64,000 bases of DNA. It comes from Paracoccaceae bacterium. GTDB lineage: Bacteria > Pseudomonadota > Alphaproteobacteria > Rhodobacterales > Rhodobacteraceae. The stretch covers positions 1 to 64,000 of the forward strand of contig JAFIEF010000004.1 in NCBI GenBank assembly GCA_020832655.1, written 5' to 3'. Within the stretch, counting starts at the first letter, position 1. Each line of letters opens with the position of its first letter. The notes beneath the pieces are model-generated. The model saw nothing but the letters and a program-made list of their open reading frames with translations, did no database searches and was not told the DNA's origin. A program made the translations under genes and the position numbers. This document shows, piece after piece, positions 1 to 64,000 of this stretch.

Positions 1-2
1 CG

Positions 3-512
3 ACCATTGTTCTTGAACCAATGGCGAACAAGGTCTCATTCTACCAGATCGAGAAGACAGTGCGCGGCAAGGATGCGGACATGCGCCTTGTAGCCCGGCA
101 TGAACATGCAGCCCCGATCATCACTGCGCTCAAGCCGTGGCTGAAGGCCCAGCTCTCGCGCATCCCGCAGAAATCCCAACTCGCCGAGGACATCCGATAC
201 ACCCTCGCGCACTGGCCCGGCCTGATCCGCTTCCTGGAAGACGGGACGCTCGAACTGGATACCAACCCGGTCGAGAACCAGATCAGACCAATCGCCCTGA
301 CAAGGAAGAATGCACTCTTCGCCGGGAATGAAATCGGCGCCGAGAACTGGGCCATGCTGGCCTCACTGGTCGCAACCTGCAAGATGTCCGACGTAAACCC
401 GGTCGACTATCTTGCCAACACCCTGCGCGCCATCCTCGACGGCCACCCGCAAAGCGGCATCGAAGACCTCATGCCATGGCGCTTCAACCAACCGTCAAGC
501 CTCGCCGCATAG
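3..512 (+). CDS. IS66-family transposase, C-terminal part (5' end outside the window)
   Basis: Translation contains 'LEDGTLELDTNPVENQIRPIALTRKNALFAGNEIGAENWAMLASLVATCKMSDVNPVDYLANTL', typical of the IS66 TnpC C-terminus. The reading frame is open to the window edge. Confidence 0.9.
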   Translation, partial: TIVLEPMANKVSFYQIEKTVRGKDADMRLVARHEHAAPIITALKPWLKAQLSRIPQKSQLAEDIRYTLAHWPGLIRFLEDGTLELDTNPVENQIRPIALTRKNALFAGNEIGAENWAMLASLVATCKMSDVNPVDYLANTLRAILDGHPQSGIEDLMPWRFNQPSSLAA

Positions 513-515
513 GGT

Positions 516-532
516 GACGCCGTCGCGCTTAC
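516..532. repeat. Terminal inverted repeat (right end) of the IS66-family element
   Basis: Sequence ends ...gcgcttac (reverse complement GTAAGCG), the usual IS66-group terminus, 20 bp after the transposase stop. Confidence 0.65.
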
Positions 533-537
533 GGTTG

Positions 538-556
538 TTTGGCTCCGGCGGTAGGG
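538..556. repeat. Left att-site repeat (attL): TTTGGCTCCGGCGGTAGGG
   Basis: Perfect 19-bp match to the sequence overlapping the 3' end of tRNA-Asn at 13846-13864. Confidence 0.88.
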
Positions 557-919
557 TCCGCAGCAAAACCAGAAAAAACCTTTTGGAATCAACGGTTGGC
601 CCTCTGCGAAACAACCGCCGGACCCGTATTGTGCCCAATCTTTTGTGACAGTCAAGGGCACAAGCCTTACGCACTCTCGGGGAATCGACGCTGAAAAAGT
701 AAGGAACATAGCAAGAACCTTTTCGCTCTCTCGTCGAGTTCTCGTCGCAGCACAAGAGATAGTGTCGTGTGCAGGGCGTGAGACCAACTTGCATTGCTGC
801 CTTCCTGATTTACGCTCAATCCTCCGAGTTTCGGGATTGACCCATATCTTGGGACAAGCAAGAATCCACAAGCCAGCACACGGCATAGACAGCAAGAGAT
901 TACAGATGAGGAACAAGGA

Positions 920-1273
920 ATGAACAACCCACAAGCCTCGATGGCCGAGTTGAGAAAGATAAAAGCAAAGGGCGTGAAATATCGGGGTCCCTATCAGGGA
1001 CGCTGGTTTCACGTCGGGGTTGCATTTGAGTGCGATGATGTTGCTGCAACAATGCGGTTGGGTGCGGCTCTTGCAAAATCGAAAACGCTCGCTCCACTCT
1101 TGAAAAATGAGATACATACTGATAACTCGGGTGACCAAATCCTTGTCTCATTTCACGCCCTCCACGTATACCCAGACGGGCCAAAAGTTGAGAATGACAG
1201 GTTGCAGTTTATGCTGGCCGAGTCTTTTCAAGCACAAAGTGAGTGGCAAGAACGGAACAAGGGTAGGTTATAA
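920..1273 (+). CDS. Hypothetical protein (117 aa)
   Basis: ORF track; lies between attL and the convergent res gene; no family recognised. Confidence 0.5.
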   Translation: MNNPQASMAELRKIKAKGVKYRGPYQGRWFHVGVAFECDDVAATMRLGAALAKSKTLAPLLKNEIHTDNSGDQILVSFHALHVYPDGPKVENDRLQFMLAESFQAQSEWQERNKGRL

Positions 1274-1325
1274 GCCAATCCCTTGGTCGGCTATTCCTTA
1301 TGCTGCAACGCGGGGAATGCAAACA

Positions 1326-3986
1326 TCACCGAGCGATGGTCGCCTGAATGAGGTCGAACCTTCGTTCGGTCGGCATACAAAACAGACATTGCCCACCGCT
1401 GGCTTCTGCCCAAGCGTTCCCAATCTGTCGCTTGACTTCCTCTGCTTCGTAAAACTGTTTGCCCTTGTATTCGACGACAAGCGTTCTCCCGTCTTGAAGC
1501 ATTACAACGAAGTCGGGAAAGAACTTTCGATGAGGTAGTTGTAGCCAGAATGCGTTTCTTTTGTCGTCAAGATTACGAATCCAATAAAGAACCTCATCAA
1601 GTCGGTCGATGTGAACGGCACAATCAAACTCTTCATCACTGTCGAAGTCACCGACGAGAGGTGTGTAATGTTTAGAAAACTTCGTCCCACCCGAATAGAT
1701 TTTGTTAGGGGCATAGGTCGCCTCGTCAAAAATCACCGAGTGTTCCGCACTTATGGCAAAGTCTTGGGCGTTTGCAGCAAATAGAGCATTGTAACGACCG
1801 ACTTCCCTTTCCGACCGCAGGTCTCGAATAAGGTCGGCCAATGCCCGCCGTAGGTCGTAGCGATTACGAGCCAGCACATCGAGCGGCGTTCCCTCCGATA
1901 TCAATGCGTCAAGGGCTTTTGAAATGAACACGATAGCACTTGGCTTTGTTATATCTGGGTGATGAATGCCGGAGTCGAGCCAGTTGGCAAGCCGTGCTGG
2001 TGTCCAGACTGGCTCCCGCACAATCCCGTTGAGTTGTCCTTGCAGGTTTCGAACAAATGATATCTCCAACTTGCCCTTGTCGGTGACATCAATGTTGCCT
2101 GTCTGGCTTCGGTCGATAATCTTGAAACGCTCGGTTATGGGTGACGGGTCGCATTCGTCAAGCCGCCAAGGCAAGTCAAGGAAATGCTCCTTGCTGAACA
2201 GTTCAAGTTCGCCCTGATTTCGGAATGCCAACAATGGCACAATGAAAGGGGGCTTGTCGTCTTCGTCTGCTGCCGATGTCTGGAAGTTATTCGACCTGGC
2301 ATAAAGGCGGTCAATCGTTCTGCTGACATTCGGCACGGTCGCCAGACCAAGGTGAAGAATGTTGCGGCTTTCTCGGGACATCGGCCCTGTATAGGCCAAG
2401 GTTCTTTTTTCAGGGTCAAAAGAAACACGGGAACGAACAGAGGGCGGCAAGCGGTTGATTGCGTCGGAAAAAATCTCCGGCGACACATCTTCTTGTGGCA
2501 GAGGGTCCGATTCAAATCGCTGTTGTGCTGCGGCCTCGGCAAATCCAAGATTGTGCTGCGGGGCAATCAAGGTTTCGGCTTCAAGGCGGTTGAAGCCCGC
2601 TCCGTCCACAAGCCCGTTTTTCAACTGCTGGGCAGTCTCGTCAAAACTCTTGGACACGATGAACGCATAAGACTGGTTCAATGCGTCTCGCCGTTTGCTG
2701 CGGGCTTTCGGCATTCGCAGCACTCGGCCCAATATCTGCTCAACGGCAACCGCCGACACTTGGTCGGCCAGTGAACACAGAACATAGGCAAAGGGGCAAT
2801 CCCAACCTTCTTTCAGTTTTGCCACTGTTATGATGAAGCGAACAGGGCAATCCTTCGCTTCAATGTTGTCAATGCTGTCGAGGTCTTTGCGTGGTCCGGT
2901 ATGAACTGCGATTTGTTCTTTCGGAACGCCTGCCTCTTCGACGAGGTGCTTTTCCAGCACTTCCCAAGTCAAGCGGTGTGGGTCTTTCGCACTGGCACTT
3001 TGTGCCTGAAACAGAATGATGGGGCGAATATACTCGCCCGTTTCCTGCTCTTCGGCCTTGGCGGCTTCTTCCAGCATTCGCTGGCAATCCCGTGCCGCTC
3101 CTACGCTCTTTTTCCAATCGCCGTCCGTGGTCAAGCGGATTGGCATTTTTATCATCTCTTCTGCCTTCAACTCGGCGGCAGACACAGAATAGAGAATGTT
3201 CGAGGCGTGTTTGTCTCGCTCGGGCTTATGTTCGGTCTGCGGGGTGGCCGTAAGTTCGAGAATGAGCGACGGATTGAAGCGGGCAAGCGTGCGGAAAGAC
3301 AAGTCGCTCCGACTGTTATGAGCCTCATCGACAATGACCATTGGCCGATGAAGTTTCAGCAGGTTGGCAAGCGAAGCGATTGGGCGGCGGGTGCCGTCCA
3401 TAATATCGAGGTTTGCCATCTGCTCTACGGTCAAGCCCTCGAAATGGTCCATCAACGCCCCTGCGTCTTCATAGACCTTCAAGCCCTCGGGATTTTCCTT
3501 TCCTTTGTCATCTTCACGGCGGAAAGATTGAATCGTGGACACGATGACAACTGCCCCGCCCAATGCGTCGGCTCGTGACATCGACAAGGCTTCGGCCTTG
3601 GTTATCACGGTGAAGTTGCGGTTGAAGTCTTTCATCAGTGCCGCCCGATATGGGTGGCCTTCTGTCTTCAATGCCTGAATGGTCTGGTCCAGAATGGCGG
3701 TCGAAGGGACAAGCCACAAAACCATCGGGTTCGGGGTTTGCAGCAGGTCACGGGCGGCAATGCCGATGGCATAGGCCGCAAGCAATGTTTTCCCGCCGCC
3801 TGTCGGCACTCGAAGGCAGACATATGGTGTGCCATCGGCCACGGCGGGGGCGTGGCGAAAGGGCAGATTTGTGGCCTTGTAGAAAGCCAGATTTGCCCCG
3901 TGCTCTTGGGTGTCTCGCAGATAAGATGACAGGCGTTCAAGGGAAAGCCGCTGATATTCCTTCAACTCGAAGTTGGTCGCCGCCAT
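1326..3986 (-). CDS. Type III restriction enzyme, Res subunit (DEAD/DEAH helicase plus PD-(D/E)XK-like C-terminus)
   Basis: Walker A 'RVPTGGGKT', 'VDEAHNSR', 'GWDCPFAYVLC', 'EQILGRVLRMP', C-terminal 'FFPDFVVMLQDGRTLVVEYKG'. Adjacent to a mod gene. Confidence 0.92.
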   Translation of the reverse strand: MAATNFELKEYQRLSLERLSSYLRDTQEHGANLAFYKATNLPFRHAPAVADGTPYVCLRVPTGGGKTLLAAYAIGIAARDLLQTPNPMVLWLVPSTAILDQTIQALKTEGHPYRAALMKDFNRNFTVITKAEALSMSRADALGGAVVIVSTIQSFRREDDKGKENPEGLKVYEDAGALMDHFEGLTVEQMANLDIMDGTRRPIASLANLLKLHRPMVIVDEAHNSRSDLSFRTLARFNPSLILELTATPQTEHKPERDKHASNILYSVSAAELKAEEMIKMPIRLTTDGDWKKSVGAARDCQRMLEEAAKAEEQETGEYIRPIILFQAQSASAKDPHRLTWEVLEKHLVEEAGVPKEQIAVHTGPRKDLDSIDNIEAKDCPVRFIITVAKLKEGWDCPFAYVLCSLADQVSAVAVEQILGRVLRMPKARSKRRDALNQSYAFIVSKSFDETAQQLKNGLVDGAGFNRLEAETLIAPQHNLGFAEAAAQQRFESDPLPQEDVSPEIFSDAINRLPPSVRSRVSFDPEKRTLAYTGPMSRESRNILHLGLATVPNVSRTIDRLYARSNNFQTSAADEDDKPPFIVPLLAFRNQGELELFSKEHFLDLPWRLDECDPSPITERFKIIDRSQTGNIDVTDKGKLEISFVRNLQGQLNGIVREPVWTPARLANWLDSGIHHPDITKPSAIVFISKALDALISEGTPLDVLARNRYDLRRALADLIRDLRSEREVGRYNALFAANAQDFAISAEHSVIFDEATYAPNKIYSGGTKFSKHYTPLVGDFDSDEEFDCAVHIDRLDEVLYWIRNLDDKRNAFWLQLPHRKFFPDFVVMLQDGRTLVVEYKGKQFYEAEEVKRQIGNAWAEASGGQCLFCMPTERRFDLIQATIAR

Positions 3987-3987
3987 A

Positions 3988-5625
3988 TCAAAGCCCCTCG
4001 ATCTGGTAAGGGATTTGCTTGAAGACCACGCCCTCTGCCTTCAAGCGTTCGGGGGTGACGGTCGTTCCTTCGGCATAGACAACCCGCATACCTTCAAAGC
4101 CTTCGGGCGGGGGCGGCAGGTCGGCCAGTGCGGCAGGGGTCAAGACATTGCCAGAGGCTTCGCGGGCAAAGCCTTCCTGCCCTGGCGAAAACAGCAGATA
4201 GACGGCCTTCTCGGCGTGCTTGCCAAGAAATGATGTCTGTCCCGTCGCCTTGGTCGGAATGGGCACGCCAGTTTCGGCAAAGAAGATGTGAGCGGCAAGG
4301 TCGGAAAAGGTTACGCCGCCGTCAATATCTCCGAACTCGTTGAAGAGTGGCACGCCAAGGTGACAGAAACGGAAGCCGCCACCGAGTGCTTCGACGGGCT
4401 TGGTTGGGTCGCCACCTTTGTCATAACCTTCGACCGAACGCCGCAAGCGAGTGGCCGTAACTTCTCTTGCAATCTTTTCTTCCATTTCAATCAAAATGAA
4501 GCGTCGATTGCCGCCGTCCTGTTTGTTGAGGTCCAACACGGCGTGGCCCGTCGTGCCTGAACCGGCGAAAGAATCTAAAATGAGGTCTTCTGGACCTGCT
4601 CCGATTTTCAGCAAATGGGCAATCAATGTGGTCGGTTTCGGTGTCGCAAAAACTTCATCTTGTCCGTGAAAGATTTCAAGAATCTGCCGCTTTGCCGACT
4701 GGTTGTGTCCTACATCTGCGTGAAGCAATACCGTCCGAGGAACAACGCCGCCTACATCGGAAAGGAACCTCTTGAATCGTGGAGAGGTATTCCTTCCAGA
4801 TTTCCCCCAAAAAATACGATTTTCTTCAACGTGCTTTTCGTATGTCTCTCTGGGGTAACGCCAGACGGCAGTAGGTGATGGCCAAATCTCTTCTCCCGTG
4901 TTCGGGTTCACAATTGCATACCAACCATTAGGTCGTTCTTGCTTGGACTTATTTGAGGTGTAGTTGTCTGATTGCCAGCGTCCTCGTGGGTCATCATCAG
5001 GATTTTGATACTTCCCGTCCTGAGCCGATGTTCTTTCTAGTTTGTTGGGTGACCACAGATTCTTCTGTTTTGCATAGACCAAGATGTAGTCGTGGTCATC
5101 ACTGAAAAATTTAGCGTCGTTTGCTGGTGCATATTTCTTTTGCCAAACCAAGCAAGCGATGAAGTTGTTTGTCCCAAAAACCTCATCAAGAAGAACTCGC
5201 AACCGATGGTGTTCATCATCATCAATACTTACAAAAATAACGCCATCTTCCCGCAAGAAGTCACGCAACAAGCGAAGTCGGGGATACATCATACAAAGCC
5301 ATTTATCGTGGCGGGACAGGTCTTCGGCTTCCTTGCCGACGACCTTTCCAAGCCACGAACGGATTTCAGGACTGTTCACATTGTCATTGTAAACCCAACC
5401 CTCATTCCCTGTATTGTAGGGCGGGTCGATGTAAATGCATTTCACCTGTCCAGCGTAATAGGGCAACAGGGCTTTCAGGGCTTCGAGGTTGTCGCCCTGC
5501 ACCAGCAGGTTGCCTGCGTCGGGGTCGCCTGCCGACAACTCTCCATCACAATGAACAAGGCGATACGGCACTTCTTGGTGGTGGTGTTCGACCGCCGATT
5601 TTCCAATCCAGTTCAATGATGGCAT
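3988..5625 (-). CDS. Type III DNA-methyltransferase, Mod subunit (N6-adenine)
   Basis: 'IYIDPPYNTGNEGWVYNDN' (DPPY catalytic motif) and 'ILDSFAGSGTTGHAVLDLN' (SAM-binding FxGxG motif). Stop codon is adjacent to the res start. Confidence 0.93.
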   Translation of the reverse strand: MPSLNWIGKSAVEHHHQEVPYRLVHCDGELSAGDPDAGNLLVQGDNLEALKALLPYYAGQVKCIYIDPPYNTGNEGWVYNDNVNSPEIRSWLGKVVGKEAEDLSRHDKWLCMMYPRLRLLRDFLREDGVIFVSIDDDEHHRLRVLLDEVFGTNNFIACLVWQKKYAPANDAKFFSDDHDYILVYAKQKNLWSPNKLERTSAQDGKYQNPDDDPRGRWQSDNYTSNKSKQERPNGWYAIVNPNTGEEIWPSPTAVWRYPRETYEKHVEENRIFWGKSGRNTSPRFKRFLSDVGGVVPRTVLLHADVGHNQSAKRQILEIFHGQDEVFATPKPTTLIAHLLKIGAGPEDLILDSFAGSGTTGHAVLDLNKQDGGNRRFILIEMEEKIAREVTATRLRRSVEGYDKGGDPTKPVEALGGGFRFCHLGVPLFNEFGDIDGGVTFSDLAAHIFFAETGVPIPTKATGQTSFLGKHAEKAVYLLFSPGQEGFAREASGNVLTPAALADLPPPPEGFEGMRVVYAEGTTVTPERLKAEGVVFKQIPYQIEGL

Positions 5626-5850
5626 TCTTGGCTCCCTGTTCTTGTTGGCACCTTGTCCCGTCCGGCGGTAATGTTCAAGCCGCTATCGGGACACCGGGCA
5701 GAGCGATGTTCGGCAAAGCCTTGGTTTTGTTGAACAGTTGCGAATGAACAAGCGGATGTGTCACGCAGACACGCGGCATCTGCTCTTTGCAACGCTCAAC
5801 GAACGATTGTAGCAGACCAGCACATACGCCGATGAACATTCCCTTCACAC

Positions 5851-6177
5851 TTGACATACCCCTCTCCGCTGGTCAGGATTTCGGACAACGAGGGTAGGCT
5901 CCTGGGTTTTGCTACAATGGAAATGCTGTTCGCGATGTTAATTGCAAAACTCCTCGGAATTGCGGGTCTTGGCGGATTATTATCTGGGCTCTTCATTCGC
6001 TCCTTGCCGCTCGCTTTGAGTGGTGGGGTTGCAGCAGGATTTATTGGCCAAATCGTATTGAGTAGCCTACGAAGCTCGAGTGTTGGTTTATTGAGTTGGA
6101 TTATGGCTATTGTTGCAGGGATTCTAGCAGCTGCAATCGGGTGGCTTGTGCGTGGTAGGAAAATCTCCGCAAAATGA
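5851..6177 (+). CDS. Small multi-TM membrane protein (internal start near 5917 possible)
   Basis: Hydrophobic, Gly-rich segments 'MLIAKLLGIAGLGGLLSGLFI...GGVAAGFIGQIVLSSL...GIMAIVAG-type'. Resembles GlsB/YeaQ/YmgE-type membrane proteins only in composition. Confidence 0.5.
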   Translation: MTYPSPLVRISDNEGRLLGFATMEMLFAMLIAKLLGIAGLGGLLSGLFIRSLPLALSGGVAAGFIGQIVLSSLRSSSVGLLSWIMAIVAGILAAAIGWLVRGRKISAK

Positions 6178-6686
6178 GCAAGATGATATGGCGTAATGAA
6201 AACTTAGATGGTGCGAAATCTTCATTTCTGTATATAGCCAACTTGGCTAAACAAATTCGAGGTTCTTTTTTTCTATTCCAGAAAGGGCACAAAAATATGT
6301 CTGCGTCGCCACTCCCCATAAATGATTATGACGTAGCAGCAATAAGCAATCAAGTGCAAAGATGGCAATCAAACGGGCTCTTTGCGAGTTTCGACATCGC
6401 TGGTCGCTCTAATGGTGTAGCACTAATTATTCTTGAAAACTGTCTTTCTTTAAGTTACGGCTTCGCGGCGTTAGAAATACGAAAGTTCGGTATCAAACGC
6501 TTTATTGGAAAGAGATCTTATTGGGTAATTCAACTTTACGCCGGCGATAGTGCTACGGGACCGTTCCACAAAAAAGGCTGTGTCACCGGAAATATGCTTG
6601 TGAGTGCTCTCGCAGAAGCGGAGTTAGATATTAGGCACAACTTCATCAGCAAACTATCAATGGAATGGGCAACAAATTCAGTATAA
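6174..6686 (+). CDS. Hypothetical protein (170 aa), ATGA-overlapped with the upstream membrane protein
   Basis: Start codon overlaps the stop of ORF 5851-6177 (aATGA); no family recognised. Confidence 0.5.
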   Translation: MSKMIWRNENLDGAKSSFLYIANLAKQIRGSFFLFQKGHKNMSASPLPINDYDVAAISNQVQRWQSNGLFASFDIAGRSNGVALIILENCLSLSYGFAALEIRKFGIKRFIGKRSYWVIQLYAGDSATGPFHKKGCVTGNMLVSALAEAELDIRHNFISKLSMEWATNSV

Positions 6687-6884
6687 CTCTTGTTTATTGC
6701 TATGACATTTGTCTGCTGACAAAATTTTACCTGCGTTGCGGAGCAAAAGAGGGTTGGAAACAGATTACCCTTTGCCAAAAAGAGAGCCTGTCGATAGAAA
6801 GTTAGTAATCTTGTGGTGAAAGTCCTTTCTATTGGGCTACACACATTTTTAAGTGACCTATGAAGGACAGAGAGCGGAGGCGGT

Positions 6885-7163
6885 ATGAAAGAATCGCGAC
6901 GGTTCGAAATCAATAATGAAATCGAAACTCTGCAAAGAGGGATGGACCCGAATGGAAACTTCTGGATAGGACTTGGAGCCTTTGGTATTATTGCGACTGC
7001 ACTCGGACTTCAGGGTGATGGTGTGGCGGCAGGTCTTGGGATTGCTGTTTCAATCGGGCTTTTGTTGTATGGGTTCGCTGCAAAGGATAAGGTCAAAAAG
7101 TCGGAAGAAAAGATTAGGATTTTGCAGAAGACACTCGACCTCGCAAAGCCTAACGAGAAATGA
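6885..7163 (+). CDS. Small membrane protein (92 aa, two predicted TM helices flanked by charged helices)
   Basis: 'FWIGLGAFGIIATALGLQ' and 'VAAGLGIAVSIGLLLYGFAA' hydrophobic stretches, upstream RBS-like 'agcggaggcggt'. Confidence 0.5.
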   Translation: MKESRRFEINNEIETLQRGMDPNGNFWIGLGAFGIIATALGLQGDGVAAGLGIAVSIGLLLYGFAAKDKVKKSEEKIRILQKTLDLAKPNEK

Positions 7164-7225
7164 AAGAAGTAAGGATTATCGAATAAAGAGCCTGATTCTT
7201 GTTTGAGATTTTTTGGTTGTGGCGG

Positions 7226-8122
7226 CTATTCAGCCGCCACATATCCAACGTGTTTCTCAAGTGCGTAAATAAAATCCACGGCTTTCTGGGCTTCACTTGC
7301 TGCACGGAAAATCGCTTTCTTGTCTTCCTTCATCGCTGCAAGCCAACCTTCGATATATGCCCCGCTCTGGGCAAAGTCGGGGGTCAAGCCAAGCGTTACC
7401 GACAGAATGCAGTTTCCGATTTCGGCAATCAGTTCTTCAAAGGCATATGCCTTGCGGTCGGAAAACCGTTCAAAGCGTGCAAGGCGGGTGCTGGCTCCTG
7501 TCCAGTGGGTGAGTTCGTGGGCAAGTGTGCCATAATACCCGTTGGCGTTGTGAAATGTCTGAATCAACGGCATATGAATCAGGTCTTTGGTAATGTCGTA
7601 ATAGGCTCGGGGCTTTGATGTCGCTTCGATCTTGGCACCTGTTGCGGCAAAAAACGCGTCCAGATGGGCGACAGGCTCGGTGCCAAGGTCTGCGGCGGGT
7701 TCTGGAATGTCGTAATATTCGGCGGGCAATCCGTCTATCTGGTCGGCGTTGAATACCCGATAGCCTTTTGCATAGGGGATTACCTTCTCTTCGCCGTTCT
7801 CGTCTTCTTTCTCGACGGTGCCAAACTTCACAACGGTTGCCGATTTCTCGCCTTTGCGGACATTGCCGCCAAGTTCCTTTGCCTGCTTGAAGGTCAACCA
7901 GCGTGCCGATGTGTAGCCCTTGGCCGACGCGATAGACCACAACACAAGAATGTTGATTCCCCGATATGGCTCGCCGTTGTGACGCAAAGGCAGACTCGCC
8001 CCCTTGCTGCTGCCTGTCCAGGGCTTCCGCCACGGTGGGCAACCTGCTTCGATGGCCTGCATAAGTTGGTCGGTGATTTGCTGGTGAAGGTCAAAAGTCG
8101 CTGCCGCCATTGTCAACTCCAT
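7226..8122 (-). CDS. ardC: ArdC-family antirestriction protein (N-terminal ssDNA-binding plus zincin-like domain)
   Basis: N-terminus 'DLHQQITDQLMQAIEAGCPPWRKPW...NGEPYRGINILVLW', 'GTLAHELTHWTGASTRLAR' (HExxH), 'YAFEELIAEIGNCIL'. Confidence 0.9.
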   Translation of the reverse strand: MELTMAAATFDLHQQITDQLMQAIEAGCPPWRKPWTGSSKGASLPLRHNGEPYRGINILVLWSIASAKGYTSARWLTFKQAKELGGNVRKGEKSATVVKFGTVEKEDENGEEKVIPYAKGYRVFNADQIDGLPAEYYDIPEPAADLGTEPVAHLDAFFAATGAKIEATSKPRAYYDITKDLIHMPLIQTFHNANGYYGTLAHELTHWTGASTRLARFERFSDRKAYAFEELIAEIGNCILSVTLGLTPDFAQSGAYIEGWLAAMKEDKKAIFRAASEAQKAVDFIYALEKHVGYVAAE

Positions 8123-8169
8123 TGTGCTTGGAAGAGCAATGTGAGTTCTTTCCCCAAAGGCCAAAGCCG

Positions 8170-8515
8170 TCTAACTTCCGCCTTGGGCGGGACATCTCTG
8201 CTCTTCCGTTTGAAATGCCCATACATTTCAAAGGGCAGAGCAGAGAGGGCATAGCCCGACCTGCGGTCTGGCAGGCACGGTGCAACTGGGTGAAGCCCGT
8301 GAAAACGGGAAGGAACCGCCCGCTTGCGGGTGGAAGGAACCGGTTTTCTCGGGCGGAACTGCTGCAACGCAGCACTTGCCGGTTGTGGCGTGCCTGCCAG
8401 ACTGGTAGGCGGAACATTCTAAAACGAAAGGATTCAAAGCAGGGTGAATGGCAATCTGCCATTGAGTGCTGCTGCGGCTATTTCACGCTCAATCCCGCCG
8501 TGAGGGATTTCGATT
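8170..8515 (+). ncRNA. Candidate structured non-coding RNA / DNA structural region between ardC and the relaxase gene
   Basis: Hairpins read by eye: 8178-8190; 8195-8247 (10+9 bp); 8248-8258; 14-bp closing stem 8267-8280/8390-8403; 8297-8310 with GAAA loop; 8317-8334 with CUUG loop; 8361-8375. Terminator-like 8492-8520. No supported coding gene. Confidence 0.5.
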
Positions 8516-8520
8516 TCTTA
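8492..8520 (+). terminator. Possible intrinsic terminator of the structured region
   Basis: AATCCC-gccgtga-GGGATT followed by tcgatttctt. Confidence 0.4.
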
Positions 8521-8746
8521 TATGAAACCTCTCTTCGGGCTTTTTATATTCCAGAAATACTCCCATATCTTTTTTAGCCGAACGGACGCTCCCCCGTGAC
8601 CTCCCAAGGCAAGGGAAAGATTGAAACAAATCCTATATGGCCATAAAATGGGTTTGCGAAGATTTTTCCCGTCCTTCCCGCCGCATAGGCGGCTTCGAAA
8701 GTCGAATGAAACTCCTGTTTGGCCCTCTGTCTCCAGAGGGCCACTT

Positions 8747-9589
8747 TCATTCCCGCTGTCGCTGTTCACCGCCATTTGCGTCAACGGCTTTACTGTTTTG
8801 CTTCATACCTACATCTGCCAAGTTCAGGATTTCATCAATGCTCTGTTCGATATCATTGCCATCAGTGAAGAAATCGAACACTTCTTTTGCGGCCTTGTCT
8901 TTCGCACGGACGGCACGCCTTTCCGCCCCTTCGTGTTTTGTTGGCTTCCGGCGAAGTCCACGCTCCTTGAAACTTCGCCATTCAACGCCATTCTCACCGT
9001 GTTCTTTTGCTGTTTCATTCAGGACATCGGCAATCCGTTTTCGCCACCTTTTCGGTGCACCCCTCTCGTTGAATCGTTGCACGTTCCGCCGTCGGATTCT
9101 TGTGGCGTTTCCGCCGCTCCTGATTATGGCAGAGTGTCTGCTTTCAACTCCGTCCACGGTGATGAAGTGCAGATGAGCATTGTTCTCCTTGTCGATGTGC
9201 TGAACGATGAACACCGAAGCCTCGGAACCCTCTGGTGCCAGTTCTTTTGCCAGTTGGGACATAGCGGCTTTCACGGTTTTCTCACCCCAAGAGTTGGGAA
9301 GTGATATTATTCCAGTTGTTGCAATGCGTCTGCCAACTCTGCCACCTTTACCCGCTTCCGCACGAAATCTTTTTCGCAACATAAGCCGAGCCTCTTTCGG
9401 CGTTCGGACTTCATCGCCATCTTCGTTTTTCAGGCCCTGCCAGCACATCAATCCAGCGGCATTCTCTCTGGCGATATAGTTCAACGCTCCATAGCACCTT
9501 TTCAGCGGGTCTGTCTTTCCAAGGCTCTTACTCTTTGCCGCTGGACTGCTTGATATACCCTTAAATTTTGTTGTCAGTTCGAGTCCCAT
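8747..9589 (-). CDS. Relaxase/mobilization protein (MOBQ/MobA-like HUH endonuclease)
   Basis: 'FIVQHIDKENNAHLHFITVDG' matches the HxDxxNxHxH relaxase motif; 'CYGALNYIARE' near the N-terminus. Confidence 0.75.
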   Translation of the reverse strand: MGLELTTKFKGISSSPAAKSKSLGKTDPLKRCYGALNYIARENAAGLMCWQGLKNEDGDEVRTPKEARLMLRKRFRAEAGKGGRVGRRIATTGIISLPNSWGEKTVKAAMSQLAKELAPEGSEASVFIVQHIDKENNAHLHFITVDGVESRHSAIIRSGGNATRIRRRNVQRFNERGAPKRWRKRIADVLNETAKEHGENGVEWRSFKERGLRRKPTKHEGAERRAVRAKDKAAKEVFDFFTDGNDIEQSIDEILNLADVGMKQNSKAVDANGGEQRQRE

Positions 9590-9626
9590 TTTTCCCTCGC
9601 AATCCAGAGGAAGTCACGCATTTTGA

Positions 9627-9668
9627 GTGCGAGGTTTATGCCTATGGGCATAAACCTCCTTGTGCGAC
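9627..9668. other. Candidate oriT: 12-bp-arm inverted repeat flanked by GTGCG motifs
   Basis: GAGGTTTATGCC(tatg)GGCATAAACCTC at 9631-9658; gtgcg at 9627-9631 and 9662-9666; immediately upstream of the relaxase start. Confidence 0.5.
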
Positions 9669-9759
9669 TAAACTCTTTCTATCTTCGAGGAATCTATTGC
9701 CTTCTTTGTTCCATTCCAAAAAATGACCTAAATGAACTCCAACAAATGAGGAGTGCAGT

Positions 9760-10212
9760 ATGTGGTATGATGTTGAACTTGCGAATTTTTCAAGAGAAAC
9801 ACGGGCGGCTTTGTCCCTATTTCTTCCACTCCCCAACGGTATGAGTGCCAGAGATTTTGACCGTGCTGCCCGGAATAATCGGCTTTTCGGTATTGCCCAA
9901 GCGTGGGAAAACACTCTGCTTTCCTCTTGTCGTTTGCTTGTCCTTTCGGTTCCTTCCGGGTCTTTCAGTGATACGCTTCGTCACGCCAGAGAAGTTGCCG
10001 AAAACTCCGATGGCCTTGGTCGCAACGCTCTCGAAAGGCTTGACCCGACGCTTTCTCTGCTGAAAGCCGAGTTTACCAGAAACGACCGTGCCCGCCGTGC
10101 ATTGCGGCGGGCTTTTCTGCGGCCTCCATATGCAGAAGCCCTGTCCAAAAGAAAAGGCGGCGGGGCTACGCCACAAAGGCAACGCCCCGCTCCTGGTGTC
10201 ATCAGGACTTGA
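9760..10212 (+). CDS. Hypothetical protein (150 aa)
   Basis: ORF track; begins upstream of and converges with the RepA-like gene; no family recognised. Confidence 0.45.
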   Translation: MWYDVELANFSRETRAALSLFLPLPNGMSARDFDRAARNNRLFGIAQAWENTLLSSCRLLVLSVPSGSFSDTLRHAREVAENSDGLGRNALERLDPTLSLLKAEFTRNDRARRALRRAFLRPPYAEALSKRKGGGATPQRQRPAPGVIRT

Positions 10213-11353
10213 CCCGTATCGAACCGTCATCGGCCTTTTCGACCAATCCTTGTTTTGACAAGGTGTCAATCGCTCTCGCGATTGCTTTTCGCAGACTGTC
10301 GGGTTTGTCGAGTAAGGCGTTGAACGGACCAGTGACCTTGCTTCGCAGTGATGTGGCAGTATGGAAAACACCGCTTTGCTCTTGCTCTAACTGCCGAAGA
10401 GTTTGCAGCAAATGCTGAACCCGTGCGTCGGTGTCGGTTGCACCTGTTCCCTTGGGCTTGTTCACCATTGGTGTTGCCCCGATAACAGGTTGGGCAACAG
10501 GCAATGTAATCGGGTCGCCATCAGTATCTTGACCAACTTCAACGGCGGCAATTTTCAAGAACAGAGGCTCGCCCCGTGCAAGGCTCCGCTGCTTCTTTTG
10601 ATTGACGGCAATCACCATCTCGCCTTCCGTGGTGCGGGCTTCATTCAAAACAAGCAAAGTATCGCAGTTGCCAATCATTGCAGAAGAGCCACGCGGCTTT
10701 TCAGGGTCGCTATGCGTGGCGTGATGAACAATCATCACGTGAGCGTTGTGTTCGAGGGCGAGTTTTTGGGCATTGCTGATGGCTTTGCCCATATCGCGGG
10801 ACGAGTTTTCATCACCATCACCAAGGCACAAGTTCAGGGTGTCGAAGACAAGGAAGATTTTGTCTAACGCTCGTGCCTTCATATACTCGCAGAGTTCACG
10901 CCCAAACCTTTCCATCATCTCGCTATCAGTCAAATCAACTGATGAAGGAATGATATCGAACGGCAGGGCGTCGCTTCGTCGCTTGCCCAGCACTGCTGAC
11001 CCCCTTTCGGCAACGCCGATAGGGTCTTCTGCGGCAACATAGAGCGTTCCCGCTTGGGTTACTTTTCTGTCGCCAATGGCGTCACCGAGGGCGGCGTGAC
11101 CTGCAATCATCGCAATGACAGAGGTCTTGCCCGTGTTGGGCGGGCCTGCGAGCATACTAACCTGGCCGAACAAGAGCAGATCTTTCACCAGATATGCTCT
11201 CGGTGCCATACTGCAAAGCGTGTTGGCCGAGATGAGTTCCTTGCCCAAAAAGAGCGGCTTGGTTTCACCAAATGCTGGCGTGGCTTGCCCATCGTCGCCA
11301 GCGTCGATGAGCGTGGGAATGTCGAATGCGGTCGTTGAAGTTGGTTTGTTCAC
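10202..11353 (-). CDS. RepA-like AAA/RecA-fold ATPase (plasmid replication helicase type)
   Basis: Walker A 'LAGPPNTGKTSVIAMIAGHAALG', 'AGTLYVAAEDPIGVAERG', 'KIFLVFDTLNLCLGDGDENSSRDMG', 'VMIVHHATHSDPEKPRGSSAMIG'. Confidence 0.8.
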   Translation of the reverse strand: MNKPTSTTAFDIPTLIDAGDDGQATPAFGETKPLFLGKELISANTLCSMAPRAYLVKDLLLFGQVSMLAGPPNTGKTSVIAMIAGHAALGDAIGDRKVTQAGTLYVAAEDPIGVAERGSAVLGKRRSDALPFDIIPSSVDLTDSEMMERFGRELCEYMKARALDKIFLVFDTLNLCLGDGDENSSRDMGKAISNAQKLALEHNAHVMIVHHATHSDPEKPRGSSAMIGNCDTLLVLNEARTTEGEMVIAVNQKKQRSLARGEPLFLKIAAVEVGQDTDGDPITLPVAQPVIGATPMVNKPKGTGATDTDARVQHLLQTLRQLEQEQSGVFHTATSLRSKVTGPFNALLDKPDSLRKAIARAIDTLSKQGLVEKADDGSIRVKS

Positions 11354-11486
11354 GGCGGAACCTCCTGTTTTTTGCCAAGGCCCCGTGCCCTAGCCGAAAA
11401 GAGGTGGGAGATTTCGCCGCATTACAAGGGCAGAAGACGAACAAAAGTGAACAAAAGCAGAAAAAAAGCACTAATCGAGGAAAAGA

Positions 11487-11533
11487 CACGGACGGACGGA
11501 CACCCCCTTAGGGGGAGTGTCCGTCCGTCCGTG
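11487..11533 (-). terminator. Long inverted repeat downstream of the integrase gene, terminator-like
   Basis: 17-bp perfect arms CACGGACGGACGGACAC / GTGTCCGTCCGTCCGTG plus C/G extension, 5 bp past the integrase stop; T-rich on the minus strand beyond the arm. Confidence 0.6.
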
Positions 11534-11537
11534 ACAT

Positions 11538-13724
11538 CTATTTTTCCAGCGGTTTTTCAATACCCTTGTCGGGTTCATCTCCGACAGGCGGGGGAGTTGA
11601 AGAAACCAGTCGCAAGGTCTGCGGCGTTTGTGAGAACATCATACGCCCGAAGGGCGGCAGAACCCCTGCATAGTTGATATTGTTCTTGTCCACGGCGTTT
11701 TTCAGGTTTTCCATCGTAAGCCCTGCACGCAGATAAGCCGTATAGGTGACCTCGGTATGCTGATGGCCCATCAGTATCTTCCGCACATAGTCTTCAACGC
11801 CGGCACGGGTAAGACGAACGTGGAACTCGGTTCGCAATGCGTGAAAATCAAGAAAGTCGTCCGTGATACCAACGCTGCGACGGTAATAGCCGAATCGCTT
11901 GCTCATTATGGCACTGAATGTTCCTTTCGATTTTGAGCGGGTCATATGAGGAAAGAGGCGAGACATTCCCTGCTGCCTGCGGATGTCCACCAGTTCAGGA
12001 AGGCCGAGGTCAAGCAAGGCGTTGTGAAGTGGCACACGTCGAATACTGCTTTCGGATTTGGTGGTTTGCGACCCGATTTCGTTCTGAACGGCGACATAGA
12101 AAATACCGTCTTCTTTGCCGAAGTCCCGAATCCGCAACTGCAAGATCTCTTCCAGTCGAAGCCCTGCAAACATAGCAATAAGCGGTGCCCAGAACAGTGG
12201 TTCATCGGGCGAGTCCAGTGGCTCACGGAAGACCTTCGTTCGAAGCAAGGTGTATATCTCTTCACCCCACCCCTTCCGGGCCACACGGTTCTCTGTCCGT
12301 TTGCGGCGATTTACCTCTGCCTCGGTCAACACCCGCCCCTTGAACGGATTTGATTCAATCAAGCGACGAGAAAGGGCGTAGTCGAGAATCGCTTTTAGTG
12401 CCGTCTGGTGGCGTTGGACAGTCCTCGCCGAAATGCGTTTTACCCGTGCTGCGGCCAATCGGTCTTCGATTTCTGCTGGCGGCAACCCTTGCTCGGCCAG
12501 TTTGCGTTCCATTTCATTTCGTGTCTCGACTTCATCACTGTCGATGTCTTCGACAACTTCCCTTGCCGTTCGCTGGTCATTTGCCGATTTTCCGTGGTTC
12601 TTGGGCAATTTCTGCACAAGAGCGTTGAAGTCGAGAATGTCGTCTTTGTTGATGTCGCGAAGTGGCAAATCCCCGACTATATCAGTGAACAATCTCACTG
12701 AAGCCCGAGCATTCCCAAGTGAAGATTTCTTGAAACTTTCGCCAACCCCTTCATAGGGCGTTTCATCTTCCTTTTTCAGCGTATAGCCTTCGCACCGTAG
12801 TTTGAGATACTGCTCGGCGAAAGCAGAGAAGGCAAGGTCGCTGTATTGTGGCTCCTGGATTGCGGATTTTGTGCTTCGGGTGTTGGCTTCCGGCAATCCA
12901 AGCCGTTTGGCAGAGTCATATAGGCTTCTGGCAATGCGGCGAGCGGCAGGAAGTTCTTGGGAAATATTTCTTCCCTCTTTTTCGCAGGTGGTGATGAAGT
13001 CATTCAGCAAGGCTCCTAGCCCGCTTGCGAAGTCCTCGATACGCTCCACCCCATCTTCATCATCAGGGTCAATAAGGCGAGATTCGGTCACATCGAGATA
13101 TGCGGTTTTGCGGTTTTCACTCTCGATGATGTTTTCTATCACCCCCAAACACTCCGCTCGGGTCTTTTCTTCCCAAGCGTAATACTCCTGTTCTTCTGGT
13201 GTTCGCTCTTCGGGTGGAGTCTCTTTGATACTGATATACTGTATTGGTGCCGGGGTCGTTCGCTTGAACATATCATCATAAGGCAACTGGGCTATTCCGA
13301 GTGACTGCCGCAGTTCCGCGTCAATGGTGGCAAACACTCGCTCCCGCACCTCTGGGGTCAATGTTGCAACATTCATCGTCCGGTAATGTGTGATGTATTT
13401 GCGGAATCCTTCGGTCAGCGTGAGTGCCATTTTGTCGATAAGGTCTTGGGCAGGGTGGTCGTTCATCGCTGTTATTTCCGTCTCAAACTTCGACCAGGCA
13501 CGCTCAAAGTGTTCGGCAATCTTGGCGGCAAGAAGGCGTGCTTCCCTCACTGATGAGGTTTGCAGGCTAACCGCAAGATGACCCCGTGCTTGTGCGGTCA
13601 CTCTGTTGTCTTCGTAACTGCCTGAAAAAACAGGAAGTTGGCCTTGTGAGATGATGATAGCGGGGTGACGGCGGCGAAACCACCATATTCTTCCCCGTTT
13701 TGAGAGATAGGCAATGCGTCCCAT
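11538..13724 (-). CDS. Site-specific tyrosine recombinase (integrase); ORF track extends the start to 13766
   Basis: 'FAGLRLEEILQLRIRDF' (Arg I), 'HALRTEFHVRL' (HxxR), 'LMGHQHTEVTYTAYL' (Tyr). Located next to the tRNA-Asn att site. Confidence 0.9.
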   Translation of the reverse strand: MGRIAYLSKRGRIWWFRRRHPAIIISQGQLPVFSGSYEDNRVTAQARGHLAVSLQTSSVREARLLAAKIAEHFERAWSKFETEITAMNDHPAQDLIDKMALTLTEGFRKYITHYRTMNVATLTPEVRERVFATIDAELRQSLGIAQLPYDDMFKRTTPAPIQYISIKETPPEERTPEEQEYYAWEEKTRAECLGVIENIIESENRKTAYLDVTESRLIDPDDEDGVERIEDFASGLGALLNDFITTCEKEGRNISQELPAARRIARSLYDSAKRLGLPEANTRSTKSAIQEPQYSDLAFSAFAEQYLKLRCEGYTLKKEDETPYEGVGESFKKSSLGNARASVRLFTDIVGDLPLRDINKDDILDFNALVQKLPKNHGKSANDQRTAREVVEDIDSDEVETRNEMERKLAEQGLPPAEIEDRLAAARVKRISARTVQRHQTALKAILDYALSRRLIESNPFKGRVLTEAEVNRRKRTENRVARKGWGEEIYTLLRTKVFREPLDSPDEPLFWAPLIAMFAGLRLEEILQLRIRDFGKEDGIFYVAVQNEIGSQTTKSESSIRRVPLHNALLDLGLPELVDIRRQQGMSRLFPHMTRSKSKGTFSAIMSKRFGYYRRSVGITDDFLDFHALRTEFHVRLTRAGVEDYVRKILMGHQHTEVTYTAYLRAGLTMENLKNAVDKNNINYAGVLPPFGRMMFSQTPQTLRLVSSTPPPVGDEPDKGIEKPLEK

Positions 13725-13845
13725 TCTCTGGCTCCGGACTTTTGGGCGCAGCAAAAACCACGCCATTGGGCACAGAGGGCAGATTCACGGGAACGGCACG
13801 GGGCGGAATCCCCAAGCCATTGATTTCCCAAAAGATTATTTAGAT

Positions 13846-13864
13846 TTTGGCTCCGGCGGTAGGG
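13846..13864. repeat. Right att-site repeat (attR), overlapping the tRNA-Asn 3' end
   Basis: TTTGGCTCCGGCGGTAGGG identical to 538-556. Confidence 0.88.
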
Positions 13865-13922
13865 ATCGAACCTACGACCAATTGATTAACAGTCAACTGC
13901 TCTACCGCTGAGCTACGCCGGA
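13848..13922 (-). tRNA. tRNA-Asn (anticodon GTT), CCA encoded
   Basis: Reverse complement TCCGGCGTAGCTCAGCGGTAGAGCAGTTGACTGTTAATCAATTGGTCGTAGGTTCGATCCCTACCGCCGGAGCCA folds as a standard cloverleaf. Confidence 0.97.
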
Positions 13923-13989
13923 ACACGGGGCGGATATAGCAATGGATTTGGGCAGCGTCCAGACCCGAATCGCAACAAATCAGACAATG

Positions 13990-14874
13990 TCATGACAGCC
14001 GCCGATAGCGCGCCGAAGGGGCGGGCAGCGGGTCGGCCGCAACCAGTCCACGCTCGCACAGATCGATCAGATGGGCATGCACATTGCGCGCCGCAGCCGG
14101 GTGCAGTTCAGCCGGTGTGTCGGTGTAGATCGCGGCCACAAGCTCTGCAATCCCGGCCGGGCCATGCGCAAGCTGCGCCAGAATCGCCGCGCTGCGCGCC
14201 TGGCGATGGGCCGCCAATTCCGCGATTCGGGCGGCGGCATCGGGGATCGGCGCGCCATGCCCCGGATAGAGCGCCCGCGCGCCTTCATCGCGCAGCTTTT
14301 CGAGCGAGCGCATATAGGCGCCCAGATCGCCATCGGGCGGCGAGATCAGCGAGGACGCCCAGCCCATCACATGGTCCCCGGTGAACACCGCGCCGCGCCA
14401 GGCGAAGCACAGATGATTGCCCATATGCCCCGGCGTCCAGATCGCGCGCAGGCTTTCTTCGCCCACGCCAAATTCTTCCTGATCACCCAACAGCCGATCC
14501 GGCCGGAAATCCGCGTCCACCCCCTCGCCGCCTCCGGCCACGCCTTGCGCTGCCAGATCGGCCATCAGATCTGACCGCCCCGACGCGCTGTCGCCAAACC
14601 CCAGCACAGGCGCGCCCGTGGCATCCGCCAATTCGCGCGCGAGCGGCGAGTGATCCAGATGGCTGTGCGTGACCAGAATCGCCGCCACCTGTTCATCGGG
14701 CTGCAAGGCGGCCATGATCGCGCGCAGATGCTGCGGGTCGGCCGGGCCGGGATCAAGCACGCAGACCTGCCCGCTACCAATGATATAGCTGTTGGTCCCC
14801 GCGCCGGTCATGGCAGAAGGGTTGTTTGCCCGGATCAGTCGCAGGCCGGGTTCGATCTGTGTTGCGCGTTCCAT
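13990..14874 (-). CDS. MBL-fold metallo-hydrolase
   Basis: 'LVTHSHLDHSPLARELADATG', 'WTPGHMGNHLCF', 'GDHVMGW' metallo-beta-lactamase motifs; start MERATQIEPG. Confidence 0.88.
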   Translation of the reverse strand: MERATQIEPGLRLIRANNPSAMTGAGTNSYIIGSGQVCVLDPGPADPQHLRAIMAALQPDEQVAAILVTHSHLDHSPLARELADATGAPVLGFGDSASGRSDLMADLAAQGVAGGGEGVDADFRPDRLLGDQEEFGVGEESLRAIWTPGHMGNHLCFAWRGAVFTGDHVMGWASSLISPPDGDLGAYMRSLEKLRDEGARALYPGHGAPIPDAAARIAELAAHRQARSAAILAQLAHGPAGIAELVAAIYTDTPAELHPAAARNVHAHLIDLCERGLVAADPLPAPSARYRRLS

Positions 14875-14970
14875 GCTGCCGCTATCTACGCCCTGCCTTG
14901 CGCCAAGGTCAATCAACTGCGCAGCGCAGTTTCGCTGGCGTTGCGCGCGCAATCGGCTAGGCTGCGCGGC

Positions 14971-16332
14971 ATGTGGACGCAGTTTCTGAAAAACTATCTG
15001 CCGCGCAGCTTTTACGGCCGCGCCGTGCTGATCCTGATCGTGCCGATCATCGTGATCCAGATCGTGCTGTCGATCGTGTTCATCCAGCGCCATTACGAAC
15101 GCGTGACCGAGCGGATGACCGAAAACCTGATGCGCGAGGTTCTGTTCCTGACCGAGCAGATCGATGCCGCCCCGGCGCTGGAACCCGCGCTGAATCAACT
15201 GGCACCGCTGAAACAGGCGCTGCTGATCGATATCGGCGTCGCGCAGAACGCGCAGATCCCTTACAACACCCGCCAGATCGCAAGGCTTGACCTCGCCGGG
15301 GCCGAAATCATCCGGGTGCTGGATGCAGAGCTTCCGGGGTTTCTGGCGGCAGATCTGATCAGCCAGCCCAATGCGGTTCTGATCTGGGTCAACAGCCGCC
15401 ACGGCATCCTGCAACTGGTGATCCCGCGCCGCTTGCTGACCACCTCGAACCCGCATCAGCTTCTGGTGATCGTGTTCATGGCCTCGGTGTTGATGGCGGC
15501 GATTGCGTTCCAGTTCCTGCGCTTGCAGATCCGGCCGATCCGTCGCCTTGCACTGGCCGCCGAAGCCTATGGGCGCGGCGCATCGGTGCCCTTCACCCCG
15601 TCAGGCGCACGCGAGATCCGGGCCGCCGGGCTTGCCTTCGCGAATATGCGCAACCGCATCGAGCGGCAGAACGCGCAGCGCAAGCTGATGCTGTCGGGCG
15701 TCAGCCATGACATGCGCACGCCCCTGACCCGCATGCGGCTGATCCTGTCAATGATGGAGGACAGCGACGAGAAAGCCGCGCTGGAGGCCGAGATTGCGGA
15801 GCTGTCCGCCCTGCTGGACGGGTTTCTGGATTATTCGCGCGGGCAGGCCGCAGAAGATCCCGAACTCACCGATATCATCGCGCTGATCCGCGATCAGATC
15901 CAGCGGCATCAGGCGTCGGGGCGGATTGTCAGCCTGCGCGGTGATGACAGCCCAATCGCCGATCTGAGATTGCGCCGCGGACTGATCGAACGCGCGCTGG
16001 ACAATCTGCTGAGCAATGCGCTGCGCTATGGCAAAACGGTCGAGGTCAGCCTGGCGCGGCACCCCGATGGCTGGCTGGAAATCGCCGTCGAGGATGACGG
16101 GCCGGGCATCGCAGAGGCCGACCGCGCCCGCGCAGTCGAACCCTTCACCCGCCTTGACGAGGCGCGCAACCGCGACATGGCAACCGGCGTCGGGCTGGGC
16201 CTGGCCATTGTCAGCGAAGCGCTGCGCAGCCATTCCGGCCAGCTTGTGCTGGAAGACAGCGCGCGGCTGGGCGGGTTGCGGGCTGTGATGCGCCTGCCGC
16301 TGCGCCCTGCAGCGAAGCCTCACAAATCGTAG
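14971..16332 (+). CDS. Sensor histidine kinase (EnvZ-like, HAMP plus HATPase)
   Basis: 'LSGVSHDMRTPLTRMRLILSMM', 'VEDDGPGIAEADRARAVEPFTR', 'GVGLGLAIV'; N-terminus MWTQFLKNYLPRSFYGRAVLILIVP. Confidence 0.88.
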   Translation: MWTQFLKNYLPRSFYGRAVLILIVPIIVIQIVLSIVFIQRHYERVTERMTENLMREVLFLTEQIDAAPALEPALNQLAPLKQALLIDIGVAQNAQIPYNTRQIARLDLAGAEIIRVLDAELPGFLAADLISQPNAVLIWVNSRHGILQLVIPRRLLTTSNPHQLLVIVFMASVLMAAIAFQFLRLQIRPIRRLALAAEAYGRGASVPFTPSGAREIRAAGLAFANMRNRIERQNAQRKLMLSGVSHDMRTPLTRMRLILSMMEDSDEKAALEAEIAELSALLDGFLDYSRGQAAEDPELTDIIALIRDQIQRHQASGRIVSLRGDDSPIADLRLRRGLIERALDNLLSNALRYGKTVEVSLARHPDGWLEIAVEDDGPGIAEADRARAVEPFTRLDEARNRDMATGVGLGLAIVSEALRSHSGQLVLEDSARLGGLRAVMRLPLRPAAKPHKS

Positions 16333-17792
16333 AGCGCTGCGAATTTCTGTTCCAGATAGGCCAGCAACGGTTCTTCACTCGGGGCCGTGCCGCAGGCATG
16401 GGTGATGGTCTCGACCGGCTCGCGCAGCGCGCCGAAGCGTTGCAGCCGCGCGCGCAGCCAGCCCGTGGCGGCAGAACTGTCGCCCGCTTCAAGCTGGCCC
16501 TGCAATTGCGGCAGATCGGCCTGCATCGCGGCAAACAGGCAGCCGGCATAGACATTGCCCAGCGCATAGGTGGGGAAATAGCCAAACAGCCCTACCGCCC
16601 AATGCACATCCTGCAACACGCCATCGGCAGGGCGGTCCACCGGATAGCCGAAATCCTGCGCAAAGCGGGTATTCCACGCCTCTTCCAGATCATCGGCCTG
16701 CAACTGCCCGCGAACAAGTGCGCGTTCCAGATCGAAGCGCAGCATGATATGCAGGTTATACTGCACCTCATCGGCCTCGGTGCGGATATAGCCTTTGGTC
16801 ACGCGGTTCACCGCCGCATAGAAGGCATCGGCATCCGCAACGCTTAGCGGGCCGAATTCCTGCCCCATCGCCTGATAGAGCCATGCCGTGAAAGCGCGCG
16901 AGCGGCCAAGCTGGTTTTCGTAAATCCGGCTTTGACTTTCATGCACCCCCATCGACACGCCCCGTCCGATCGGGGTCAGCGCATAGGCCGCATCCACCCC
17001 TTGTTCATAGGCGGCATGGCCGACCTCGTGCAGGGTCGAATACAGGCAGTTGAATGGATCATCCACCGCGACACGCGTGGTGATGCGCACATCATCGCCC
17101 GAACCCGACGAAAACGGATGCACCGCCAGATCGATCCGCCCGCGGGTGAAATCATAGCCCATATGTTCGGCCAGACGGCGCGACAGGCGCAGCTGGCCGT
17201 CTTGCGCGAAATGCCCGGTCAGGGGCGCGGGGGTGTCGGCCCCCAGTACGGCCTCGCGCAGGGCAACAAGGCGCGGGCGCATGCGCGCGAACATTGCGGC
17301 AATATCATCCGAGTCCGTGCCGGGTTCATAATCCTGCATCAGCGCATCATACGGGTCGCCGCCATCGGCAATGGCGTGGCCTTCCTCGCGGCGCAACCCC
17401 AGCATCTGTTTCAGCCAGGGCAGGAAAGCGGCGACATCACCCGCCAGCCGCGCCTCTTCCCATGCGGTTTGCGACAGGGGCGTGACGCGGGCCAGTTCAG
17501 CGGCCAGTCGCGCCGGCACCTTGGTGTTGCGCGCCCAGTCGCGGCGCATCTCGCGCAGCATGGCACGGTGTGCCGGGTCGCTGGGCGCGGCCTTGTCCAG
17601 CCATTCCCCATAGCGCTGATCGGTGCGCCGCGCATGCAGCACTGCTTCCAGCGCGGCCATTTCCTCTGATCGCTGCGCATTCGCGCCGCGCGGCATCACG
17701 GTCTGCTGATCCCAGCCCAGCCGCCCCGAGATCTGCGCCAGCGCTTCGGTCTGGCGGGCATGGGCCAGCGCCTGTTCGAATGCATCACTCAT
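16320..17792 (-). CDS. Carboxypeptidase M32 (Taq-type)
   Basis: 'LYSTLHEVGHAAYEQGVD' (HExxH), 'GMGVHESQSRIYENQLGRS'-type motif. Confidence 0.93.
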   Translation of the reverse strand: MSDAFEQALAHARQTEALAQISGRLGWDQQTVMPRGANAQRSEEMAALEAVLHARRTDQRYGEWLDKAAPSDPAHRAMLREMRRDWARNTKVPARLAAELARVTPLSQTAWEEARLAGDVAAFLPWLKQMLGLRREEGHAIADGGDPYDALMQDYEPGTDSDDIAAMFARMRPRLVALREAVLGADTPAPLTGHFAQDGQLRLSRRLAEHMGYDFTRGRIDLAVHPFSSGSGDDVRITTRVAVDDPFNCLYSTLHEVGHAAYEQGVDAAYALTPIGRGVSMGVHESQSRIYENQLGRSRAFTAWLYQAMGQEFGPLSVADADAFYAAVNRVTKGYIRTEADEVQYNLHIMLRFDLERALVRGQLQADDLEEAWNTRFAQDFGYPVDRPADGVLQDVHWAVGLFGYFPTYALGNVYAGCLFAAMQADLPQLQGQLEAGDSSAATGWLRARLQRFGALREPVETITHACGTAPSEEPLLAYLEQKFAALYDL

Positions 17793-18943
17793 GCGGCAGC
17801 CCCTTTCCTGCGCAAACTGTCAAAGCGCGGATATTGCGCCAGATGGCGTGCGCGGATGATCAGCACCCAAAGCAGGATCGCCGTCGCCTGATGCGCAATC
17901 CCAAGCTGCCAGGGCGCGCCATGCAGCACTGTGACCACCCCCAGCACGATCTGCGCCAGCATCACCATGAACATGACATTGAAGGCCGCGCGGGTGGCGC
18001 CATGCGCCGATTTGCGCCCGCGCAGCCACACGATCACGGCGAAGATCGCCAGCAGGTAGCCCGCCTTGCGGTGGATGAACTGGGTCGTGGCCGGGTTTTC
18101 GAAGAAATTTACCCAGGCTGGCTGCATTGCGAACAGTTCGGGCGGGATGAAGACGCCATTCATCAAGGGCCAGTCGGTATAGCCGCGCCCGGCATCGATG
18201 CCTGCCACCAAAGCGCCAAGGATGATCTGCAGAAAGGCGAAATGCATCAAGCCGGTGGAGATGGAAAAAAGCCGCCCCTCGCGCGCGCGGCGCGCGGCGA
18301 TCAGGTCGGCTTCGGGGCGGTTGAGCAGATAGGCATACCACGCGATCATGCCCAGAATGACAAAGGCCAGCCCCAGATGCACGGCAAGGCGGTAGGACGC
18401 CACAGCCACCATCCCTTCTGTCAGGCCGGAAGCCACCATCCACCAGCCGATTGCCCCCTGCGCGCCGCCCAGCGCGCCCAGCGCCAGCAGGCGCGGGGTC
18501 CAGCCCGCCGGGATCATCTTGCGCAGCCAGAAGAACAGGAAGCCCACGCCCCAGACCAGCCCGATCACGCGGCCAAGCTGGCGATGCCCCCATTCCCACC
18601 AATAAATGACCTTGAACTCTTCCAGCGTCATGCCGCGATTGAGCAGTTGATACTGGTCAATCTGGCGGTATTTCTCGAACTCCTCCAGCCACATCGCATC
18701 GGACATCGGCGGAATAGCCCCGGTGACGGGGCGCCATTCGGTGATCGACAGCCCGCTATCGGTCAGCCGCGTCATACCGCCCACCACAATCATCACGCAA
18801 ACCAGCGCGAACAGGCTCAGCAGCCACAGTCGGATTGCCTGCCTTGCGCCTTTGGGCTGGCGGTCGATCACGCCCCCCTGCGGGGCGGGGGCGGGTTTGC
18901 GGGTCTCGCTGACCTCTTCGAAGATGGGGCGTTTTGCGGCCAT
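17789..18943 (-). CDS. ctaA: Heme A synthase (COX15/CtaA family)
   Basis: 'VVGGMTRLTDSGLSITEWRPVTGAIPPMSDAMWLEEFEKYRQIDQYQLLN', 'FIHRKAGYLLAIFAV'. Confidence 0.93.
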   Translation of the reverse strand: MAAKRPIFEEVSETRKPAPAPQGGVIDRQPKGARQAIRLWLLSLFALVCVMIVVGGMTRLTDSGLSITEWRPVTGAIPPMSDAMWLEEFEKYRQIDQYQLLNRGMTLEEFKVIYWWEWGHRQLGRVIGLVWGVGFLFFWLRKMIPAGWTPRLLALGALGGAQGAIGWWMVASGLTEGMVAVASYRLAVHLGLAFVILGMIAWYAYLLNRPEADLIAARRAREGRLFSISTGLMHFAFLQIILGALVAGIDAGRGYTDWPLMNGVFIPPELFAMQPAWVNFFENPATTQFIHRKAGYLLAIFAVIVWLRGRKSAHGATRAAFNVMFMVMLAQIVLGVVTVLHGAPWQLGIAHQATAILLWVLIIRARHLAQYPRFDSLRRKGAAA

Positions 18944-18993
18944 CGGGCGCTCCTGTTGATTGCGCGGCAAGCTAGTCCGAGGCCGCGCCCGGT

Positions 18994-19830
18994 TCAAGCC
19001 AAACCCGCCTCCGACCGGCGGCGCGCGAACCCGTCGCGCACGGCGATTTCGGCGGCCTGCGCGACGCGCTTGCGGTCGGGCAGATCGGCGACGCGCAGGG
19101 GGGGGTGAAATTCCAGTTCCACCCGGCCACGGGCGGGCTGCGCCAGCACAGCCAGCAGATGCGGGCCAAACGCCATCTCGCCCCACCAGCCATAAAAGCG
19201 CGGGGCGCAGCCTTCGGGGGCGTGATAGATCACGCTGACCGGCTGGATATGCAGGAAATCGCGCAGCTCCGGGGCAAAGAAAGCCTCGAACAGGGTTGAT
19301 TTGAAGCCCAGCACGCGCTGCCCGTCGGAACTGGTGCCTTCGGGGAAGAAACACAGCCGGTGCCCCGCGCGCAGCCGTGCCTCGAACAGCAGTTTCTGGC
19401 GTGCGGCATCGTGTCGGTTGCGGCGAATGAACACCGTCCCTGTGGCGCGCGCCAGCCAGCCGATACCGGGCCAGGTCGCCACTTCGGATTTGGACACGAA
19501 ATAAACCCGGTCAGCGGCATTCAGCACGAAGATATCCAGCCATGACGCATGATTGGCCACCAGCGCGCCACGCTCGCGCATGGGCTGCCCGTGAACATGC
19601 AGGCGCAGCCCCAGCACGCGCAGGGTGGCGCGGCACACTGCTTGCGTCAGATAGGGGGTCAGCGGGCGGCGTAACCCGAAAAGCGGCCGCTCGATCAGCC
19701 GCAGCGCCAGCAGGATCACCAGCCCGCCAAAGATCAGCACGCCCAGCACAGATGCACGCAAGATCACGCGCGGCCAGTCGCGCAGATCCAATGCCTGACG
19801 CGGCGGCGGAATATCCGCGCCCCAGGTCAT
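18994..19830 (-). CDS. olsA: Lysophospholipid acyltransferase (PlsC/OlsA-like)
   Basis: 'LVANHASWLDIFVLN' (HX4D-type), 'FFPEGTSSDGQRVLGFKSTLF'; overlaps an OlsB-like gene. Confidence 0.8.
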   Translation of the reverse strand: MTWGADIPPPRQALDLRDWPRVILRASVLGVLIFGGLVILLALRLIERPLFGLRRPLTPYLTQAVCRATLRVLGLRLHVHGQPMRERGALVANHASWLDIFVLNAADRVYFVSKSEVATWPGIGWLARATGTVFIRRNRHDAARQKLLFEARLRAGHRLCFFPEGTSSDGQRVLGFKSTLFEAFFAPELRDFLHIQPVSVIYHAPEGCAPRFYGWWGEMAFGPHLLAVLAQPARGRVELEFHPPLRVADLPDRKRVAQAAEIAVRDGFARRRSEAGLA

Positions 19831-20615
19831 GACACACCTGCCCGCGCGCCGGTCAGACTGCGCCCTGCCCGCGACATCTGCGCCACATCAAGGATCAGGC
19901 AGATATCAGTGGTGCGAAAGGCATGGTCGATGAACGCGCCGTCGCCCACCACCCCGCCAATGCGCAGATAGGCTTTGATCAGCGGCGGCAATTGCGCCAG
20001 CGCAGCCTTGCGGTCCAGTTGATCCAGTGCCAACAGATCCATCGGCTGGAAGCTGCGCGCGCGCACGCGCAATTCTGGCGGGGCCAGATGGGTGTGATGC
20101 AGCAGCGACAGTGGCTGCGCCAGCGCCTGCGGGTCGGTGCCGCGCAAACTGGCCGCCCCGAACAGGATCTCGGCCCCGCTGCGCTGGACATACTCTGCCA
20201 GACCCTGCCACATCAGCAGCATCGCCGGCCCGCCGCGCCAGGCCGGGTCAACGCAGGACCGCCCCAGTTCCAGCAGACGGCGACGCGACGCGATCAGCGG
20301 TTGCAAGTCAAATTCATCATCGCAGTAAAACCCGCCCGCCGCGCGCGCGCGCGCCTGCGGCATCAGCCGGTAGACCCCGACAACATGGCCCGGCTGACCG
20401 GCGGGGACAGCATTATTCACCAGCAGCAGATGATCGGCAAAAGCATCAAAGCGGTCGCGTTCCAGCTTGGCGGCATGGTCCACCAGCGGCCCGTCCGCCC
20501 CCATTTCCTGCACGAAAACACGGTAGCGCAACGCCTGCGCCGCCTGCAAGTCAGACTCGTCGCGCGCCAGCCGCACAGCCAGATGCATCATTGCGATTGC
20601 CACCTTCGCTTCCAT
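19827..20615 (-). CDS. olsB: Ornithine-acyl-ACP N-acyltransferase (OlsB-like, GNAT/hemolysin-like)
   Basis: 'QALRYRVFVQEMGA...DRFDAFADHLLLVN', 'ELGRSCVDPAWRGGPAMLLMWQGLAEY'. Confidence 0.8.
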   Translation of the reverse strand: MEAKVAIAMMHLAVRLARDESDLQAAQALRYRVFVQEMGADGPLVDHAAKLERDRFDAFADHLLLVNNAVPAGQPGHVVGVYRLMPQARARAAGGFYCDDEFDLQPLIASRRRLLELGRSCVDPAWRGGPAMLLMWQGLAEYVQRSGAEILFGAASLRGTDPQALAQPLSLLHHTHLAPPELRVRARSFQPMDLLALDQLDRKAALAQLPPLIKAYLRIGGVVGDGAFIDHAFRTTDICLILDVAQMSRAGRSLTGARAGVS

Positions 20616-20765
20616 ATGTGGCCAGACCATTCGCTTGCGCAATGCAGGTTGCCACCGTCCCGAAGCCTTTATGCAGCCCTACACGCCAGTTCAACCCCGC
20701 CAGCGGCTGGAATTCAAGACGCAGGGCAAGGCAAGCTGCACACGTATAGGTTGCAAGCGGCGCTG

Positions 20766-20942
20766 TCAGGGGGTAAACACAATCTCTAGAAGAATAACAG
20801 TTCCATTAATGACTTTCTTACCCTCTTCGGGAAACATCACTGTAACCAGATCGCCCGCACGCGACTGCACCTGCCCTACCCCCCATTCCGGGTGGCCGGG
20901 GTGACGAACGAACATACCCGGTGTCAGGATCAAATGACTCAT
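20766..20942 (-). CDS. DUF3553-family small protein
   Basis: MSHLILTPGMFVRHPGHPEWGVGQVQSRAGDLVTVMFPEEGKKVINGTVILLEIV; DUF3553/CarD-N-like fold motif. Confidence 0.8.
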   Translation of the reverse strand: MSHLILTPGMFVRHPGHPEWGVGQVQSRAGDLVTVMFPEEGKKVINGTVILLEIVFTP

Positions 20943-21587
20943 TTCAGCAAGACATATCCCGCCAGCCCCGAAATGCAACAGATGCCAGAGGCGCTTGATC
21001 TGGCCCATGCAATCACATCGCGCATGTGTCATGATCTTGTCAGCCCGCTCGGGGCCATCGCCAATGGCATGGAATTGCTGGGGATGACCAGGGGCGGCGG
21101 GAACGAAGTTGATCTGGTCGGCGAAAGCGTGGCGACAGCACATGCCCGCATACGCCTGTTCCGCGCGGCCTTTGGCACCGCGCAACCCGGCCAGATGATG
21201 GCACCATCGGAAATAGCGTCTCTGCTGAAAGATCACGCCGTTTCAGCGCGTTACGATACGGATTTCGTGACTTCGGACAATCTGCCACGGCAGGATATCC
21301 GGCTTCTGCTTCTGGTGTTGATGTGTTTGGATACGGCACTTCCCTGGGGCGGTACAGTACAGATCCGCCAAGACGGGCAGGGCTATCAGATCACGGCAGA
21401 GGCAGAGCGCCACAGGCTGGACCCGGAAGCGTGGTGCTGGCTGACCGGCCAGAGCGTCAGCGCAGGGATTTCCCCCGCAACGGTGCAGTTTCCGATGCTG
21501 GCCCTGATCGTGCACCAGCAAGGATGGCGCCTGCAGCTGACCCACACAGCCCAAAACCTGAACATCCGGCTGGCAAACGCCCGATAA
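20934..21587 (+). CDS. chpT: Histidine phosphotransferase ChpT
   Basis: 'LAHAITSRMCHDLVSPLGAIANGMELL' is the ChpT phosphoacceptor His region. Confidence 0.88.
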   Translation: MTHFSKTYPASPEMQQMPEALDLAHAITSRMCHDLVSPLGAIANGMELLGMTRGGGNEVDLVGESVATAHARIRLFRAAFGTAQPGQMMAPSEIASLLKDHAVSARYDTDFVTSDNLPRQDIRLLLLVLMCLDTALPWGGTVQIRQDGQGYQITAEAERHRLDPEAWCWLTGQSVSAGISPATVQFPMLALIVHQQGWRLQLTHTAQNLNIRLANAR

Positions 21588-21832
21588 TCCGACATGCGGG
21601 ATCCGGGGGATAGCCCGCTGCACCTATGGCGCAGCAAAGCAGATGCCTTTGGCAGTATCTGCCTGCAGGGGCACGATTACAGACGTTCCACAACCAAGGC
21701 CGCGGCAGCAACTGCGTGGCACGAAAATATCAAAATGTGATCAGCACACTGACCCCGGCCACGGATTGCCCGTGTATCAGCGCGACAAAACATGCTAGGA
21801 TTTCCGTCGCATTCCAAGAAGGAGATGAGCAG

Positions 21833-22105
21833 ATGACGAAACTTGCACTGGTGGCAATTCTGGGCGGCGCAATGACGCTGGCAGGGTGCCAGATGACCCA
21901 GCAGGAACGGCAGATCGTCGGCGCCGGTGCCGGCGCTGTGGGCGGTCTGGCTGTTGCCAATCTTATGGGTGGGGGCACCAACTGGAAGATTCTTGGCGCC
22001 GTCGCCGGTGCCACTGCCGGCACATTGCTGGCCCGCAACACCCAGACCGGCATGTGCGCCTATGCGCGCGGGGATGGCACCTATTACGAAGCCCCCTGCC
22101 CGTAA
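21833..22105 (+). CDS. Small glycine-zipper lipoprotein
   Basis: Lipobox 'LAGC' after the signal peptide; 'GAGAGAVGGLAVANLMGGG...GAVAGATAGTLLA'. Confidence 0.75.
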   Translation: MTKLALVAILGGAMTLAGCQMTQQERQIVGAGAGAVGGLAVANLMGGGTNWKILGAVAGATAGTLLARNTQTGMCAYARGDGTYYEAPCP

Positions 22106-22196
22106 ATCCGGGCTTCAGCCTGCCAGACATTTTTGGCGGCCCGCCCCAGTGCGTGGCCGCCATTTCTTGCGCCGGGGCGGCGCAAGCTGTCGTGCC

Positions 22197-23360
22197 TCAG
22201 CCCAGCGGCAAGCGTTGCTCGGCCAGTTCGACCCAATAGCTGCACCCCGCCGGGATCGCATCATCATTGAAGTCATATTCCGGGTGGTGCACCCCGGCCG
22301 TGTCGCCATTGCCCACCAGAATATAGGCACCGGGCCGTTCCAGCAGCATGAAGGCAAAATCCTCGCCGCCCATGATCAGCGGCGCAGGGCCACACGCCCC
22401 TGAAACCGCGCGGGCCGCGGCCTGGGCATGGCCGGTCTCGGCATCAGTGTTCACCATTACCGGATAGCCCGGCATGTAATTCACCCGTGCCGTGGCCCCA
22501 TAAGCCGTGGCCGTGTGCGTGACCAGCGCCTCCAGCCGGTCTTGTGCCAGCTTGCGCATGTCTTCATCCATTGTGCGCACAGTGCCGCGCAAACCTGCAT
22601 GCTGGGGGATCACATTGAAGGCATGGCTGTCGGTCACGAAAGACGTCACCGAAACAACGACCTGCTTGGTCGGGTCGGTGTTGCGGCTGACAATGCTTTG
22701 CAGTGCCAGTACGATCTGGGCCGCCACCAGCGTCGTGTCGATGCATTGATGGGGTTTGGCGGCATGCCCGCCCAGCCCCTCTACCGTAATCTCGAACTGG
22801 TCGGTGGCCGCAAAAAAGGCACCGGGGCGAATGCGGAATTCACCCACCGGAATGCCGGGCCAGTTATGCATCCCGTATACTTCCTGAATGCCGAAACGGG
22901 TCATCAGCCCGTCGCGGCACATTTCCTGCCCCCCCGCGCCGCCTTCTTCAGCGGGCTGGAAGATGACAACCACCGTGCCATCGAAATTGCGCGTCTCGGC
23001 CAGATATTGCGCCGCGCCCAGCAGCATGGCGCTGTGGCCGTCATGGCCGCAGGCATGCATCTTGCCAGCTTCGGTCGAGGCGTATTCCAGCCCGGTCGCC
23101 TCGTCGATGGGCAGCGCATCCATATCGGCGCGCAGCCCGATCACCCGGCCTGATCTCTGGCGTGATCCGCGAATGACACCCACGACACCGGTGCGCCCGA
23201 TGCCCTCGACCACCTCGTCGCAGCCAAAGGCGCGCAACTTCTCGGCGATGCTGGCCGCCGTGCGGTGGCAGTCATACAGCAATTCGGGATGGGCGTGAAA
23301 ATCCCGCCGCCATGCGGTGATCTGCGGGGCAAGCTGTGCAAACCGGTTCCTGATCGGCAT
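22197..23360 (-). CDS. M20-family amidohydrolase (hippurate hydrolase-like)
   Basis: 'RRDFHAHPELLYD', 'GLRADMDALPI', 'MHACGHDGHSAMLLGAA', 'MGGEDFAFML'. Confidence 0.92.
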   Translation of the reverse strand: MPIRNRFAQLAPQITAWRRDFHAHPELLYDCHRTAASIAEKLRAFGCDEVVEGIGRTGVVGVIRGSRQRSGRVIGLRADMDALPIDEATGLEYASTEAGKMHACGHDGHSAMLLGAAQYLAETRNFDGTVVVIFQPAEEGGAGGQEMCRDGLMTRFGIQEVYGMHNWPGIPVGEFRIRPGAFFAATDQFEITVEGLGGHAAKPHQCIDTTLVAAQIVLALQSIVSRNTDPTKQVVVSVTSFVTDSHAFNVIPQHAGLRGTVRTMDEDMRKLAQDRLEALVTHTATAYGATARVNYMPGYPVMVNTDAETGHAQAAARAVSGACGPAPLIMGGEDFAFMLLERPGAYILVGNGDTAGVHHPEYDFNDDAIPAGCSYWVELAEQRLPLG

Positions 23361-23456
23361 GGCGCGCGCTCCTTCCATAATGGGCCGCGATTGCGCGACC
23401 CGCCAGCGAGTATAGACATAATCCGGCGCGCCGCACGGGCCAAGCGCCCTGCTGCA

Positions 23457-24338
23457 TCACGCCGGGGTCACGAAATCGTCAATCCTGTAGCCCTGCAGAT
23501 AAAGCAGCGCGGTCAGATCGCCATGATTGACGCGCAGATCGCATTGTGCAGCCACCACAGGCTTGGCATGCAGCGCCACGCCTGCGCCTGCACGATCAAG
23601 CATCGCCAGATCATTCGCCCCGTCCCCCACCGCCATGACATCATCGACCGACAGCCCGAATTGCACGACCAGCTCTTGCAGCGTGGCGAGCTTTGCCGCG
23701 CGGCCCAGAATTGGTTCCGCCACGCTGCCGGTCAGCCGCCCCGCTTCGGTTCCCAGCAGATTGGCGCGGTGCTGGTCAAACCCCAGCGCCTGCGCGACAT
23801 GCGCCGTGAAGGCCGTAAACCCGCCAGAGACCAGCATGGCATAAGCGCCATTGGCCTTCATCGTGGCAATCAGTTCCTGCCCGCCAGGGGTGAAGGTGAT
23901 ACGCTCGCGGATGACCTTGGCGATGATACTGACCTCCAGCCCCCGCAGCAGGGCCACGCGTTCGCGCAGCGCCTCCTCGAATTCCAGCTCGCCATTCATG
24001 GCGCGGGCGGTGATCTGGGCAACATGCGCGCCCACGCCGGCCTCGTCGGCCAGTTCGTCAATGCATTCCTGCCCGATCATGGTGCTGTCCATATCGGCCA
24101 GCAGCAGCCGCTTGCGCCGCCCCTGTGCCAGTTGCAGCGCCAGATCGATGCCCTGCGGCTGCAAATCCTGCCAGACCTGCCAAAAGTTGTCCGGGCGCGT
24201 GGTCAGGGTAAATTCGGCCGCGATACCGGGGTTGAGCCAATCGGCCGCCCCCCCGCCCCAGGCATTGCGCAACGCCTCGATCAGGCTGGCCTCCAGCCGC
24301 GGTGTTTCGGGATTGGTGATCAGGGTTGCAACATACAT
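23457..24338 (-). CDS. serB: Phosphoserine phosphatase SerB
   Basis: 'LLADMDSTMIGQECIDELADEAG', 'LVSGGFTAFT', 'AVGDGANDLAML'. Confidence 0.94.
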   Translation of the reverse strand: MYVATLITNPETPRLEASLIEALRNAWGGGAADWLNPGIAAEFTLTTRPDNFWQVWQDLQPQGIDLALQLAQGRRKRLLLADMDSTMIGQECIDELADEAGVGAHVAQITARAMNGELEFEEALRERVALLRGLEVSIIAKVIRERITFTPGGQELIATMKANGAYAMLVSGGFTAFTAHVAQALGFDQHRANLLGTEAGRLTGSVAEPILGRAAKLATLQELVVQFGLSVDDVMAVGDGANDLAMLDRAGAGVALHAKPVVAAQCDLRVNHGDLTALLYLQGYRIDDFVTPA

Positions 24339-24485
24339 CGGGCGGGCTTTCGCAATGGTCTGGATAGCGGGGGTCCGGATAGCGGGCGACCTGCCGGGGC
24401 AAGCCACGCGCACGCCGCAGCGATAGCCTGCCATTGCCGCAAGCGCAACATGGCGCCTATGTCTCCGGGCCGTACAGTTGGAAAA

Positions 24486-24562
24486 TGGCGCGCCCGAAAG
24501 GATTCGAACCTCTGACCCCCAGATTCGTAGTCTGGTGCTCTATCCAGCTGAGCTACGGGCGC
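24486..24562 (-). tRNA. tRNA-Arg (anticodon ACG), CCA encoded
   Basis: Reverse complement GCGCCCGTAGCTCAGCTGGATAGAGCACCAGACTACGAATCTGGGGGTCAGAGGTTCGAATCCTTTCGGGCGCGCCA. Confidence 0.97.
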
Positions 24563-24630
24563 GTCGGGGGCTACCTATCGCCCCGCAAACGGCTTGGCAA
24601 GAGGGACGCGCAGGGTTTTCGCAGAAAAAA

Positions 24631-26028
24631 TCAGTCCGCCGCGGGCATCCAGATACGGAACTCGGTCCCGCTTTCATCCGAGCGTGTCAATTCCAGCATG
24701 CCGCCATGCCCGCGCACCAGCTCTGCCGCGATGGCCAGACCAAGACCGACCCCGCCTTTGCGTACCCCGCCCTGAAACGCTTCGAACAAATGCTCTCGCG
24801 CGCGCGGCGGCAGGCCCGGCCCGGTGTCACCCACACGGATGCACACGCCAGCCTTGCCATCGCGGGTGCTGTCGGTGGCGGAAACCTCGATCTCGCCGGG
24901 CTGGCGCGAGGCTTCAAGCGCCTGACGCGCATTGCGCACCAGATTGTGCAGCACGCGGTAAAGCTGTTCACCATCGGCGCGCAGATAAAGCGTCGGCGGG
25001 ATATCGGCCAGGAAACTGATATCCACCCCTTCAGCCAGCGCCAGTTTTTCGCTGTCGATCACATCCTCGACCAGCGGGGCCAGTTGCAGCCGGGTCAGAC
25101 GCGGCGGGGGTTCTTCTGCCTTGCCGAAAGCCAGCGTCGATTCGCACAGATTGATCGCGCGCGACAGCGACCCCACAAGTTTTGGCGCTGCGCGCTTGAC
25201 CGACGGATCATCGCTGCTTTCCATCCGGTCGGCCAGCATCGAGGCCGTGGTCAGCATGTTGCGCAGATCATGGCTGATGCGCGCAACAGACCCGCCAAGC
25301 TGGGCCAGACGGTCCTTCTGGCGCAGCAGGCCGGTCAGGTCACTTTGCATGCGCCGCAGCGCTTCTTCTGCGTCGCGCAACTCGCGGATGCTGGATTGCG
25401 GCGTGATGATGCGGGTGCTGTCCTGTGGCGCATCGGCATAGGCCGCCATCGACCCGATGACCCGCCGCATCGGCGCGACCACGAAATACCGGATCGCCAG
25501 AAACAGCAGCAGCGCCGTGAAGCCCGAAATCGCCAGCGACAGCAGCAGGATGCGCAGGCCATATTCCCAGATCTCGCGGTGCAGATCGGCGGTATCAAGG
25601 GTAATCTCGATCAGCAGCCCGCCGCGCCGCACCGGGTCGCCAATGACACGGATGATGCGCGGCTCTCGCTGGGCCATTTCATTCAACGCATCGCGGATCA
25701 GCCCCAGCGCGGAGACAGTGCGCAGATCATAGGTTGCATCAATCGGCGCAGGCAGTGGCGAGGACAGAACCAGTTCGCGCACTTCGTCGCGGCGCAGCAC
25801 CACATTGTAGACGCCCGCATTTTCCAGCAATTCGCCCGCAAGTTCGCCCGCGATGGATCCGTCAGAGGCCAGAAGCGCCAAGGACGCAATCTGCGCGCGT
25901 TCCAGCCGCGCCAGCAAATACTCCTCTCGGAAGCGCGCGACCGAAGGGGCAAAGATCAGCACCTCTGCCAGCATCACGAAGATGACGGCAAGCAGCAGGA
26001 ACCGACCCGACAGCGTGTTGACGAACAT
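24631..26028 (-). CDS. Sensor histidine kinase
   Basis: HAMP-like region, 'RISHDLRNMLTTASMLADRM', 'VGDTGPGLPPRAREHLFEAFQG', 'GVGLGLAIA'. Confidence 0.88.
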   Translation of the reverse strand: MFVNTLSGRFLLLAVIFVMLAEVLIFAPSVARFREEYLLARLERAQIASLALLASDGSIAGELAGELLENAGVYNVVLRRDEVRELVLSSPLPAPIDATYDLRTVSALGLIRDALNEMAQREPRIIRVIGDPVRRGGLLIEITLDTADLHREIWEYGLRILLLSLAISGFTALLLFLAIRYFVVAPMRRVIGSMAAYADAPQDSTRIITPQSSIRELRDAEEALRRMQSDLTGLLRQKDRLAQLGGSVARISHDLRNMLTTASMLADRMESSDDPSVKRAAPKLVGSLSRAINLCESTLAFGKAEEPPPRLTRLQLAPLVEDVIDSEKLALAEGVDISFLADIPPTLYLRADGEQLYRVLHNLVRNARQALEASRQPGEIEVSATDSTRDGKAGVCIRVGDTGPGLPPRAREHLFEAFQGGVRKGGVGLGLAIAAELVRGHGGMLELTRSDESGTEFRIWMPAAD

Positions 26029-26052
26029 GCCCCCTCTGGCGCGCGCCGGGTC

Positions 26053-27447
26053 TCAGGGCAGCCAGTTCTGCACCAGTCTGACGACGCGCTTTACTGCCGT
26101 ATTATCAAATAGTTTGGGGGAAAAATAGGCGCTTGCCGCGCGTTTGCCGATTTCCGCCAATGTCGGATAGGGCAGAACTGTCGCGGCCATCGCCGACAGT
26201 TTCATGCGGTTGGCCATTGCCAGCGCGAAGGGCGCGATCACCTCGCCCGCCTGACGCCCGACAATGGTCACGCCCACAGGCCGCCCGCCCGCCACCATCA
26301 GCTTGCAGAAACCTTGCGTGCAGCCCTCGGCCTGCGCACGATCGATCTGGTCATAACCGATCTTGTGGACCGAAAGCCGCGCACCGAATTTCGCGCGCGC
26401 CGCCGCTTCGGTCAGGCCGATCTGGGCAAGTTCGGGGTCGGTATAGCTGACATGGGGGATGTGGTCAGTGCGCGCTTTGGCGGGCAGGCCAAACAGCATG
26501 GAGCGGATGATCACCCCGGCATGATACCCCGCCAGATGGGTGAACTGCCCCTGCCCTGCCACATCGCCAATGGCATAAACGCGCCGGTTACTGCTGCGCA
26601 GCCCGGCATCAACAGTGATGCCGCGCGCGTCATGGGCAATGCCCGCGCGGTCCAGATCCAGCCCGTCCAGACTGGGCTTGCGCCCCACAGCGACCAGCAG
26701 ATCCGTGCCTGCGAAAATGGTGCCACCCGCCACCTGCACTTCTATCGCGCCCTGATCGCCCGAGACCTGCTCGACCTGCACGCCTTCGATGATCTCTATT
26801 CCTTCGCTGCGCAACTGCTTCAGCACAATGGCGGCCGCGTCAAGGTCATCGCGCCCCAGGGCGCGCGCGCCTTCGATCACCGTGACCCGCGCGCCAAGCC
26901 GCCTGTGCGCCTGCGCCATTTCCAGCCCGATGGGACCAGCGCCGATGATCAGCAGATGACGCGGGCAGCTTGTCTGCTCAAACAGCGTTTCATTGGTCAT
27001 GTAGGGAACCGTGTCGATCCCCGTGATCGGCGGGATCAGCGCCGTCGATCCTGTCGCGACCACGAAACGCCGCGCCGAAATGATGGTGTCGCCCACTGCC
27101 ACGCGGTCAGCGCCGGCAAAGCGCGCATGGCCTTGCAGCACCGTCACGCCCAGCCCTTCGAAGCGGTCCACCGAATCATGCGGTTCAATGGCCGCAATCG
27201 CGGCCTTCACATGCGCCATCGCGGCAGTGAAATCCGAAGCTGTCTGGGGCGTGCCGCGCGCGGCAAGCGCCCGCGCCTGTGCCAGCAGCGCCTTTGACGG
27301 CACGCAGCCATAATTCAGGCAATCACCACCCATCTTGTGGCGCTCGACCAGCACCACGCTTGCGCCCATCTGCACTGCCCCGGCCGCAACTGACAGCCCG
27401 CCAGAGCCTGCGCCGATGACGCAGATATCCGTCTTGATATGGCTCAT
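26053..27447 (-). CDS. FAD-dependent pyridine nucleotide-disulfide oxidoreductase (mercuric reductase/dihydrolipoyl dehydrogenase-like)
   Basis: 'VIGAGSGGLSVAAGAVQMGASVVLVERHKMGGDCLNYGCVPSKALL'. Confidence 0.9.
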   Translation of the reverse strand: MSHIKTDICVIGAGSGGLSVAAGAVQMGASVVLVERHKMGGDCLNYGCVPSKALLAQARALAARGTPQTASDFTAAMAHVKAAIAAIEPHDSVDRFEGLGVTVLQGHARFAGADRVAVGDTIISARRFVVATGSTALIPPITGIDTVPYMTNETLFEQTSCPRHLLIIGAGPIGLEMAQAHRRLGARVTVIEGARALGRDDLDAAAIVLKQLRSEGIEIIEGVQVEQVSGDQGAIEVQVAGGTIFAGTDLLVAVGRKPSLDGLDLDRAGIAHDARGITVDAGLRSSNRRVYAIGDVAGQGQFTHLAGYHAGVIIRSMLFGLPAKARTDHIPHVSYTDPELAQIGLTEAAARAKFGARLSVHKIGYDQIDRAQAEGCTQGFCKLMVAGGRPVGVTIVGRQAGEVIAPFALAMANRMKLSAMAATVLPYPTLAEIGKRAASAYFSPKLFDNTAVKRVVRLVQNWLP

Positions 27448-28175
27448 GCCGCGCCCCCATTTCCGCGCACAGCCCTGACGATCACGGGCAGCAGCGACAA
27501 GGCCGCCAACCCCAGCAATGGGCCCAGGATATGCGGCTCGAAGATGATGCCCATATCGGGGGTTTCATCGCGGGCAAAGACCTCGCCCAGCCCAGCCCCC
27601 ACCCATGTATAGATGAACCCGCCCGGCATGATTCCGAAAAAGGTGGTTGCCGCGAAGACCGACAGGCGCACCCCGATCAGGGCAGGGATCACATTCATCA
27701 CGAAGAAGGGCAGGATCGGCATGAAACGCAGCGACAGCAGCACTGGCACCTCATTTTCGCGAATGGCCTGTGTGATGCGCTTGATGCGCCCGTCGCTGGC
27801 ATCGATCCGCGCGGCCATCGCCCGCCCGAAGCCTGCGCGCACGGCCAGAAAGATCAGCACGGCCCCGATGGTCGCCGCTGTCAGGTTGAAGAACGCGCCG
27901 GGAAACACCCCGAACAAAAACCCCCCGGTCAGCGTTGCGGCGGTGGCACCGGGCAACGAGAAGGTGACAATGGCGATGTAGCCCAACACGAACAGGCTGG
28001 CGGTCAGCAGGTAATGCGCATCGCGATAGGCGATCAGCACCGCGCGATTGTCACGCAGGGTTTCAAAGGTCAGATGCTCGCGCAGCACCACCGCGCCGAT
28101 AATCGCAACCATCACGATGATTACAACTGGCAGGCGCTGCCGGAAGGTCGATTTCAATGGGGGCGGGCTGCTCAC
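27444..28175 (-). CDS. TVP38/TMEM64 (VTT-domain) membrane protein
   Basis: 'LPGATAATLTGGFLFGVFPGAFFNLTAATIGAVLIF', 'LRFMPILPFFVMNVIPALIGV'. Confidence 0.9.
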   Translation of the reverse strand: MSSPPPLKSTFRQRLPVVIIVMVAIIGAVVLREHLTFETLRDNRAVLIAYRDAHYLLTASLFVLGYIAIVTFSLPGATAATLTGGFLFGVFPGAFFNLTAATIGAVLIFLAVRAGFGRAMAARIDASDGRIKRITQAIRENEVPVLLSLRFMPILPFFVMNVIPALIGVRLSVFAATTFFGIMPGGFIYTWVGAGLGEVFARDETPDMGIIFEPHILGPLLGLAALSLLPVIVRAVRGNGGAA

Positions 28176-28449
28176 GCTGTTGGTGTCCTTGCTGATTTGC
28201 TTTCATTCAACTGCGCCATAGTTGGCGGATATGTTTCACCAGTATAGGCCGTATCACGCCACAGTGATGGAAACAGCGCCAAATCCCCGGCTTTCATGCC
28301 CCGCCCCCTGCGACATGGCACGATTCCCGGCCAAAATTGCATGATTGCGAATTGACTTGTGGCAGGCGGGGCCGTAATCAGCGGGCTTGAATGTGAATGG
28401 GTGGCCGAATCCGGTGGGATTGCGGTTGCCGGAATGAAGGAACGGAGCG

Positions 28450-28584
28450 ATGAAACGCACCTATCAGCCCAGCAATCTGGTCCGCAAGCGTCGTCACGGC
28501 TTTCGCGCGCGCATGGCCACCAAGGCCGGCCGCAAGATCCTGAATGCACGCCGCCGCATGGGCCGCAAGAAGCTTTCGGCCTGA
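28450..28584 (+). CDS. rpmH: 50S ribosomal protein L34
   Basis: Translates to [44 protein letters not shown] (below the ORF-track length cut-off). Confidence 0.98.
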
Positions 28585-28765
28585 AGCAATTTCAGAAAAA
28601 GTTGCCAGACTTTTTCGGTTCGAGATTGCGCCAAAGCGGACCGCCTTGAGTGGATTGGCCTGCACGCACAGGCAAGACAGGACGATGATGACAGCGCCGT
28701 CGGGATCAGATGTGGCAAGGCAGGACGCCCGCGCCGCAGACGCCCCGGCGGCTTTGTCATGCGCA

Positions 28766-29107
28766 ATGCCCGAAACCCTGCGACAACGCGCCGATTTCCT
28801 GAGTGTGGCCAAGGCGCGGCGCATGCCCTGCCCGGCCTTCCTGCTGCAGGCACGCGTGCGGGGTGATGGCGCGGCAATGCGGGTGGGGTTCACCTGTTCG
28901 AAAAAGCTTGGCAATGCCGTGACCCGCAACCGCGCCAAGCGCCGCCTGCGCGCGATTGCGCGGCAGGTCTTGCCAAGGCATGGGCAGGCAGGGTGGGATT
29001 ATGTGCTGGTGGGCCGCCCACAGGCCACAGTCAGCCGCGATTTTGCTGCCATGTGCGCCGATCTGCGCGCAGCGCTGGCCAAGCTGCATCAGGGGGGCAA
29101 GGCATGA
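28766..29107 (+). CDS. rnpA: Ribonuclease P protein component (alternative start 28685)
   Basis: '[21 protein letters not shown]', '[27 protein letters not shown]'. Confidence 0.93.
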
Positions 29108-29376
29108 CACCGCTGGCCTGGGTCTTGTCGCTGCCAGTGCGGCTTTATCGCGTGGTCTTCAGCCCCTGGGTAGGGCATAATTGCCGCTATCAGCCCACCT
29201 GTTCGGCCTATGCGCTGGAAGCGCTGGAACGCCACGGCGCGATCAGGGGCGCGTGGCTGGCCGCACGCCGTATCGGGCGCTGCCACCCCTGGGGCAGTTC
29301 AGGCTATGACCCGGTGCCGGGGGCAGACCCCGCGCATGATGCCTGCAAGCCAAAGGGGCATGACCATGCGCGATGA
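29104..29376 (+). CDS. yidD: Membrane protein insertion efficiency factor YidD
   Basis: '[31 protein letters not shown]...[17 protein letters not shown]'. Confidence 0.95.
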
Positions 29377-30220
29377 CTCCGACCTGCCCCTGATCCTGCG
29401 CGACGCGCCCGACACGACCGAGTTTCGCAAGCTGCGCAAACGCATCATCCGCGACACCCGCACGGTGATCGAGCAATACGGCATGGTCGAACCCGGCGCG
29501 CGCTGGCTGGTGTGCCTGTCGGGCGGCAAGGACAGCTACACGCTGCTGGCCGCGCTGATAGAGCTGCAATGGCGCGGGCTGCTGCCGGTTGATCTGCTGG
29601 CCTGCAATCTGGATCAGGGCCAGCCGGGCTTTCCGGCAACGGTGCTGCCGGATTTCCTGACCAGAATGCAGCTTCCCCACCGGATCGAGTATCAGGACAC
29701 TTATTCCATTGTCATGGACAAGGTGCCGCAGGGGCGCACCTATTGCGCGCTGTGTTCGCGGCTGCGGCGTGGCAATCTGTACCGCATTGCGCGCGAGGAA
29801 GGCTGCAGCGCCGTGGTGCTGGGCCATCATCGCGATGATCTGCTGGAAACCTTCTTCATGAACCTGTTTCATGGCGGGCGGCTGGCCACCATGCCGCCCA
29901 AGCTGGTCAATGAAGAGGGCGATCTGTTCGTCTATCGCCCGCTGGCCTTTGTGGCAGAGGAAGATTGCGACCGCTTTGCCCGCGCGATGAATTACCCCAT
30001 CATTCCCTGCGATCTGTGCGGGTCGCAGGACGGGTTGCAGCGCATGCAGGTCAAGGCGCTGCTGGATGAATGGGAAAAGCGCAGTCCGGGGCGGCGTAAT
30101 GTGATGTTCCGCGCGCTGCTGAATGTGCGCCCCTCGCATCTGGCCGACCCACAGCTTTTCGACTTCCTGTCGCTGGCCACGGCTGGGGCGGGAAAGTTGC
30201 GCTGCGGCGAAGAAGGATAG
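29360..30220 (+). CDS. ttcA: tRNA 2-thiocytidine biosynthesis protein TtcA-like ATPase
   Basis: '[12 protein letters not shown]' (PP-loop), '[16 protein letters not shown]', '[19 protein letters not shown]', 'CDLCGSQ'. Confidence 0.9.
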
Positions 30221-30228
30221 CGCGGCCT

Positions 30229-31500
30229 TCAGACGTTTTCGCGCAGCACCCCCCCCGCCAGATAGAGCGAGCCGCAGATCAGCACATGCGCCTGCGGGTC
30301 GCGCGCCGCGATATGGCGCAGCGCATCCATCACGCTTTCAGCCTCGGTGGCAGGGATACCGGCCGCGCTGGCTTGCTGCGCCGTCTCGGAGGCGGACAGC
30401 GTCGCCGCCTCGCCAGGGATAGGCACAGCAAACAGATGCTGCGCATGGGCGGCCAGCGGGCGCATGAAGCCCGCCACATCCTTGGTGTTCAGCATCCCGC
30501 AGATCAGCCAGACGCGCCCCACCCCCATCTGCGCCAGCGTGGCAGAAATTGCCTGACCGGCGGCCGGGTTGTGCCCGCCATCAAGCCATAGCGTGCCAGC
30601 AGGCAGCGCATCGACCAGCGGCCCCTGGCGCAGGCGTTGCATCCGCGCGGGCCATTCGGCGCGGCGCATCGCGGCCTCGGCCCCCGCATCATGGCCCAGC
30701 GCACGCAGGGCTGCCAATGCCATGCCTGCATTCTGCACCTGATGCGGCCCGGCCAGACGCGGCAGGGGCAGATCCAGCAGCCCGGTTTCGTCCTGGTAGA
30801 TCAGCCGCCCGCCATCTGTGCTGACATGCCAGTGCTGACCACAGGCCAGAAGCGGCGCGCCCAGCCGCGCGGCGCGCGCCTCGATCACCTGAGCCGCGAC
30901 ATCATCCTGCGGCCCGACCACAACCGGCACACCGCGCTTGATGATGCCGGCCTTTTCGCCCGCGATCTGGGCCAGGGTCTCGCCCAGATATTGCTGATGA
31001 TCCAGACTGATCGGGGTGATGATGCTCAATGCGGGGTGGTCAATGACATTGGTCGCATCCAGCCGCCCGCCCAAGCCCACTTCCAGCAGCGTGTAATCGG
31101 CGCGCGCGCGGGTGAAGGCCAGCAGCGCGGCGCAGGTCGTGATCTCGAAATAGGTAATGGCGTCCGTGCCATTGGCGGTCAGGCATTCATCCAGCAGCGC
31201 GCTCAGCGCATCTTCGGAAATCAGCCTGCCCGCCAGCCGGATGCGTTCATGAAACCGCGCCAGATGCGGGCTGGTATAGGCATGCACGCTGCATCCCGCC
31301 CCCTCCAGCCCCGCGCGGATCATCGCAAGCGTCGAGCCTTTGCCATTGGTGCCCGCAATATGCACCACCGGCGGCAGGCGGCGTTCGGGATGGTCCAGCG
31401 CGGCCAGCAGGCGCCAGACCCGGTCCAGCGTCAGGTCGATGATCTTGGGGTGGAACGTCATCATCCGCGCCAAAAGCGCGTCAGACCCCTGCACGGGCAT
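30229..31500 (-). CDS. folC: Folylpolyglutamate synthase / dihydrofolate synthase
   Basis: 'VHIAGTNGKGSTLAMI', 'YTSPHLARFHERIRL', 'LLEVGLGGRLDATNVI'. Confidence 0.94.
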   Translation of the reverse strand: MPVQGSDALLARMMTFHPKIIDLTLDRVWRLLAALDHPERRLPPVVHIAGTNGKGSTLAMIRAGLEGAGCSVHAYTSPHLARFHERIRLAGRLISEDALSALLDECLTANGTDAITYFEITTCAALLAFTRARADYTLLEVGLGGRLDATNVIDHPALSIITPISLDHQQYLGETLAQIAGEKAGIIKRGVPVVVGPQDDVAAQVIEARAARLGAPLLACGQHWHVSTDGGRLIYQDETGLLDLPLPRLAGPHQVQNAGMALAALRALGHDAGAEAAMRRAEWPARMQRLRQGPLVDALPAGTLWLDGGHNPAAGQAISATLAQMGVGRVWLICGMLNTKDVAGFMRPLAAHAQHLFAVPIPGEAATLSASETAQQASAAGIPATEAESVMDALRHIAARDPQAHVLICGSLYLAGGVLRENV

Positions 31501-31502
31501 GC

Positions 31503-32426
31503 TCAGCGGCTTTCCGAAGCAGGCGGCAAGGCAGGCACGCCCTTGTCGGGGGCTGGCAGATCACCATGCACAACCGGGCCTTGTTGGGTCAGCATCCGCA
31601 GGATGGTGGCGATTTCCTCGCGCAGCTTCTGGCGCGGGGTAACGCGGTCCAGCATGCCGTGATCGCGCAGATATTCGGCCCGCTGAAAGCCCTCGGGCAG
31701 GGTTTCGCGGATGGTCTGTTCGATCACGCGCGGCCCGGCAAAACAGATCAGCGCGCCGGGTTCGGCGATCTGGACATCGCCCAGCATGGCATAGCTGGCC
31801 GTCACGCCCCCGGTGGTGGGATGGGTCAGCACCACGATATAGGGCAAGCCTGCCTCGCGCAGCATATCGATGGCAACGGTGCTGCGCGGCATCTGCATCA
31901 GCGACAAGATACCTTCCTGCATGCGCGCCCCGCCCGCGGCGGAAAACAAGACCAGTGGCAGTCGATGGCGCACGGCATGTTCACAGGCGGCGATAATGGC
32001 GTTGCCGACATACATGCCCATCGACCCGCCCATGAAACTGAAATCCTGCGCCACAGCGACAAGGCGGGTGCGCATCACCTCGCCTTCAGCGACCAGCATG
32101 GCTTCCTTCTCGCCCGTGGATTTCTGCGCCGCCTTCATCCGGTCGGGATATTTCTTCTGATCGCGAAAATGCAGCGGATCAGCCACCGGCTGGGGCACGG
32201 CGATTTCATGGAACAGGCCACCATCAAAGAAATGCCCGAACCGCGCACGCGGCGCGATGGTCATGTGATGGCCGCAGGATGTGCAGACGCGCTGATTCTC
32301 GGCCAGTTCGCGATGGAACAGCATGGTGCCGCAGCCGGGGCATTTCTCCCACAGGTTTTCGGGCATTTCACGGCGCGAAAACAGCGAGTTGATTGTGGGG
32401 CGGACGTAATTCGTGATCCAGTTCAT
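31503..32426 (-). CDS. accD: Acetyl-CoA carboxylase carboxyltransferase subunit beta
   Basis: '[26 protein letters not shown]' zinc finger; '[15 protein letters not shown]'. Confidence 0.96.
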
Positions 32427-32483
32427 AGGCACCACCTTGCAGGGTCTGGCGATTGCAATACTGGCGCGCGGCGCGAATTGCAA

Positions 32484-33374
32484 TCAGCGCGCGCGCAGCC
32501 ACCAGCGACACACAGCCCAGATCAGCACCATGCCCAGCATGTCGAGGCCCAGCATGACCGACATCACCTCGGGGTCTTCGGGGCCGAAAGGCAAGCGATA
32601 AAGCGCCAGCCCGTCCAGCGCCTCGCCGGTGGTGAACACAAGCATCGCCAGCAGGTTATTGGCGAAATGCAGCCCCCAGGCCACGCCCAGCGACCCGCTG
32701 CGCGCGGTCAGATCGGCCAGAATCAGACCGAAAAACCCTGTCGCAAGCACAACCAGCCAGACCGACCCGCCCATTTCCTGCGGCGCGTAATGAACCAGCC
32801 CGAACAGCACCGAGGGCAGCACCATCCACGCCCATCGCGCGGCAAAGCGCGCCGCGAGTTGCTGTTGCAGATAGCCGCGAAACACCAGTTCCTCGGCCCC
32901 GGTCTGGATCAGCAGCCCGATCAGCGCCAGCGGCAGGAACATGACCCAGACCGACCAGTTCACGCCGCGTTCCAGTTCCAGAAAGAACAGGAAATAGAAC
33001 ACTCCGGGCGATGACAGCGCCAGAAATATCCCCATCGCCACCAGAAAATCACGCAGCACTACGGCGCGGGGGCCGAACAGGCTGGCAATGGGGCGGTGAT
33101 GGATGAAGCGCGCGGCGGCAAATACCCCCAGCGCCATGCCGACAAAGGTCAGCAGAAGGAAGATCAGCGAAGCGGGGCTGCGCCCGAGGCCAACCTCTGC
33201 CAGCCCGGCCTCCAGCGCCTTCAGGCCGATGACGGGCCATAATGCCAGCCCCGTCAGCGCCATCCAGCCCAGATAGACCAGCATCACCACTGCCAGCCCC
33301 AGCAGCAGCCGCCATATCTGCGGGCGCAGCCTTGCGGGGGCAACGAAACGATCAAACACCAATGGCGACAACAT
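32484..33374 (-). CDS. CPBP-family intramembrane glutamic endopeptidase
   Basis: 'GAEELVFRGYLQQQL', 'VLFGLVHY', 'WGLHFANNLLAM'. Confidence 0.88.
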   Translation of the reverse strand: MLSPLVFDRFVAPARLRPQIWRLLLGLAVVMLVYLGWMALTGLALWPVIGLKALEAGLAEVGLGRSPASLIFLLLTFVGMALGVFAAARFIHHRPIASLFGPRAVVLRDFLVAMGIFLALSSPGVFYFLFFLELERGVNWSVWVMFLPLALIGLLIQTGAEELVFRGYLQQQLAARFAARWAWMVLPSVLFGLVHYAPQEMGGSVWLVVLATGFFGLILADLTARSGSLGVAWGLHFANNLLAMLVFTTGEALDGLALYRLPFGPEDPEVMSVMLGLDMLGMVLIWAVCRWWLRAR

Positions 33375-33529
33375 CTGCACTCTCCACTTGCGGCGCGGGA
33401 CAGGCGCAACTGCGGGTCTCAGCCCCACAGATAGCCCCTGCCCGGTGCCCTTCAAACAGATCGGCGGCGGGGTGACAATGCTGCGCGAAAATGACACTGT
33501 AGCGTGCCGGGTCGGGCAGGGAACAGCAT

Positions 33530-34960
33530 ATGGCGACCGTCACAGTCGTTCTGGTCATCATCTTGCAGGTTACATTCATCATCCGCGCGCTGCTGCGTGC
33601 GGGGCTGACGCCATCTGCCCGGCTGGCCTGGGTGACGATGATTTCAGCGCTGCCGGGCGTTGGAATCGCGGCCTATTTCCTGTTCGGCGAAATCCGGCTG
33701 GCACGCGCGCGGCGCGAGCGCATGCGCGAGGTGCGCCACAAGCTTCTGGCTGCGCAACCCATCCCGGCCCCGTTGGATGATCTGGCGCGGGCAGGTGCTG
33801 CGCGACCGGCCTTTGCCGCCGGGATGGCGACCAGCCAGTTCCCGCCACGGGCAGGAAACCGCCTGACCCTGCTGCCCGAAAGCGATGCTATGATGGATGA
33901 CATCATCGACGCCATCGATGCTGCGCAGGATCATGTCCATGTGCTGTTCTATATCTGGCTGGCCGACCGCACCGGCACGCGCATGGCCAATGCCCTGATC
34001 AATGCCGCGCGTCGCGGTGTCGCCTGCCGGGTTCTGGTCGATGATCATGGCGCGCGCTGGCTGATCCGGTCCCCGCTTTGGGGGGCGATGCAGCAGGCCG
34101 GGGTTGCGGTGGACCGTGCAGCCCCGGTGGGCAACCCGCTGATCAGCCTGCTGTTCCAGCGCATCGACCTGCGCAATCACCGCAAGATCGTGGTGGTGGA
34201 TAACCGGCTTAGCTGGGTGGGCAGCCGCAATTGTGCGGATGCCGCCTTTTCGATCAAGCCGCGCTATGCGCCCTGGGTCGATCTGCTGGTGCGGCTGGAA
34301 GGGCCGGCGGTGCTGCAACAGCAGGCCGTGTTCCTGCATGACTGGATGACCCATCACGCCGAAGACCTGAGCCATATTCTGCGCAACGCGCCAGAGCCGC
34401 CCGCTATCGGGCCGGTCATGGCGCAGGTCATCGCCTCTGGCCCCGATGACATCTTTACCACGCCCTCTGACACGCTGCGCGCGATGCTCTATGCCGCAAC
34501 CGAGAAGGTGATGCTGACCACCCCCTATTACGTGCCCGACCCGGCACTGCATACGGCGATCTGTTCGGCCGCCGAACGCGGGATCAGGGTCGATCTGATC
34601 CTGCCTGCGCGCAATGACAACCGCATTGTGGGCGCGGCCACCGAAAGCCTGTTTCCCGACCTCTTGCGCAGCGGGGTGCGGATACATCTGTTCCAGGACG
34701 GGCTGATCCATTCCAAGATCGTGACCGTCGATGGCAGTTTCGGCATGATCGGCACGGCCAACCTGGACCATCGCAGTTTTGACCTGAATTACGAAAACCT
34801 GCTCTTGTTCCGCTGCCCGGCTTTCACCGCGGAAATCGATGCGCGGCAGGACAGCTATATCGCGCGCGCCGCGTGCATCGAGCGCGCCGATGTCGCGGCC
34901 TGGTCGCCGTTGCGGCGCTTGCGCAACAACATCATCGCGCTGGCCAGCCCGCTTCTGTAG
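33530..34960 (+). CDS. cls: Cardiolipin synthase (phospholipase D family)
   Basis: Two HKD motifs: 'LRNHRKIVVVDNRLSWVGSRN' (HxK variant) and 'LIHSKIVTVDGSFGMIGTANLDHRSF'. Confidence 0.93.
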   Translation: MATVTVVLVIILQVTFIIRALLRAGLTPSARLAWVTMISALPGVGIAAYFLFGEIRLARARRERMREVRHKLLAAQPIPAPLDDLARAGAARPAFAAGMATSQFPPRAGNRLTLLPESDAMMDDIIDAIDAAQDHVHVLFYIWLADRTGTRMANALINAARRGVACRVLVDDHGARWLIRSPLWGAMQQAGVAVDRAAPVGNPLISLLFQRIDLRNHRKIVVVDNRLSWVGSRNCADAAFSIKPRYAPWVDLLVRLEGPAVLQQQAVFLHDWMTHHAEDLSHILRNAPEPPAIGPVMAQVIASGPDDIFTTPSDTLRAMLYAATEKVMLTTPYYVPDPALHTAICSAAERGIRVDLILPARNDNRIVGAATESLFPDLLRSGVRIHLFQDGLIHSKIVTVDGSFGMIGTANLDHRSFDLNYENLLLFRCPAFTAEIDARQDSYIARAACIERADVAAWSPLRRLRNNIIALASPLL

Positions 34961-34972
34961 CGGCCCGCCTGC

Positions 34973-35245
34973 TCAGGCAGGGCGCGCGACCCCTGCGGCC
35001 TGCGCGATCCTGTCCAGCAGCGGTTTCAGATGTTCCGGGGCGGGTTGCGCGCCTGTCACCCACAGATAGAGATCCTGATCATTTTCCGACAACAGCCGGT
35101 CATAGCCGTCCATTTCCTGCGCGCTCATGGCGTCCAGATGCGCATCGGCATAGGGGCCGAGGATCAGATCCATTTCCTTCATGCCGCGCCGCCAGGACCG
35201 CATGCGCAGCATCTTGCGGCGCGCCTCTTCCGGGGTTGGCTGCAT
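34973..35245 (-). CDS. sdhE: FAD assembly factor SdhE (DUF339)
   Basis: 'RRKMLRMRSWRRGMKEMDLILGPYAD', 'YDRLLSENDQDLYLWVTG'. Confidence 0.93.
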   Translation of the reverse strand: MQPTPEEARRKMLRMRSWRRGMKEMDLILGPYADAHLDAMSAQEMDGYDRLLSENDQDLYLWVTGAQPAPEHLKPLLDRIAQAAGVARPA

Positions 35246-35646
35246 CAGATTGCCTCTCGCAGGATCAGGCGCAGGCGCTTTTCGGCGCGGCCCATCCGGG
35301 TTGCCATGCGTGTCATCTCGGCGCGCATCTCGCGCAGATCCTTGAGCAGCGCATCGGCATCTTCGGCCAGTTCCTCGGGGTCGATCGGCTCTGCCAGCCC
35401 CTCGCCCTCGCCGGTCAGCAGCCAGCGCATCGAGACATTCAGCACCCCGGCCAGCATTTGCAGCTTGTTGGCGCGCGGCTCTGAGCGGTCGTTTTCCCAG
35501 CCTTGCAGCGTCTGCACCTTCACACCCAGGCGGCTGGCCAGCTTCGACACGCTCATGCCCTGCGCCTCGCGTGCGGCGGTCAGGCGGTCGCCGAATGTGG
35601 CGTGATCGGCCGAATACCAGTCATTGGTTTCTGTCTGGTCGCTCAT
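35245..35646 (-). CDS. XRE-family HTH transcriptional regulator
   Basis: 'FGDRLTAAREAQGMSVSKLASRLGVKVQTLQGWENDRSEPRANKLQMLAGVLNVSMRWLLTGEG'. Confidence 0.92.
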   Translation of the reverse strand: MSDQTETNDWYSADHATFGDRLTAAREAQGMSVSKLASRLGVKVQTLQGWENDRSEPRANKLQMLAGVLNVSMRWLLTGEGEGLAEPIDPEELAEDADALLKDLREMRAEMTRMATRMGRAEKRLRLILREAI

Positions 35647-35667
35647 CTTGCACCCTTTCGAATTTGA

Positions 35668-36951
<1,284 letters not shown>

Positions 36952-36952
36952 C

Positions 36953-37366
36953 ATGACCAAGGGCGCGCGCGGCTATTATTTTCGCCCGCGCCCCAATGGC
37001 GCGATGCTGCTGCAAATCCGCCATGACCCGCGCTTGCGGCGCACCGAACTGCACCGCATCGCGGGGATTCAGGCCGATAGCGGCGAGATCAGACCCGCCA
37101 GGGGCCACAACCTGAGCGACGAGGAACGCGCCCTGATCAAGGGCTGGCTGGCGCGCGGCAATGGGTTAAGCGGGCGCGGCAAAAAAGCAGTGGCCGAGAT
37201 CGGCCATATCGCGCATTGGGCACAATTCCGCGCCACCCCCGAAGAGCTGGATGCCGCGACCGACGAATTGCTCTGGGCGATGCAGGATCTGCGCGAGGTT
37301 CTGGTGCGCAGACTGGCGCAGCGCGCCAGTTCGAAGGACGCGCCAGAGACCGGGACCGACGAATAG
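36953..37366 (+). CDS. Conserved hypothetical protein (137 aa)
   Basis: ORF follows aspC-like gene by 1 bp; RBS-free coupled start. Confidence 0.6.
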   Translation: MTKGARGYYFRPRPNGAMLLQIRHDPRLRRTELHRIAGIQADSGEIRPARGHNLSDEERALIKGWLARGNGLSGRGKKAVAEIGHIAHWAQFRATPEELDAATDELLWAMQDLREVLVRRLAQRASSKDAPETGTDE

Positions 37367-37441
37367 GCCGGGCCGGGCGTCAGCGCTGCGGATGAGCGTC
37401 AGACCGACAGCACCACCCTGCACCGGGCGGCACTGCCCGCC

Positions 37442-38773
37442 TCAGACGTAATCCGACCGCACCAGCCCGTATTTCGCCATCTTTTCGTTCAGCGTGCGCC
37501 GCGGCAGGCGCAACTCTTCCATCACGGCGGTGATCGACCCCTTGTGGCGGCGCATGGTATTGTCGATCAGCATACGCTCAAACGCTTCGACATGCTCTTT
37601 CAGCGGCTTGCCTTCGGTGGTCATGACTTCGCTGCTGGCTTCATTATCGGCCATGATCAGCGACATCAGCGCGCCGTCCTCGCGGCGGCTGTGCAGCACG
37701 GTGCGTTCGGCAATATTGACAAGCTGACGCACATTCCCCGGCCAGGGCGCCTGCAATAACTGCGCGGCCTCGGGCATGGTCACACTCGGGGCGGCGCAGC
37801 CATAATCCTCGGCAAAGCGCGTCAGATAGGTGTCAAACAGAGCAAGGATATCTTCGCCCCGCATCCGCAGCGGCGGCAAGACCAGCTTGTGCGCGGCCAG
37901 CCGGTAATACAGATCCGGGCGCAGCACATCCTCTATGGTCTGTCCGGCGGCATGGGTGTTGCAGATGCCGATCACACGGGTTTCGGGGGGCGTGCCCAGA
38001 TCATTGAGGAAGGCCAGCAGCCGCGCCTGACTATCCGGTGCCAGCGCCTCGACGCTTTCCAGAACCAGCGTTCCGCCGCGCGCCTCTTCGGCAAGCGGCT
38101 TGCTGCCCAGATCATCAACCGGACCAAACAGCCGTGTCATGAATTCCGGGTCGGGACAGGCGGCACAGTTGATCGACACCAGCTTGCGCCCCGCGCGCGG
38201 GCCTACCGCATGCAGCGCATGGGCGACCAGCGTCTTGCCGGTGCCGGTTTCGCCATCGATCAGCACATGACCATCGGCCTGCCCGATATCCAGAATATCC
38301 TCGCGCAGGCGCTGCATCACATCCGACGCGCCGACCAGCCGCTGCATGATGCTGCCGCCATCGGACAATTCCTGACGCAATGCCCGGTTTTCCAGCACCT
38401 GCTTGCGGGTCTTGGCCGCGCGCTCTGCCAGCGCCATCATCTTTTCGGGGTCAAAGGGTTTTTCAAGGAAATCAAAGGCACCAAGCCGCATCGCCTCGAC
38501 CGCGATGGGCACATCGCCATGCCCGGTGATCATGATCACGGGAATGGTGCTGTCAAGCGCGACCAGATGCTTCAGAAGCGCCATGCCATCCATGCCGGGC
38601 ATGCGGATATCGGTGATCACCACGCCCGGAAAATCCGCGCCGATCGCCGCCAGTGCCGCCTGACCATCGGCATAGGTTTCGGTGTCGAACCCCGACAGCG
38701 CCATCCACTGGCTGATGGATTGGCGCATATCCTGTTCGTCATCCACGATGGCAACGCGCATCTGCTTGCTCAT
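37442..38773 (-). CDS. dctD: Sigma-54-dependent C4-dicarboxylate response regulator DctD-like
   Basis: Receiver 'VAIVDDEQDMRQSISQWMALSGFDTETYADGQAAL', AAA+ 'GETGTGKTLVAHALH', C-terminal Fis-like HTH; adjacent DctB. Confidence 0.88.
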   Translation of the reverse strand: MSKQMRVAIVDDEQDMRQSISQWMALSGFDTETYADGQAALAAIGADFPGVVITDIRMPGMDGMALLKHLVALDSTIPVIMITGHGDVPIAVEAMRLGAFDFLEKPFDPEKMMALAERAAKTRKQVLENRALRQELSDGGSIMQRLVGASDVMQRLREDILDIGQADGHVLIDGETGTGKTLVAHALHAVGPRAGRKLVSINCAACPDPEFMTRLFGPVDDLGSKPLAEEARGGTLVLESVEALAPDSQARLLAFLNDLGTPPETRVIGICNTHAAGQTIEDVLRPDLYYRLAAHKLVLPPLRMRGEDILALFDTYLTRFAEDYGCAAPSVTMPEAAQLLQAPWPGNVRQLVNIAERTVLHSRREDGALMSLIMADNEASSEVMTTEGKPLKEHVEAFERMLIDNTMRRHKGSITAVMEELRLPRRTLNEKMAKYGLVRSDYV

Positions 38774-38885
38774 GATCCTCTGTCCCCCTGCGACCTGTTG
38801 CATCGTTGTCTATGGTCTGGCCACGCGCATGTCACTGATCGGGAGCAACAAAAGGCAGGTTTGCGCGATGAAAGCTGCGTGATCG

Positions 38886-40652
38886 TCATTCCGCCGCATC
38901 CTGCTGGCTGGCCTGATAACGGGGAAACTCGGCTTCGAACACGGCCCCGCCTTCGGGCGAGTTGATCGCCGACAGCCGGCCGCCATGATCCGTGACAATG
39001 CCCGATGAAATCGCCAGCCCCAGCCCGACACCATGACCAGAGGGCTTGGTGGTATAGAATGGCTCGAACAAGGCTTCGATATCTGCGATCCCGGTGCCAT
39101 TGTCGCGCACGATCAGATTGGCGGTTTCGGCCTGGCTGATGATGATGTCGATCTGCGGCGCATTCACCCCGCGCGTGGCATCGACGGCATTGCGCACAAG
39201 GTTCAGGATCACCTGCTCCACCCGCACCGAATCGCCCATGATCATCACCGGTTCATGCGGGACGGTGCGCACCACCAGAACGCGGGCATCGCGCAGCATC
39301 GGTTCCATCATCGTCAGCGCATCGGCCAGACAGGTGCGCAGGTCTATGGGTGCAAAGGCTTCGCCGCCCTTGCGGGCAAAGGATTTCAGCGTGCGCGCAA
39401 TCGACCCCATCCGGTCGATCAGCCCGTCAATGCGGTCGAAAGAGGCCAGCGCCTCATCGCTGCGCTTGTGGCGCAGCAGCAGCCGCGCACCCGCCAGATA
39501 GGTCTTCATCGCCGCCAGCGGCTGGTTCAGTTCATGACTGACCGAGGCAGACATTTCGCCCAGGCTTGCCAGCTTGGCCGATTGCGCCAGCGTCTGTTCG
39601 GCCACCGCCAGATCCTTCTGTACGCGCAGCCGCGTGGCGATTTCGCGTTGCAGCCGCGCATTCAGCGCGCGCAAATCCTGCGATTCGCGTTCCAGCACGG
39701 CCGATTGCGACAGCGCATTGCGACTGACCAGATAGAAGGTCAGCGCCAGCAAAAACGCAAAGCCGGTCAGCACCAGCGCCAGCACGGAATTCACCCGCTC
39801 GCGCACCGAATCATAGCGCGTGAAGCTGACCAGCCGCCAGCCGCGAAACGGCACGCGCACTTCAGAGCGCAGCACCGCCTCGCCGCGCAGGAAGGTGTCG
39901 GGCGGGGCTTGCGCCCAATCCGCCGTGGCACGCAATGCGCGCGCAATCGCCGAGGGCGCGTCCTGCACTGCCAGCGCGTCTTCCAGACTGCGCCCGCGCC
40001 AGCGCGGTTCGGTGGCCAGAATGATCCGGCCACTGGAATCAAGCAAGGCCACAGCGTCGGCAAAGCCTGCCCAGCTTCGTTCGAATTTCTGCAAATCGGC
40101 GTCCACCACCACCACGCCCAGCAGGTCATTGCCGGACCGGATGTTGCGCGCAAAGGAAAAGCCGAACCCGCCGCTTTCCAACTCCTTGACCAGAAACACC
40201 GTATCGCTGGAACGTCGGGCATCAATGAAGGCCGCATCCTCGCTGCGGTTCTTGTCAAGATGCACGCGGTCAGTGGCGCCCACGACCCGCCCATTGCTGT
40301 CCAGAAGCTCTATCCCGGCGGCCCCGATCTCTTCCTGCAAGGTCATCAGCCGCTGAGAGGTGGTGGCAAAACTGCCCTCGCGCAGCGCCGCGATCAGGTC
40401 CGGGTCGCGCGCCAGCAACAGGGGGACAACCGAATTGCGCTGCAGTTCCGACTGGATATTGCCGGAATACAGCACCAGCCGCAATTCGGCGCGGTTGCGC
40501 GTCGAGTCGGTGAAGCGTTCCGACAGCCAGGAATTCAGGAACCAGATCAGCCCGATCCCGCCGACAACCAGCACCAGAATGACCGCCCGCCCCCAAAGCG
40601 GGATACCCAGAAAACTGGCGCGGCGGTTGTCTAGATCGGGCGTCATGGCCAT
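38886..40652 (-). CDS. dctB: C4-dicarboxylate sensor histidine kinase DctB-like
   Basis: Periplasmic Cache-like domain, 'LASLGEMSASVSHELNQPLAAMKTYLAGARLLL', 'FEPFYTTKPSGHGVGLGLAIS'. Confidence 0.88.
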   Translation of the reverse strand: MAMTPDLDNRRASFLGIPLWGRAVILVLVVGGIGLIWFLNSWLSERFTDSTRNRAELRLVLYSGNIQSELQRNSVVPLLLARDPDLIAALREGSFATTSQRLMTLQEEIGAAGIELLDSNGRVVGATDRVHLDKNRSEDAAFIDARRSSDTVFLVKELESGGFGFSFARNIRSGNDLLGVVVVDADLQKFERSWAGFADAVALLDSSGRIILATEPRWRGRSLEDALAVQDAPSAIARALRATADWAQAPPDTFLRGEAVLRSEVRVPFRGWRLVSFTRYDSVRERVNSVLALVLTGFAFLLALTFYLVSRNALSQSAVLERESQDLRALNARLQREIATRLRVQKDLAVAEQTLAQSAKLASLGEMSASVSHELNQPLAAMKTYLAGARLLLRHKRSDEALASFDRIDGLIDRMGSIARTLKSFARKGGEAFAPIDLRTCLADALTMMEPMLRDARVLVVRTVPHEPVMIMGDSVRVEQVILNLVRNAVDATRGVNAPQIDIIISQAETANLIVRDNGTGIADIEALFEPFYTTKPSGHGVGLGLAISSGIVTDHGGRLSAINSPEGGAVFEAEFPRYQASQQDAAE

Positions 40653-40700
40653 GCACGCCAGAATAGGGCCAATGGCCCCCCCGCTCAAGCGTGGTGCAGC

Positions 40701-41369
40701 TTATGCAGGCGTCAAAGCGCCGATCAGGCTGTCGAACATGGCGCGACCGTCGCTGCCGCCATGCAACGCGCCGAAAGCGCGCTCGGGATGGGGCATCATG
40801 CCCAGCACACGGCGGTTTTGCGACAGCACGCCTGCGATATCATCGACCGAGCCATTGGGGTTGTCGGTATAGCGAAACGCCACCAGCCCCTCGCCGCGCA
40901 ACCGCGCCACGGTTTCGGCATCGGCGTTGTAGTTGCCGTCATGATGCGCGATCGGAATGGTGATGGTGCTGCCCGCCCTGTAGCCGCCGGTGAAGGCGCT
41001 GTCGGTGGTTTCGACACGCAGGCCCACAGGCTTGCAGATATACTTCAGATTGGCATTGCGCAGCAACGCGCCGGGCAGAAGCCCCATTTCCACCAGCACC
41101 TGAAAGCCGTTGCAGACGCCCAGCACATGCCCGCCCTTGCCCGCGAAATCCGCCACGGCCCGCGCGATGGGCGAGCGCGCGGCAATCGCACCGCAGCGCA
41201 GATAATCGCCAAAGCTGAACCCGCCGGGAATGCCGACAATATCAATGCCCGCCGGCAGCGCGGTGTCCTTGTGCCAGACATGCCGGACCTGCGCGCCGGT
41301 CCCTTCAAAGGCAAGGGCAAGGTCACGGTCGCAATTCGATCCGGGGAAGGTGATGACAGCAGCTTTCAT
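40701..41369 (-). CDS. purQ: Phosphoribosylformylglycinamidine synthase subunit PurQ
   Basis: '[15 protein letters not shown]', '[24 protein letters not shown]'. Confidence 0.96.
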
Positions 41370-41447
41370 GGCGCGCGCTCCATTCAGGCGGGATTACCTG
41401 CGCTTTAGCCTGTCTGCGCTGCAGGCGCAAAGGGAAAGCGGCAAGGC

Positions 41448-42485
41448 TCAGCCCTGAAAGTCGCTGATCACGGCCACGCCGGGCGGCATGGGGCCGTCGA
41501 ACAGCGCAAGTTCCGCGCCCGCCTGTGACAAGCCGACCTCGCGCGCGATCATCGGGGTGAAATCCACCAGCCCGGCATCGATCATCCCCAGCAGCGACGG
41601 GTATTTATGCGCAGGCATGCCGCGCGTGCCGTAAAGCGCAAGGTTCTTCTGATAGACCACGCTCATATCGATCTGCATCAGCGCGGTATGCCCCACGGGC
41701 ATGCCCACCTGCACATGACGCCCCAGCGGGCGCAGGCAGCGCAACGAGGCGTTGGTGGTCTGCTCGATCCCCAGCGCCTCGACCGAGACATGGGCACCGC
41801 CACCGGTCACATCCCTGATGCGTTGTGCAACATCGCCCTCGCGCGCATCCAGCGCGGCATCAGCACCCAGCGCACGGGCATGCTCCAGCTTCTCGGGCAC
41901 GATATCGACCACCACCACCCGCGCCCCCAGCGCGCGGCCCAGTAGCAGCGTGGCCAGCCCGATCCCGCCCGTGCCGTGAACGGCCAGCCATTCACCGGGG
42001 CGCAGCGCGGCGCGGTCGGTCAGGGCATGAAACGCCGTGGTCACCCGGCAGCCCAGACCGGCGGCAAGCACGGGCGACATGCCGTCAGGCAGACGCGTCA
42101 GGTTATGGGCATGGGGCACGCTGACATATTCGGCGAATGCGCCGGGTTCAATGAATCCCGGCAGGCGCTGATCGGGGCAGGTATTCGACACCCCAGATCT
42201 GCACGCCGGGCAAGACCCGCAGGCCAGAATGAATGGCGCGATCACATGCGCGCCCACGGACCAGCCGCTGGCCGGGCCAGCCTCGACCACCTCGCCGCAA
42301 TATTCATGGCCGGGTATCTGGCCGGGCTTCACACGCGGATGTTCCCCCACCCAGCCATGCCAGTCCGACCGGCAGATGCCGCAAGCCAGCACCCGCAGCA
42401 CCACACCATCAGCTTCGCAGACCGGGTCGGCAACGGTTTCGATGCTCAGATCCTTGCGATATTCCGTCAAGACCGCAGCACGCAT
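41448..42485 (-). CDS. Zinc-dependent alcohol dehydrogenase
   Basis: 'GICRSDWHGWVGEHPRVKPGQIPGHEYCGEVVEAG', 'VHGTGGIGLATLLLGRALGARVVVVD'. Confidence 0.92.
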   Translation of the reverse strand: MRAAVLTEYRKDLSIETVADPVCEADGVVLRVLACGICRSDWHGWVGEHPRVKPGQIPGHEYCGEVVEAGPASGWSVGAHVIAPFILACGSCPACRSGVSNTCPDQRLPGFIEPGAFAEYVSVPHAHNLTRLPDGMSPVLAAGLGCRVTTAFHALTDRAALRPGEWLAVHGTGGIGLATLLLGRALGARVVVVDIVPEKLEHARALGADAALDAREGDVAQRIRDVTGGGAHVSVEALGIEQTTNASLRCLRPLGRHVQVGMPVGHTALMQIDMSVVYQKNLALYGTRGMPAHKYPSLLGMIDAGLVDFTPMIAREVGLSQAGAELALFDGPMPPGVAVISDFQG

Positions 42486-42556
42486 CGCCTATCCCCCATA
42501 CTGGCTGGCACAGATGGTGCAATCTGTGGTCGCCAGCGTCAATCGCTGCTTGAGGC

Positions 42557-42802
42557 TTAGACCGGCTCGATGCGGTAGGATTCGATAACGGTATTGGCCA
42601 GCAGCTTTTCGCACATATCCTCGGCCATCGAGACGGCTTTGGTCGCGTCCTGCTCGGCCAGGTCCAGCTCGATCATCTTGCCCTGACGCACGGAGTTCAC
42701 CCCGTCAAAGCCCAGCGCAGCCAGCGCATGTCGAACGGCCTCGCCCTGGGGATCAAGAACACCGGATTTCAGGGTCACATACACTCGCAACTTCATGGCC
42801 AC
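42557..42802 (-). CDS. purS: Phosphoribosylformylglycinamidine synthase subunit PurS
   Basis: MKLRVYVTLKSGVLDPQGEAVRHALAALGFDGVNSVRQGKMIELDL. Confidence 0.95.
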   Translation of the reverse strand: MAMKLRVYVTLKSGVLDPQGEAVRHALAALGFDGVNSVRQGKMIELDLAEQDATKAVSMAEDMCEKLLANTVIESYRIEPV

Positions 42803-42811
42803 TCGAACCTT

Positions 42812-43573
42812 TCAATTCATCAGCTTCGGTTTGGTGATGGGGGTCGGAGATTTGGGCATGACGCCCAGCCGCCGCGCGACTTCGGAATAGGCATCGGTCA
42901 GACTGCCCAGATCGCGGCGGAACACATCCTTGTCCAGCTTCTGGCCGGACTGGATATCCCACAGGCGGCAGCTGTCAGGGCTGATCTCATCGGCGACGAT
43001 CAGGCGCTGCATATCGCCATCGAACTGACGCCCGATCTCGATCTTGAAATCCACCAGCCGGATGCCAACGGCCATCATGACGCCCGACATGAAATCATTG
43101 ACCCGCACCGCCAGCGCCACCATGTCATCGAGATCCTGATGGCTGGCCCAGTTGAAGGCCAGGATCTGGTCTTCCGTCACCAGCGGGTCGCCTAAGCCAT
43201 CATCCTTGTAATAGAATTCGATGATCGGGCGCGGCAGGGGCGTGCCTTCGGCAATGCCCAGTCTTTTCGACAGCGAACCTGCGGCAATATTGCGCACCAC
43301 AACTTCCAGCGGAATGATCTCGACCGAGCGGATAAGCTGTTCGCGCATATTGATGCGCTTGATGAAATGCGTGGGCACGCCGATCTTGTTCAGACCAGCC
43401 ATGAAGAATTCCGACAGCAGGTTGTTCAGCACCCCCTTGCCTTCGATCACATCGCGCTTTTCGGCGTTGAAGGCGGTGGCATCATCCTTGAAATACTGCA
43501 CCAGCGTGCCCGGCTCTGGCCCTTCATACAGTATCTTGGCCTTGCCTTCATATACCTTGGTGCGGCGCGCCAT
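42812..43573 (-). CDS. purC: Phosphoribosylaminoimidazole-succinocarboxamide synthase
   Basis: [39 protein letters not shown]; '[22 protein letters not shown]'-type motif. Confidence 0.96.
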
Positions 43574-43751
43574 TGCGATCTCCGAATAATTGCCGGGGGG
43601 CGGTTTGCCCCCCTTTGCGCTGCCTATAGCCGCATTATCGGGCCATCGCAAGCAGCGCCACGATCCGCCCCGTCGGTGATTTCGCCTTGCAGCGCAGGCG
43701 CGCAGAGGTCATATGATCTTAGAACAGCGACCCTGCAATCACGAGGCCAAG

Positions 43752-44063
43752 ATGACGACTTTCCAAGATCGCGAGCGCGCATTTGAGAACAAGTTTGCCC
43801 ATGACCAGGAAATGGTCTTCAAGGCAGTAGCCCGGCGCAACAAGAAGCTGGGGCTTTGGGGCGCTGCGCTTCTGGGCAAGACCGGCGCCGATGCCGAAGA
43901 CTATGCAATGGAGGTGATCCGCTCGGATTTCGAAGAGGCCGGCCACGAAGATGTCTTCCGCAAGGTACAGGCCGATCTGGCGGGCAAGGCCGATGAGGCC
44001 GAGATCCGCGCCAAGATGGCGGAATTCCTGGCCGAGGCGAAAGCGGAGCTCGCCGACGGCTGA
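43752..44063 (+). CDS. DUF1476 protein (alphaproteobacterial F1-ATPase inhibitor zeta-subunit family)
   Basis: MTTFQDRERAFENKFAHDQEMVFKAVARRNKKLGLWGAALLG; matches DUF1476 family signature. Confidence 0.9.
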   Translation: MTTFQDRERAFENKFAHDQEMVFKAVARRNKKLGLWGAALLGKTGADAEDYAMEVIRSDFEEAGHEDVFRKVQADLAGKADEAEIRAKMAEFLAEAKAELADG

Positions 44064-44081
44064 GCAGCCAACATGAATGCG

Positions 44082-44111
44082 CTGCATGGTTGTCATGCAG
44101 TTTATGAATTT
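44082..44111 (+). terminator. Possible terminator after the DUF1476 gene
   Basis: CTGCATG-gttgt-CATGCAG followed by TTTATGAATTT. Confidence 0.45.
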
Positions 44112-44197
44112 GCCTCATTGCAGACAATGTGGCAGTGATCCGGACAGCGGGAGCGCGCCAGCGCCTCCCGCTGCGTTGCAATTGGAAGGCATGGCAG

Positions 44198-45229
44198 ATG
44201 ACCAACGCGCTACAGAAACTGTTGTCGGAACGTGACTGGCTGCTGGCGGACGGGGCCACCGGCACCAACCTGTTCAATATGGGTCTGCAATCGGGCGACG
44301 CGCCGGAATTGTGGAACACGGACGAACCCGAAAAGATCCTGACCTTGTATCGCAATGCGGTTCTGGCCGGGTCCGATCTGTTCCTGACCAACACCTTCGG
44401 GGGCAATGCCAGCCGCCTGAAGCTGCATGACGCGCAAGGCCGCGTGCGCGAGTTGAACCGTGTCGGCGCGGAACTGGGGCGCGAAATTGCTGACAAGGCA
44501 GATCGCCCCGTGGTGGTCGCAGGTTCGGTCGGCCCGACGGGTGACATCATGGCCCCGATGGGGACGCTGACCCATGAAATCGCGGTCGAGATGTTCCATG
44601 AACAAGCCGAGGGGCTGAAGGAAGGCGGCGCAGATGTGCTGTGGGTCGAAACCATCTCTGCGCCCGAAGAATACAAGGCCGCCGCCGAAGCCGCCGGGCT
44701 GGCCGATATGCCCTGGTGCGGCACCATGAGCTTCGACACCGCAGGGCGCACGATGATGGGCATGACCTCTGCTGCAATGTCGCAGATGGTGGGCAAGCTG
44801 AAAACGCCGCCGCTGGCCTTTGGCGCAAATTGCGGTGTGGGCGCGTCGGATCTGCTGCGCACGGTGCTGGGCTTTGTCGAGGCCGGCGCGCCCATGCCGC
44901 TGATCGCCAAGGGCAATGCCGGTATTCCGAAATATGTCGATGGCCATATCCATTATGACGGCACGCCTGATCTGATGGCCGAATATGCCGTGCTGGCACG
45001 CGATTGCGGGGCCACCATCATCGGCGGCTGCTGTGGCACCATGCCCGACCATCTGCGCGCCATGCGCGCGGCGCTGGAAACCCGCCCGCGTGGCGAGCGC
45101 CCCACGCTGGAGCAGATCACCGCCGCGCTGGGGGGTTTTTCATCGGCGCTTGATGGCACGGAAGGCGGGGATGCCGCACCGCAGGGCCGCGCGGGCCGGG
45201 GTGGTGGCCGCCGCCGGCGCGATGCGTGA
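44198..45229 (+). CDS. bmt: Betaine/homocysteine S-methyltransferase-family protein (MetH homocysteine-binding-domain-like)
   Basis: 'LLADGATGTNLFNMGLQSGDAPELWN', 'VVAGSVGPTGDIMAPMG', 'IIGGCCGTMPDHLRAM'. Confidence 0.88.
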   Translation: MTNALQKLLSERDWLLADGATGTNLFNMGLQSGDAPELWNTDEPEKILTLYRNAVLAGSDLFLTNTFGGNASRLKLHDAQGRVRELNRVGAELGREIADKADRPVVVAGSVGPTGDIMAPMGTLTHEIAVEMFHEQAEGLKEGGADVLWVETISAPEEYKAAAEAAGLADMPWCGTMSFDTAGRTMMGMTSAAMSQMVGKLKTPPLAFGANCGVGASDLLRTVLGFVEAGAPMPLIAKGNAGIPKYVDGHIHYDGTPDLMAEYAVLARDCGATIIGGCCGTMPDHLRAMRAALETRPRGERPTLEQITAALGGFSSALDGTEGGDAAPQGRAGRGGGRRRRDA

Positions 45230-45372
45230 CATTCCTGCCGCAATGGCACGCAATCACGCGCAATGCGTCGCCTGTAAAATCGCTCATGTCGCAAACAAGA
45301 CAGTGACCTGCGACAAAATGGCCAAACGATGACGCAACTGGAAACCACAGGCGCTGACGTGCCGTTCAAGGG

Positions 45373-46083
45373 ATGAAGCTTATGTCTGACGAAGAAGACA
45401 TCATTCTGGCCGATCTGTCCGACGATGAGCTCGTCGAACAGATGATGGATGACCTTTATGACGGCATGAAGGAAGAGATCGAGGAAGCTGTCAACATCCT
45501 GCTGGAACGCGGCTGGACACCCTATGACATCCTGACCAAGGCGCTGGTCGCGGGCATGACCATTGTCGGCCATGACTTCCGCGACGGCATATTGTTCGTG
45601 CCCGAAGTGCTGCTGGCAGCCAATGCGATGAAGGGCGGCATGGCGATCCTGAAGCCGCTTCTGGTCGAAACCGGTGCGCCGCGCATGGGCAAGATGGTCA
45701 TTGGCACTGTGAAGGGCGATATCCACGATATCGGCAAGAACCTTGTCGCGATGATGATGGAAGGCGCAGGGTTTGAGGTCGTCGATCTGGGCATCAACAA
45801 TGCGGTCGAGGCCTATCTGGAAGCGTTGCAGGCCGAACAGCCCGACATTCTGGGCATGTCGGCACTGCTGACCACCACCATGCCCTATATGAAGGTGGTG
45901 ATCGACACGCTGGCCGCGCAGGGCATCCGCGACGACTATATCGTGCTGGTGGGCGGTGCGCCGCTGAACGAGGAATTCGGCCGCGCCATCGGGGCAGATG
46001 CCTATTGCCGCGATGCTGCCGTTGCGGTCGAAACCGCCAAGCAACTGGTGGCGCGCAAGCATAACCAGATGGCGGCGGGCTGA
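45373..46083 (+). CDS. Corrinoid (B12-binding) methyltransferase protein
   Basis: 'VIGTVKGDIHDIGKNLVAMMMEGAGFEVVDLG' (DxHxxG cobalamin-binding motif). Confidence 0.92.
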   Translation: MKLMSDEEDIILADLSDDELVEQMMDDLYDGMKEEIEEAVNILLERGWTPYDILTKALVAGMTIVGHDFRDGILFVPEVLLAANAMKGGMAILKPLLVETGAPRMGKMVIGTVKGDIHDIGKNLVAMMMEGAGFEVVDLGINNAVEAYLEALQAEQPDILGMSALLTTTMPYMKVVIDTLAAQGIRDDYIVLVGGAPLNEEFGRAIGADAYCRDAAVAVETAKQLVARKHNQMAAG

Positions 46084-46253
46084 TCGGCGCGAACCCTACG
46101 GCGCGATCTGGTCGGATAGCAGCAGTGCGGATTATATCCGTCGCCGCAGGCGACAACCCGCGCCCGCCCCCACCTCGGGCGGAAGCGGATTGTCGGCCAC
46201 ATACGATAGCTGCTTCCACCAGATGTGATCATGCAACGAGCGCATCCATATCA

Positions 46254-46284
46254 GGCGGCGGCCCAAGGGCCGCCGCCTTGAGTT
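46254..46284 (+). terminator. GC-rich hairpin downstream of the corrinoid protein gene
   Basis: GGCGGCGGCCC-aa-GGGCCGCCGCC (11-bp arms) followed by ttgagttt. Confidence 0.55.
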
Positions 46285-46345
46285 TGCGCGCCTCCACGCT
46301 AAGCTTGCTTCGGATATGGGCCGCGAACAGGAAGGGCAGCGGGGC

Positions 46346-47020
46346 ATGGATCAGGTATTGCGGCTGCGCGATGTCACCAAAAGCTTTGGTCAGGGCGACG
46401 CCCGGATCGAGGTGCTGCGCGCGGTCTCGCTTGATCTGGGCGCTGGGCAGTCGCTGGCGCTGACCGGCGAATCGGGCAGCGGCAAATCCACCTTGCTGCA
46501 TATCTGCGCGGGTCTGGAACCCGCCGATCAGGGGCAGGTACTGATAGGCGGCACCGATATCGCCCGCTGCGATGATGTCGCGGCAGCGGCATTGCGCCGC
46601 GCCAGCATCGGGCTGGTGTTTCAGCATTTCAACCTGATCCCGTCGCTGAATGTTGCGGCCAATCTGGCGTTTCAGGCGCGGCTTGCACGGCGCCATGATG
46701 CAGGCTTTCAGGCCGATCTGGCGGCACGGCTGGGCATCGGCCATCTGCTGGCGCGCTACCCCGAACAATTATCCGGCGGGCAGCAGCAGCGCGTGGCGAT
46801 CGGGCGCTGTCTGGCCGTGCGCCCGCGCCTTGTGCTGGCCGATGAACCGACCGGCAATCTGGACGAGGCCACGGGCGACAGCGTGCTTGACCTGATGCTG
46901 GAACTAAGCGCGCAGGCCGGGGCCGCGCTGCTGCTGGTGACGCATTCGCCGCGTCTGGCCGCGCGCTGCGACGCGCGGGCGCATCTGCGCGCGGGGCGGC
47001 TGGGACCGGGGGCGACATGA
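46346..47020 (+). CDS. ABC transporter ATP-binding protein (AttE/LolD-like)
   Basis: 'TGESGSGKSTLLHICAGLEPADQG', 'LSGGQQQRVAIGRCLAVRPRLVLADEPTGNLD'. Confidence 0.93.
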   Translation: MDQVLRLRDVTKSFGQGDARIEVLRAVSLDLGAGQSLALTGESGSGKSTLLHICAGLEPADQGQVLIGGTDIARCDDVAAAALRRASIGLVFQHFNLIPSLNVAANLAFQARLARRHDAGFQADLAARLGIGHLLARYPEQLSGGQQQRVAIGRCLAVRPRLVLADEPTGNLDEATGDSVLDLMLELSAQAGAALLLVTHSPRLAARCDARAHLRAGRLGPGAT

Positions 47021-49404
47021 ACCGCGCGGCGCTGGGCGCGCTTCTGTCGCATTGGGCACGCCACCCGTTTCAGCTTGCCATGCTGCTGATGGGGCTGGCG
47101 CTGGCAACTGCGCTGTGGTCAGGCGTGCAGGCGCTGAATGCCGAGGCCCGTGCCGCCTATGCCAGCGCCGAGGAATTGCTGGCCGATGGCGGGCTGGCGC
47201 GGCTCGAACACCCTTCGGGGCGCATGCCCGACGCTGAATTCGGGCGGCTGCGGCGCGCGGGCTGGATGGTCTCGGCGGTGGTGGAAGGGCGCGCGCGGCT
47301 GGGGCAGGCGCGGGTGACACTGCTGGGGATAGAGCCGCTCAGCGCGCCCGCGGGCGGCACTGGCCCTGCCCTTGCACAGGCCGATCTGGAAAGCTTTCTG
47401 TCCGGCACCGGCTTTGCCCACCCCCAGACGCTGGCTGAAATGGGCGACAACGGGCTTGACCTGCGCCCCTCTGGCGCCGTGCCGGTGGGCATGGTGCTGG
47501 TGGATATCGCGCAGGCACAGGATGTGCTGGACATGCGCGGCCAGATCACCCGGCTGACGCTCGCGCCTGACCAGCGCAAGGGGCTGACCCCGCTGGCAGA
47601 GCTTGCCCCTGACCTGACCCTGATCCCGCCCGGCGAAGGGGCTGATCTGGCCGGTCTGACCGACAGCTTCCATCTGAACCTGACCGCCTTTGGACTGCTG
47701 GCCTTTGCGGTGGGCCTCTTTATCGTGCATTCGGCAGTGGGGCTGGCCTTCGAACAGCGCCGCGGCCTGTTTCGCAGCCTGCGCGCGATGGGGGTGCCGC
47801 TGCGCAACCTGTGTGCACTTCTGGGCGCGGAAATGGCGCTTTTCGGGCTGCTGGCGGGGGCGCTGGGGCTGGTTTTGGGCTACCTGATGGCAGCATTGCT
47901 GCTGCCCGATGTCGCGCTGTCCCTGCGCGGGCTATACGGCGCGCCAGTGCCCGGCGCGTTGCAGTTCAACCCGGTCTGGGCGGCGGCGGGGCTGGGCATG
48001 ACGCTGGCGGGCATGGCGATTGCGGGCGGGCAGGCGCTGTGGCGGCTGGCGCATCTGCCGCTGCTGGCACCGGCGCAACCGCGCGCATGGGCGCAAGCCT
48101 CGGCCCGCGCGCGGCGTGCTCAGGCCGCGCTGGCGGTCGCGCTGGCGCTGGCAGCGCTGGGCTTGGCGCAATGGGGCGGCGGGCTGGTTGCAGGCTTTGC
48201 GCTGCTGGCCGCAGCACTTCTGGCCTGCGCGCTGATCATGCCGGTGCTGCTGGCAGGCGCGCTGGCACTGGCAGGGCGCGCGGCGCGCGGGCCGGTCGCG
48301 CAGTGGTTCTGGGCCGACAGCCGCCAGAACCTGCCGCGTCTGTCACTGGCGCTGATGGCACTTTTGCTGGCGCTGGCGGCAAATATCGGCGTGGGGACAA
48401 TGGTGTCGAGCTTCCGCGCCACCTTCATCGGCTGGCTGGACCAGCGCCTGGTTGCCGAAGTCAACGTCATCCCCCGCGATCCGGCAGAGGCCGCGCGCAT
48501 CCGCGCCTTTGTCGCTGCGCGGGGCGAGGCCGCGCTGCCTGTGCAGCGCGTTGACGCAACGCTGGCAGGCCAGCCCGCGCAGATCTATGCGATGAAGGAT
48601 CACGCGACCTTTCGCGACAACTGGCCGATGCTGGACGCGCTGCCCGATCTCTGGGACCGGCTGGCAGCGGGGAAAGGTGTGCTGATCAATGAACAGCTTG
48701 CCCACCGCGACGGGCTGGGACCGGGGGATGTTCTGACCTTGCCGCAGCTTGGGGCAATGCCGGTTCTGGGGGTCTACCCCGATTACGGCAACCCGCTGGC
48801 GCAGGCGGTTACCGGACTGGATCTGTTCGCCGCCAACTGGCCCGACGCCCCGGTGCGCCAATACGCGCTGCGCAGCGATGCCCCGCAGGCGCTGATCGCC
48901 GCGCTGCAAGATGAGCTGGGCCTGTCATCGGGGCAGATCACCGATCAGGCTGCGGCCAAGGCGATGTCGCTGGCGATCTTCGAACGCACGTTCCTGATCA
49001 CCGGTGCGCTGAACCTGCTGACCTTGTCGGTGGCGGCGCTGGCGCTGTTTGCGGCGCTGATGACGCTGTCGGGGATGCGGCTGGTGCAGTTGGCCCCCCT
49101 CTGGGCGCTGGGGCTGACCCCGCGCGCCCTGGCGGGCCTGGAAGCGCTGCGCGCGCTGGTGCTGGCGGCAATGACGATGATCTTCGCGCTGCCGGTGGGG
49201 CTCATGCTGGCGCAGCTTCTGCTGGCGGTGATCAATGTGCAGGCGTTCGGCTGGCGGCTGCCGATGCAGCTTTTTCCGGCCGACTGGGCGCGGCTGGCGG
49301 CAGGGGCCTGGCTGGCGGTGGCGCTGGCAGTGGCGCTGCCTGCATGGCGGCTGTGGCGTGACGGGCCGCGCGATCTGCTGAAGGTCTTTGCCCATGAAAG
49401 ATGA
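47017..49404 (+). CDS. ABC transporter permease (FtsX-domain, AttFG-like)
   Basis: FtsX-like TM segments; overlaps the ATPase gene; followed by an AttH-like secreted protein. Confidence 0.85.
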   Translation: MNRAALGALLSHWARHPFQLAMLLMGLALATALWSGVQALNAEARAAYASAEELLADGGLARLEHPSGRMPDAEFGRLRRAGWMVSAVVEGRARLGQARVTLLGIEPLSAPAGGTGPALAQADLESFLSGTGFAHPQTLAEMGDNGLDLRPSGAVPVGMVLVDIAQAQDVLDMRGQITRLTLAPDQRKGLTPLAELAPDLTLIPPGEGADLAGLTDSFHLNLTAFGLLAFAVGLFIVHSAVGLAFEQRRGLFRSLRAMGVPLRNLCALLGAEMALFGLLAGALGLVLGYLMAALLLPDVALSLRGLYGAPVPGALQFNPVWAAAGLGMTLAGMAIAGGQALWRLAHLPLLAPAQPRAWAQASARARRAQAALAVALALAALGLAQWGGGLVAGFALLAAALLACALIMPVLLAGALALAGRAARGPVAQWFWADSRQNLPRLSLALMALLLALAANIGVGTMVSSFRATFIGWLDQRLVAEVNVIPRDPAEAARIRAFVAARGEAALPVQRVDATLAGQPAQIYAMKDHATFRDNWPMLDALPDLWDRLAAGKGVLINEQLAHRDGLGPGDVLTLPQLGAMPVLGVYPDYGNPLAQAVTGLDLFAANWPDAPVRQYALRSDAPQALIAALQDELGLSSGQITDQAAAKAMSLAIFERTFLITGALNLLTLSVAALALFAALMTLSGMRLVQLAPLWALGLTPRALAGLEALRALVLAAMTMIFALPVGLMLAQLLLAVINVQAFGWRLPMQLFPADWARLAAGAWLAVALAVALPAWRLWRDGPRDLLKVFAHER

Positions 49405-49435
49405 CAGGATGAAAACCGCGCCCGCGAGCCGCACC

Positions 49436-49610
<175 letters not shown>

Positions 49611-50713
49611 CGACCTGTCGGTCGGGCGCTGGCGGTGCTGTGGCTGGGGCTGGTATCGGCGCAGGCGCAGGGCTTTGCCGGGCTGGGGCTGGAGGTCGAG
49701 GGCTTCGCCGCCCCGCAGCGCGGCCATGCGCTGGAATTCCCCCGCGATCATGGCGCGCATCCAGACTATCGCATCGAATGGTGGTATCTGACCGCAACGC
49801 TGAGCGATGCAGACGGGCAGGATTACGGCGTGCAATTGGCGCTGTTCCGCTCCCCCTACGCCCCCGAAGAGCGCGAGGGCTTTGCCAGCCCGCAAATCTG
49901 GATGGGCCATATCGGGCTGACCAGCCGCGATGCGCATTTCGCCGCTGAACGTTTCGCGCGTGGGGGGGTCGGACAGGCCGGGGTCAGCACCGCGCCATTC
50001 GAGGCGTTTATCGATGAATGGCGGATGATCAGCACCGCCGCCCCTGATCAGGACGCGCTGGATCATCTGGAACTGCGCGCAGGCACGGCAGAATTCGGCT
50101 TTGAGCTGACGCTTCAGGCGACAGGGCCGCTGGTCCTGCATGGCGATCAGGGGTTTTCGGTCAAATCCTTTGACGGGCGGGCCAGCTATTACTATTCGCA
50201 GCCCTTCTATCAGGTCACAGGCCAGCTTGACCTGCCCGATGGCCCGGTGGGGGTGACAGGGCAGGGCTGGCTTGACCACGAATGGTCGAGCCAGCCTTTG
50301 TCTGATGACCAACAGGGCTGGGACTGGGTGTCGCTGTCATTCGAGGACGGGCATCGCATGATGGGCTTCCAGCTTCGCGGCCACGACATCTTCACCGCCG
50401 GCACATGGGTCACGCCAGAGGGGCAGGCCACCGCGCTGCCCCCCGGCGCGCTACGCTTCACCCCGCTGGATCACGCAGAAGTCGCAGGGCGAGAGGTGCC
50501 GGTGCGCTGGCGGATCGACTGGGAAGATGGCGGGGTGTCGGTCATCACCGAACCGTTGAACCCGCACGCCTGGATGGATCTGGGCATCAGCTACTGGGAA
50601 GGGCCGCTACGCTTTTCGGGCAGCCATTCCGGGCGCGGCTATCTGGAAATGACCGGCTATTGACGCGGCGTTGCGCGTGACACAGGGCACCGCGCGCGCT
50701 TATCTGGCCCTGA

Positions 50714-52753
<2,040 letters not shown>

Positions 52754-52826
52754 ACCGCGCCCGATATGGCCCGCCCGCCCACCCCCGCCGCGCGTTGCAC
52801 GCGCGGCTTGCCATATCGGGCGCGGT
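52754..52826. repeat. Palindromic hairpin element 1 (17-bp outer stem, 8-bp inner stem)
   Basis: ACCGCGCCCGATATGGC / GCCATATCGGGCGCGGT; inner GCCGCGCG(ttgca)CGCGCGGC. Confidence 0.9.
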
Positions 52827-52851
52827 CACCAAAACCCGTGACGCCGTCACA

Positions 52852-52922
52852 CGCGCCCCATGCGCCAAGCCGCGCGTCCCGCGCGCGGCGGCGGGGGGGG
52901 TGGGCGGGGCGCATGGGGCGCG
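52852..52922. repeat. Palindromic hairpin element 2 (15-bp outer stem, 8-bp inner stem), inverted relative to element 1
   Basis: CGCGCCCCATGCGCC / GGCGCATGGGGCGCG; inner GCCGCGCG(tcccg)CGCGCGGC. Confidence 0.9.
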
Positions 52923-53010
52923 CCTTGCCCCCATGCAGCCTGACGACAAGTTGCGTGGACAAATGCCGCGAAGCTGTTAGGCTGCATGCCATTGTCAGAG
53001 AGGTTTCGTA

Positions 53011-53295
53011 ATGGCCCTGCCCCTTGCCCCGATTGCCATTGTCGCCGCGAAATACGGCACCATCGCCCTTGCGGGCTATGCGCTTGCGCGCCAGATCCAG
53101 CCCGGCCGCACCGACCAGCGGGTCGAGGATGCGCTCGATCAGATGCCCGAGGGGATAAGCGCGCATCGCCCGCGCGACCGCGATCAGATCAATGGTGCGA
53201 CACGGTTGCGCCGGGTGATCCGGCTGGGCCAGTCCGGCCCCGGCCTGGAGATTGACGCAACTCTGCTGGGGCGGGTTCGGTTCCGGCGCGTGTAA
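53011..53295 (+). CDS. Conserved hypothetical protein (94 aa)
   Basis: ORF track; RBS-like 'agagaggttt' upstream; one hydrophobic N-terminal segment. Confidence 0.6.
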   Translation: MALPLAPIAIVAAKYGTIALAGYALARQIQPGRTDQRVEDALDQMPEGISAHRPRDRDQINGATRLRRVIRLGQSGPGLEIDATLLGRVRFRRV

Positions 53296-53301
53296 ACCCC
53301 G

Positions 53302-53913
53302 ATGCTGACCCTCTATCACAGCCATAACTCGCCCTATGTCCGCAAGGTCATGGTGCTGATCCATGAAGCCGGGCTTTCGGATCGGATCACACTGATCACC
53401 GGCTCTGGCACGCCGCTTGACCCCGCAACCGCGCCTCTGGCCGAAAACCCCTTGGGCAAGGTGCCGGTACTGACCCGGCCCGATGGCGGCGCGCTTTATG
53501 ACAGCCGTGTCATCTGCCGCTATCTTGATACGCTGGCGGGGGACAGCTTCTACCCCGCGGGGGCGCGGCTATGGGATGCGCTGACGCTGGAAGCCACGGC
53601 GGACGGGATCATGGATGCGGCCCTGCTGATGGTCTATGAAGACCGGCTGCGCCCCGAGGAAAAGCGCCTGCCTGCCTTTGTCGAAGGCCAATGGGCCAAG
53701 ATCATGCGCGCGCTTGATACGCTGGAAGCGCGCTGGATGGCCTATCTGGCAGGCCCGCTCTGTATTGGCCAGATAGGCTTGGGCTGCGCGCTGGGTTATC
53801 TGGATCTGCGACTTGGCGCGCGCAACTGGCAAGCCAGCCGTCCGCAGCTTTCGCGCTGGCAGGCAGGGTTCAATCACCGCGACAGCATGACGGCAACGCA
53901 ACCGCCGGGATGA
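53302..53913 (+). CDS. Glutathione S-transferase family protein
   Basis: 'MLTLYHSHNSPYVRKVMVLIHEAGL', 'NPLGKVPVL...LYDSRVICRYLD'. Confidence 0.92.
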   Translation: MLTLYHSHNSPYVRKVMVLIHEAGLSDRITLITGSGTPLDPATAPLAENPLGKVPVLTRPDGGALYDSRVICRYLDTLAGDSFYPAGARLWDALTLEATADGIMDAALLMVYEDRLRPEEKRLPAFVEGQWAKIMRALDTLEARWMAYLAGPLCIGQIGLGCALGYLDLRLGARNWQASRPQLSRWQAGFNHRDSMTATQPPG

Positions 53914-54134
53914 TCCCCGCCTGTGCCTGTCCGATGCAACCGGCCATGCTTATCTCCGGGCGGAATCGGCCGCGCGCTGGAAATTTGCGCGAAAAACCGA
54001 CTTGGCTGCGACACCTTTACCCGTTTTCGCGGCTAGACGGGATGGCCAATCCCCGCTAAATACCCGCAATGATGGGCTATGGCGCTGCTGTGGCCCGTTT
54101 GAATTGCAGCCCTCGTACCCATTGAAAAGGGAGA

Positions 54135-54704
54135 ATGCTCGTGTCGCATGCTGAAGACAACGAAAGCACCCGCAGGGACTTCATCTATTATGCCACGGCC
54201 GGTGCAGGCGTTGTGACAGTCGGTGCTGCCGTCTGGCCGCTGGTGAACCAGATGAACCCTTCGGCAGATGTTCAGGCGCTTTCATCTATTTTCGTCGATG
54301 TTGGCGGGCTGGAACCCGGCAGTCAGCTTACGGTCAACTTCCTGGGCAAGCCGGTCTTCATCCGCCGCCGCACCGCCGAAGAGATCGAGGCTGGCCGCGC
54401 CGTGAGTGCTTCCGAACTGTCCATCGACCGTGACTCGCGCAACCCCAACAAGCCGGGCACCGATGCCTCGGATGAAAACCGCACGATGGATGACGCGGGC
54501 GAATGGCTGGTGATGATCGGGGTCTGCACCCATCTGGGCTGCGTGCCGCTGGGCAATGGTGCTGGCGATTTCAATGCCTGGTTCTGCCCCTGCCACGGTT
54601 CGCATTACGACACCGCCGGACGCATCCGCCGCGGCCCCGCGCCGGAGAACATGCATATCCCGGTCGCGCGCTTCGTCGACGACAACACCATCCAGCTCGG
54701 CTAA
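54135..54704 (+). CDS. petA: Ubiquinol-cytochrome c reductase Rieske iron-sulfur subunit
   Basis: '[12 protein letters not shown]' and '[24 protein letters not shown]'. Confidence 0.97.
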
Positions 54705-54716
54705 GGGAGACGACAT

Positions 54717-56072
54717 ATGTCTGGTATTCCACACGACCATTACGAGCCGAAAACCAATGCCGAGAAGTATTTTCACCGGCGGCTCCCGATCATCGGGCTG
54801 ATCTATGACACGATCATGATCCCCACCCCCAAGAACCTGAACTGGATGTGGATCTGGGGCGTGGTGCTGATGTTCTGCCTGATCTTGCAGATCGTCACCG
54901 GCATCGTTCTGGCGATGCATTACACGCCGCATGTCGACATGGCCTTCGCCAGCGTCGAGCATATCATGCGCAACGTCAATGGCGGGCATATGCTGCGCTA
55001 TCTGCACCAGAATGGCGCGATGCTGTTCTTCCTTGCCGTTTATATGCACATGTTCCGCGGCATGTATTACGGCAGCTACAAGACCCCGCGCGAAATCACC
55101 TGGATCATCGGCATGCTGATCTATCTGGCGATGATGGCCACGGCCTTCATGGGCTATGTGCTGCCCTGGGGCCAGATGTCGTTCTGGGGTGCCACGGTGA
55201 TCACCGGCCTGTTCGGTGCCATTCCGGGCATTGGTGATGTGCTGCAAGCCTGGCTTCTGGGCGGGCCTGCGGTGGACAATCCCGCGCTGAACCGCTTCTT
55301 CAGCCTGCACTACCTGCTGCCCTTCGTGATCCTTGGTCTGGTCATCCTGCATGTCTGGGCGTTTCACCACACCGGCAACAACAACCCGACCGGGGTTGAG
55401 GTGCGCCGCGGATCGAAGGAAGAAGTCGAGAAGGACACCCTGCCCTTCTGGCCCTATTTCGTGATCAAGGATCTGTTCGCGCTGGCCGTGATTCTGGCGC
55501 TGTTCTGGGCGCTGGTGGGCTTCATGCCGAACTTCCTGGGCCACACCGACAACTATATCGAGGCCAACCCGCTGGTAACCCCGCCAGAGATCGTGCCGGA
55601 ATGGTACTTCCTGCCATTCTACGCGATCCTGCGCGCCTTCACCTCTGATGTGTGGATCGTGATTGCGGTGAACTGGCTGTCCTTCGGCATCATCGACGCG
55701 ACCTTCTTCGGGGTGCTGGCGATGTTCGGGGCGATCTTCGTCTGGGCGCTGCTGCCCTGGCTGGATACGTCTTCGGTGCGTTCGGGCCGGTATCGACCGA
55801 TGTTCAAGATGTTCTTCTGGGTCTTCATCGTGAATTTCTGGGTGCTGACCTGGGCAGGTGCGATGCCGGCTGAAGGTATCTACACCAATATCGCGCTGAT
55901 CGGCACGGCCTACTGGTTCGCCTATTTCCTGGTGATCATGCCGCTTCTGGGCGTGCTGGAAAAACCGCTGCCGGAACCGGAAACGATTGAAGAGGACTTC
56001 AAGGCAAGCCTGAAATCCAAATCGTCGGGCGGCCCGAAAGGCCCGTCGCCTGAATCGATCCCCGCAGAATAA
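54717..56072 (+). CDS. petB: Cytochrome b (bc1 complex)
   Basis: '[31 protein letters not shown]', '[22 protein letters not shown]'. Confidence 0.97.
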
Positions 56073-56096
56073 CGGCAACCCGAAAGGATATCTCTC

Positions 56097-56894
56097 ATGA
56101 AACTCAGGAACCTTGCCGTTGCTGCCCTGTCTGCTCTGGTGCTGGCCCTGCCAGCCACCACGGCCGAGGCGTCGAAAGTGAAAGGCGAAGTCACCAATTT
56201 CGACTTCTCCTTTCAGGGGCTGACCGGCACATATGACCGCAACCAGCTTCAGCGCGGGCTGCAGGTCTTTCATGAAGCCTGTGCAAGCTGCCACGGGCTG
56301 CAATATGTCGCCTTCCGCACCCTGTCGGACCCCAACGGCCCGGAACTGCCCGAAGACCAGATGCGCGCCTTTGCGGCGATGTATGAAGTCTGGGATCCGG
56401 AATTGCGCGACTGGCGCATCGCCGAAGGCCCGGACCATTTCCCCGAATCGCAATTCGAGGGGGCGCCTGACCTTAGCCTGATGACCAAGGCACGCGCGGG
56501 CTTTTCCGGCCCCTACGGGCTGGGCATCAACCAGCTGATGAAAGGGATTGGCGGGCCGGAATATGTGGCCTCTTTCCTGCTGGGCTATACTGGCGAGGAA
56601 GATTTCCAGGCCGGGACCATGTTCTACTACAACAAAGCCTATGGCGACTGGGTGTCGATGAACCCGGTGCTGTTTGACGACATGGTGGAATATGCCGATG
56701 GCACGCCCGCAACCGAAGAGCAGATGGCGCTGGATGTCGCGGCCTTCCTGACCTGGACTGCTGAACCCAAAATGGTCGAACGCAAACATGCCGGTTTCGT
56801 CGGCGTGATCTTCCTGTCGGTTCTGGCCGCGCTGCTCTATCTGACCAACAAGCAGCTTTGGGCACCGATCAAGAAAGCCGCCAAGAAAGACTGA
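56097..56894 (+). CDS. petC: Cytochrome c1
   Basis: 'VFHEACASCHGLQYVAFR' (CxxCH), C-terminal TM anchor. Confidence 0.96.
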   Translation: MKLRNLAVAALSALVLALPATTAEASKVKGEVTNFDFSFQGLTGTYDRNQLQRGLQVFHEACASCHGLQYVAFRTLSDPNGPELPEDQMRAFAAMYEVWDPELRDWRIAEGPDHFPESQFEGAPDLSLMTKARAGFSGPYGLGINQLMKGIGGPEYVASFLLGYTGEEDFQAGTMFYYNKAYGDWVSMNPVLFDDMVEYADGTPATEEQMALDVAAFLTWTAEPKMVERKHAGFVGVIFLSVLAALLYLTNKQLWAPIKKAAKKD

Positions 56895-56918
56895 CCAACC
56901 CAACCCGGATCTGGCTTC

Positions 56919-56945
56919 AAGCGCGCCTTTCGGGGCGCGCTTTTT
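56919..56945 (+). terminator. Rho-independent terminator of the pet operon
   Basis: AAGCGCGCC-tttcgg-GGCGCGCTTTTT. Confidence 0.9.
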
Positions 56946-57006
56946 GCTTTTCAAGCCACTGCGTTGGGGATAGGTCTGGCGTTGTTAACCTGTGAAGGAT
57001 TTCCTC

Positions 57007-57870
57007 ATGTCCGACAATCTGCGCGGGGCCATTCTGATGGCGCTGGCGATGGCCGGTTTCGCGCTGGAAGACATGTTCATCAAGCTGCTGGCCGATGCGC
57101 TGCCGGTGGGTCAGGTGCTGTGGATGCTGGGGCTGGGCGGCGCGCTGGTTTTTGGCGCAATGGCCAAGGCACGCGGCGAGATGGTTCTTTCCCCTGCCCT
57201 GCTGTCGCGGACATTATTGCTGCGCAATCTTGCCGAACTGGTCGGCACGGTGGGCTTCGTGCTGGGTTTCGTGCTGGGCAGTCTGGCAATGGCCTCGGCC
57301 ATTCTTCAGGCGACCCCGCTTGTGGTGACATTGGGTGCCGTGCTGTTTCTGGGCGAAACCGTGCGCTGGCGACGCTGGAGCGCGATTGCAGTGGGCTTCT
57401 TCGGCGTGATGCTGATCGTGCGCCCCGGCATGGCCGGGTTCGAACCTGCGTCGCTCTTTGCGGTGATCGGGGTGCTGGGGCTGGCCGGGCGCGATCTGGC
57501 AACGCGGGTGGTGCCGCGTAATGTCAGCAGCTTCCAGATATCGGCATGGGCCTTTGCAATGATGGTCCCCGCCGGGATCGGGCTGATGCTGGTGATGGAC
57601 GATCATCTGACCATGCCGGACCCGCGCGGCGTGCTGCTGTTGTCGGCAGCGCTGCTGGTGGGGGTGCTGGCCTATTACGCGGTGGTCGGTGCGATGCGGG
57701 TGGGCGAGCTGTCCTTTGTCACCCCGTTTCGCTACACGCGGATGCTGTTTGCGCTGGTGGTTGCGGTTCTGGTCTTTGGCGAGCGCCCCGACGCGCTGAC
57801 CCTGATCGGCGCGTCAATCGTCATTGCAGCCGGGCTGTTTACCTTGTGGCGCGAAACGAAAGCAGCCTAG
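57007..57870 (+). CDS. EamA/DMT-family transporter
   Basis: Ten hydrophobic segments; 'ATPLVVTLGAVLFLGETVRWRRWSAI', 'LTLIGASIVIAAGLFTL'. Confidence 0.9.
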   Translation: MSDNLRGAILMALAMAGFALEDMFIKLLADALPVGQVLWMLGLGGALVFGAMAKARGEMVLSPALLSRTLLLRNLAELVGTVGFVLGFVLGSLAMASAILQATPLVVTLGAVLFLGETVRWRRWSAIAVGFFGVMLIVRPGMAGFEPASLFAVIGVLGLAGRDLATRVVPRNVSSFQISAWAFAMMVPAGIGLMLVMDDHLTMPDPRGVLLLSAALLVGVLAYYAVVGAMRVGELSFVTPFRYTRMLFALVVAVLVFGERPDALTLIGASIVIAAGLFTLWRETKAA

Positions 57871-57895
57871 AAAATGTCTGGCGACAGGGCTATAG

Positions 57896-59212
<1,317 letters not shown>

Positions 59213-59755
59213 CAGATCGCCCCGCGCGCGCCGTACCCTGTGACCCAGCGCTGCCCCCGGCACCCTGCCGCGCGCCTTGATTTTGCGCGCTGCACGGCTT
59301 TTGGCGGGGGCTGTAAAAATCGGCATTGTCTTTTCCCTGCATTCGCCCTTATGGTGAACATGTAAAGATGTGCCCTGACAAAGCGGGCCATCCGAGCGAA
59401 TTTCGCTGCATCAGGTGAATGGCGCGCCGTTCTGGCCCCCTCTTCCCTTTTGCGGATGGATCGGCCGACAGGCCTATTGCCCGTTCCGGCACCTTGCCCT
59501 GCGGGCCTAGACAGCACTGGTCGCAAGCCGCGACCATATGGGAAACATGATGACAGGGTCTGATTTGCGACCACCATGCCAGCACCAAAGCCCGCGCCTT
59601 GCGCGCGCGGTGCGGCAGGGCAACGCCAAAGACCCGTCAGCACACAAGACAAGCCGCGCAACCGCCCGGATGACTGATTTCTGGCCCCGCCTTCATGGGC
59701 GGGCAGAGGCCGGTCGCACAGCCGTTGCGCGCGATGGACTTCAATGGGACATAAG

Positions 59756-62614
59756 ATGCTTATCGATGCCACCCACGCGGAAGAAACCCGCGTCGTGGTG
59801 GTTGACGGAAACAAGGTCGAGGAATTCGATTTCGAGGCCATCAATCGCAGGCAGCTAGCCGGCAATATCTATCTGGCCAAGGTAACACGGGTCGAGCCAT
59901 CGCTACAGGCGGCCTTTGTCGATTACGGCGGCAACCGCCACGGCTTTCTGGCCTTCAACGCAATTCACCCCGATTACTACCAGATCCCCGCAGCCGACCG
60001 CGAGGCGCTGCTGGAAGAAGAGCGCGTGCTGGCGCGCGAGCAGGATGACGAAGAGCGCACAGACAGCGCCCCCAAAGCTGCAAAGTCTGGCCGCAAGCCG
60101 CGCCGGTCGTCGAACCGGCGCAAACAGGCCAGCAAGGCCGAAAGCATCGACAGCGCCGACAGCGTCACCACCCGCGAAATCTCGGGGATGGATATTCTGG
60201 ACGCCAACCAGGACCAGCCAGCGGATGACGATACGCTGATTGCCGAAGGCTTCGGGGCCGGGGCCGCCCTTGCCGGCGATGCTGTCACCGCGCCTCAGGC
60301 CGATGCCGTGGCAGAACCAGCGGGGCATGACAGCGCCGAAGACGATCAGCCCGCTGCCGGGCAGCGCGCCGACACCGACAGCGCGACCGGGGATTCTGCC
60401 GCTGCAACTGACGCGAAACCCGCGACAGCGACCGACACTGCCGACGATGCCCCCGAAGCCGAGGGCGAACCCTATAGCGCCGCCGACCATGCCTCTGAAA
60501 ATGATGACCGGATCGAATCGGTTTCTGACGGGGGTGATCCGGGCGAGGAGGTGCGCGTGCGCCGCAAACCCCGCCCCCGGCGCTACAAGATTCAGGAAGT
60601 CATTCGCGTGCGCCAGATCATGCTGGTGCAGGTGGTCAAGGAAGAGCGCGGCAACAAGGGCGCGGCGCTGACAACCTATCTGTCGCTGGCCGGGCGCTAT
60701 TGCGTGCTGATGCCCAACACGGCACGCGGCGGCGGGATCAGCCGCAAGATCACCAATGCCGCTGATCGCCAGAAGCTGAAGGCCATCGCCAATGACATCA
60801 GCGTGCCCGAAGGGGCGGGGCTGATCATCCGCACGGCAGGCGCGAACCGCACCAAGGCTGAAATCAAGCGCGATTACGAATATCTGTTCCGCCTGTGGGA
60901 GCAGATTCGCGATCTGACGCTGAAATCCATCGCCCCGACGCCGATCTATGAAGAAGGCAATCTGATCAAACGCTCGATCCGCGACCTTTACAGCCGCGAT
61001 ATCGATGAAGTGCTGGTCGAGGGCGAAGCAGGCTACCGCGTGGCCAAGGACTTCATGAAGATGATCATGCCGTCCCACGCCAAGAACGTGAAGCTTTACA
61101 ACGACCCGATGCCGCTTTTCGCGCGCTATCAGGTGGAAAGCTATCTGGCGGCCATGTTCAACCCCACCGTGCAACTGCCCTCGGGTGGCTATATCGTGAT
61201 CGGGATTACCGAAGCCTTGGTCGCGATCGACATCAATTCGGGCCGCGCCACCCGCGAAGGCTCGATCGAGGAAACCGCGCTCAAGACCAATCTTGAAGCG
61301 GCAGAGGAAATCGCGCGCCAGCTGCGCCTGCGCGATCTGGCCGGGCTGATTGTCATCGACTTCATCGACATGGAAGAACGGCGCAACAATGCCGCAGTCG
61401 AGAAGATGCTGAAGGACAAGCTGAAATCCGACCGCGCGCGGATTCAGGTGGGCCGCATTTCCGGCTTCGGCCTGCTGGAAATGAGTCGCCAGCGCCTGCG
61501 CCCCGGCATGCTGGAAGCCACCACCCAGCCCTGTCCACATTGCCACGGCACCGGGCTGATCCGGTCTGATGACAGTCTGGGTCTGACCATTCTGCGCCAG
61601 ATCGAGGAAGAAGGCACGCGCCGCAAATCCCGCGAGGTTCTGGTGCGCGCACCCGCCGGAGTGGTGAATTTCCTGTTCAACTTCAAGCGCGAACATATCG
61701 CCCAGATCGAGGCGCGCTATGGCATGGCGGTCCGGCTGGAAGCTGACCCGCTGATGGTCAGCCCGGATTTCACGCTGGAAAAATTCAAGACCGCCACGCG
61801 GATCTCGCCCATGACCACGGCCGAAGTGGTATCGTTCGATACCAGCCAGATGCCCGAACCACCCGATGAGCCGGTTGCCGATGCAATCGAGGACACGCCC
61901 GATGCCACCAGCCCCGAACCCGGCGACGAGCAGCCGCGCAAGAAGCGTCGGCGCCGCTCGCGCAAGCCACGGGGCAAGAAATCGGCAGAGGGCCAGCCAG
62001 AGGCGCAAGCGCAGGACGAAACCGAGGACAACCCGGCACAAGCCGCCGAACAGGCAGAGCAGGCAGAACAGGACAGCGACGCAGGCACGACCGACACGGC
62101 CAGCCCCGAAAGCGCCGCGCCCGAAAGCGACGAAAAGCCGAAACCCGCCAGAAAGCCGCGCAGTCGGCGCAAGGCGCCGGCCAAGTCACAAAAGCCTGAC
62201 ACAGAAACCCCACAGCCGGACGCGGCCACCGCGACCGACGGGGCCGAGCCAACGGCAGAGGCGTCGGACGCAACCCCGGTCAACGCCGCACAGCCGGATG
62301 CGATCAAAGCCGTGGACCCTGCCCCGGCCCCCGCTGACGCCCCGGCACCGGCACCTGAACCAGAGGACGCCGCGCCCGTCAGCCTGGCCGTGCCGGACAC
62401 AGCAGATGCGCCGAATGTCACGCAAGCCAAAGCGCCTATGCAACCGGCAGAGCCAGCAGCCGATCCGGCATCCGAGCCGGGCACGGATAGCGCTGCCAGG
62501 GCGCTTCAGGCGGTGGAGCCCGTTGGCACCGCCGAACCCGAGCAGCAACCGGAGCAGCCGGAACCCGAAGCCAAAGCCCCGCCCAAGCGGCGCGGCTGGT
62601 GGGCTGCGAAATAG
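59756..62614 (+). CDS. rne: Ribonuclease E/G
   Basis: 'MLIDATHAEETRVVVVDGNKVEEFDFE', S1-like 'AAFVDYGGNRHGFLAF', 'TQPCPHCHGTG'; long acidic/Ala-Pro-rich C-terminus. Confidence 0.95.
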   Translation: MLIDATHAEETRVVVVDGNKVEEFDFEAINRRQLAGNIYLAKVTRVEPSLQAAFVDYGGNRHGFLAFNAIHPDYYQIPAADREALLEEERVLAREQDDEERTDSAPKAAKSGRKPRRSSNRRKQASKAESIDSADSVTTREISGMDILDANQDQPADDDTLIAEGFGAGAALAGDAVTAPQADAVAEPAGHDSAEDDQPAAGQRADTDSATGDSAAATDAKPATATDTADDAPEAEGEPYSAADHASENDDRIESVSDGGDPGEEVRVRRKPRPRRYKIQEVIRVRQIMLVQVVKEERGNKGAALTTYLSLAGRYCVLMPNTARGGGISRKITNAADRQKLKAIANDISVPEGAGLIIRTAGANRTKAEIKRDYEYLFRLWEQIRDLTLKSIAPTPIYEEGNLIKRSIRDLYSRDIDEVLVEGEAGYRVAKDFMKMIMPSHAKNVKLYNDPMPLFARYQVESYLAAMFNPTVQLPSGGYIVIGITEALVAIDINSGRATREGSIEETALKTNLEAAEEIARQLRLRDLAGLIVIDFIDMEERRNNAAVEKMLKDKLKSDRARIQVGRISGFGLLEMSRQRLRPGMLEATTQPCPHCHGTGLIRSDDSLGLTILRQIEEEGTRRKSREVLVRAPAGVVNFLFNFKREHIAQIEARYGMAVRLEADPLMVSPDFTLEKFKTATRISPMTTAEVVSFDTSQMPEPPDEPVADAIEDTPDATSPEPGDEQPRKKRRRRSRKPRGKKSAEGQPEAQAQDETEDNPAQAAEQAEQAEQDSDAGTTDTASPESAAPESDEKPKPARKPRSRRKAPAKSQKPDTETPQPDAATATDGAEPTAEASDATPVNAAQPDAIKAVDPAPAPADAPAPAPEPEDAAPVSLAVPDTADAPNVTQAKAPMQPAEPAADPASEPGTDSAARALQAVEPVGTAEPEQQPEQPEPEAKAPPKRRGWWAAK

Positions 62615-62774
62615 CGCGCATGATGGCAGGGCAGCATAGTTCATGCCTGCCCTGCCCGCGACGCCATCCGCGACATCCTGACGCAACGCACAGGATTGTG
62701 ACGCCGCGCGGCGTGACCTTCGCGCCGCTGGCGCATATCAGCATTCAGGCCAGCTGGAAATTCGGGGCGCGACG

Positions 62775-63527
62775 ATGTTTGGGATAGATGTCTTTGATGC
62801 AGCCCTTCTGCCCGCGCTGATGATCGCGCTGGGGGCTGGCGTTCTGTCCTTCCTGTCACCCTGCGTGCTGCCCATCGTGCCGCCCTATCTGGCCTATATG
62901 GGCGGGATCAGCATGCAGGAAATGACCGAGAGCGGGCGCGCGCAGCGCCGCGCCATCCTGCCTGCGCTGTTCTTCGTGATGGGGCTGTCGACGGTCTTTT
63001 TGCTGCTGGGCTTCACAGCCTCGACGATGGGTCATCTGTTTTTGCGCAATGCCGAACTGTTCGGGCAGATTGCAGGCGTGGTGGTGATCATCTTCGCGGT
63101 GCATTTTCTGGGCATTCTGCGCATCCCCTTCCTGATGCGCGAAGCCCGCATCGATGCGGGTGACCGGGGTGGTTCAGCCTTCGGGGCGTATATATTGGGG
63201 TTGGCCTTCGCCTTTGGCTGGACGCCCTGCATCGGGCCGGTGCTGGGGGCGATTCTGTCGCTGTCGGCGACGGAAACCACTGTCGCGCGCGGCACGGCCA
63301 TGCTGGGCGTCTATGCGCTGGGGCTGGGGCTGCCCTTCTTGCTGGCGGCGATATTCGTGCAGCGCTCGATGTCGCTGATGACCCGGCTGAAGCGGCATAT
63401 GGCGCTGATCGAGAAGATCATGGGGCTGTTGCTGCTGGCGGTGGGCATCGCGCTGATCACCGGGGCGTTTTCGGCATTTTCCTGGTGGCTCCTGGAAACC
63501 TTCCCGGCAATGTCACGCCTGGGCTGA
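62775..63527 (+). CDS. ccdA: Cytochrome c biogenesis protein CcdA
   Basis: 'GAGVLSFLSPCVLPIVPPYLAYMGG', 'AFGWTPCIGPVLGAIL'. Confidence 0.94.
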   Translation: MFGIDVFDAALLPALMIALGAGVLSFLSPCVLPIVPPYLAYMGGISMQEMTESGRAQRRAILPALFFVMGLSTVFLLLGFTASTMGHLFLRNAELFGQIAGVVVIIFAVHFLGILRIPFLMREARIDAGDRGGSAFGAYILGLAFAFGWTPCIGPVLGAILSLSATETTVARGTAMLGVYALGLGLPFLLAAIFVQRSMSLMTRLKRHMALIEKIMGLLLLAVGIALITGAFSAFSWWLLETFPAMSRLG

Positions 63528-63536
63528 CCCCCCAGC

Positions 63537-63968
63537 CTAACGCAAACCGATTTCCGCCAGCGCGGCATCCAGTTCCGGCGGCAGGCTGTCATCGCCTGCG
63601 CGCTTTTGCGGCAGATCGGCGGGCGCATCGTCAGCGGCCAGATAGCGCCAGCCCTGAAACGGGCGGCGCGGGGCTGCAACGGTGCGGATGATCTGCGGCT
63701 TCAGCACAATCGCGCAACGCTGGATGCCATCTGCCCCCTCGACCGGGTCCAGCCGCACTATGCGCTGACGCGCCAGCACGCTGCCCTTGAACACCCAGTA
63801 AAGCGACCCGCCCTGCACCAGATCATCGCCGCGTTTGGGCCACATGCGGGTAACATGGCGCGGCAGCCCGTCCGGCCCCTTGGCGCGCGGTGTTGCCTGC
63901 CAGTTTTCCAGATCGGCGATATCGCTGGCCCCGACACACAGCTTGATCAGGTGAATTCTGGCCCCCAT
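63537..63968 (-). CDS. DUF1489-family protein
   Basis: MGARIHLIKLCVGASDIADLENWQ...HVTRMWPKRGDDLVQGGSLYWVFKG. Confidence 0.85.
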   Translation of the reverse strand: MGARIHLIKLCVGASDIADLENWQATPRAKGPDGLPRHVTRMWPKRGDDLVQGGSLYWVFKGSVLARQRIVRLDPVEGADGIQRCAIVLKPQIIRTVAAPRRPFQGWRYLAADDAPADLPQKRAGDDSLPPELDAALAEIGLR

Positions 63969-64000
63969 CGCACGCAACCCCTTTCCTGCTGCCCAGAGGC

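Follow-up and report, generated by a model that had tools for sequence, protein, structure and literature searches.

Promoters that act on single-stranded DNA (ssDNA) have been described in the F plasmid, in ColIb-P9 and in their BLAST relatives (PMC9849209, PMC11541004). Early expression of leading genes in recipients requires Frpo1 and Frpo2 of F (PMC9849209), and anti-defence islands commonly contain Frpo relatives (PMC11541004). A different system, EGeRS1 of the Bacillus plasmid pLS20, comprises 420-750 bp of GC-rich DNA with many inverted repeats and without a constitutive promoter, located directly upstream of the ribosome-binding site (RBS) of ardC and of four other establishment operons (PMC8708921). 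Its authors rejected an ssDNA promoter because the transferred strand of pLS20 is the non-template strand (PMC8708921).

The structured region described here resembles both systems. As in Frpo/ssi, a long imperfect fold lies on the strand that is both transferred and template, shortly upstream of anti-restriction or establishment genes; more than one copy can occur per plasmid (as do Frpo1 and Frpo2 in F, PMC9849209), the folded strand is more stable than its complement, and no ordinary promoter is apparent in the gap to the gene. The F leading region also contains DUF932 and ParB-like genes, as found among the genes that follow our family. Unlike Frpo, this family is GC-rich and multi-branched, with conserved purine internal loops and no identified -35/-10 elements; it occurs almost only in Rhodobacterales and lies far from the leading edge on small MOBQ plasmids. 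Moreover, R1, our covariance model of the folded core, finds no match in the leading region of F, where Frpo1 and Frpo2 lie. EGeRS1, compared here by its description, is likewise a conserved GC-rich structured region just upstream of establishment-operon RBSs, in several copies per plasmid; it differs in that the transferred strand of our family is the template and the core spans approximately 240 bp rather than 420-750 bp. A covarying multi-helix structure is also typical of the structured RNAs in Rfam, and no Rfam 15 family matched the structured region at the gathering threshold.

The structured region and its mobilizable element

The window, that is, the whole 64,000-nt stretch of DNA analysed here, is part of contig C111 in a genome of 3.24 Mb. 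Identical 19-bp direct repeats (538-556 and 13846-13864) bound a tRNA-integrated mobilizable element of approximately 13.3 kb (538-13864). Within it, the relaxase gene and ardC are both encoded on the minus strand, and the structured region separates the 3′ end of the former from the start of the latter (Table 1). ardC would be the gene driven by the folded element, and no sigma70-like promoter was seen in the leader (8114-8175) that precedes it.

As a separate observation, a type III-like restriction-modification pair accompanies ardC within this one complete mobilizable element (538-13864). A sister element of similar organisation is found in G136, which represents another genus of the same taxonomic family.

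Table 1. Positions of the mobilizable element's genes and of the parts of the folded element in the window
Feature	Position	Strand	Evidence or detail
Left-end direct repeat of mobilizable element, TTTGGCTCCGGCGGTAGGG	538-556		Identical 19-bp repeat
Cargo, type III-like restriction-modification pair	1326-5625	-	res-like 1326-3986, mod-like 3988-5625
ardC (ArdcN + MPTase-PolyVal)	7226-8113	-	Pfam E 2.5e-38 and 2.2e-43
Leader, folded element to ardC start codon	8114-8175	-	GGAG Shine-Dalgarno
Conserved folded element, family core	8176-8414	+	~75%-identity homologues, covariation, strand asymmetry
P0 5′ arm, TTCCGCC (partner 8408-8414)	8176-8182	+	Both P0 arms in 59/63 distinct copies
P1 hairpin	8195-8247	+	Fold and covariation
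P2 hairpin, GGGC-ATA-GCCC	8247-8257	+	C(RNA)G-type triloop in relatives
P3 long arm carrying branches P4-P6	8260-8409	+	Covariance model R1
P4 region (helices 4 and 5 of the covariation analysis): A/T-rich helix 8301-8306/8343-8348, purine internal loop (GGGAAGGAACCG / GGAAGGAACCGG), P5	8301-8348	+	
P6 hairpin	8360-8374	+	Covariation, helix 6
P0 3′ arm, GGCGGAA	8408-8414	+	Both P0 arms in 59/63 distinct copies
Less conserved 3′ hairpins, including terminator-like 8491-8509	8437-8511	+	Aligned hairpins, sequence variable in relatives
MobA/MobL relaxase	8747-9589	-	Pfam 2.8e-11
Candidate oriT, GAGGTTTAT-N10-ATAAACCTC then CTTGTGCG^AC	9631-9668	+	Nick position inferred from MOBQ architecture
AAA_25 ATPase of mobilizable element	10202-11353	-	Domain search
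Tyrosine integrase of mobilizable element	11538-13766	-	Domain search
Right-end direct repeat, 3′ end of tRNA gene 13851-13922(-)	13846-13864		Repeat and tRNA position

Fold, folded strand and distribution of the family

Folding of 8170-8530 exceeded that of dinucleotide shuffles on both strands and with both RNA and DNA parameters (z = -7.9 for RNA and -9.8 for ssDNA on the plus strand; -8.9 and -8.1, respectively, on the minus strand), and 0 of 100 shuffles matched the fold for any strand or chemistry. Energy alone therefore names neither the strand nor the chemistry.

Comparison of homologues revealed a common architecture in which closing helix P0 (TCCGCC/GGCGGA) is accompanied by P1, the small P2, and the long arm P3 with P4, P5 and P6. 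The family also conserves a purine internal loop (GGGAGGGAACCG / GGGAGGAACCGG), and the A-T pairs of the P4 helix swap freely among copies. Across 53 distinct copies, in an alignment that had been fitted to the covariance model, 93.9% of cells pair and 37 of the 48 pairs show compensatory double-sided changes; covariation reached 0.403, compared with 0.131 for the shuffles (0/500) and no more than 0.09 for slid controls. An independent MAFFT/RNAalifold analysis of 21 copies recovered 26 pairs with double changes. Covariation, whose absence had been named beforehand as a possible refutation of a structured module here, is strongly present.

A sequence-only reading of the locus had proposed a non-coding, strand-asymmetric module favouring the plus strand, and both the covariation and the G.U excess in homologues establish it as real. 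The seven or more hairpins that it listed are present, with coordinates agreeing within about 2 nt; the separate hairpin at 8195-8247 corresponds to P1, and both ggaaggaaccg motifs are in place. The closing stem, given as 14 perfect base pairs, is perfect over 13 bp (8267-8279/8389-8401) and is extended by G-C and G.T pairs. The hairpin with a GAAA (GNRA) loop forms at 8296-8309 in the window copy and is peculiar to it: in its place, relatives pair GAAAAC (8301-8306) with GTTTTC (8343-8348), with compensatory A-T swaps. The terminator-like hairpin also exists, at 8491-8509; it lacks a conserved T-tract in relatives, and its score is near chance. P0, a closing helix additional to those listed, bounds the element.

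A coding reading was rejected, in keeping with the earlier non-coding assignment. The open reading frames across the element (155 aa on the plus strand, 123 aa on the minus strand) have no Pfam hit, and the copies differ by non-triplet indels. Membership in a known RNA family, which the sequence-only reading did not recognise either, finds no support in Rfam 15, in which the sub-threshold matches fall to unrelated entries: families of microRNA type, one CRISPR repeat, one leader and one lncRNA.

The choice between strands is settled by the wobble pairs. G.U cells outnumber A.C cells by 187 to 23 in 53 copies and by 512 to 52 in 132 copies; since G.U is tolerated and A.C is not, the window's plus strand is the strand selected to fold. 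R1 gives the reverse strand 12-24 bits where the forward strand scores 160-200. Furthermore, in all 55 copies compared as ssDNA, the element strand is more stable than its complement, by a mean of 14.8 kcal/mol, and the T-strands of F-plasmid Frpo1 and Frpo2 show the same sign of difference. In 58 of 63 copies, P2 carries a C(RNA)G triloop, namely AAA, GAA, GCA, ACA, ATA, GTA or AGA. Hairpins of DNA are favoured by C(GNA)G loops, and the triloops closing P2 thus hint at DNA over RNA.

Homologues of 8176-8416, at approximately 75% identity, were found in 38 plasmid records and in genomes of the window's taxonomic family; more diverged copies used as queries retrieved 92 and 96 plasmid records, in which a single plasmid could have as many as four places. 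R1 matched 25 of 298 genomes of the window's taxonomic family. A class-wide R1 scan matched 2 of 385 genomes, one of them the window's own, indicating that the family is largely Rhodobacterales. Combining a DNA pattern scan of GTDB genomes with R1 added many more named Rhodobacterales and a few others, including Roseibium, a Hoeflea MAG and an Erythrobacter MAG. In all, over 120 distinct copies belong to the family, the majority of them carried by plasmids of Rhodobacterales. The folded element is a real, widespread and previously unnamed family; we found no description of it in the open-licence literature, which is no proof of novelty.

Several individual records deserve mention. Diverged copies occur at L067 and L068 in G403, from a different alphaproteobacterial family, and a near-perfect copy (200 bits) occurs in a Verrucomicrobia MAG (L086, JAAAPI010000404), probably on a mis-binned plasmid contig. 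The record PP438431.1 (L025), named 'Synechococcus phage Ssp-JY41', combines the element with an ArdC-like gene, a RepA-like initiator and ParA, and looks more like a Rhodobacterales plasmid than a phage. A reverse transcriptase family gene (L033:17068-18885), close to one of the several copies that a Leisingera plasmid carries, suggested a retron reading, which we did not adopt. Short BLAST matches at L013-L015 were discarded, as the structure model does not confirm them.

Placement before establishment genes and transfer polarity

The distance from P0 to the next start codon on the opposite strand is nearly fixed, with a median of 44 bp and 86 of 107 gaps within 40-52 bp across 14 protein clusters; ardC contributes 67 of the 107 measurements, so that one lineage dominates these statistics. 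Genes at this near-constant gap include ardC, DUF3768, DUF932, DUF4942, DUF3560, ParB-like and several uncharacterised genes. The MGLDQYAY family shows gaps of 60-86 bp, the window's ardC lies at 66 bp rather than 44, and only about 13-17 bp separate the element from a ParB_N gene at L067. Most of the driven-gene starts are preceded by a strong Shine-Dalgarno sequence. On the plus side, the nearest ORF start lies at a median of 345 bp (quartiles 192-723), and this spacing is not fixed. A near-fixed gap to unrelated start codons on the opposite strand implies that the fold lies on the template strand; a conserved mRNA leader fold is thereby ruled out.

Up to four copies occur per plasmid in the same orientation, each before a different establishment gene. 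In Cereibacter azotoformans pORIO3, the model starts of four such copies lie 121-123 bp from four unrelated start codons.

The 44-bp gap, which includes the Shine-Dalgarno sequence, leaves no room for an ordinary promoter. Sigma70-like promoters are not enriched in the element-to-gene gap, whether read toward the gene or along the plus strand. A sigma70 hexamer scan recognised no convincing -35/-10 pair either, a result that is uninformative because the scan also misses its positive controls, F Frpo1 and Frpo2.

Some copies have no recognised driven gene, namely L026 and those beside tRNA-Arg genes. The latter (L148:5597-6010, L109 and L183) adjoin tRNA-Arg 3′ ends, and their common 64-nt leader stops abruptly; they are perhaps the ends of integrated islands, and in the circular form the driven gene would then lie beyond the attachment site. 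In another set of copies (L031:29761, L105, L133, L135, L140 and L153), a small conserved ORF (MSDR...DWAAAHQRQT) follows about 20 bp after the element.

An element acting on incoming ssDNA must have its fold on the transferred strand, and the two strands agree wherever a nick motif could be read without ambiguity. With all nick positions inferred from motifs, the strand predicted to be transferred is the folded one at all 26 loci bearing the MOBQ motif TAAGTGCG^CCCT. The same holds for five plasmids with the MOBP motif (TA/TT)TCCTG^C beside mobC (pORIO6, p.D, pPZ03, pYEE5 and the Paracoccus MC1862 plasmid) and for a Dinoroseobacter plasmid with the VirD2-type motif ATATCCTG^CC, where the element orientation was taken from L022. 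This comparison spans four or five oriT lineages, which are few for a test of polarity. The nick sites at L025 and L026 are palindromic and hence ambiguous.

In the window, the strict MOBQ core is absent, and a hairpin-plus-GTGCG candidate oriT, with its predicted nick at 9666/9667, is found instead. Both the window and the G136 sister element carry TTGTGCG(A/C)C directly after an inverted repeat on the element strand, a MOBQ-like arrangement; in G136 the inverted repeat is followed by GTTGTGCG^CC. The candidate oriT implies that the window's transferred strand would be the plus strand, the same polarity as in the plasmids. On the small MOBQ plasmids, and in the window as judged by its candidate oriT, ardC would enter late rather than in the leading region.

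A putative single-strand promoter and its alternatives

Judged from sequence comparison, the region is probably a cis-acting ssDNA control element, and a single-strand promoter from a new sequence family is its likeliest form. Folding on the template strand, fixed placement and the match to the transferred strand are as a single-strand promoter predicts. The Frpo-like option, one of two that the sequence-only reading had left undistinguished, is the one favoured by the fixed spacing to opposite-strand genes and by the coincidence of folded and transferred strands.

We infer recruitment of RNA polymerase, action on ssDNA in the recipient and silence in double-stranded DNA (dsDNA), in the following sequence. 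During conjugation, the window's plus strand would enter the recipient as ssDNA, where 8176-8414 would fold into its multi-helix structure and recruit host RNA polymerase, possibly with a helper. Transcription would then run leftward, with the transferred strand as template, through the short Shine-Dalgarno leader into ardC, so that anti-restriction protein would be made ahead of the second strand. Synthesis of the complementary strand would dissolve the structure and switch the promoter off.

More tentatively, the family may constitute a separate class of ssDNA control, a possibility that we rate somewhat below even. Its multi-branched DNA fold with defined internal loops would be read as a three-dimensional structure by RNA polymerase or by a plasmid or host factor, rather than through -35/-10 elements, and would serve as a plug-in cassette before early-conjugation genes in Rhodobacterales.

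The other option, toward which the sequence-only reading had leaned, is a plus-strand structured non-coding RNA (ncRNA) that would diverge from ardC and either act in trans or serve as an antisense regulator. The complex multi-helix fold, with its conserved purine-rich internal loops and multiloop nucleotides, is typical of structured RNAs and carries G.U pairs on the plus strand; the covarying plus-strand structure itself is common to the RNA and ssDNA readings. Many copies also contain a weak plus-strand TGACA-N15-17-TGAAAT match, but the window copy lacks it, and transcription from it would begin inside the fold. No conserved plus-strand promoter was found in the gap and no conserved terminator in the copies, the GNRA loop is not conserved, and an ncRNA leaves unexplained the fixed spacing to minus-strand genes, the multiple same-orientation copies and the transferred-strand match. 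We regard this RNA as unlikely.

Slightly less likely still is an ssi site, at which complementary-strand synthesis would be primed by primase, PriA or RNA polymerase recruited to the folded transferred strand. Such a role agrees with the identity of folded and transferred strands, and the title of Masai and Arai 1997 (reference 6 in PMC11541004) describes Frpo as promoter and primer-RNA site alike. Priming accounts neither for the fixed spacing to start codons of unrelated genes nor for the several copies per plasmid; the same element could combine priming, as a second function, with the promoter.

An element that regulates or insulates ardC as dsDNA or as a minus-strand mRNA leader, as proposed for EGeRS1 of pLS20, whose placement is close to that of this family (PMC8708921), is highly improbable, given that selection acts on the template strand rather than the mRNA sense and that the transferred strand is non-template in pLS20 (PMC8708921) but template here.

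If the single-strand promoter reading is true, the ssDNA promoter strategy would also operate in Rhodobacterales plasmids, with an unrelated structure. The family would then offer many natural compensatory variants for dissecting how RNA polymerase starts on ssDNA. R1 would, moreover, flag by position establishment or anti-defence genes of unknown function, among them DUF3768, DUF4942, DUF3560 and the MGLDQYAY family.
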